47,839 nucleotides of DNA from Chromera velia. Taxonomy: Eukaryota > Sar > Chromeraceae. Each line of letters begins with the position of its first letter. Position 1 is the first letter of the stretch. Shown here piece after piece: positions 1 through 47,839 of this stretch. Below the pieces are notes generated by a model that ran no database searches, was not told the DNA's origin, and worked only from the letters and a program-made list of their open reading frames with translations. The stretch is taken from positions 1 through 47,839 of the forward strand of contig JAHBMJ010000095.1 of NCBI GenBank assembly GCA_018398765.1, in the 5' to 3' direction. The position numbers and the translations under genes were made by a program.

Positions 1-356
1 AAGACAGGAAGGAAAGAAGGAGAAGACGTCAAGGAAGAAAAAAACTGACCGTCAAGCGGATTCAGGCAAACAGCGCCGTGAAATCGTCCAGGACGGGGCC
101 CCGCGACATGACAGAACAGGCCGGGTGTCCCAAAGCTCGCACCGTTGACTAGAGGACGCCATCGCTTCTTCGTCTTCACGTACAGTGGATCTGCACACAA
201 GAGCGAAGAGCAAGGGAACCGAGAAGAAGCGTCAGAGAAATCGAGGGGCCGGAAACTTTCGATACTAACGAACAGGAGCCTACACTAAGACTAGTAGCAC
301 TCTACAAGAAGCACGCGGAAAGTCAGCAGACATCCACCAGAGAAGCGATCGAGAGC
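1..356. repeat. Long direct repeat, copy 1
   Basis: This segment recurs at 1109-1464, with a constant offset of 1108 bp and only about four substitutions seen by eye (for example near 147, 254-255 and 331). It starts at the window edge, so it may extend further left. The ends lack the TG...CA termini of a typical LTR, and no reverse transcriptase or integrase lies between the copies. A tandem segmental duplication is the simplest reading. Confidence 0.9.
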
Positions 357-1108
357 AACAGAACACATACCGGAACACTAATCGAACGAGAGAGAACCGA
401 AAGATCGAATCCGAAGATGCCGAGGCGAGAGGAAATGAGCGAAGGAACTCGGCGAGCGAAAAGAAGCCAAGCGAATGAAAAGTATCTGCAGAGTTCGTCG
501 ATCGATCAGCCGTGGAGCAAGCAATCGATGCTAAAGTCTTCTATGGGCAGCACGTCGACCACGCAGGGTTACCCCCTGCGACCTCAGGGTACAGTGCTGA
601 GTACCCCTGAGGCTGCCGTTCGTATCTACCGAGAAGAACGCACACTGTCCTACTGTGCTTGGAAAGGTTGTGGACTAGAGACTGCGGCGGAGACAGAGAG
701 CCCCCCCGTTGATTCGCCCTCAGTGTACACCGAGCATGAACGTCAAAAGCCCACAAAAGCAACAGACGGACAAACCGACTATGCGCGCATCTCATGCCTG
801 CCCTCACTTCTCCTCTTATGTATACACACAAAAGGTTCACACCCCTCGGATATGTATCTCTCTGCCGTCTGTCCAAAGCTGAGTTGAACGGGCCGAGCCG
901 TAAGAGGTGGAAAACTGAATCGATCGACGAAGCGACGCGGAAAGGCCGAGAATCTCCACACACAACTAGAGATCTCTGCTTCTCGTCTCTCTGCTTGAAT
1001 TCCACTGGTCCCTTCGATTGAACCGAACACAGGGAACGACAAACAAAACAATAGAACGAAGGAAGTGGGGAAGGAAGGAAAGCAGGGAGGCAATCCAATG
1101 AATGAATA

Positions 1109-1464
1109 AAGACAGGAAGGAAAGAAGGAGAAGACGTCAAGGAAGAAAAAAACTGACCGTCAAGCGGATTCAGGCAAACAGCGCCGTGAAATCGTCCAGG
1201 ACGGGGCCCCGCGACATGACAGAACAGGCCGGGTGTCCCAAAGCTCGCACCGTTGACTAGAGGACGCCATTGCTTCTTCGTCTTCACGTACAGTGGATCT
1301 GCACACAAGAGCGAAGAGCAAGGGAACCGAGAAGAAGCGTCAGAGAAATCGAGGGGTTGGAAACTTTCGATACTAACGAACAGGAGCCTACACTAAGACT
1401 AGTAGCACTCTACAAGAAGCACGCGGAAAGTCAGCAGACGTCCACCAGAGAAGCGATCGAGAGC
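1109..1464. repeat. Long direct repeat, copy 2
   Basis: This is the second copy of the 1-356 segment. Similarity stops abruptly after the shared GAGAGC at 1459-1464. The sequence between the copies (357-1108) has small open frames on both strands, but none resembles a known protein or carries a recognisable domain, and I do not call a gene there. Confidence 0.9.
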
Positions 1465-1924
1465 CTGGCTTTCACCCCGAAACCTTTTTGCCTGCGCGCA
1501 ACATGAATACATGGTCACAAGAATTGAGAGGTGATCAAGGATGAGAAAAGGGCTAGAATTGAGAGACGGTTGACGTAAACATGCTCCTGCGATCATGCAT
1601 AAAAAAAACACAGGATGCTCCTCTTCGTTCTTTTCTTTTCTTGCCCTCCGCCTGATAATCTTTGATTGCACACGCTATTGTTCAAAGCATTAATTCCAGT
1701 CAGCCTATGCACGTACAGTCCTGCTACATGAAATGCAAAGAAGATCCATGGCATTGCGTCTACATGTTGCTTTCCCCCCAAAGTAAAAAGATCCTTTGTG
1801 TGGATTCGTCTCTCAAAGTTGTGACCATTTCAAAAGGACCAATTTCAAAAGACGTCTGACACTCAGAGAGTGAGAGTTCAGCCGGGCAAACAATGGCTTC
1901 TCGTCTAATGATGTCTAATCTGGC
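1465..1924. other. No gene seen
   Basis: Only short overlapping frames without recognisable features are present. I see no repeat or RNA gene in this stretch. Confidence 0.5.
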
Positions 1925-2094
1925 TTGAGGCTCACAGAGGAAAGGGGCGTGTGCATGTCCCCATGCGAATCCAAACCAGCCTCACCTTTGCTCTTGGCGG
2001 GTCAGCACCTTCAGGCTTGCCCAGCAACCTCCAGCTTGCAGCCGCCCTTCGCATCTACCAGCACGTCCTTCTGTCGTGTGGTCCTCTGGCGCGC

Positions 2095-2405
2095 GGACAA
2101 CGGAAGCAGAAGCAGAAGTGCTGTCTGCCGGGGCGCGAGCAGCGGATGCAGAAGCAGAAGCAGAACTGCTGTCTGCCGGGGCGCGAGCAGCGGATGCAGA
2201 AGCAGAAGCAGAACTGCTGTCTGCCGGGACGCGAGCAACGGATGCAGAAGCAGAAGCACAAGCAGAAGTGCTGTCTGCCCGGGCGCGAGCAACGGATGCA
2301 GAAGCAGAAGTGCTGTCTGCCCGGGCGCGAGCAACAGATGCAGAAGCAGAAGCAGAAGCAGAAGCGCTGTCTGCCGGACCAGGTCTGCCGGAGAGACCTG
2401 CAGAC
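2095..2405. repeat. Minisatellite with hexamer-step length variation (AGCAGA-rich)
   Basis: The shared marker CTGTCTGCC begins at 2121, 2169, 2217, 2271, 2313 and 2367, giving unit lengths of 48, 48, 54, 42 and 54 bp. All units differ by multiples of 6 because the AGCAGA hexamer varies in number. Frames therefore stay open on both strands. The minus strand reads as an Ala/Ser/Arg-rich repeat (an open frame from 2629 down to 1982) and could be the 3' end of the minus-strand repeat gene to its right. Coding status is unproven. Confidence 0.8.
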
Positions 2406-2471
2406 GTAGAGTTGACTGCAAAGCCCCTGGGAAGGGACCGACAGGACCGCGCTCGCGCGTTCCTCTCAGCT

Positions 2472-5400
2472 CTACTCTCTCTCCTCCTTTCTTCTGCTGC
2501 TTCTGCTGCTGCTAGTCCTTCTGTTGCTACGCGGAGAAAACGGTCGGAGGGGGCCAAAGCAGGATTTCTCTCCATTCTCCCCGTGCCCAATAGCTCCAAA
2601 GTATTTCTCCATTTCCACCCAGGCTGCATCCACCTCCCTCGAGTGAGACCTCTCCTCTGCGCGATCCGCCAGTCCCTGCAGAAGTCTCAGAGGGACAAAC
2701 TCTCTCTCCGTCCCGCCTGCTCGCACATGAAACAGGCTCTCCCGCGCAAAGAGCCACCGAGCCTTGTGCTCTCTCCAGCTTCGGCCCAACTCTGTCCTCT
2801 GCCACCCTCTTTCCCTCTCCCGGTCCCACGGAAAGCCCGAGAACGGAAATTCGTCCGCGAAACGAGGGGGAGGAGGTGGCGCACACGTCGGGAATCTCGT
2901 GCGAGTCGGGCCAAGGTTTCGAGGTCGGTAGAGGAACCACAATGGAGGGCGGATCCCTTCCATCTGCCGATTGGAGCCTGACTCAAAGGGGACGGCAGGC
3001 CTCACGCTGGTGGGGGCCCCTCCCGAAGATGCAGAAGGCGCACGCGATTGGGCATGCGATGGCTGTCTCTCTCTTGCAGAAGGCGGACGCGATTGGGCCG
3101 ACCGCTGTCTCCCTGACGCAGCAGGCTGAGTCAGACACGTCGACTGACCCCAAGACCAGTGCCTTTGGAAAGGGTCTGCATATCCTCCAGTGAGCTGCCG
3201 TTGGTGATCAGCCAGCACAGGTGTGGGGTCGAGGGAGGCCCTGGGCAGGACGTGACTGCTTCTATTGTGAGAGGGAACCGAGCTGGAGGGCTGTGCGGGC
3301 ATGTTGGAGGGAAGGGAAGGATTCTGGAAAAGGTTTTGACCTTCTCTCACCGGGTCTTCCTCCTTCTCCTCTGTGACGGCAGGGGTAAGGGAAGGCTTTG
3401 TTCCCTCGGCCTCAACCTTCTCTGGCCCTTCCTGTTTCTCTCTCGGTCCGTCTTCCTCTGCGGCTGCCTCTTCACGGGGAGTCAACGACTCCCGCTGAGT
3501 ATGAAGGGGTGGGGGGCCGTGCCCCTCTGCGACAGACAGTAGGTGTGACTGCACTGGAGGTTCCGATCCCTCTGAGGGAGACGGTGGGTGTGACTGCACT
3601 GGAGTTGCCGGCCCCTCTGCTACAGACGGTGGGTGGGATTGCACTGGAGGTGCCGATCCCTCTGCGACAGACGGTGGGTGCGATTGCACTGGAGGTTCCG
3701 ATCCGTCTGCGACAGACGGTGGGTATGACTGCACTGGAGTTGCCGGCCCCTCTGCAACAGACGGTAGGTGTGACTGCACTGGAGTTGCCGGCCCCTCTGA
3801 GACAGACGGTGGGTGGGACTGCACTGGAGGTTCCGATCCCTCTGCCACAGACGGTGGGTGCGATTGCACTGGAGGTTCCGATCCCTCTGCGACAGACGGT
3901 GGGTGCGATTGCACTGGAGTTGCCGGTCCCTCTGCAACAGACGGTGGGTGCGATTGCACTGGAGGTGCCGATCCCTCTGAGACAGACGGTGGGTGCGATT
4001 GCACTGGAGGTGCCGATCCCTCTGCGACAGACGGTGGGTGCGATTGCACTGGAGGTTCCGATCCGTCTGCGACAGACGGTGGGTGTGACTGCACTAGAGG
4101 TGCCGATCCCTCTGCGACAGACGGTGGGTGCGATTGCACTGGAGGTTCCGATCCCTCTGAGGGAGACGGTGGGTGTGAGTGCACTGGAGTTGCCGGCTCC
4201 TCTGCGACAGACGGTGGGTGTGACTGCACTAGAGGTGCCGATCCCTCTGCCACAGACGGTGGGTGCGATTGCACTGGAGGTTCCGATCCCTCTGCGACAG
4301 ACAGTGGGTGTGACTGCACTAGAGGTGCCGATCCCTCTGCGACAGACGGTGGGTGCGATTGCACTGGAGGTTCCGATCCTGCACTAGAGGTGCCGATCCC
4401 TCTGCGACAGACGGTGGGTGCGATTGCACTGGAGGTTCCGATCCGTCTGCGACAGACGGTGGGTGTGACTGCACTAGAGGTGCCGATCCCTCTGCGACAG
4501 ACGGTGGGTGCGATTGCACTGGAGGTTCCGATCCCTCTGAGGGAGACGGTGGGTGTGAGTGCACTGGAGTTGCCGGCCCCTCTGCGACAGACGGTGGGTG
4601 TGACTGCACTAGAGGTGCCGATCTCTCTGCCACAGACGGTGGGTGCGATTGCACTGGAGGTTCCGATCCGTCTGCGGGTGTGACTGGACTAGAGGTGCCG
4701 ATCCCTCTGCGACAGATGGTGGGTGCGACTGTGCAGCTTGAAGGAGAGGATCCCTCGGGGGGTCGAGAGAGGGCAGGACGTGACTCCTTCTATTGTGAGA
4801 GGGAACCGAGCTGGAGGGCTGTGCGGGCATGTTGGAGGGAAGGGAAGGATTCTGGAGTAGGCTTTGATCTTCTCTCACCGGGTCTTCCTCCTTCTCCTCT
4901 GTGACGGCAGGGGTAAGGGAAGGCTTTGTTCCCTCGGCCTCAACCTTCTCTGGCCCTTCCTGTCTCTCTCTCGGTCCGTCTTCCTCTGCGGCTGCCTCTT
5001 CACGGGGAGTCAAGGGTTCCTGCTGACTGTGAGGGGGGGGGTGGGATTGGACGAAAAATGGTTGACGAGAATGGAGAGGCGGCTGGTTGGATGGAGGGAA
5101 AGCAGCTTGTCGTGCCTGCTGAAGAGACGGGTGGTGAGAAAGAGCCCCTCGAGACTGCTGACGGGACTGCAGGAGAGGAGACGTCCTTTTTGATTGGGGT
5201 GCGGAAGAGTGTTGGTGCTGCTGGGGGACACGGGTCTCCTGCGATCGGGACAGAGACAGAGAGCCCGTCGGTCCCACCCATCTCCTCAAAAGTCTGCGTT
5301 CTCCCTCTGCATCTTCCATAGCATCTACCCCGGGAACAGTCAAAGTGCCCTCATTGGACCACACCCCCAGAGGCCGTGCCCTCCCTGCCTCTCCACCTCC

Positions 5401-6186
5401 ACCCTCCCGGTTCTCTTGGGGACGGACGGCATCTCTTTGTGTCCCCTGTGCAGGTTCCGAGATGTCCACCGTCTCGTCCCTCGCCCCTGGGGGCACTTCT
5501 GTTGATGCTGCAGCACGGGGAACAAAAGGAACAGAGGCCAAAGAGGAGGAGAAACGGCGTTGAGGGGCGTTGGCAGCGGCGGGTTGGGGCCCTGCTGGCG
5601 GCTGCTGGACAGATGCCGGGGGAGGGGTGGGGAGAGCAAGCGATGGCCCTCTAGAGAGCATCGGTAAGGGAGGGTGCGGCAGCCCTTGAGGTGCCGCCCC
5701 CTCTGACTCAGAAGGCAGACGCGACTGGGCATGCGACGCCTGTCTCTCTCCCACAGACGGAGGGTTCGAGAGCCCTTGAGGTGCCGCCCCCTCTGACTCA
5801 GAAGGCAGACGCGACTGGGCATGCAACGCCTGTCTCTCTCCCACAGACGGAGGGTTCGAGAGCCCTTGAGGTGCCGCCCCCTCTGACTCAGAAGGCTGTC
5901 GCGACTGGGCATGCGACCTCTCCCTCTCGCGTACCCCCCCCTCTTCGAAGTCCACCACCCTCTCTCTCTCTCTGTCTCTCTGTGCCTCCCCTCCCATGTC
6001 AGCAGTCAGATTGATGCCTCCCTCCGGCTCCAGCAGTTCTTCCGCAAAAACACTTCTCTGGGGGGGCACCCTGTTGATGCATCGTCCTAAGACCCTACGA
6101 GCGGGACTGAAGGAGTCCGCAAGGGCTGCAGAGAGGGCTAAGGGGAGCACATGACTTCGAGAAGCACCCGTGTTGGTCCACCTGCA
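2472..6186 (-). CDS. Ser/Pro/Gln-rich tandem-repeat protein region (gene D), reading frame broken in array
   Basis: I do not recognise this gene. On the minus strand, one open frame runs from above 6186 to about 4690 and another from 4364 to the stop at 2472. Both encode 15-aa units of the type VQSHPPSVAEGSAPP and flanking Glu/Pro-rich sequence. The left (C-terminal) part has better-looking sequence, including aromatic and charged stretches such as RPPLWFLYRPRNLGP near 2900 and WVEMEKYFGAIGHGE near 2600. The right part begins after a likely 3' splice site near 6187 and contains LGRCINRVPPQRSVFAEELL. Two truncated array units (about 4365-4390, short by 25 bp, and about 4665-4690, short by 10 bp) shift the frame, so no continuous protein can be read. 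Possible explanations are an assembly collapse in the repeats, extra splicing, or a decayed gene. The plus-strand frame across the array (3398-4387) stays open because the period is a multiple of 3 and is probably a shadow. The protein is probably disordered, and no function can be inferred. Confidence 0.4.
3243..3505. repeat. Segmental duplicate flanking the 45-bp array, left copy
   Basis: This stretch matches 4771-5033 at a constant offset of 1528 bp with few differences. On the minus strand both encode a Glu-rich block containing REEAAAEEDGPRE and then LPSNMPAQPSSSVPSHN. The pair brackets the 45-bp array, so array plus flank was probably duplicated together. Confidence 0.85.
3540..4735. 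repeat. 45-bp tandem array, about 26 units
   Basis: Units begin near GCACTGGAG and repeat every 45 bp. They vary among a few versions (GGTTCCGATCC, GTTGCCGGCCC, GGTGCCGATCC) arranged in a higher-order mosaic. The minus strand encodes a 15-aa Ser/Pro/Gln unit. Two units are truncated, at about 4365-4390 and 4665-4690. Confidence 0.92.
4771..5033. repeat. Segmental duplicate flanking the 45-bp array, right copy
   Basis: This is the partner of 3243-3505 (offset 1528 bp). It lies just right of the array, and its minus-strand translation is nearly the same Glu-rich block as the left copy. Confidence 0.85.
5681..5919. repeat. 90-bp tandem repeat, about 2.6 units
   Basis: The marker AGCCCTTGAG begins at 5681, 5771 and 5861. 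On the minus strand the 30-aa unit contains HAQSRLPSESEGAAPQG followed by LSNPPSVGERQA. It is part of the gene D repeat protein and is a second repeat type distinct from the 45-bp array. Confidence 0.88.
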
Positions 6187-6385
6187 TTCAACAGAGAGGG
6201 ATCCAGGGGGGGAAGGGAAGGAGGCATGGAGAAAAAGAAAACTCGTGCAGCACCTTCTGTTAACATAAGAAGAGGAAGTGGGAGAAAAGAGACGGGAAAA
6301 AGATAGGGACCCCATATCTCGCACCTACACGAACTCACTACAAACAAAAGATTTTCCCAACGAAAGATGTTCATGCACGCGCGCG

Positions 6386-6420
6386 CGCACACACACACAC
6401 ACACACAGACACACACTCAC

Positions 6421-6475
<55 letters not shown>

Positions 6476-6487
6476 TACACACACTCA

Positions 6488-6523
<36 letters not shown>

Positions 6524-6539
6524 TACACACATTCACTCA

Positions 6540-6572
<33 letters not shown>

Positions 6573-6587
6573 ACACACACTCACTCA

Positions 6588-6636
<49 letters not shown>

Positions 6637-6686
6637 AGAGAGAGAGACACACAGACACACAGACACACATACACACACTCACTCAC

Positions 6687-6723
<37 letters not shown>

Positions 6724-6832
6724 TACACACACTCACTCACTCTCTCTCTCTCTCTCTCACACACACATACACACACTCACTCACTCTCTCTCTCTCTCTC
6801 ACACACACACATACACACACACACTCACACAC
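6386..6832. repeat. Compound CA/CT microsatellite
   Basis: Alternating tracts of (CA)n and (CT)n, with interspersed ATACACACACTCACTC blocks, repeat across about 450 bp. Long open frames on both strands here (Thr/His/Ser/Leu or Arg/Glu/Cys/Val repeats) are artefacts of the dinucleotide composition. Confidence 0.95.
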
Positions 6833-7336
6833 GCCCCCCACCCAAAGATCGAGTCACTCACTCACCCTCTGCGATCCCTCGGAGTGACATCGTTTGCATC
6901 TCCAGGCAGGCGAAGGGAAGGGGGGGTGAAGCCACCTGCATGTGCGTAGACGCACGAAGTGAAGGAAGAAATGGCAGCAGGAATCTACCAGAAAGACCGG
7001 CACCAAAAAACGTTCCTGTATGGCTCCTTTGCTCTCCTATTTATTCGTTGGAGCTTCTTTTGCGTCTTTCTGTCTTCCTGCCTCCTCACCGCCCCGGACC
7101 TGTAATTTATATGCTAGGTCATATGCTTGCAAGGTCATATCACCCCCTCCCATGTGCCCTCCCACCTTTCAATCGAAAAGAGAGGAGCGAAAAAGATAAC
7201 AGCGGATAGAAAGACGCAGCTACAAAACGACGGAGACAAGAAACAGATGTAACAGACGTGAGAATGCAACGAGGCACCAACCAACCCCCCTTAATTTTGT
7301 CTTCTGTTCATGCGCCCCGGGAGGGTGCCGTCCTGT

Positions 7337-10300
7337 CTACTGTCTAACTGACCGTCTAACTGACTGACCGGTAATTGACGTCATCTCTTCCATCTGCAGA
7401 GGGGCTGATGCTCTCGGCGGTGTCACTGCCGCCAGACTTTGAGAGATGCGGCCCTCTCTGTCAGCCAGGCCCTCTCTTTCCCTTGGTTCTTCTCCGACCC
7501 TTCTGCTTGCACTTGCACCTCCTCTGCCAGCCTGGGTGTATGATGGCCGCACAGCCGATTCCGACGAGAACAGGCGGGGAATGATGCCTCCACCCTCTCC
7601 TTTGAGAATGTGGGGCATCAGGATCTCCTTTTGCTGCATTTATGCACTCACGAGAAGAGCGGCACATGAAGGGGTGAGGGAAGAATTACGTGAAGAAGGA
7701 GGAAAGAAGCAGAACGGAAAAGAAAGCAGCAAACCGGGTTGACAAAAATCGGTTTCAGCACGCGGAAAACCAATCATAAACACCACACACAAAGGATTAA
7801 AGAACGTTCATTCCGGCAGGCAAACAGGCAAGTAAGCAAACATGCAAGCAGGCGTATCTCTCAAATTCTCCATCCCCTTCTCAACTCGATCATTACACTT
7901 CCCTTTATCATCTCCCTTCCTTTCCTCTCTGTGTCCTTGAGGGAAGAGACCACTCAAAGAAGACCGACCGACCTGCTGGAGCGTCTGGGGTCGGGTTCTC
8001 GAAGGGTCCCTGGGCTGTCTCTCTCTCTCTCGGCCTTCGAGGGCTACGGATAGGTAGGTCTCTCTGGGGAGGCTCTCGTGAGCTACTGGGGCCCTTGCAC
8101 GGGGAGCGGGTGCCAGTGAGTGCCTCATTACCTCTCTGGTGGCAGGTGAGAAGGCTCTTGGAGGGGGGTCGTGTTCCTCTCCAGTCCTCCTGACAGGGGG
8201 CTCCAGCGGGGCACTGCATGAATTGAATTTAATGTCCTCAGTATGTATGCAGTCAGGCCGTGCAGGGGAATTTGAAGGAAGGAAGATTCATGCAGGTCTG
8301 TCTTAAGCATCCGTATGATCTTGAAGAGGACAGGGGGGGAGCGAAAAAAAGGGGAAATGCACATGAGGCTGGAGTCTTGACAGGATGAAGAGAAAGAGAG
8401 GAACAGAGACCCGTTGTGACTAATCAGCGCTCCACATGCTGTTCTCCTATTCTCCTCTTTAGCAAACAATCTCTTTTTTTCATGATGTCTTAATTTCATT
8501 GAAGAACAAAGGGTTCCTTGCCTGACTCAACCCCAAAAGAGACCTTTCTCTCTTTCACGCTCTTCCAAGTAACCAACAAGAAAGACCAACCGGCCAACCA
8601 AGGAACGAACGAACGAAAGCGCCAACTGACCGACCTTGAGTCCCTCCTCACTTCATCTTCATCCTGTCTCCGCAGAGCAGCAGAGGACGTCACGCTCCCA
8701 CTCCTCAGACGGGAGCCCTCCCTCAGAAAGGCACTCCTGTTCGGACCCCGGAAGGGACTGTTCAGAGCTCCTGCTGCTGCTGCAGACCTGCCCCCATGCT
8801 CAGAGTTCAGCAGGGGGGCATGGCTGAGGGGAGGAGTCTCTGCCCTCGAGGTGCCGCCAGGGGTCGGGGGGGACCTCTCTGTTGCAGCACCGAGGAGAAG
8901 GAGGCCGGAGGGGCCAGAGACCTCTCCACTCTCTGCAGGGATGCAGGAAGGACAGAGAGAAAGAAAGAAAAGGCAGGAGAAGGGAAGGGAAAGAAGGTTT
9001 CAATAAGAAAGAGAGAAGGAAACCCAGAAGCAGAGGCTTCTAGAGAAATGACCTGGGAGCAAAAAGAGTAGAAAAAGAGCAAAGAGGGATCTCATGAGCA
9101 GACAGACAGAGGAAGGAATCCGAAGCCACCGAGAGAGAAAGAGAGACGCCTGCATGGCAAACAAGAGGAAGAGAAAATGAACAAAACATAGAGAGAAAGG
9201 CGAGCTGAACAGAAGAAACAAAAGCCTTGGATTGCATTCTCTTCGGCTGGCTCTTTTGCTTTCTCACTCACTCACACACCCCTTCACTCACTGTATGCCT
9301 GACTGACCGACCGACCGCGTCTCTGCTCGGGGACGGGGGGGGGTCCCTCCTCCTCCTCGACCTCCGCACTTCCTCTCGGCAATGCTTCATTTGGGGGGTC
9401 TCGTGGGCCCTGGGCGCCTGTAGAAGCAAAGAGCGGCTGCTCTGCAAGGGGGGTCCGGAAAGAGTCCCGACGGGGGGCGTGGGCTTTGTTCGTTGCTGCA
9501 GCGCCCCCTCTTCTGTCTCCGTCTCTCTGTGCTTGGCCGGGCTGACGGTGAGCGGGAGGGGGCACCTCTTGTTTGATCTTTCTGTCCTTTTCCTTCTCTT
9601 CTGCAGACTTTGGCTTTTGCTCTGGTGTGTCTTTGTCTCTTCGCGCAGAATTGAGACGGGAAAGGTTTTTGTTCTCTTTTTTCTTCGGGACAGCGGCAGT
9701 GTCTACTCGTTCGCCAGGGTTCTCTTTCTCCTCCTTCTCTCCTTTTTTCTTCTTTTTGTTGGATTTTTCTCGAGTGATTTTGGGGAGGTCTGAGGGTCCA
9801 CTTGTTTGTTTGTCTCCGATGGGAGGACGGGGATGGGACTTTGCCTGTTTCTTTTCCTCTTCTTTTCCCTTTCCTTGTTCTTCTGCTTTGTCGTGCAGGG
9901 CTTTTTTGTCTTCCTCGTCCTTTTCAGTTCTCTCCCTGTCTCCCTCACGATCAAGAGACGCACAGGGACGGGGGAGAAGGGAAGAAAAGGATCTCTTTCT
10001 CTGCTCAGTCTTTTGAGGGGAGGGTTGAGGGGGCTCGCCCTCGCGCTCCCTTATCCCTGCCTCTCTCTCTCCGACCTCTCCGAACCCCAACCAACTCCCT
10101 GCCATCTGCTGACGATAAGAACGGAAAGTGGAAGGAAGTGCCGGCACAGCCTCCGTCTCCTCCCTCTCTGCCCCCTCAAGCACAGTACCCAGAGAGGATC
10201 GATGCCGATCCTTCTCTCTCCCTCTCCCTGCTGTCTCTAGGTCCACATCCGACGACCCCCCCTCAAGAGCGGCCCCCCCGGAGGAGAGACGGCGGTTGAG

Positions 10301-11245
10301 GCCCAGGGCTTCATACGAGGCTGCAGACAGCGCAGTCACGGACCTACGGAAGCTGGCGGCCTGCATCATGATCGCCCCTGCTCCTCTCCCTGCCAATTCC
10401 TGCAGACGGGAAGGGAAAAGCTCGACAGGTCGGGCAGACGGGAGGCGAGACGGGACGAAGATGGAATGAGAGAAACGAACGAAGAGAAGGATGTTGAAGG
10501 GGCCGTGGAATCGAAACAACAACGAAGGCGGTACGGACATTCACATTGGAATGCAAAATTGATGCACAGACTAGACGTCTTGTTTTTCCTGCGCGCACCG
10601 GCAATGAAGCAGACCAAGCCTCGTCAGAGACAACAGCCAAGAAGGGATGTTGCAGCAACACGCAGAGACCCCAAATGAATTCCAGTCTCCCTGCTTTCCT
10701 GCTCAACGAATGCCACTCTGCAGACATACCTGTACATCATCTGCGGTTTTCTCAATCCTCCTCATGGTGTGTCCCTTCAGGATTTGGTCTGTTTTTCTAA
10801 ACTGCTTCAAGGTTATCATCACAACGTTGTGCAGAACCATCAGACCAGCAACCACAGACGCACCCACAAGCATTGCCAGCTTCCTGTTTTTATCAGTTGC
10901 CACCCTACCTACCTCCCCTACGGCCACAATGTAAGGAACAGAAAATTCCCCCAACGCCCCCGCCGCAATTGCCACCAGCACGCCAAAGAGCACAGAGGCC
11001 ACCACGCAGGTAACCCCGAGGAAGGAAAACTGACGTTTCCAAAGAACCAAAAGAGCAGTAACGATCTGAACCAGGGACAAAGTGGACGAAACAAAATCCT
11101 CAATACGAAAGAAGTAGATCATAAAGAGGACCTGTGTACCCAGAATCCCTGCATATGCCTCCCAACAAGCCTGGTAACACCGCGTCCTCGTGGGTCCCTC
11201 AGGGTTGTGGTTGGCAACTTCGTTCCTGAAAGTCTCCAGATCCAT
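7337..11245 (-). CDS. Four-TM membrane protein with long charged tail (gene C), five-exon model, about 766 aa
   Basis: I do not recognise the family. The model joins five minus-strand exons whose phases fit: 11245-10730, 10399-9292, 8932-8635, 8213-8132 and 7633-7337. Exon 1 starts MDLETFRNEV and has four hydrophobic segments at about residues 31-47, 51-69, 73-98 and 122-147, so an integral membrane protein is likely. The first intron has a clear donor (CAG|GTATGT) and acceptor (CTGCAG|GAATTGG). Exon 2 encodes a low-complexity, Lys/Glu/Arg-rich tail. It could stop at 9284, but a strong donor (A|GTGAGTGA) just before that stop joins in frame to exon 3 (Ser/Pro/Arg-rich). Exon 4 may be longer, since the frame stays open past 8132. 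Exon 5 contains EILMPHILKGEGGGIIPRLF and ends at the stop at 7337. The first two exons are the best supported and the last three are tentative. A membrane anchor with a cytoplasmic disordered tail is an inference. Confidence 0.62.
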
Positions 11246-11746
11246 CTCGTCGGGGTATTCGTCTTAGTTTAGTTTTTTCATCACAACAGATTTGAGCGTG
11301 GACTTTTACTTACTACAGATGACACAGAGAAACGCCTGGTGCTCTCCTTGCAAAGGAGAAAGCAACAAGCAGCACGAACCCGTCGGGAAGAACCCTGCTG
11401 GTGTTCTTCACACGGGAACTCTCTTCGACAGAGCCTCACAATTAATGTCGAAACTCTCTGGAAAATCCCTAAACAGCAAAGAACTCCACGACTCGACTGG
11501 TCACAAAGAATATAGGACTGTCTCTTTTCGCTTTCTTCCCAGATTGACGGCACTCTACCGGAGGATGGGAGGGGTCTGACAGTCAACTCTCCTTCGTGGC
11601 ATATTGTGGCATCTCGATCGTCACTGCAATTTCTTTTCTCGAAGTGGTATCGGTGTATCATGGTGAATCGGTCAAATCATGGTGGGCTCCTATATACCGC
11701 GCGGGCGGCGGGCCCCCGGCGAGGGCGCCCCGGCCCCCCCCCCCCC
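11246..11746. other. Upstream region of gene C, no gene seen
   Basis: Only short overlapping frames lie here. The right end becomes a GC-rich tract and then a C run that abuts the N gap. Confidence 0.45.
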
Positions 11747-11836
11747 NNNNNNNNNNNNNNNNNNNNNNNNNNNNNNNNNNNNNNNNNNNNNNNNNNNNNN
11801 NNNNNNNNNNNNNNNNNNNNNNNNNNNNNNNNNNNN
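11747..11836. other. Assembly gap (90 N)
   Basis: This is a run of N flanked by a poly-C tract on the left and GC-rich sequence on the right. Open frames that cross it are meaningless. Confidence 0.99.
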
Positions 11837-13965
11837 CCAGAGGCCTCCGGGCCCGGGCCCTCCACACAGAAAGCCCAATTATATCGGTCATGCTAGGTCA
11901 TGCAGCTACATGCAAGAGGCCCAATTTTTCTTTTCTTTGTTTATCCCCACAATTCAACTTTGGTTATCCCGACAACTGATTTTTTTTTTATATCTGGCCT
12001 GTGGAATCAGTGTGGATGTATGTTAATGCATGCTCTGCTGGAGCTAGGTGAAGCCCCGGCCCCGATAAAATTGCATTTGAAAATCAAAGTCACCCAAAAT
12101 TGGGCAAGCGTGAAGTGAAATGATGGTAAATAAAATATTAAAATCGTAGACGTACGAAAACAAATATAACAAAATGACTATCCATCAATTGAAATTTTAT
12201 TTTTCAAATTATTGAACGGAGTGTCAATTAATGTTGACTTAGCGGGAGGCTACGAGGGGTCTCACTTCTGACTCCTTAGTGTGACCCTTAGTCACTTTCT
12301 TTTATTTTCTTTTCGATCATGCATTCAAAAGAATTATAAGTGCATGTACACATTGACACACTTTTGTCATTAGACCGGGTCATGGGGAACGGTACAGCTT
12401 TATTTGTACTTTAATTTGCTTAAAAAAAATTTTGGAATGATTAGCTAGATCATTAGGCAGATCACTGCGCCGGCTAATAGGCCCTAAGAGCTTATAACTT
12501 AAACCTTTCCTAAGGTCTGGCTAGGTCAATTAGCTAGTTAATTAGCCATTAATCAATCAATCAATCGGTCAATCAATCAATCAATCACCAGATTCATCAA
12601 CGTTCATACACAACATATTATGCATCAGTGTGCAGCATCACTTATAAAGAAAGATCAAACCCTATTGATCCCTAGATTGATCCCTGCGTCACAGATCTTG
12701 TACATCCCAGCGGGCCGGCGACTCTTTCCCACAAGTCCCTCCTTAAGTTAGTCCAGTGCAATGGTACAGCCTAGGGTACAGCTTGCGATGTTTACAGCTT
12801 TACATAGAAGGACGTCCGGGGTGAAGATAGAAAGCAGTCGACCAGTCGTTTAAGAAAAGCACGCGGACCTTCCAGAGTCCCACGCATCCAGTACAACCAT
12901 TTGTAATTGATGCACACAACACGAAGAGGATGCATGGCGAGAAAGGGAAGGAAAAGATGGAAGGAAATCACATGCAGCAGTGAGGAGACCTCATCAAAGT
13001 ACAAAGTCCCATTAAGCAGTGGAACTTGACAAAGGAGAAAACACAAACAAACAGAACAAACGAGTGGGACCAAATCTATGAAGCAAAAGAGAAGGAGAGA
13101 ATGCAGGCTGGAAGAAAGCCAGGGAAAGAACGAGGAAGAAAGACGAAAACAACAAAAGTCGAAAAGGAAAGAAAAAAACTTCTCCCTGACGAGTCTAAGA
13201 AACACCGACAGGAAAGATCGAACGAGAAAGTTTCAAAAACGATTCCAAAGACAGTACATCCCTGCGACCCTCTCCCCTACCTCCTTCCCACTTCTGCCCC
13301 GCCCCCCCCTCAGGGCTCTCTCTATTCAGAAACCAAAAGCACTCTGTCGGTCTATTCCATTTGACGACAAAGAAGGGAACAAAAACCAAGAGAGGCTTCC
13401 CTGTCTTACCCACAAAACCCAAAAAGCTCGCAGGTGGCCTAGACTTTTAAATAGTTCCCCTTTTCACTTCCCACGTTAATTTTGAGGATCACTCTTGGAG
13501 CGGAGCAAAACCGCACGCAGGCATTTCAAACACAAAAGACATTCATCAAGGGAACGGGGGGCAAAGAAAAGAAGTTCGGCAAGGCTTTTTTGGAAAGGCG
13601 ACTCTGTCGAGTCAGTCGAGTTCTCCGGCCGTTTGGAGAAAGGAAGCATCGAGAGAATCCAAAAAGATCTCTCTCAGCACTTTCGTATCTTACAGAAGAG
13701 GGAGGGAGAAGAATAGAAAAGAAGCAAGCGAAAGGAGAACTGTGGGCTCCGTACCTCCATAAGGGAGGAAGGAAAGAAAAAGACAGAGGGGCTAAGGGAA
13801 ACTTCAGAAAGAGAAAAGAGAAAGAAAGAATCTGCACAATTTGGGCCGTTCTCTCTCTTCTCATGAAGAAGCACTGGTCTATCCATTCATTGACTTAAAC
13901 CCCCCCCCCTTTCCTTTCCCTTTCCACACCCAACCTCCCCCCTCTCTTTCTCTTCGACTCTGCGC
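11837..13965. other. Intergenic, AT-rich island, no gene seen
   Basis: From about 11880 to 12780 the sequence is clearly more AT-rich than the gene regions, with an AATC tetranucleotide cluster near 12550-12590 and no open frame of note. From 12790 to 13965 it becomes purine-rich on the plus strand. Frames there are short and Lys/Arg/Glu biased, and I do not support a gene. Confidence 0.5.
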
Positions 13966-16900
13966 TCAGAGAGGCTGCCCCTCTGCCTCTTCTGCAGAGA
14001 CGGTCTGTGCAGCAGAAACTGCCGATACGGGACCGTCCGCTTCTGCAGAGACGGTCTCTGCAGCAGAAACTTCCGATACGGGACCGTCCGCTTCTGCAGA
14101 GACGGTCTGGGCAGCAGAAACTGCCGATACGGGACCATCCGCAGGCTCCTTCACAGCGAGCAGACTACTTGCCATCTGTGTTTTCTGTACACCTTCATGT
14201 TCTTCCTTTTTCCCGCCCCTCTTCAAAACCTGAGCACCTGTCGGAGAGCTGACGGGGGAGAAGGAGAACAAAGGAGACGGCTGAGGAATCTGCAGGGATG
14301 AACCCGGTATGGGGGGGGGGGACGAGGAGACGCCAAAACCGGCAGGCCAACTCCACGACCCCCCACTCTGCCTCCCTCGTTCCTTTGTTACCTCTCCGTC
14401 CTTTTCTTTTCCCTGAACCTCCTGAACTTGAGACGAGGGGATACGATGCTGATTTGACGTCTTTCCTGACCACCCCCCCCCTCTTCTGGAGACTCCCAGA
14501 GCTTTGTTGCCCTTGTTTCGAGAGGAAAGCAGTGATCCTGGGGCGCCAGGAGAGTGGGGTGAAGTGGAGGGGGAGGAACAGGAGGGGGGGGGAGACGGAG
14601 ACGGCACAGCAGGCGTGTTCCCGTCCTTCCGTCTCTGCTGATCAGGGGGGGGGGCGTTTCTTCGAAGATGCTTTGTGTTGACTCCTCTAACCGAGGTTGA
14701 GGGGGAGGTGACTTCTTTATCGGTGTTGGGAAGAGCCTCCTCTCGACTTTTCTTCTTCGGAGGGTTGGATCCCGTTTCTGTGCCTGTCTCCGTCTCCGCT
14801 CGTGACAGGGGAAGGGAAAAGAAAAAAGAATCGGCGGGGGCTGTCGGGGGGCAGGTGTGAAGCGTCTCTTCGGTTTCCTTCAGAGATTCCGATTGGACAA
14901 CGGGAAGAGAGGAGACAATGGGGGTGACGGGGCGGGTTGGAAGAGAGGAAGGGCAGGTGGACACAGGGCAAAAGAGGGGAGAGTCGGCAGAAGAACCACA
15001 CGCCCCCGCAGCCCCTTCGGCAGGACCCAGAGAAGAGAAACCTGCTCCCCCCTTTCTTTCCCTATCTTTCTCCTCCTCCTCCTCTGACTGTGCACACCCT
15101 GAGGAAATGCCATGACGCAACCCTTTCCTCTCATATTCAACGGATTGCTTTCCATCCCGCGAGGAAGATTCTGCACTTCGACCGCCTGCCTCCTCCTTCC
15201 CCCCTTGGCTGGGTGGTGGAACGGAAACCCGACGGCACATTTCACACTGCTGTGGTTGGTTTCCTCGGGCAACCCGGGAGGGGATATGGGCAGGGGGAGA
15301 GGCGACGGGGGGCTGGTGGGGGGTTGACCTTGTGTGAAGAGGGGCAGGTGAGTCATAAGGGGAGAGTGAGAGCCTAGGTAGCGGCTTGGGGGGGAAACAT
15401 TGCTCAGAATTTTTTTTGGTGAATTTCGGAGCGTAGGTGTTCGATGCTGCTGCTGCAGTTAGAGCAGCTGGGTCTATATTCTCCGTCTCCGTCTCCAGGC
15501 CCTCTGTCTGCTGATCCTCCTCATCCTCTGGAGGAGAAGCTGGCGTAGGCTGGTTGGAATTGGATAGAGATGAGAGGCTCTGGCGGGGACAGGGGGAGTC
15601 GGGGGAGGGTGTGGATTGGGGAGGAGAGGCAAGCGTGAGGGGGGCAAGGAAAGGAATGACCAGACTCTTGGAGGCAATCGGTGAGTCTGAGATGCTGTTC
15701 TGATCATCGCTCTGGACCGACTCCAAAGAGGAGAGCGCCTCGTATCGCTCAGAATAGGCAGAAAAGTCGGTGTGGGTGTTTCCCCCCATTTCTTCCCTTT
15801 TCCGTCTCGTGTCCGCATCTTCCGATTCTTCACTGCCCTGATGATCTAATTCATCCTCCTCTTCCTCTTCCTCTCCATTCCCCTCTCCCTCTTCCTCTTC
15901 TTCTTCCGCGCCCTCGTCGGACTCAAAAAAATCAAAACCGTCCACTTCGTCCCCCCCAAATTTCAAGTCCTCCTCAGCCCACACCCTCAAAAAATCCCCA
16001 GGGTTCGGCAGATCTTTGCACAGTTGCGCTCGCATTGCGCGGATTCGTTGCATGATCTCAAGCCCCGCCACGGTCTGTTTCTCAATCTTTCTCAGCTCGT
16101 GCGAAGGGAAATGAAATTCGAGAACTCCGAACAATTTCTGCATCGGATTGCGCGCCCATGACGCATTGAACAGCTTTCTCCTCAGATTCTTTTCTCTTCT
16201 CAGAGGGAAGCTGTAGGACATTCCTTTCAGCGCTTCCTGCGTCCCCCCCTCCCCCTTCCTATGACATTTCAACGCTTCGAGAAAAAATAAAATCGACTCT
16301 TGAACCTTGAACTCTTCTTTCAAATTCAACCGCAGGACTGCGTTGGTTCTCTTTTTGGCTTCCAAACTGAACCTCGCTCTGGCTTCAGCTTTGACACACT
16401 GAACAAATTCATCAACAGAGGTCCATTGATTGGCGCAAGAAGAGCCAATCTGCACTGTACCGTTAACAGGGTCAAAGAAACCCCCGACAGCGAGGGTCTC
16501 TGCATAGCTCTTCGTCCTGCAATCGAAAAGACTGTTCACTGGCACAGCAACCTCTTTAAAATCAAGGAGCATGTGTGACAAATCGTCCCACGAAGGAACC
16601 TTAGGCAGGTCCTTCAGCTCTCTCTCCATTGCTAAGATGGACCTCAGCACTTCTTCGGACACAGAGATCAGTGCGGCCTGTTGTCTCCATTCGTGCACTA
16701 AGCGAGAGAAGGAACGGAAATCGGGAAGAAAACACAGACGAGCCAATTTGACGGCAGACCGAACGACTGCTGCACAGAATCTCTGCTCCTTGATGTCGAG
16801 AATCCATTCAGAAACTGTTTTATCATCGACAAATTTCGAGTTCAACGCTCGTTGCTTCTCTCGCTTCTGTTGACGTTTGCCTTTCGGGCCCCCCTTCCCC

Positions 16901-18068
16901 CCTTCTTCCTGTTCTGCCCCCCCCGTTTGACTGTTCTCTCCCTCTCCCTCTCTAGGAGAAGAGGACGCAGCCTCATGAGGAAGGCTGGCCCCGGAAAGGA
17001 GCGGCTCCTCGTCCTCCATTAGACTCCGCTCTTGGAAACCCATGGACAGCCAAAAGAGGTGACACATGTCGCGCCGCCCTCGCTCAACGCTGCAATCATC
17101 AATCAACCACGGAAGAAAAAAAAGATGATGAAGGAGGTTTCCATGCATCAATGACAGCGGTGAACGGGGGAAGAGGAGATTGAAGCCGCACATGCAGTCA
17201 TGAACGCGCATGGACGTGTTTTGTTGATCGAGAGGAAATGTCCGAAGGGAAATGGGAGTTTGAATGAACCAGAAGAATGGAGTCAATGAGTTGAAGAAGT
17301 AGCGCCCTCCCTGTGCACCTCAACAGAATTGATCGATCGATCGATCTATATTTGTTTGGTTGCCTTCGATAATGCAGCACAGAGATCGCCAACCCATTCG
17401 AAATCAAGCCTGCCAACCCACACGACTACATGCCACGATGGTGAGTCTTTCTGGTTTTGGGTAACCCTTCTTGTCGAAGATAGACGGCACTATCATGCTT
17501 TCCTTTCGCTTCTCCCTGTCGTTTGAATAGACGGCACTCACGCATTTGGTTTTCCTCTTCATACGTCTACGTACACCGCATGCACACATCCGCCTTCCTT
17601 CTCTTTCTGTTTGTGTAGACGGCTTACACCGATCCCGAAAGAAAGCACCTCCCCGACTTACTTGATCTCTCTCTCCACCCGCTCTCGTGCCTCATCAACA
17701 AGACACCAACGGCCGTCGAACTTTTGGAATTGCTTGGCGAATTCCGTCACGCTCTTCAGAAGAGAAATGACGACCTCTGCCCGAATGAAGAGGAAATCTG
17801 AAAAACTCTCAAACGTCTTCAGAACGTCAAACGCCTGAGTGACTGCCTCATCCAGACTTTCAAGCCCAACCTGCACAAGAACATAATTGTTCTCCCGCGC
17901 TTTCAAATGCGATTTCAAAGAGGCGCCTTCAGGAAATTTGGGTTTGCACAATGCCAGCCAGCCTCGTGCGACTGCCTCCTCCTGCTGTTCCATCGCTTCA
18001 GTCCAGCAGGGCAAGGAAGGAATTGACGCAGCCCGAAATGCCCTCGTGTCCTTCTTTTCCTCTGCCAT
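13966..18068 (-). CDS. Gene B: paralogue of gene A, unknown family, two exons, about 1176 aa
   Basis: I do not recognise this family. Exon 1 is 18068-17662, starting MAEEKKDTR. Exon 2 is 17089-13966. The junction is phase 2: donor ATCAA|GTAAGT, acceptor GATTGCAG|CGTTG. The N-terminal domain has landmarks CKPKF (41-45), DEAVTQAFD (73-81), RAEVVISLL (96-104) and DGRWCLVDEA (118-127). These align with CKPRF, AITQAVDA, HAEMVLELL and DGRWELIEDA of gene A, which lies head-to-head. Just after the intron, ERGRRDMCHLFWLSMGFQER aligns with ERCRRNFARSHWLHLGPSER of gene A. A helical middle region follows, then an acidic block (EEEEEEGEGNGEEEEEEDEL), then a Ser/Pro-rich tail ending in three 17-aa repeats. 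No signal peptide, membrane segment or catalytic motif is visible. A nuclear or scaffold role would be only a guess from the acidic, disordered tail. Confidence 0.8.
13991..14143. repeat. 51-bp tandem repeat, three units, in gene B C-terminus
   Basis: The marker TCTGCAGAGACGG begins at about 13991, 14042 and 14093. On the minus strand each unit encodes 17 aa of the type ADGPVSAVSAAQTVSAE, just before the gene B stop. Confidence 0.9.
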
Positions 18069-19048
18069 CAGGGAGGGAGCTTCTAGACGGCACCGAAACT
18101 CAAAGACCGATTGAACGAGCCACCACAAGATTGCGTGCCTGTGCCTTCACCAATGAGGCAAGATATATTTTTACTGCGAAGGTGAAATCCTCAAACAGAA
18201 CTTGCACACTACTACTTACGTAGCACCGTCTCCTTCAGAAAAAGAAAAGGCAGCCGTTCTGGAACACGCCAGGCTGCGATAATGAAGCACCCCCACGCCG
18301 CTTTAGACAGGCACTGATCAGACACTGTCATTGGAATGATTGGATGTCACTGGTGAGAAATTTGGTGAAAGGACTGAAGTGAAGAATAGTGAAGAACCCT
18401 CGATCAATACTCCGCCCGACCCGACACCCGCGCGGCCCGACAATGCCCGAGTCGCATGCATGCAGCCCGACAAGTCCAAAAACGCATGCATGCAGTTCAA
18501 ATTTTGTTGCACATGCGGCCTCTTTGCATGATGCCTCTTTGTGCACATGCATGGGCCGCGCGGCAGGGCCCGCGCGGCCGAAAAATTAATTCTAGCTGTG
18601 CCATAGCTGTGCATGCCATGTGCATGCCCGTAAAATTTCGAACCTGCATGCATGCATGTCATAACCTAGGATGCAGCTAGGAAGCGATTCAAGCGAAACT
18701 CCGGAGAAGCTCTGAGAATCCCTGTGAGCGATGAGGCAGTGGAGGAACTTCGGGTGTCGTAACTGAGAGGTGAATGCAGATTCGGTTTCTTATAATTGAG
18801 TGAAAGGCGGATCCATCGTGTTTTAATTGGTTTTTGTCAGGATTGAATTTCTCCTCCAGCCGTCTCCTGGCGAGTGTCCAGGGAAAGCTGATACACATCA
18901 TCTGCGTCTTTGTGTATAGTCTCTCTGACCTGAAAGGGAGCAGACACATCGTTTGCCGGGTGTGGCCAGCGCTTGTGTGAACTTGTGTCGGTCCTCGGGT
19001 ATTTAATTTAAGCCTGTCCTCCTACTGAGATTGAAATTCTGATTGACG
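18069..19048. promoter_or_regulatory. Shared divergent upstream region of genes A and B, with GC-rich GCATGC-rich element
   Basis: About 980 bp separate the two head-to-head start codons, so both promoters must lie here. No confident TATA box was found. From about 18410 to 18665 there is a distinct GC-rich segment dense in GCATGC, TGCATG and CGCGCGG motifs (for example 18457-18464, 18487-18494 and 18647-18658). Its composition differs from both flanks, which suggests an inserted element or a CpG-like regulatory block. Another GC-rich tract of broadly similar character lies near 28890-29010. Confidence 0.4.
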
Positions 19049-22000
19049 ATGTCTCCAAACTTCTCGAAATTTGCATTGCCCTTCCCTTCGCGGGTCCCTG
19101 ACTGTCCGTCTTTTAAAGTCAACCGGGATCATGTAGAGAGAGAGGTGAAGAGGTGCTTGAAGGTCTGCAAGCCCCGTTTTGTTCTACCTCGATCCTCTAG
19201 AAATGTGAGGAAGGTGCCGCCCACAGACAAGAGTGCGAGTCCCTTCGTGTTTTGTCTCCCAGAGGAAGATGAACTCAACAAGGCCATCACCCAGGCAGTC
19301 GACGCCACCACCTATCTTGAACGCTCCTCCTCCGAAGATGGGCTCATGATCGTTCACGCAGAAATGGTCCTGGAATTACTCACAGACGTCAAACAGCTGG
19401 GGGAGCATCTGAGAGGATCCGACGGGCGATGGGAGCTGATCGAGGATGCCATGGAGAAAGTGGAAGAGGGAATCATGTCAGTCTGTCTGTTTGTTTGCGT
19501 GCTTCGGGTGGAGTGTGGAGAAGAAATTTGAGCCGAGCCGTCATTCCGAGGGCAAAAACTGGAACAAAAAGTATCTGAAGGGTGTCCGACTGCTTGCTAA
19601 CTTGTTGTGACTGTGTGCCTTCATTTTTTTGCCTGCTCTTTGGCTTTCCAGATCTCTTGAAGTCGCAGGCGTGTCAGCTGTCTCTCGTCGTTTTCCTCCC
19701 TTCTGTCTTTCTATTTTTCTTGTCTGATACTTTCTTTCTTCTTTTCTTTCTGTTATCTATTTCTTTGCACTCTTTTTCCGTCCTTCCTTTCTCCAGGAGA
19801 GTGTTCTCTTCCCTTTCCTCCCGCCTCTCCCTCCTCTCCTTTCCTCTCCTTTCCTCTCCTCTCCTCTTGACGCCTGTGCCTTCATCCAGTGTGTATCGAC
19901 GTCAGCAATAGTATTGTTCTTCGTGCGTGCAACATGTGGGAGAGGCATGTATGGCTTAGAAGGGACGGGGTCTCCTCAAGATGCCTGAATACAAAATCCA
20001 TGCATGTCTGCAACTGCTCTCCTCGCTCCTGCGTGCGTACCTTCATCCATGATGCAGTCGAGAGCGCTGCCGCCGCAACTTCGCTCGTTCCCACTGGCTC
20101 CATCTGGGCCCCTCAGAGCGTTCGATTCTCCTTTCGTTTAGTGACGGCCTCCTTGCAGACGTCAAGTTTGAAGTGTGTCAGAAGGCTGTGAAGGGAGAAT
20201 CGGGAGAGGTCTGCAGCACCAAGGGGCAGGTTGGGTGTTTGTGCAGAGAGTGCGAGAAGGACTTTGGGGTGCCTCCGAACGAGGGCGGGACGAAGGGGGA
20301 GGTGCGGTGGGTCAGTCGTGAGGTGGACTTTATCGTTCACCGATGGGAGGCTGAGAAGAAGGAGAGTGCATTTACATCCGCAAGCCTTACAGCACGATCC
20401 CTGTTGTGCGGCGCATCCGGGTACAAGTACGAGTATGCATGGCATCTCCTGCATATCCGCGAGACGGAGCTACACAACCTCACGTATGCAGTCTCCATGT
20501 GGCGCTACGCAACTGTGCGACATCGGATCCTTCTCTCAATGCTCAACGCCCTCTCGCAGCTGGGCAAGAGACCGGCTCTCCCTCGCGTTCACGAAATAGC
20601 AGGGTCGTATTATGATCAGTTGTTGTCTTTGCTTCAGAGCAGCAACCAATGGAGTTGTGTGGCGAGAAGTCTGAAGTGTCACTTCTCTCCGTTTGTGAAT
20701 GCGGAGAGCCGCTGGTTCTCTCGCGTGCTCAAAATGGAGATACGGAACCGACATTCCCTTTTGAGGAATTTGGCAAAGAAGGCAATCGACAGAAGGAAGT
20801 CCGCCCACATCCTCGAGGCCACCCTCTTCACCTTCGTCAACTCGCTCATTGACCGTCTCACGCGAGACAAGAAACTGGGGCACCAAACACACCTTCCCTC
20901 TCCCCAACGTGCAGCCCTCCTTCCTGAAATGAAAAAAACTATCCAGGACGCCGCCGCGAAAGTGAACAACCCCGTCGCGCGCCTCATGGACATTCTGAAG
21001 GACACCGACACTGACCTCCACAAAGGTTATATCCTCGCACCTCCCAGTAAATTTTTGTCCAAGCAGATGGACAGAGGCGAGGCTGCACTGGACTTGATCT
21101 CCCAACATCTGATTGACGGGTTCGAACCCGATTTGGACATCGACAATCCGTTTGGGAGCTGGTCGAGGTCCGCCTCCCCGCCTTACAGCCCTCTGTGTTC
21201 TTCCTTTCCAAAGAATGACGACAGTGAAGAAGAGGAGGAGGGGGAGTTGGGGTTTGGCAGGAGACCCGAGAGTCCCAGGAAGGGGGAAGGGGGCTCCCGT
21301 CTTTTCTCGTGGGGGCCAGCCTGGGAGAAAGAGAGAGAGAAAGCTGCCAGGCAGCCGAGAAGAAAAGGAGTCGGCTTGCCCTCCCCCTGCCATTCCCCCA
21401 ACGAACGTTCTCCGTCTCCCGACCCAGACTCCGACGCCGCATTGTTGTTGCCGAAATTTGAGGGGAATAAGCCAGAGAGGAAGGAGATGCTCGGATGCAT
21501 GGGGGAATGGGCTCGGGAGGGGGGGGAGAGGCCAGCGAGCAATCAGCGCAAGCCCCCGGTGCATCCCAATAGGATGGCTGCAGCATCTGCAAATATGGGT
21601 AGGGTGCCGTTTGGTGAAGGGGGAGATCGTCGGGGGGGTTTACAGAGGAATGGAAGTGGGCAGATCAGAGAGGCCCCCGCCAGGGGAGGGAGAGGGGGAG
21701 AGGCTCTCCAGCCTCCTAGGATTTTCACCGGCCCCTCCTCCTCTCCTTCTCCTGGAGATGAGAGTGAAGACGAAGAAGTATCCCCTTCCATTTCCATTTC
21801 CACGTCAGAGAATGAAGGGGGGTGGCGGTGGGGAGGGCAGGAGGAGGAGGAAGAGACAGACGAAGACGGGGGGCAGGATGAAGAGGACGAGGAAGATGAG
21901 GAGGAAGACGGGTTGGACTGTTCTTCAGACGAAGAAGAGGCAGAGGAAGGGGATGAAATGGAGGAAGAGGAGAAGGGAGAAGAGTTGCGGGAAATGTTGA

Positions 22001-23837
22001 GACCGAAAAGAAACGATACATGGGCCTTTCCACGTGCGAGTGGGCATCAGGGGGCCTGTGATGATGAGGAAGAAGAGGAAGAGGATGAGGAAGGTTCGTT
22101 CTGTGGGAGCGTCAGGAATCCGTCTCCGTCGCCTAGGAAGGAAAGAAGGTTTTTCGCAGAACACTCGGGGGGGGAATTTGGGCTGGGAAGAAGAAAAAGA
22201 GAGCTCGGGGGAAGGTTTACTCCTTCTCCCCAGACCGTGCGCACCCCCTCTTGTGCTTCTTCCAAGAGCCCCCCAGGCCCACGCTGGTCGTTTCCGAAAA
22301 AGAACCTCTGTCGGGGTTTATTTGACTGTACGAAAAGACAGTGTCAGACCGGTTCATCCAACGTCTCCTCCCCCTTTCACGGCAGCCCCATGAACTTCTC
22401 TTCATTGAATCCCCACAGCACACCCGACAGTCTCTCTCCGTCTCCGACCCCCCACTACAGAGAAGAGGAGGAAGGGGAATGCGGCCGTCAAGCCGTGCAG
22501 GCTCCCGATCTTGACTGTGGTGGCCCACTGCATCCCAGTCGTGGAAGGGATTGCGTGGGTGGGCGGGGGGGGCACAGCACGGGCGCCTCCGCAACTGCAG
22601 CAGCAGGTAGGGGAGGTGGAGGGAAGGGGAGACTCCCCCACATGACTCCTGCACGGACATCGGGGGGGCGGAGGGTTGTTGGCAGGAAGGGGAAGAGGAG
22701 TGGAGGGAACCGGGTGGGTAATAGCCCTCAGCAGCAGCAGCAGCAGCAACGGGAGAGTGCGTTCACCCAGACTGACCAGTCGTCTGTGAATGGGTTGGAC
22801 ATATCGCAGTTCGCTGAGCAGACACACACGTGGGGTGGAGGAACATTTGATTCTCGGCAGGGGAGACGACAGGGGGATTGTGGAAGGGGAGGAGGTCAAG
22901 AGAGAGGGAAGAAAGGAGGTATGACGGCATGTGGTGCGGTTGATCCTGATGCTTTTCTGCATTCGTATTCCACCGATGCTTCTGCGTCTCTCAACATGTC
23001 TGCTCCTCATCGGCTTTCCGGGGGCAGAGCGCAGAGAGAGAGGGATGTCCGCCTCCTTCCTGAAGGTGGGGGGGGGACACGCGCAGGCAAGAGGTGGGCG
23101 GCCTCGGTGACGGAGGAGACGGTCAGTGAGTGGGTGGGTGGGTGAATGAATTCAGTGTAAAGAGGGCGAATTCGGGGTTGGGTGTGGTTGGTTTTGTTGA
23201 ATTCCGTTTCTTTCTTCTTCTGTGTATACTCCCCTCACGATTCACAAAGGACAGATAGATGTCCATGGACATATGCAGTCTTCGAAAGTCAATTCGAGAT
23301 TCGCATTTTGGTCATTTGCATTCGGTTGCATGAATGGAAGAAGGAACGAAGGAGGGAGAATGGAAAACGAAATACATTTTTATCTTTACGAAAGATTCAA
23401 GTATCTTACACAGTCAGAAGCAGCTGGGATAGGTAGAGACGCGCCCCGTTTCCACTTCAGCCCGTTTTAGTGACAAGAGGGAAGATGATGCACTCTTCAA
23501 ATGAAACTTGATTCAATTTCCTCGGGAGGGCCTTCTTGCTGTTCCTTCTCTGCGAGCTCCAATCTCCTCTCAAGATTTTGGCCTATCTTCGCCTTTGTTC
23601 TCTCTCCTTGCTCTTTCTTCAACCCACCCTCTTTTTTTTGCCTTGATTCAATTCTCTTTGCAGTACGAGGACGAAGACGAGGATGAGGAGGAAGCATGCT
23701 TGAAGACGAAGGTGAAGGCCCGTTTGGAGGCTGAGAGGGAGAGGGGGGGCTTCGGGTGTGTCCCCGGGTTTCAGAGGCGTCTCTGGAAGGACAAGGGCGT
23801 CCCCCCGTCCTCTGAGCAGAGAGGGGCGAGAGGATAA
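19049..23837 (+). CDS. Gene A: paralogue of gene B, unknown family, three exons, about 1221 aa
   Basis: I do not recognise this family. Exons are 19049-19476, 20058-23121 and 23664-23837, with phases 2 and 0. The ATG at 19049 (MSPNFSKFALPFP) is preferred to an upstream TTG. The N-terminal domain carries CKPRF (40-44), AITQAVDA (79-86), HAEMVLELL (103-111) and DGRWELIEDA (125-134), matching gene B. Exon 2 begins after GATGCAG and opens with RERCRRNFARSHWLHLGP, again matching gene B at the same phase-2 position. The helical middle region (about residues 240-520) aligns weakly with gene B around WRYATVRHRI, LPRVHEIAG, MEIRNRHSLL and NNPVARLMDIL. From about residue 530 the protein is acidic, Ser/Pro/Gly-rich and low in complexity, with a Gln run near 22729-22749. 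Exon 3 adds an acidic segment (YEDEDEDEEEACLKTKVK) and the stop at 23837. No membrane segment or enzyme motif is seen. Confidence 0.8.
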
Positions 23838-25071
23838 GAGAGAGAGAGAGAGAGAGAGAGGGGAGTGGGCAGGAAAGAAGGAAGAGAGGAAGGAAGGAAG
23901 GAAGTGAGGATGAAAAAAAGGAGTTCAGCGAAAGGTGAAGAGAAGGAAAAGGAGACTTTTGCATAATGGGGGGGGAAAGTGGGGGCGGGAGGGCGTCATG
24001 GGGCCATGAATGAATGAATGTCGTCAGATGTTTAACGTGTGTGTGTGGAACAGCGAGCAGGAGCATCAGAGTGAGGAGGAAACGAGGCAAAAAGGAGGGA
24101 GGAGAAAAGGAAGAAAGGATAAGGTTTTGTACGAGGATCGGTAGAGGTAAGAGGCAGTTCATTCATGAATAATAATAATAATAATATCGATATTAATATT
24201 TCTTTCATGTTTCTGTGGTTCTCGACCGCGGTTGTCCAAATCGTTGGGGGGGGNGGGTCAAACATTTTGCGGGTTGAAGAGATCGTTTTTTTCTTTTCTC
24301 TTCCCTCACCTTTTCGCAGTCTTTGCTCCACTGGTTTTTCTGTGCATTTCTTTTCTTCGTCTTCTTCTCCTTCTCCTTCTTCTTCGTCTTCTTCTTTTTC
24401 TCCTTTCACCCTGCTTATGTTCTCCCGCTCTTTCTTTCCCAGTATTCTTTTCTCATTGCATGTGAGAAAAACGAAAGGACACCATTTGTACCTGTCGTCT
24501 CCATGAAAAAACAATGGAGTGAATTGTCAACCAAATAGACGGGCCCGCAAAGAGGGCCTTCTACACTGCATGTGTCGATCTGAATATGGGAGTCCAGAAC
24601 GAGGGGGGCTGAAGTGGGTGGTGGGAGGGATCACAGCCTGTCGGGGGTCAAGTGTTTGTTCCTCGGATTGTCTCGCCGACTGGCGCACAAAGAACGGAAG
24701 GAAGTATGGTCGATGGTCAGGTAAGTGCAGTCAGGCGATAAGTAATGACTTGGGTGCGGTTGCATGGTGGCTGCATCTAGGGCTGCATGGAATGATCAAT
24801 GGCAAAAATTGAAGTGCGAAAGGTGACTTCAAGGTCGATCCTAGGGTCCATCTTGCTTCTATTTAACTGGGTGGGGGTCAATGGATGGGTGGGTGGGTGG
24901 GGCAGGGGTTGAGTCACGGGATCTCTTCACTAGTGACTAGTCTCTTCATGCGTTCATTCATCAATGATGATTGATTGAATTTGATTCGCGCCCGTCAGGC
25001 CCAGACTTTATGAATTATTCCGAGCGTGGATCCTTTGCAGCGCTAACAGCGTTCTTTCGTCACATCATGCA
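23838..25071. other. Intergenic, microsatellites and one ambiguous base, no gene seen
   Basis: Contains an AG-repeat tract just after gene A, an AAT run near 24167-24185 and one N at 24254. Frames are short or simple-sequence. Base composition turns AT-rich from about 24800. Confidence 0.5.
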
Positions 25072-25491
25072 GACCCTGCAAAAAATATTGGAAAAGTGAT
25101 AAAAAAGTTGTTAGAAAAGTGATGGAAAACTGATAGAAAAGTGATAGAAATTCAAATTTCTAACATGTTAGAAATTTCAGTCAAATTCCTAACATTTTCT
25201 GTAATTTCTATCAAATGTTAGAAAAGTGATAGAAAATTAAATCAAATTTCTGTCACTTTTCTATCACTTTTCTAACAACTTTTCTATCATTTTTCTAACA
25301 TTTCTAACATTTAATAGAAATTGAGTATGACTTCTAACATGTTAGAAATTAAAGTTTAATTTTGATTACTTTTCTAAGTTTGATTTTCTATCACTTTTCC
25401 ATCAGTTTTCTATCATTTTTTTATCACTTTTCTAACAATTTTTGAAAATTATTTTTCTATCTGACACTTTTCTAACATTTTTTGCCAGGTC
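25072..25491. mobile_element. AT-rich fold-back (MITE-like) element
   Basis: The ends are inverted repeats of each other. GACCCTGCAAAAAAT at the left pairs with ATTTTTTGCCAGGTC at the right, with two mismatches. Between them, the left half is full of AGAAAAGTGAT and the right half of ATCACTTTTCT, so nearly the whole 420 bp can fold into one long imperfect hairpin. There is no open frame, so it would be non-autonomous. No clear target-site duplication was identified. Confidence 0.7.
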
Positions 25492-26352
25492 GATGTCAGT
25501 AGCATCACTATCATCACACCTGAACAGCTCAGCGTCATTTGACAATGACACCTCTTAAATTTCTTCTAAATCATTAAATTTTTGATGAAAGTTTATTAGT
25601 TGAAGCCTTTCTTAAATATTTGTCTAGGTGCTTCATCGTCAGAGCAGGATCGACCTAATAGTAAAAAGGTCCAATACAAAGCGATTGATTCAATACAGAG
25701 CTAGGCGTGCCTATTATTGACAGCAATTAATCAATCATTTCCAAAGAATTTTTTTCCTATGCGATCCAAACTTATAAAAATTCAATATATCAAAAAGTGA
25801 ATCGCTAAGCTAGTCGCTAAGACGACCGCCAGGTCACCGCCTCATGCAGTTCAACCCTCGCTTCAACCGGTGAGTCGGTGACAATTTGACATCTATGTTT
25901 AGGCTATGAAAGTTTTTCAATCATGAGGACACTGATGCTTCCAAGTGACTCTCATAGTTTCCTTCACCGACTGCGAAATCTTCATCTCCCTCTCCCCTCA
26001 GCCATCGCTCCCGTGTTTCTCTCTTTGTTTTTCTTTTTTCGGCATCTTCCCTGCATGCCAATTAACGTACACACAAAAGGAACATGAAAGCACACACTTG
26101 AAGACCTCCCGCCAACAACGTTGGGAAACACAACAGGCGAACACACAATAAAGCAAAAAAAAAAAACAGGGCATCACTTCGGGGAGGTTTGGAAGGACGA
26201 AAGGGATTTTCCACAGCGAAATAGGCCGATGGCGATGACGATGACAGCGCACATTGGAGAAAGAAAATGCAAGAGAATTGAAAATAAAGAGGGTTCCATA
26301 CGAAAGACAACCAACACACAGAAAGCAAACCACAGAAAAGCACCAAGGTTGA
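25492..26352. other. Intergenic, no gene seen
   Basis: An AT-rich continuation of the spacer between the convergent gene A and the ApiAP2 gene. No supported frame, RNA gene or repeat. Confidence 0.45.
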
Positions 26353-27831
26353 TCAAGAGAGAAAAGCAAAAGGCAGAGAAACTTCCGTATTTCTCTCAAA
26401 CCCAAAGTTAAAGGCGTAATGGGTGCACTGAAAAAGACCATTCAAAACATCCAGATGAGGATGAAAGTTCCACATGCTGATCAGGCCCCACCTGTCCATT
26501 TCTGCCCATCGCTCCTGCAACTCTTCCCACTCTGCCTCCAGTCGCTTTCGATAAGCTATCGCTTGCTGTTTCGCGCCTTCAAATCCATACAGAGAGACCC
26601 TGCAGGTAGAAAAAAGCCTTGAACTCCGTACAGATAAAAAAAGAAACCGAAAGAGCACGCCGGAATCACCTCTACGCAGACATTCCCGCTTCTCCTCGTT
26701 GCATACGATTTGGAGCTGCCCCTTCTTGGTCCGTCTTCCGAGCCTTGCAGAGGAAAGGTTTGGAAGAAAATCCCCGAAAACAGCACCAAGTAAACCACCG
26801 ACAGATCACAGAGATGAGATGCACAGCAGATCAAAACTCACGTCTGTCGATCTGAGGATGCTCCTCTAAAATTGAGACGCGTTTCTGACCAAAAGCACGC
26901 AACTTCACCTCCTCTTGATTCTGCTTTGCCTTCTCATGCAATAATGCTTTCCAGAGAACTGTCTTTCTTTCTTTCTTTCTTTCTTTCCTTCTTTCTTTCT
27001 TTTTGCACACAACGAGCACATGCATGAATTGTATTTGCGTACTTGAAGAGGGCGTTGCAGCGCACATGAAAGATCTTCTCGTCCACGTCCCTCTGGAACT
27101 GAACGTGCCAGGCCCCGCTCGGGTGCCACCGCACTCCCCGCACATCGCACTTGTACTTCTCCCAGTCGACACGGGCAGCCAGCTCTTTTGCCTCCGCGCT
27201 CTTTGACTCAACAAGTTTCTTCAGGGGACGGCTCTGGAGCACGGACAGCGGAATCGGTCTGTACCCTGTAGAAGAAGAAGGGAAAGGAAAGGAAGAGAAG
27301 GTCGAGCTTGATCTGTATGTCATGCGCTCTGCATTCCTTTCTCCGTCTCCTTCCCTGTTTCTCTATGTCATCTCGCGGTTGCGCTTTACCAGGGGACGGC
27401 TCTGGAGCACGGACAGCGGAATCGGTCTGTACCCTGTAGAAGAAGAAGGGAAAGGAAAGGAAGAGAAGGTCGAGCTTGATCTGTATGTCATGCGCTCTGC
27501 ATTCCTTTCTCCGTCTCCTTCCCTGTTTCTCTATGTCATCTCGCGGTTGCGCTTTACTGGCCAACTGATTTCTCTTGATAAGAACGGAAGAGAGGCCAGG
27601 AGGCAATTACCTGCTCAACGGGCCTGCCTGACACACGCGTCGTATGAATAAATCGACGCACGCATTCCTGTCTCAATGACCGAACCTCGTGCCCTCCCCC
27701 CATGCATTGAAGCAGCTATCGACCGACCGACCAACCGACCTACCCGGAGGCTTGGGCATATAGTCTGTCTGCAGGTTCTGCACGATCCGCATCTGGTAGC
27801 CTGCAGGGGCAACGGAGGAGCGAGAGAAAGT

Positions 27832-27900
<69 letters not shown>

Positions 27901-30900
27901 CAAAGCAGATGAAAGGGACTGGTAATGGAATCAAATACTTCTTCTGCATCTTGCTTCTGCTGGCGTCTTCTTGTTTTGGATTGATTCTTGCGGTTGCTTG
28001 CTCTCCCTTGTTTTGTCTTTCTTCTTATCGCCCCGCCAAACTTTGCGTGTACCACTGACGTCTCTTTTGAAAAATCCGCGTTGCAAACCCTCGAGATGGT
28101 TGAGATGCAGGGGCATTGGAGGTGGGGGTGCGATTCGAAGTTGCGGGCGAAAGAACACCAGGAGAAGTGGCAGGAGAGGAGGAACAGCCGAGAGATGACC
28201 CCAGAGACCGGACAATTGAAACCGGCCTCTGCATCTTCTTCAGCGTCTGTCCTTCGGAATTATTCAGAAAAGAAAGTCCGTATGCCTGCACGCAGCAGAG
28301 AAAAGAGTCCAGTGACTGTACAAAGAGAAAAGCTAGGAGCCAGAATGAATGCCTTTCAGATAAAACACGTTCAGCATCAACAAAGAAAAGTGGAACCCGG
28401 ACTTAAACGATGGAGGAAAAGAGAGAAAGACGGCATGCGAACCCTGTTGGCCGATCTGCGTGTCCCGTCTCCTCAATTCCCTCACACCTACATACCTGTC
28501 CAACTTCACCGTCGCCCCTTCTGTCCTGCTTGTCCAGAGACGGAACACCAGAACACTGGACTTATCCCAAAGCTTCTTATGCAAGCTGGAGAAAATAAAC
28601 GCTACTTGCCCACGCACAATTGCCCTTTCTTTTCTGGACCAACCAAACGGCGTCTCCTATGTGGGCCATCTTGTGACCGTGTACATGCATCCAGGATGCA
28701 GTCCTGTGAAGAAAGCCAGTGACCCCAAAAACTTGCATTGAACCTCTCCCAAACATGAGACTTATGACGCCTCCTGCATGGGACGCATGCGTATAGAGAA
28801 GACGTTAGAGCTTTCCACAGGCGCTCAGTGAGTACTTACACCACCCCTGCCATGCAGTCAGGGGGCCGAATCTGGCATACTCTGGCGACATCTGGCGACG
28901 ATGCATGAGGGCTTTCATGCACCCTTCGAGACCCGCGGCTCCCCCCCGGCCCCTCGCGCGACGACGACGCGTGCATGAGACCCGGGAAGGGGCCCCAGGG
29001 GGGGCCGGGGTTTATATTATGTTAGAGTTCGGGGTACTTCGGGCATCTCCTCTACAAGAGTATCCCACCCCTACATTATGCACCGTTCTTTCTTTGTGCC
29101 AGTTTGTGGTGTTTTCTAAAATCATGTTTTCCATGTTTGCCCCCTGAGAAGAGATAGTTTTTGAACAAAAGTTGTAAAATTAACTGTCACATCTAGGTTA
29201 GGAAACATTGGTTGATTAGATGTGTATTTACTCTCCTCAACCTGCCATTAACTACCATTAACCAGCATGATCGGTATAGTACCATCCTCTAGCAAGAAAA
29301 AACCATCCTCTATATATATATACGTCTCATTACTGTTATATCTAAACAACCTCCCTAAACCTAAGTGTCACTTAAAAAAATATAATCAAGATCATCTCTA
29401 TCTACGACATCTTTTTTCAAGAGACCGTCTACGCCTACGGCGTAGACGGTCAAGACACCATCCAGATATACGGCTTTGGCTTTTAAGATACCATAAATGA
29501 TCCGCGCCTACGGCATGGACTTTCAAAAAATGCGGCCTGAACTTTTAAGTGGTAGTTAGGTTTAGGGAGGTCATCTATACCTATATCCTAGTCTAGATCT
29601 AAACACAATACCGAGTCATTATCAACACATCTATGAAAGAGTCTAACTAAGAGTCACTAAGAGTCCAAACAAGATTGTACTCTTGCAAAATATGTAAATG
29701 TGTGAATGGAAAATTGCAAATCTGTACGGTAAAAACATGAACGAAAGTATATAAAAATGCTACCAAATACTACCACCTGGAACCTCATCTTCTATATACT
29801 TCTTGCAGAGGCATTGATCGTCTCCACTATGTACATTGAAGCCTTCTGCAACACTGAATTCGTCGTTTGATATCGAAAGCACACAACCGACAGGCTCGCT
29901 GGCATGAGTTTCACGATCGATCGATCAACTTCAGTTCTTTCTTCCTTCCTCTATCACTCGCTTATTCCTTTTACGGCGATCGAAGCTCGAGAAAGGCACA
30001 ACACTCAATTCGATTATGATGGTGGAGAACATAGAATGCAGAAGGAACAAAGATGCAAGAGAGAGGAATTTCAAAGGCTTGAGCAAACACTGAAGGAAAA
30101 TCGAGGAAAATTCCTTTGTAGTTCGACGTTGAAACTCCCTCGCTCTCTCTGTGACACTTTCCGTGTTTCCTCCGCTTCCATGTTCTCCTTCACAATGTGT
30201 AAGTTCGTTTGAACCACCCCCGCTCTGCCCATACAATCTCTACGTGTTTCGATCAGCACGTGTTCCTACGATCCGCTTCCCTCCCACCCTGCCCGTTCTC
30301 TGCTCCCCCTCCGTCCGACCCGTCCTCTCTCTGACTGGAGTACCCGCACTGCCTGGCCCAGTCTGAGAGAGAGTCTCACCTCTGAGCCCAGGACTGCCGC
30401 AGAGACCATAGCCCCCCCCTTCAAGTCCTGCTGGTCAGCATGGAGGAACATGACCGTATCGTCTTCTTCGAACGCTGCACAGATCATGCATCTCTCTGTC
30501 AAACTCGAACTTGATCAGCCCGGACCCTGAACATCTGCAGCAGTACGTGTATCAATCACGCAGTCACGCACACGCACACGCACACATACACGCACATGCA
30601 TACATGCAGAGATCGACGGGGCATCGATCGAACTGGCGGGAGCGAATAGATCTCAGAACCAGATGGATCGATCACTGTGCCAAATTTAATTTGAAATCCT
30701 TTCATACACAAAAATCATACAAACAAATTAAGGACCAATTCAAAAACGGCCCTGGTGGTCGAAAAGTAGGTGAAAGCTTGAAAGAGTATTAGATGAAGGC
30801 AGAACAAATACAACGAAAAGAGATGAGAAACAGATACATACAACACTCTTCTAGTACTTCTAGCTTCATTCTTCCAGAACTTTTCTTCCTTAGATGATCT

Positions 30901-33291
30901 TCCGGGATTCTTCCCTGCAAAGAGCAAGCCAAGCAACCGACCAGAGTCAACAAAACGAGATCAAAACAGAAGAACGCACACACAAGGAAGGAAGTAAGGT
31001 AACATCTCTTTTTGTCTCTTCACTGTCTTTTTTTCTCTCCGCTCGAGGCCCTCTCGAAATTACTCCCTTCCTCGCAGCTTCTGATTGGAACTAACTCGAT
31101 CAATCCACCCACCCACCCATGCAATTAAACCCAAGCCCTGTAGGTTCACTGACGTACCCTGGACACGATTCTTCTTCTGATTTGGGGGAAGCACTCTCCC
31201 CACTGAATTCGACGAGGACCTCTCAGAGGACCTTCTGATTCTCCCCTGCATGCCTCTCCTGGCCCGGGGCCTCACCCTCTTCTTCTCCGGGGCCGCCCTC
31301 AGAGGGAATTGACTCGAGCTCACTTTCGATGCATGACGATGACATCATTCTCGTCTTCATCTTTATCGTCCTCATGGACGATCGAGGCCGCTGAGACTGA
31401 GAGCAGGGAGAGACTGGGAGGGAGGGAGGGTTTCATTCCCCTGGAGGGATCGATCCTGCACGTCCTGGCCCCAGGGATGCTGCTACTGCTCCTGGAGGGG
31501 CCACAACCGCTGCTGCTGCAGGCACTGCGTTGGGGGGAGGGCCTGGGTAGGGGAGGTTGGTTAGCCAGATCGAGGGTCTGGTTCTTCAACGTGTCCTCTC
31601 TGGGAAAGTAGCTCAGCCACTGTCCCCGGGTGTATACTCTTCCTCTCTCAGCAATTAAAGAGGGCTCTCTGAGTCATGAGGGAGCTGCACACCCCGTCGA
31701 AGGAGAGGAGGTAGACCGGCTTCAGACGGGTAAAAGCCCCCCACGGGCTTGCGACGGCTGTCGCGATGGTCTCTCGTGACACAGTCACGTGTCGCTTGCA
31801 GCTAGAATCGAAGAAAAAGAGCAGGTTTGTCTTCAGACCCGACAGGCCCTCCTGCCCAAGCATCATCATCAGAGTGCTCACAGGGTCGACATCGCCCGTC
31901 ATCAGCAGGATTCCGGCGGGCTCTGGGTCCACTTGTGCCAGCGTCACGCGATCGGTGAACCTCTGGTCACCTCCTGCCTGCACCAACGCTCCTCCCTCCT
32001 TGAAGTTCTCCTTGAAAGGCACTTTCACGGCCTCCACCCAAACTCCTGCTGCCCTCTTCTCTTCGATTTTTTGATCGAACTCCATGAACTCCCCTCGCTA
32101 ATCATGCCTGTGTCTGCCCACGTCACCCATCCATTGGACGGGAACGTACGACTCTTCCTGAGAGGGCACGATCCGTGGAAGTTTTTGTAGTTCAGCTTCT
32201 TGTCAAGGATCTCTCGAATGTCCCAACCGCCTTCCTTTGACAAGTAGCAGCTCCTCCTCACCTTCTTGTTGTTGATCTTGCCCTTCGACATGGTCACCTT
32301 GAACAGGCGCCCCAGCTTCTTCACCCATTTTCGGCTTCGCAAAGTTCCCTGCTTTCTCCACTGTTGTTCGTTTCTTCAGAAACTCCGCGTAGTCGATCCT
32401 CACCGTTCTGTCTGCAAACAAAATTTTACGCAAGCGTCTGCTCACTGCGGCTTTTCCAGGTGTCCCATTAAGCAAACAATGCTTACAACCTTTGCCCCGC
32501 ACCTTACCATGCACCGTCTCATAAAGAAGAGAGAATTCCAAACCGGAGTTGAGGAAAGGAGACAAAACAAAGGAGCGGAAACAGAAACCGGAGTTGACAC
32601 CCCGAGCTTCTCAGGAAAGGAGACAAAACAAAGGAGCCGAATTTCAAACAGAAACCGGAGTTGACACCCCGAGCTTCTCAGGAAAGGAGACAAAACAAAG
32701 GAGCCGAAACAGAAACTGGAGTTCACACCCCGAGCTTCTCAGGAAAGGAGACAAAATAAAGGAGTGGAAAGAGAAATCGGAGTTGACACCCCGAGCTTCT
32801 GAGGAAAGGAGACAAAACAAAGGAGCGCAAACAGAAACCGGAGTTGACACCCCGAGCTTCTCAGGAAAGGAGACAAGACAAAATTTAAGGAGCGGAAAGA
32901 GAAACTGGAGTTGACACCCCGGGCTTCTCAGGAAAGAAGACAAAAAAAACAAATGAGCGGAAACAGAAACCGGAGTTGACACCCCGAGCTTCTCAGGAAA
33001 GGAGACAAAACAAAGGAGCCGAATTTCAAAGAGAAACCGGAGTGGAGGAGGTGACGAAAGCAAAAGAGGGAGTTAATGCGACGAGCCACGTGCAGCTATG
33101 CACTGCCGGAATCAACCCACCCCGAGCAGTCACGGCATTCTTTTCTGGCTAGAGTTCACAACCCGCGCCATTCAAGCGGATGGAAGGGGCCACAGAGGAT
33201 ACAGCGCTTACCTTTCTTTTTCCTTCTGGTTCTCAAGTTTGTGATGAAGCACGGCATTCTCCTCCTCCAGTTTTTGAAGCCGCTGCAGCAT
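26353..33291 (-). CDS. ApiAP2-domain protein, 11-exon model, about 689 aa
   Basis: The model joins 33291-33212, 32373-32262, 32097-31693, 31619-31324, 31258-31158, 30474-30380, 28656-28496, 28352-28060, 27800-27744, 27265-27043 and 26599-26353, all phase-consistent and ending at a stop. The C-terminal part is best supported. Exons 10 and 11 together encode an AP2 fold (about residues 575-630): DVRGVRWHPSGAWHVQFQ, then KIFHVRC, then YGFEGAKQQAIAYRKRLE across a phase-2 intron. This GVRW...W.V.F...F.V..YGFE.AK..A...R pattern is the ApiAP2 DNA-binding domain typical of apicomplexans and chromerids, so a sequence-specific transcription factor is likely. Exon 9 (YQMRIVQNLQTDYMPKPP) is flanked by good splice sites. 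Exon 1 encodes a short Leu-rich coiled coil (LQRLQKLEEENAVLHHKL). Exon 3 is a long conserved-looking stretch without a recognised domain. Exons 1-8 are tentative. Exon 7 has an in-frame TAG just upstream of its chosen acceptor, and the intron before exon 5 is only 65 nt. The upstream half could be a separate gene. Confidence 0.65.
27043..27265 (-). other. AP2-domain exon (exon 10 of the ApiAP2 model)
   Basis: The exon runs from acceptor CTACAG|GG at 27265 to donor AA|GTACGC at 27043. It encodes the first two-thirds of the AP2 domain (GVRWHPSGAWHVQF and KIFHVRC), preceded by a Lys/Ala/Glu-rich helix. It starts in phase 1 and ends in phase 2, matching exon 9 (27800-27744) and exon 11 (26599). 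The remainder, SLYGFEGAKQQAIAYRKRLE, comes from exon 11. Confidence 0.85.
27222..27557. repeat. 168-bp tandem duplication spanning a 3' splice site of the ApiAP2 gene
   Basis: 27222-27389 and 27390-27557 are near-perfect copies at an offset of 168 bp. On the minus strand each copy holds the end of intron 9, the acceptor CTACAG, and the first 44 nt of exon 10. In the copy further from the exon body, the duplicated exon start (27433-27390) is followed at the junction by GTAAAG, which resembles a 5' splice site. A 44-nt cryptic mini-exon is therefore possible, and its inclusion would shift the frame. Confidence 0.93.
27833..27900. repeat. (GT)n-(GA)n microsatellite
   Basis: A TG tract is followed by an AG tract inside intron 8 of the ApiAP2 model. 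It produces artefactual open frames on both strands. Confidence 0.95.
29349..29571. mobile_element. Small terminal-inverted-repeat element with central palindrome
   Basis: The 16-bp left end ACCTCCCTAAACCTAA (29349-29364) is the exact inverted complement of the right end at 29556-29571, and similarity continues loosely inward (CACTTAAAA). Inside, 29423-29435 and 29439-29451 form a perfect 13-bp stem (GACCGTCTACGCC) with a 3-nt loop. It lies in an AT-rich part of a long intron of the ApiAP2 model (or intergenic, if that gene is split). No open frame, so probably a MITE. Confidence 0.6.
32541..33050. repeat. Tandem repeat of about 60-67 bp, about eight units
   Basis: Units contain GAAACCGGAGTTGACACC and CCGAGCTTCTCAGGAAAGG, with short insertions such as AATTTCAAA in some. 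The array fills most of intron 1 of the ApiAP2 model. Frames on both strands remain partly open through it, but unit lengths are not all multiples of 3 and I regard it as non-coding. Confidence 0.88.
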
Positions 33292-34007
33292 TTAATTGTC
33301 CCGCTCCCTGCACAAATAGGGATCAGAAGAAAGGACAAACACTTTCTGTGTTGCAGTATCAACCATGTACGCAACGGTGTGTGAGCAACAGTTACTGAGT
33401 GTCGTTAGACTGACACGTTGTTGTTGTGGACGTCGGTCAGTCGACGTGCCTTGGCGCTGTCGTTGGAAATGACCCACCGCTTCTGCTCCAACCTCTAAGG
33501 CTTGGGTGCTCGCTGACAGTGCTGGTAAAGACATCATCTATCGCCAATCGAAATTTTGGTTTCGATCTGTGCGTCTTAATTCTCTTTCAGAAAGAGAATC
33601 GAAAGAAAGATCCAGGCTCGCTAGAGGGGGCCACTCGTTGAACACAAATCAATCGCTCCTTCGGGAGGATATTAATAAGAGCAGAGAAGAAACGTCGAGA
33701 AGACCTCCCCGTGTGTGAATCCTGTTGTTGCATGAGCAGTTCAGTCTGATCCCCCATCAGTGGATGAACACCAACACAACACCGCGTATTTCCAATAGTT
33801 CGACTATTCAGTACCTTGAAAGTCGCAGTGTCTGGACTTTCTACCTCTTGTGGTGTTTGCGGTCTGTTGACCAAAGCCACTAAAATCCACCTTTGAATTG
33901 TGTTGTCAGAACCACACCGATCCACACCGTGGCAAAGACCCTTTGGTATATATGATTTCTGCGATTTTCTGCAGCGTGCGTGCAAAATGCGTGCGAACCT
34001 TAGGGGA
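33292..34007. other. Upstream region of the ApiAP2 gene, no gene seen
   Basis: This is the right-hand flank of the minus-strand ApiAP2 start. A possible 5' UTR acceptor (TTGTGCAG) lies just upstream of the ATG near 33307. Remaining frames are short with no recognised content. Confidence 0.4.
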
Positions 34008-34212
34008 CTCGTACAAAATACTCTATGCAACGGCGTTGNNNNNNNNNNNNNNNNNNNNNCCCAAAGCCATCAATTTGCTGGTTGCATAAGGCGGCGGCGC
34101 GTATGTAATGGATGCTAGACTGCGGCGGCGCCCAGAAGGACCACCTCTGCATAAGACCCCCCCCCCTCCAGCCATCTTATGCAACGCCGTTGCATAAGGT
34201 ATTTTGTACGAG
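34008..34212. mobile_element. Terminal-inverted-repeat element interrupted by assembly gap
   Basis: The 31-bp left end (34008-34038, starting CTCGTACAAAATACTCTATG) and right end (34182-34212, ending TATTTTGTACGAG) are near-perfect inverted repeats. The right end includes a perfect palindrome around 34177-34199 (CTTATGCAAC / GTTGCATAAG). GTTGCATAAGG motifs also occur inside. The 21-N gap at 34039-34059 is directly after the left arm, which is typical of a repeat that broke the assembly. No transposase frame is visible. Confidence 0.65.
34039..34059. other. Assembly gap (21 N)
   Basis: A run of N inside the inverted-repeat element. Confidence 0.99.
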
Positions 34213-35021
34213 CCCCCTTGCTTGGGGGGCATACAACAGAGAATTTGCTGGAATTTCTTCCAGCGCTGTCAGAATCAGATCGTCTGCATGATCGAAGATT
34301 CATACAGTTGTCAGATAGTTGTCAGGTACGCTACCTCTGGGCAGATTCTCGATCCGGTTACCTTCATTCTAAGTCCTTGAACGCAGGCAGAACGACCGAA
34401 CGGCACTTGCGTCCGGATTCTGCCACGGGACAGAGAGAGAGGGAAAGAGACGGGATTGAGAGACAGGACAGAGACGGGTGGACGGACCTTGATTTGGTTG
34501 AGCTTGATACCTTTTCTCTGAGATCTGTCTGGGTGCCGTATTGCTTCTTTCGTTCTTTTGACACAATTTCTAGCCGTCCTTTGCCGACAGTTGTGGAGAG
34601 GAAGCTGCAGGAGGTCTTCTTGAAGTGAAGGGAGTAGCAGGTGTGTGTGGGGACTCTAGTCGCGGGCTTCCGGTATTCTTGGAAGGAGTCCGTAGCGTCT
34701 CCCCCTGTCCTGTCGATGAGTGATTCGCTCTTGCTGGTTTTTGCTTTCCCTTCTTCCTTTGTCCTTCCCCCGTCTTGTTTTTTTTTCTGTAATCGCTGCC
34801 CATGCTCCTTTTCCTCCCTTGGCATTATCCTATGGGAGTCTTTGACCGATGGAATGCGCAGATGCCAAAAGAAAGGCACAATGGATGAGTGCCAGATGAA
34901 CACTTATGGCCGGGTATGACCGTCAGTCTCGAATAATTTCTTCTTCTTTTTCTTTCTGCTGTCCCTTTTTGCGTACAGGCGGAGTGGGACGAGAGAAGGC
35001 GAAGGAAGGGGAAAGGAAAAG
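34213..35021. promoter_or_regulatory. DDB1 upstream region with possible 5' UTR intron
   Basis: No coding region is supported. A possible short 5' UTR intron runs from GG|GTATGACC at 34914 to TTTTTGCGTACAG at 34978, leaving a 43-nt leader before the DDB1 ATG. The promoter itself could not be located. Confidence 0.4.
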
Positions 35022-36677
35022 ATGGCAGAGTACAATTACTTCGTCACTGCCCACAAGGCGACTTCCGTCTCCTGTGCTGTGGGAGGGTCCTTCACCTCTG
35101 ACGGAGACGTGAACGTGGTGATGGCCAAGAACGACAACGTGGAGGTGCACAGGGTGACTACAGAGGGACTGCAGGAGTGCTTCTCTGTCCCCTTCTACGG
35201 AAAGGTGGCGGCGCTGCAGTTGGTCAAAACGCCGAACAGCAAGCTGGCCTATCTGTTTGCGTTGACCAAGGAGCTCAAGTGGGTGCTGATGAAGTACAAT
35301 CCAAAAAAGGGGGTGCCAGAGACCCTCGCAGAGGCCAGCGTTGCGGTCAGTCATCCTTCCAGAACTACTTGTTTGATTTTTTTGTCGCTTCAAATGCGCG
35401 TCTGACGGAATTGTTCTCTAAAAGGCTCGCCCCTCTCCCCGGGTCTCTCCCGTCTTCTCTTCTCTCCTTCTTCCTCCTGCGCCTCAAAGAAGTTGATGGA
35501 GGAAAATGATGCTGTGTTATGTTTTGGATTCAGCTGGCTTCTTCAATTTGTCAAAGCACAGCCAGCCGTCTTTTCTGTTTTTTTTCACCCATCAGACCGA
35601 GGGTCGCAGTGGCGAATGGACGTGAGAAGTAAAAGGAAAGCGGCTAGAGGCGGTCAGACTCGTCTGAGTCGTATGACAAAGAGCGCGCAATGAGCGGGCC
35701 TTCTGCCAACCTTGACCGTTATGGATTAAAAACATCTCCACCACACTTCTGGGAGCCCATGCACCCCCCCCTTTTTTGTGCAGGAAGATGTACGGAGAGA
35801 GGCGGACGGAGTGACTGTTCGTGTCGACCCCTACGCTCGGTGTGTGGTCATGCACACCCACAGCGGTTGCGTGAAGGTGTTGCCGATCGACACCTCCAAG
35901 AGAGACAGCTTGAAAGAAATGTTCTTCAAGGACGTTGGGCTAGATCTTAGGGACATGGTCATAGTCGATGAAGGTCCGGAAGAGAGCCAGCCGGGCAGCG
36001 CACCTCTCCTCTGCACTCTGCAAAAACGCCAAAGCTACACGAACAGGAAGGAAACGTACTCGTTGAACCTATTCAGGCTTCAGAGGGAAACTATTCCTTC
36101 TGCCTCCAAACTCCACAAAGCCCCCCCCACCCCAGGTTCCGGGGGAGGAGTCAAAAAGAAGAATTCAGGCGGGGGGTTGGGGTCAAGGGCTGAGGGTCAC
36201 CCGATAGATTTGGGAGAGACTCCGTGTGAGAGACTGGCCGCTGTACCTGCTGCTGTGGGAGGGGGCGTTTTGGCGTTCGGGCAGAACGAAATTTTTTGGG
36301 TGGGGGCAGACGGCGGTCAGGAGGTGATCAAACTGCAGACACCCCCAATGAGTGTGAGTCATTTATTTGTTGTTCTCAGTTTGTGTAGTAGATGTTCGTT
36401 CCAGCTATGGAGACTCAGTCACGCAGTGTTCTTTTCCAAAACTGGCGCTTGCATATAAAATTCTGAGGGCGATGAGAGTGTATTAGCTGGTTGGTTTCGT
36501 CGCGTGTCAAAGAGAGATCAGGTTTCTTTTCTGTCGAAGAGAAAACATGTAAAAAAATCCACTCCTCCTTTCTCCTGTGTCTCTTTCCCAGACAAATGGT
36601 CGCAGACAGAAACACGAAGAAACCGAAAGAGAGAGGGGAGCGAGAGAGGTAGGGAGAAACGTCGGAGGAGCTGTCTT

Positions 36678-36712
<35 letters not shown>

Positions 36713-39146
36713 GCTTTCTTTCCTTCATTGTGCAGCCGTGTGACGTAGCGCAACTGGACTCTGAGGGCAAACGGTGGATTTTGGCCTCCGGCGAGGGCGG
36801 CCTGTTTGTTGTGCACTTGACAGAGGAGGGGGGGAAGTCTGGGGGGTCTTCGAAGGGCAAAGTGAAGGGGGGGAGCAGGATCGAGTTGGAGATGCTCGCA
36901 GCCCCCAGTAACCGCAGTGTGATCCCATTTACTTCATCCCTCGTGCCCCTGCAGCCTCTGGTGCCGTTCGCCGAATCAGCTGCTGCCTCAAAGGGAAAGG
37001 CAGCAGCTGCTGCTGCGGCAGCAGGAGGCTCTTCGAGTGTGTCCGCAGTCAGCAGGGCCCTAGTTGAGTATGCGCAGTCTCGGGTTTTCGTTGGAGCATC
37101 GATTGGGGACTCTCTGCTCGTTCGTCTTCACAATTCTCTGGAGGAGGCGGAGGCGGCCAGAGGGCCTGAGGGGCCGGGGGAGGGCTTCGTGAGCGTGGAG
37201 CAGTCATTCGAAAATTTGGGGCCTGTGGCTGATGCCCTCGCGCTCTCGGGAGGGGGGAACGGACAGAGCAAGGTGTGTGTGTGTGTGTGTGTGGGTGTGG
37301 GTGTGGGTGTGGGTGTGTGTGTCTGTGGTGCGTCTGTCTCTCTCCGTCTGAGAACGATTTAGTCGTGTCTTTCTGTCTGTAGGGAACGTATTCGTGTCAA
37401 AGAAGAGGTAAACCTGGCTTGTAGGACTTTCCTTCTTCAAACGGATGAGGGTGTCTGAAACTGCAATCGCACGTTCTGGGCCCAAATGCAACAGTTACTT
37501 GTCTGGCTGGGCATTCCCTTTCGGTATTCCAGGGGAGAGAACCGAAGCAAAACATCCGAAGATAGGTCTCCTGGGATACTTATCCTCGGTTTCTGCGGCA
37601 CAAAAACACACCCATCCCTGCCCTGTGGGATTTTTTCTTTCTTTTGTACTTAGAAAGACCTTTTGTGCAAGATAGCACTTCCGTGTGGTGAGGACCCTTT
37701 TTCACTTTTCAGAGAGGCATTTGTAAACAGCCCTGGCTTTCGGGACAGTTGTTTTCAGTGTTCAGGCAGACAGGAGCGAAAGAAAAACACGTAACCCTGG
37801 AGTGTCTCTGCGTGTCGGGAAGGGAGAGAAGGGATGTGTATGTCTGAAAGAAAGGTACTATCTGTTCGCGCAACTTAATGCGGCCTTCTCGAAAGTGCCT
37901 GGGGAAATACGATAATGAAAAGAATTGCGTGGCTCATCTTTTTGCTGTATGTCTTCGGGTCTGTTTTCGTCCTCCCATTTTGGCTTTTTTGTTCTTATGC
38001 AGCTTCTGGTGGCTTGTGGGTACCAGCGCGCTGGGTGTGTGAAGGAGGTCCGGTTCGGTGTGGGGGTTCGGGAGCATGCGCGAGTGGATATTTCGGGAGT
38101 CGGCGGTATCTGGGCAGTTGGCACTCGGTGTGGGGGCTTCTCGGGGGCCACGGCATCGGGGGCCTTCGGTCTCGTGCTCTCGTTTGCGGACCAGTCGGTT
38201 GTTTTGGCTCTTTCCGGGGGCGGTGCGAAGGATAAGGAGAGGTCAGAGGAGGCAGGAGAAGAGGGGGGGGAAGTGGAGCTTGAGGAAGTTGAGGGGGGAG
38301 GGCTTGAGAGGGGCGTGCCGACTGTCTATTGCGGAAATCTTGTGGCCGAGCCTGAGGAGGGGACGGGAGGGGGGGGTGTTGAGGTCATCACTCAGGTTGG
38401 TTGAAGGCGTTTCTCTGCGACGAAAAAGGGGGGAAGAAAGGAGAAGAATGCAGGGAAGTGGCCAAGAGAGAGCTTTTGGTTTTCATATCTCAACTGCTAG
38501 CTCACTGTTCCTCACGAGTCTCTTGTTTCCACTGTGTCAGTGACCGAGTATCTGTTTGAGCACATTGTTTTTGGTTTGTTCTTCTCTTCTATCCGTTCAT
38601 GCAGGTGACTGCGAGCGGATGCATTTACTTTCATACAGAATTATTTTTGTAGATGAAAAAGAATTCTGTATGAAAGTAAGTGCATGGGGTGTTCTTCTCT
38701 TCTATCCGTGCATGATGCAGGTGACTGCGAGTGGAGTTCGGATCGTGAGTGCCAACCCGGAGCTTTCTCTCTTGGGAGAGTGGAGGTAGGTGCGTTGTTG
38801 CTTCTGTTCTGTTTTCGTCTTTCGTGTGCAGTCAAATTGCGGGCGGGAAGAATTGTTTTGGACTCAAGAGACATTCGCTGTCGTTGATTTTTGCTCCTCG
38901 TTGCGTTTTGTTTTTGTTTATCGCTGTAATTGCTTTTGTTCAGCGTGTTCCCTTCACTTCGGTGTAGGGCCTCAGTTTCGGAAACAGACGGCTGGTGTGA
39001 GAGACCGCGTTTCCTTTCGTGTGTTACCATATGTCGACCTCAATTTGCCTTCGCTCGACCCGCTTATTGAACGACTGCATCGGATAAATGGATTCGATTG
39101 GAAAGCAAGTAAGCCGTTTTCTTTCACTCTTTCGTTCACTTCGATG

Positions 39147-39177
<31 letters not shown>

Positions 39178-42100
39178 TTCTTTCTGTAAGCAGCGCTCCT
39201 GCGGATGTGCGGATCCATGTGGCTGCGGGTCGTGGCTCTCGCGTTCTTTTGGGAACCTCTCGAGGTGGTGTCATTCTTTTGAAACTCTGCCAAGAGAAGG
39301 AAGGGGGGGGAGTCAAGGCGGAGGTCGAGGCCGAGAGACGGATGGTGGGTCGTGTGGAAGGAAGTTGAGGTGGTGCTCTGAGAGGAAGGGAAATCGGGTG
39401 CTTGCACTAGAGGTCTAAAAATGTAGCTGAAGAGTGAAGGGAAACACAATGGGACGACAAGCCAGAGAGGGAGACGAGAGCCTTCCAGAATCGGTTGCAT
39501 TGTTTCGTTTCCTCCTCTTTCTTTGTCTATCGGTGCTTTTCATATCAAATGCCACACCAGAGGCGGCACAGGAAAGCCGGACCAACCAAGAGAGAGATGA
39601 TCAGAAGCTGAAAGGGAAGCCGGATCGATGCATGGGCTACGTCTGACTGGGTGTGTGTGCCCTTTTTCCTTTCTTTCCCTTCTTTCATCCCTTTCTTTGT
39701 TTCTTCTTTCTTCTCACCTGGTCGATGGTCCTCTCAGTTTGAACAGGTCGCCCGTCAATCGTTTTTTTTTTCTCACTCCTCTCTTTTCGCCCTGATGGTA
39801 TGTGTGTGAAGGAAGAGAAGAGGAAAGAAAAGACGATACCGTCTGTCTGCTTGTCTGTCTGCCTGCCTGCAGGATGCGGAGGTTGCGTGTGTGAGTTTCT
39901 CTGCCGACCCTGACTTGTCGGATGTCTGCGCCGTCGGGTTGTGGTCTGTGCGGACTGCTCTGCTTGCTCTGCCGTCCCTGCTGACCCTGGAGGAGACACC
40001 GCTGGGTGGAGAGATTATCCCGCGGTCAGTCGGTCGGTCCGAAAGAAAGAAAGAAAGAAAGCATTAAAATAAGTCATCTCCTTTAATTCTTTTGCTGGTT
40101 TCTTTTCTTGTACAGCAAACATGGAGGCGCGAAAAGGGGGGGTGGGGGGAGGAATACATATGAAGGAAGGAATCGAAGAACAGAGGATGCCAGGGAGTTG
40201 GGCCGGAGGGCAAGTGAAAAAAAGACGAACCAACCAACCAACGAACCCATCGAGGGACTCTCCCTCCTCCCGCCCGAGAGAAATGACCTTACAGTGATCC
40301 CGGACAAAAACGATCGGAAACAGTTTTATTGAAACAAGGTGACAAGCTTGCAGTCTGCTTCATTTTCTATGCTTGTGTTGCTGGTCTTGTGCTCTTTCGT
40401 TCTCCATGTACATCAATGGATGAATTAATATTGCGACATGGTTGCAGTTCCTGCCTCGTTGCCCCCCTAGGACCCCACACCTACCTGCTGACAGGCATGG
40501 GAGACGGCTCTGTTCTCTCTTTCCGGGTGCGCAGAGGGGAGAGCGATGCGATGACGGACGTGCAGGGCGGAACTGGAGGTTCGCTTCTTCTGTCGGGAAG
40601 ACGGCGTGTGCAGCTGGGCACCCAGCCCGCCCACCTCTCTTACTTCCCTCCCTCTCAGCAGCAGGGGGGGGCGTCTTCGCAGTCCGGCAGTGCCCCCGCA
40701 GGAAATGGAGACGTGGAGATGGTTGATGTGAATGACGCGGGGAGGGAAACAAAGGGGGGAGAAACTGGAGCGGGATCTGTGTTTGTATCGTGCGACAGGC
40801 CTTCGCTTATTCACTGGCCCTTCTCAGGCTCATCAGGGTTCTCGTCTTCCTCTTCTGCCGGGGAAGAGGACAAAGACGCAGGATCAACTGAAAGGGAATC
40901 TGAACGTGACAAGCTCGCTTTCCTCTTTGTGAACTCGGAGCCCATGTCGCGTTGTGTGCCCTTCCAGAGTGACTTTCTCGGAGGACAGACAGGTTCTTCT
41001 TCTTCGTCTTCCGGGTCGGGGGCTGGAGGTTCATCGTCTGGGGGGGGGAGTCAGCTTCGAGCTGCAGTGTCTGAGGATTCTCTTCAGATTCTAGAGTTGG
41101 ATGAAGGTCGGAGACTGTCGGTGAGGAAATGGACGGCTGGAAAGACAGTGACCTGGTGAGTGGACTAGCTGTTGAGTCGATGTAAGGAGAGAGAGGGGGG
41201 GGGAGGTGGGAGGGAGAATGGTCCTTGTGTGTGCATCAACTGACGGACGCAAATTTTGATGCGCCCTTGCGTGTGTCACGGACGGAGAATGGTCCTTCAT
41301 TGTGTGTGCATCAGTTCAATGTTGAGAGAAGGTTCTCTCTATAGATCGCTCTTTGTATTCAGATGTCTAAGTCCCTTGATTTTATCCCTTGATTCTCTCT
41401 CTGTGTGTGTCTGATCCTGTTTCCGCGTCTGAGCGCTTGGATATTCTTTCGCATCCTCGGGGGGTGAGAGACAGCGATTCTTCATCGGTCCCTTCCCTCC
41501 TTTGATCCTTCCCCCCGAGTGTCCTCCTGTTGTCAACCTGTCATTTGAACCCTCTGCTTGCTCCTCGATGGATCGAGCTTTGTGCAGTTTGGCCAACGAC
41601 AGCTCTTCTGGGACTCTGTTTGCGGGACTGATGGGACGGTTTCCTGATGAGTATTTGGAGCATGACAACGATGTTCTTGCTGTGGGGGTTGGGGGGGGAA
41701 GAGGAAGCTCGGAGAAGGATAGGGAGAGGGAGAACGAGTTCGCAGTGTTGGACGCAGAGGAAATGGCTCCTTTTGATTTCATCAGTCAGTTACGCCTGCC
41801 TCTTTGTCTGATTGGCTGGGTGCGGGATTGTTGAGGGAAGCGCTCTGCATGTTTCTGCCGTCATTCACGCCTTCCCCGTCGGAGCAAACATACGTGTTCG
41901 CCGGAGAGTCTCCGTTGCGCTGCACCCGTATCTTGTGCATTTCTTCTTCCCTCCTTTCCTCTCCTCTCCTTGCTTGTTTGCAGGGCTTCATCGAGAGGAG
42001 ATCCCTTTGAGTGCCTCTTCGATCTTTCCGGGGTCCAACCTGGCTGAGGAGGCATCCTTCTCTCGTCGGTTGAAGAGCGTGCAGGCTCAGCTGCGTCAGA

Positions 42101-45100
42101 AGAAGAGCTCAGGGTCGGCGGACGACGCGGAGATCGGCGCTCTCTCTCGAGAGGCTGAGGATTTGGAGGAGGTGTTGAGGAAGCGAAGCGAGGGCAGAGT
42201 GGAGGCAGTGGCCTTGTGCAGCATTAGAGTTGAGAAGCTCCACCATGTGGATGAACGCACAGGCAGTGTGGGGTCTGACTCCAACCACAAAGAGACGGGA
42301 GTCGTTCGCGTCATGAAAGTGGACGTCGACGCGGTCAGTTAGTAGGTGCATGTGTGAGTGTGTGCATATTATTCTCTCTCTCTCTCTCTCTCTCCCCCCC
42401 CCCCTCTCTCTCTATGTGAATGTGTGAATGTGTGTGTGCGCCTGTAAGTGTGCTCGATGCTGATTCGTTCAAACTGAATGGACGGCTTTGGGGCCTCACG
42501 ATAGTGCTCTGGATGTTCTTTCTTTCAAATGCAGGCTGGTGAGAGGCGGTTGTCGGAGCTGTGCCGTGTGGAGGAGCCGGGTCCGATCAGTTCGTGCTGC
42601 CAGTGGGGGGACCGGCTGGTGGTTGCCATCAAGAACACTCTCAGAGTGTACAGAATGTCGATGGAGGGACTAAAGGGGGGGGAGGAGAACGAGGCCATGG
42701 AGGGAACAGCAGGGGGCTCCAGACCCACTACAGCATCATCAGGTCTCGGTGGGGCTGCTGCAGCTAGCGCCTCCTCCTCTTCTTCTTCTTCTGGACCGGA
42801 GAAGGGGCTGGTGATGAAGCTTGTGTTTGACTGCAAGGCGACGGCTGGGGTTGAAATTGTCCAAATGCAGGCATGGTCAGTGAGTCAGTCATGACTGTTG
42901 GTCAGGTGGGGTGTGGGGTCACGGAGTCGGTGCGCGGGTTGAAGTTGCGACACGGGGAGGAGACAGCCAGAGGGAGAAAATTGGGCTCAGAGACCTTTCA
43001 CTTCTGCTCTTTCCTTCTTTTCTTCATTTCATCCACCCGTTTGCGGGCACAGTGGCCCTCTCGTTGTGTCTGTGTGCGTCAAAAACGTCAATTGTGCTGT
43101 GAGGCTTTCCCTCCCATCAGTCATTTACTTTAGTGTGCAAAGCGCAGGAGGAAGGAGAACGATGCTTCCCCTCTTCCCTCCTTCTATGGTCTGACCTTTT
43201 TTTTGTCTTGGTCTCCGGGTGCAGTGGCGATATTGCGGTGGTGGCAGACGTGATGAAGGCAGCCAGTGCATGCGTTTATTTTCATACAGAATTATTTTTC
43301 ATACAGAAAATAAACGCATTCCTCTTCTTGGTCTCCGGGTGCAGTGGCGATATTCTGGTGGTGGCAGACGTGATGAAGGCAGCCAGTGCATGCGTTTATT
43401 TTCACACAGAATTATTTTTCATACAGAAAATAAACGCATTTCTCTTCTTGGTCTCCGGGTGCAGTGGCGATATTCTGGTGGTGGCAGACGTGATGAAGGC
43501 AGCCAGTGCATGCGTTTATTTTCATACAGAATTATTTTTCATACAGAAAATAAACGCATTTCTCTTCTTGGTCTCCGGGTGCAGTGGCGATATTCTGGTG
43601 GTGGCAGACGTGATGAAGGCAGCCAGTGCATGCGTTTATTTTCATACAGAATTATTTTTCATACAGAAAATAAACGCATTTCTCTTCTTGGTCTCCGGGT
43701 GCGGTGGCGATATTCTGGTGGTGGCAGACGTGATGAAGGCAGCCAGTGCATGCGTTTATTTTCATACAGAATTATTTTTCATACAGAAAATAAACGCATT
43801 TCTCTTCTTGGTCTCCGGGTGCAGTGGCGATATTCTGGTGGTGGCAGACGTGATGAAGGCAGCCAGTGCATGCGTTTATTTTCATACAGAATTATTTTTC
43901 ATACAGAAAATAAAAGCATTTCTCTTCTTGGTCTCCGGGTGCAGTGGCGATATTCTGGTGGTGGCAGACGTGATGAAGGCAGCCAGTGCGTTTCGTCTGT
44001 CTGTTCCTCGGGGGAACTCTGAGGTTAGGGGGGCAGGGTGGGGTTTAACTTGGATGCGCTTTCTCTTTTTTCTCATTCCTGTGCGCCGTCTTTCACATGG
44101 GTCGTGCCGGTGTGAATTCACGCAGCATGGATGGAAAGTGAAAGGTGCATCGGGGAGTGAATGTTTTCTGTCCGCCTCGTGCTCTCAGTGTAGTGGGGGC
44201 GTATGAGAGGGCTTGGATCTCACTTCTTTGTTTGTTTGCTCGTTTCTTTTTATGCCTATCTGTCTGTGTTTTTTTGTTCTTGCCTCACTTGCCTACCACT
44301 CATCCCTCTCGCCTCCTTGCAGCAGTCTGCTGAGCTGGAGGAAGTCGGGGCGGCAATGCAAAGCGTTTGGAGCATGTGGGCCTTCTTTTTTTTCTTCCTT
44401 TTCTTCATTCCTTCCTTCAACTCGCTTTTTCATTTCTCTTTTGCTTTTATCGTCTCACGTCTCCCTTTCATTGATCCATTCTTTCATTGTTCTCCAAAGC
44501 CCCTAGACAAAAAATTCAGTTTTCTCTCTAAGTGTTTTCAATGTTCTCCAAAGCCCCTAAACAAAAAATTCAGTTTTCTCTCTAAGTGTTTTCATTGTTC
44601 TCCAAAGCCCCCAGACAAAAAATTCAGTTTTCTCTCTAAGTGTTTTCATTGTTCTCCAAAGCCCCCAGACAAAAAATTCAGTTTTCTCTCTAAGTGTGAA
44701 TCGTGCTGCCTCGCTTGTTGCTTCCCTCTGCAGGGCCGTCTCCCCCCTTTCCCCGTGCGCTTTCCTCCTCGCGGACGATCACGACAACCTGATGGTATAC
44801 GGAAGGTCTGTCTGTCTGTCTGTCTACCTGTCTGTCTGTCTGTCTGTAGGATCGAGGTGTAAGAAAGATCGAATGATTTTGTTGTCGGTCCCTCTCTGCG
44901 AGAGTGAGAGTGAGAGTGTCCGGCCTCCTGAGGCAGCAAATTCACAGGACGCTCGCTGTCTGCCTGCCTGTCTGTCGGTTTTTCCTTCTGTCTTGTCGCC
45001 TTCTGTCCGCGTTTTGTGGTGCGTGTGTGCGTGTGTATGTGTGTGCGTGCGTGGGAGAGTGCGTGTGTGTGTGGGTGTGTGCGTGTGCGTGCAGGTGTGG

Positions 45101-45269
45101 GTGTATGTGTATGTGTGTGTCTATTTGTATGTGTATGTGTACGTGTGTGTGTGTGTGCGTGTGGGTGCGGGTGACGGTGCGTGTGTGCGTATGTGTGTGT
45201 GTGTGCGGGTGTGGGTGTATGTGTATTTGTGTGTGTGTGTGTGTGTGTGTGTCTATTTGTGTGTGCTTG

Positions 45270-45302
<33 letters not shown>

Positions 45303-46203
45303 TGTCTCTGTGTGTGCGTGCGTGCAGAAACGTGATTGACAATTCAGATGAAAAGAGGGCAGACCTCCAGGAACATGCGGCCATGCACTCAGGACACAAC
45401 ATCACATGGTTGGTCTGCTGGGCTGAGCTTCTGTCTGTTTTTCTTTCTTTCTTTCTTTCTTTCTTTCTTTGGTTCGTTGTTTCTTTCTGTCTTCATTCCT
45501 TTCTCCCCGCTCCGTCCCTCTATTTTTCCTCGCCAACCTGTGCTTTTTCTTAGCTCGCTGAGGGCTCCTGTTCTACTTTGATTTTGGCTTTCTCTTCTTT
45601 TCTGCTTTTTCTTCCCCTCCCAGCCTCCGTTGACCTTTCTTTTCATGTGCGTGCGGCAGACGTTGGAATGACGGATGCTCTCTTTTCTTTTCAGTGCCTT
45701 TTGTTCATGTGACAGGGCTCTGCTTCTGGCTGAATTTTTGAATTCGTGCATCAGCGAAAGAGTGACTGTGAGAGTGAATGAGTTTGTGTGACCATCCTGA
45801 AACGAGTGAGTGCAGCATTCGAGAGGGGCGGCTGGTCGGTGCACCCGTGGGTGTCTCCAACGCGGACAGGTGGGGGAAGGTTGTGGGTGCGTGGAGAATG
45901 GATAAACGTGCTGGAGGGGGTTGTGGGTGTGTGTGCATCCATTCCGGTCGTCTTGTGCTTCCTTTGTTTTGGAGGACTTCATCTTTTGTGTTTTTGGCAT
46001 CTGTTTCGGTCCTCTGATTCTACACATTCTTTCTGCGTGCCTTCTTATTAAGAGGTCCTCTGGACTGTTCTTGGACGGCGGCAGACAACAGACAGAGGGT
46101 TCGATCAGAAAACAAGAAAGCACCTCGATCCTCTTGCTGCCTGCCCGTCTGACTGTGCCAATATTGGTCTCTTCTCGTGCTGTGGAGAGCTGTGCTCGAA
46201 TCC

Positions 46204-46234
<31 letters not shown>

Positions 46235-47469
46235 GGAGACAAGCTCAAGAAATGGATAAAAATCAGAGGTGGTCCCACTGAGTAAGTGATAGTACTCATG
46301 CATCCATGAACCATAATCATGTTCCTGTCTGTGCCTTCGTTCGTGTACCTGCAGAGGCGATTCTCTGGAGGCAGGCGTCGGTGCTTCCTCCAACGAGAAA
46401 GGCGGAGGGGAGGAGGAGGGAGAGACGGGTGAAGAGGAGGGGGAGGAGGCAACGAAGTCCAAAATCTGGATGTCGAAAGAGGGGGCAATCGGTTCGTTGG
46501 TTCTGTCTCTTTTGTTTTGTTTTCTCCCTTTTCTCCTCTCCTCTTCTTTCTGCTCTCTGTCTGTCTTGTCGCCTTTTCCCCGTGAAAAAGAACTGCGTAT
46601 TTCACCTCTCTTTCCTCTCCCCGTCTCACTCATTCTCTCTCTCTGAGGGGAGCCGTTTCCTTTTTCTGAACAGTTGGTTGGCTGGCGATCTTCTGCAGTT
46701 CCGCTTGAATCTCTTCTCTGCGCTCCCCTCTTGTGCTTTTGTTGCAAATTTGCTAATTCTTTGGACGTTGGCTCCTGATCCTCTTTCAGCGCATCCCCTG
46801 ATCTCCCTCCTTCCTTCCATAGGCTAGGCAGGGCAGGTTCTTTTGACCGTCTCCGATCTTTCTTCTTCACTCTTTCGTCGAATCTTCTGCTCCTCTTTCT
46901 CTTTCTCTTTGTGCAGGACTGGTCATGCCTGTGAGAGGAAAGAGACGGCGCTTTGCTCATCTGATGCGACTTCAGGTCTCTCTCCCTTTCTGTGTTTGTG
47001 ATTGTCTCGTCCCGTTCTTGTATTTTTCTTTTTCTAAGTGCCCGCCTTTCTTTCTCATGCGGATTCTTTTTGCGGGGCTTGTGTGCTCAAACGGCCGTCT
47101 CTCCACCGCAAAACAGGCAACCTACAGGTGCACTGCCACAACAGGCAACGCAAAACTGACAGACACCTTCCATACGCACTCTAACTAAAAGTCACCTTAG
47201 TCCCTTCATTTTCTTTCTTTTCTTTCTTTCTTTCTTTCTTTCTTTTCTTTCTTTCTTTCTTTCTTTTCTGTCTGTCTTTCTTTCTTTCTTTCTGTCTGTC
47301 TGTCTGTAAGCAGGACGCGGTGGCCCGGGTCGTGAAGAGAGAGGCCGGGGCCCTCCCCAGCAGCAGCCAGAAGCCGGCGGGAGGAGAGGGAGGCGGTGCG
47401 GCCTCGGGATCTGCCTCTGCGGCGGCACACGAACACTGGAGGAGGAAGAATAATGGAACGACAGATCAG
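35022..47469 (+). CDS. DDB1: DNA damage-binding protein 1 (CUL4 adaptor), at least 19 exons, C-terminus beyond window
   Basis: DDB1 is the triple beta-propeller adaptor that links CUL4 ubiquitin ligase to substrate receptors. The N-terminus (NYFVTAHKATSV, FTSDGDVNVVMAKN, VTTEGL) matches the DDB1 start. Later landmarks include RVFVGASIGDSLLVRLHNS, FENLGPVAD, ISGVGGIWAV, VCAVGLWS, GGEIIPR, YLLTGMGDGSVLSF, LGTQPAHLSYF, CDRPSLIHW, GDILVVADVM and GAIGLVM. Exons: 35022-35345, 35784-36353, 36736-37272, 38003-38395, 38721-38785, 39194-39344, 39873-40024, 40448-41155, 41588-41784, 41984-42333, 42535-42875, 43945-44023, 44323-44375, 44734-44805, 45328-45408, 45816-45869, 46355-46491, 46917-46975 and 47314-47469. 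Every junction is GT-AG and phase-consistent, giving 1493 residues so far, compared with 1140 for the whole human protein. The extra length is Gly/Ser/Glu-rich insertions between blades (for example in exons 3, 8, 10, 11 and 17). The expected C-terminal FIDGDLIE-like segment is absent, so the last exon or exons lie past the edge. Exon 12 could start at any of seven tandem acceptors. Confidence 0.93.
38578..38735. repeat. Duplicated splice acceptor of DDB1 exon 5 around a hairpin
   Basis: 38578-38619 and 38691-38735 are near copies containing the intron end GTTCTTCTCTTCTATCCGT, the acceptor GCAG, and the first 15 nt of exon 5 (GTGACTGCGAG...). The second copy has a 3-nt ATG insertion before GCAG. 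Only the right copy leads into exon 5; reading on from the left acceptor meets TAG after 15 codons. Confidence 0.92.
38620..38684. repeat. Hairpin element at DDB1 exon 5
   Basis: A 23-nt arm at 38620-38642 (TGCATTTACTTTCATACAGA...) pairs with 38662-38684 with one difference, which would be a G-U wobble in RNA. The loop is 19 nt. The core CATACAGAATTATTTTT is shared with the hairpins in the exon 12 array. Confidence 0.93.
43201..43990. repeat. 120-bp tandem array of acceptor, exon start and hairpin (DDB1 exon 12), seven acceptors
   Basis: Units begin at 43201, 43321, 43441, 43561, 43681, 43801 and 43921. Each has an intron-type end (CTTCTTGGTCTCCGGGTGCAG), 46 nt of exon 12 (TGGCGATATT...GCAGCCAGTGC) and, in the first six units, a hairpin. 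Copies differ by only one to a few bases. The seventh unit runs on into the rest of exon 12. The 40-aa frame CSGDILVVADVMKAAS... stays open throughout because 120 is a multiple of 3. Confidence 0.97.
43270..43319. repeat. Hairpin element, first of six in the exon 12 array
   Basis: A perfect 14-nt stem, ATGCGTTTATTTTC at 43270-43283 and its complement at 43306-43319, encloses a 22-nt loop. The sequence TTTCATACAGAA also appears twice within it as a short direct repeat. The same structure recurs every 120 bp to about 43919; the sixth copy has one arm mismatch (AAAGCATT). Confidence 0.93.
44485..44697. repeat. 54-bp tandem repeat in DDB1 intron 13, four units
   Basis: The marker TCTCCAAAGCCC recurs every 54 bp from about 44491. 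It lies wholly inside the intron between 44375 and 44734. The period is a multiple of 3, so an 18-aa frame (CFHCSPKPPDKKFSFLSK) stays open, but splice sites on both sides argue that it is intronic. Confidence 0.88.
45003..45327. repeat. GT-rich microsatellite in DDB1 intron 14
   Basis: Imperfect (GT)n with GC and AT interruptions covers about 320 bp and ends at the exon 15 acceptor (GCGTGCGTGCAG). Similar but shorter GT tracts precede exon 3 (36680-36708) and follow it (37273-37322). They could act as part of the polypyrimidine-poor splice context. Confidence 0.92.
47205..47306. repeat. TTTC/TCTG tetranucleotide repeats before DDB1 exon 19
   Basis: Runs of TTTC and TCTG fill the end of intron 18 and may supply its polypyrimidine tract. 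Like tracts occur at 26963-27001, 39150-39180 and 45442-45470. Confidence 0.92.
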
Positions 47470-47839
47470 GTACGTCGGCCTGTCTCTCTCGTCGCTCTCT
47501 CTGAAAAAAGGGAAAGGAAGATGTGTCTGCAAACTTTTTGCGCAGAGGGTGAATTCAGGCAAGAAAGGAACAGATCTGGAATCACCGGGATGAATGGAAA
47601 GGCACAAAGACAACGAAGCCATGGGTGTGTCAGGGTTAGTGTCGTGGCAAAAGAAAGGATTGCAACGACGTGGCTGGCACTCACTGGACGTCTCTGTCAG
47701 AGGAGGCATGAATGAGTGCATGGCCATCTTCATTCTTTCGATGATCTGCCCCCCCCTTGCCTTCCACCTCCTGACTCGGTCTCCTCGTTCTTCCATCGCA
47801 GCCTTCACTCTCTCTCTCTCTCCCTCTCCCCCCCCCCCC
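47470..47839. other. Start of DDB1 intron 19, contig end
   Basis: The donor CAG|GTACGT opens this intron. No exon encoding the expected DDB1 C-terminus is found before the poly-C run at the right edge, which looks like a contig end. Confidence 0.6.

Follow-up and report, generated by a model that had tools for sequence, protein, structure and literature searches.

DDB1 gene and its mapping

The window, meaning the whole 47,839-nt stretch of Chromera velia DNA analysed here, carries a DDB1 gene on its forward strand. Exons were mapped in exact blocks from residues 1-1492 of P0001, the DDB1 database protein of the same species in UniRef and EukProt, which represents a transcript or a gene model. 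P0001 is DDB1, nearer to DDB1 than to other members of its family, because DDB1 tops its matches among solved structures (best E 3.6e-62, with splicing factor 3B subunit 3, SF3B3, following from 6.2e-5) and three Pfam families match it (PF10433, PF23726 and PF03178), with propeller and CPSF_A families both present. The protein extends 89 residues beyond the last exon in the window, and these residues found zero matches in the genome in a search that had no positive control and is therefore weak. P0001 thus probably derives from more than this contig alone. The exon discussed below is exon 12 of the P0001 model, the number that an initial annotation of this DNA had also given it.

35022..47469, forward strand: DDB1 gene
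42535..42875, forward strand: exon 11, from the P0001 mapping
43945..44023, forward strand: exon 12 in its P0001 form, from the P0001 mapping

A tandem array at the intron 11/exon 12 border

Tandem Repeats Finder reports an array at 43206-43989 with a period of 120, 6.5 copies and 98% matches. Its 784 nt equal 6 x 120 + 64, the length of seven host copies of 64 nt alternating with six elements, H(EH)6. Each host copy consists of the end of intron 11, an acceptor and the opening 45 nt of exon 12, and each element is a 50-nt palindrome. The first element has terminal inverted repeats of 14 nt (arms 43270-43283 and 43306-43319).

43206..43989, forward strand: tandem array H(EH)6, period 120
43206..43269, forward strand: host copy 1, acceptor AG at 43223-43224, its exon start carrying GCG (Ala)
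43326..43389, forward strand: host copy 2, acceptor AG at 43343-43344
43446..43509, forward strand: host copy 3, acceptor AG at 43463-43464
43566..43629, forward strand: host copy 4, acceptor AG at 43583-43584
43686..43749, forward strand: host copy 5, acceptor lost, GG at 43703-43704
43806..43869, forward strand: host copy 6, acceptor AG at 43823-43824
43926..43989, forward strand: host copy 7, acceptor AG at 43943-43944, running on into the remainder of exon 12
43270..43319, no strand assigned: first of six foldback elements, 50 nt, palindromic, DNA hairpin fold z -7.25
Starts at 43390, 43510, 43630, 43750 and 43870: elements 2-6

Host copies 2, 3, 4, 6 and 7 are identical across 64 nt. Copy 5 differs from copy 7 by one base and copy 1 by two, its codon GCG (Ala) taking the place of CTG (Leu). 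Among the elements, blocks 3, 4 and 5 share one sequence, and blocks 1, 2 and 6 are each one base off block 3. With up to two mismatches, the 14-nt core of the element has 14 matches in the window, against 0.22 expected.

The initial annotation had described seven near-identical 120-bp units, each with an intron end, an AG acceptor and the start of the exon. The tandem array, the near identity of its units and their intron-acceptor-exon content stand, but about 50 of every 120 bp are a mobile hairpin element, not DDB1, which had been missed; there are six elements to seven host copies, the first host copy deviates, and the acceptor dinucleotides read AG, AG, AG, AG, GG, AG, AG, leaving six AG acceptors of the seven claimed. 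Since several units are identical, the assembled copy number is not to be taken as exact, and a short-read assembly could have miscounted it.

A second insertion at the exon 5 acceptor

The same element family occurs once more in DDB1, between two copies of a 43-46-nt duplication that covers the acceptor of exon 5.

38577..38619, forward strand: upstream target copy, whose acceptor AG at 38603-38604 leads into the element
38619..38685, no strand assigned: foldback element of the array family, 30-nt arms, 93% complementary, DNA hairpin z -12.52
38690..38735, forward strand: downstream target copy, whose acceptor AG at 38719-38720 starts exon 5

From 38605, after the first acceptor, the reading is VTASGCIYFHTELFL, ending in a stop after 15 codons, while the second acceptor gives the exon 5 start VTASGVRIVSANPELSLLGEW found in P0001. 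Because the first acceptor runs to a stop, the downstream one must, judging from the reading frame, be the only one here that makes DDB1, and the site is the natural control for the exon 12 array. Among 12 direct-repeat families listed in the window (the DDB1 array itself was filtered from this list as low complexity), the one at 38577 has a hairpin of the array family between its copies and two others have other inverted repeats.

A dispersed foldback family with flanking duplications

An exact search of the genome (177.8 Mb, 4040 contigs) finds the 19-nt element core TTTCATACAGAATTNTTTT 690 times and the reversed pattern not at all. Insertions number fewer than 690 because both arms and every array copy are counted separately. 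A sample of 98 fetched loci (296,665 letters) was reduced to 67 without overlaps and to 66 by removing L044, which is the same DDB1 array as L001, before counting. Loci L001-L008 had been chosen by similarity to the DDB1 unit, and the others come in contig order from pattern searches.

At 64 of the 66 loci, an ungapped direct repeat of host sequence scoring at least 16 spans the core, with L061 and L090 falling below this score. Of 134 positions drawn at random from these loci, 12 reached the same threshold; six of the 12 are simple repeats and one is the 54-bp array of the window. Fifty loci are simple pairs, with a duplication of 16-83 nt (median 44.5) and 10-113 nt between the copies; the alignments are weak in L070 and L076 and extend into the element in L021, L027 and L035. 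Because the two copies are identical over 38-50 nt in six loci (L030, L050, L051, L056, L066 and L096), some insertions of this family are, by this measure, recent. No prior description of the family was found in the full text of the open-licence papers searched.

Arrays were found at 13 of 67 loci among the first 100 core matches listed, with cores on the same strand every 73-160 bp, or 240 bp in cases where one core is masked by a mismatch. Array lengths of the form host-(element-host)n would be expected from subsequent expansion of a two-copy insertion. Six of the 14 arrays sampled, besides that of DDB1, fit this form with a host part of 39-54 nt (L004, L008, L018, L065, L087 and L094); in the remaining seven, the host part is either short or unclear. 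The arrays have the look of two-copy insertions that expanded afterwards.

Empty sites

Flanks of 34 pair loci (10 + 24) were joined without the element and the second copy and searched against the genome. One clean empty site emerged, C320:85481-85696, a paralog of L049 that aligns with the joined flanks along their full 210 nt at 90%. It is homologous on either side and contains a single 33-nt target copy but neither arm of the core, and the target is a border with a CAG acceptor. This indicates insertion, rather than mere repetition, at one locus other than DDB1. L049 itself has a stop and a 3-nt gap relative to its paralog and may be a decayed gene, so the locus shows insertion, not splicing. 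By eye, L049 and L101 are apparently kinase paralogs, although their short peptide has no Pfam match.

A partial empty site, C3659:44661-44831, passes through the L066 joint with one target copy; its left flank is supported by only 10 C/A-rich nt, and L066 holds an additional partial target copy upstream. EGF-like paralogs cross the L034 joint at 73-87%, with matches that start at the target and so leave the left flank uncovered. For 32 of the 34 loci tested no usable empty site was obtained, the hits being mostly self matches or short repeats. At L096 and L100 the paralogs are alike to and past the first target copy and then diverge, and insertion at these two loci looks more complex than a simple duplication.

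Target signature and splice sites within the duplications

Across 40 pairs, pyrimidines make up 64% of the 10 nt preceding the duplication, against 48 +/- 3.8 at random (0 of 2000 random sets reach this value), and purines make up 61% of the 10 nt following it, against 49 +/- 3.8 (2 of 2000). Ten of the 50 pairs were dropped for this comparison, L024 and L095 for length and eight that were judged to be weak or to extend into the element (L021, L027, L028, L035, L045, L070, L076 and L093). The two sides mirror one another on opposite strands. The simplest reading, which we infer from this symmetry, would be that each strand is nicked after a pyrimidine run, with about 45 nt between the nicks, and that fill-in follows insertion. 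In DDB1, the array duplication begins after a run of T plus one G. A TGCA motif, present at the left edge of the target in 12 of 40 cases (against 7.8%) and at the right edge in 3 of 40, was set aside, as alignment with the element end may cause it.

Clear duplications of splice sites are found in actin, in a DEAD-box helicase and twice in DDB1. The actin exon (L058; E 8.5e-30 to solved actins, Pfam Actin) has its donor side duplicated. In the helicase (L017; Pfam DEAD), LDEAD is preserved in the upstream copy, which adjoins the donor that re-establishes the reading, and the orphan copy reads LEEAD. An ankyrin-type exon (L052) lies barely over the Pfam cut-off, and three of the six exon peptides submitted to Pfam had no match. 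At both of its ends, one actin exon appears to carry a family element and a duplicated edge (L058 1250-1850, minus strand), the acceptor side as judged by eye. In L051 (1442-1608), identical 49-nt target copies lie across an apparent acceptor, and the 117-nt read-through is open and in frame, making this locus a candidate for a second in-frame insert.

Splice-like motifs, identified with home-made and therefore weak scores, occur in 41% of 100 target copies, against 22% of random segments (left p 0.0004, right 0.007) and 29% of flank-matched segments (left p 0.014, right 0.095). Donor-like motifs are in excess in the flank-matched comparison (30% against 15%), whereas acceptor-like motifs show no excess (13% against 16%). 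Strong targeting of splice sites was therefore rejected: the acceptor excess is gone after flank matching, with nothing beyond the pyrimidine signature for acceptors. The figures suggest an excess of splice-like sites of up to twofold that is due in part to the pyrimidine and purine flanks, and for acceptors fully so.

Acceptor use at exon 12

Read from the first acceptor, 43226-44023 is open for 266 codons, in frame and with zero stops, and the initial annotation had correctly given all the acceptors the same phase. In conceptual translation, choice of an upstream AG yields DDB1 with extra 40-residue units. Two options had been put forward on this basis: a lengthened intron that ends at the last acceptor, or isoforms carrying a ladder of repeats. 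The lengthened intron is favoured by P0001, by the stop at 38577-38735 and by the lack of a general in-frame unit in the family. P0001 reads QAC-GDILVVADVMKAASA-FRLSV, with exon 12 present once, and has Leu, the residue of copies 2-7, where host copy 1 encodes Ala. The last acceptor, 43944, is for this reason likely the one for exon 12. An assembler could have collapsed a repeated exon in P0001, but the Leu that follows the junction speaks against copy 1.

It is thus unlikely that several acceptors are used and that DDB1 carries between zero and six copies of a 40-residue insert in its CPSF_A region, even though six AG acceptors share an identical upstream 17 nt inside the host copy, every 120-nt unit is open and in frame, and L051 offers another open in-frame case of 117 nt. 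Besides the absence of the insert from P0001, the sister insertion in exon 5 breaks the frame at its first acceptor, one acceptor of the array is already lost, and offsets divisible by 3 are in no excess in the family (19 of 50 pairs, 5 of 14 arrays). The same counts led to the rejection of selection for an in-frame unit. Low-level DDB1 isoforms may occur. The longest upstream pyrimidine tract in the array, judged by eye, belongs to the first acceptor.

Origin of the array

The DDB1 array probably arose when an element inserted with a 64-nt duplication covering the acceptor and the product then expanded in tandem, all sequence ahead of the last acceptor being intron and the element coming from a dispersed family that duplicates about 45 nt between nick sites. 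In the order that we infer, a 50-nt non-coding foldback element would have inserted at the intron 11/exon 12 border and duplicated 64 nt of the target, acceptor included. The block of the element and one host copy would then have expanded in tandem to six units. Exon 11 would be spliced to the last acceptor at 43944, exclusively, and the earlier acceptors and all six elements would leave as intron. For the family as a whole, the host DNA of about 45 nt between two nick sites, each after a pyrimidine run, would become duplicated.

It is improbable that the assembly inflated a single insertion with two host copies to six units. Several units are indeed identical, and the likely source assembly, if it is of the same genome, was built from short reads with 71-mers according to excerpts of PMC4501334. 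However, units 1, 2, 5 and 6 carry private differences, and arrays occur at 12 other loci of the 67 (among the first 100 matches listed), mostly with different periods. A plain minisatellite or 'mirage', in which slippage or unequal exchange duplicated the border and carried the hairpin along, is more doubtful still: although excerpts on amphioxus genes describe tandem repeats across exon-intron borders and mention no hairpin family, and 7 of 14 arrays lack a clean host-(element-host)n form, here 64 of 66 loci combine one element family with host units that are unrelated, 50 of them with simple two-copy flanks, and the clean empty site (C320) has neither the element nor a second copy.

We tentatively propose, as a possibility short of even odds, that a palindromic micro-element opens its target by nicking it twice behind pyrimidine runs, at an interval of about 45 nt, and leaves a product prone to tandem expansion. 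Such an element would copy whole native splice sites repeatedly, because intron ends carry pyrimidine runs, and the resulting spare acceptors and donors could be used, lost or made into new exons.

Relation to known systems

The closest known systems are amphioxus mirages, foldback MITEs and introners. Foldback or MITE-type DNA elements are short and non-coding, with terminal inverted repeats and many dispersed copies; Tm1 is reportedly an example. DDE transposases give a short target duplication of fixed length. The Chromera hairpin family is likewise short and non-coding, has terminal inverted repeats (14-nt and 30-nt arms), and occurs as dispersed copies with target duplications and one clean empty site (34 loci tested). 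Its duplications are, in contrast, long and variable rather than short and fixed, at 16-83 nt in 50 pairs (median 44.5).

Mirages of the amphioxus Adh3, globin, TnC and PGBD5 genes are minisatellite-like tandem copies of 5' and 3' exon-intron borders, with splicing reported as undisturbed and an origin called unclear (excerpts of PMC3087553 and PMC3902484). The DDB1 array likewise has several tandem units over an exon-intron border, as in those excerpts. It differs in that its units hold a foldback element specific to this family, which has target duplications at many loci, whereas the excerpts mention no hairpin family for mirages.

Introners are described in part of the literature with repeats that measure 3-9 bp in earlier families (PMC9860276) or 3-5 nt (PMC7789003); excerpts of both papers also describe some with inverted repeats or hairpins and some that take splice sites from duplicated target DNA. 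Elements of the hairpin family resemble introners, as portrayed there, in sitting at spliced positions. In DDB1, however, they enlarge an existing intron and duplicate an entire native splice site, unlike the introners of these excerpts; both insertions extend introns ending at native acceptors, and neither forms a new intron. Direct repeats of 4-30 bp (mean 11.4) near the borders of 213 introns have been read as insertion traces (excerpts of PMC11782384). The hairpin family shares with these introns direct repeats at or near exon-intron borders, but has a shared element and arrays, both absent from the introns in those excerpts.

The excerpted amphioxus work (PMC3087553) describes it as unclear how exon-intron borders come to be copied in tandem. 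Many comparable cases exist in the Chromera genome, with the duplication carried by a defined element; they range from identical two-copy flanks to arrays and include at least one clean empty site. The proposed route of intron growth and splice-site gain thereby becomes directly testable.

Other repeats in the window

Four further repeats lie in the window. At 44482-44697, within a DDB1 intron, are four 54-bp units (96% matches), and no inverted repeat lies between the copies compared. Two identical 168-bp tandem copies occupy 27222-27557, and a short-unit A+T-rich stretch with an inverted repeat lies at 25091-25442. A long array of 45-bp units at 3523-4676 (about 19 plus 6.6 copies) has a period divisible by 3 and is possibly coding.
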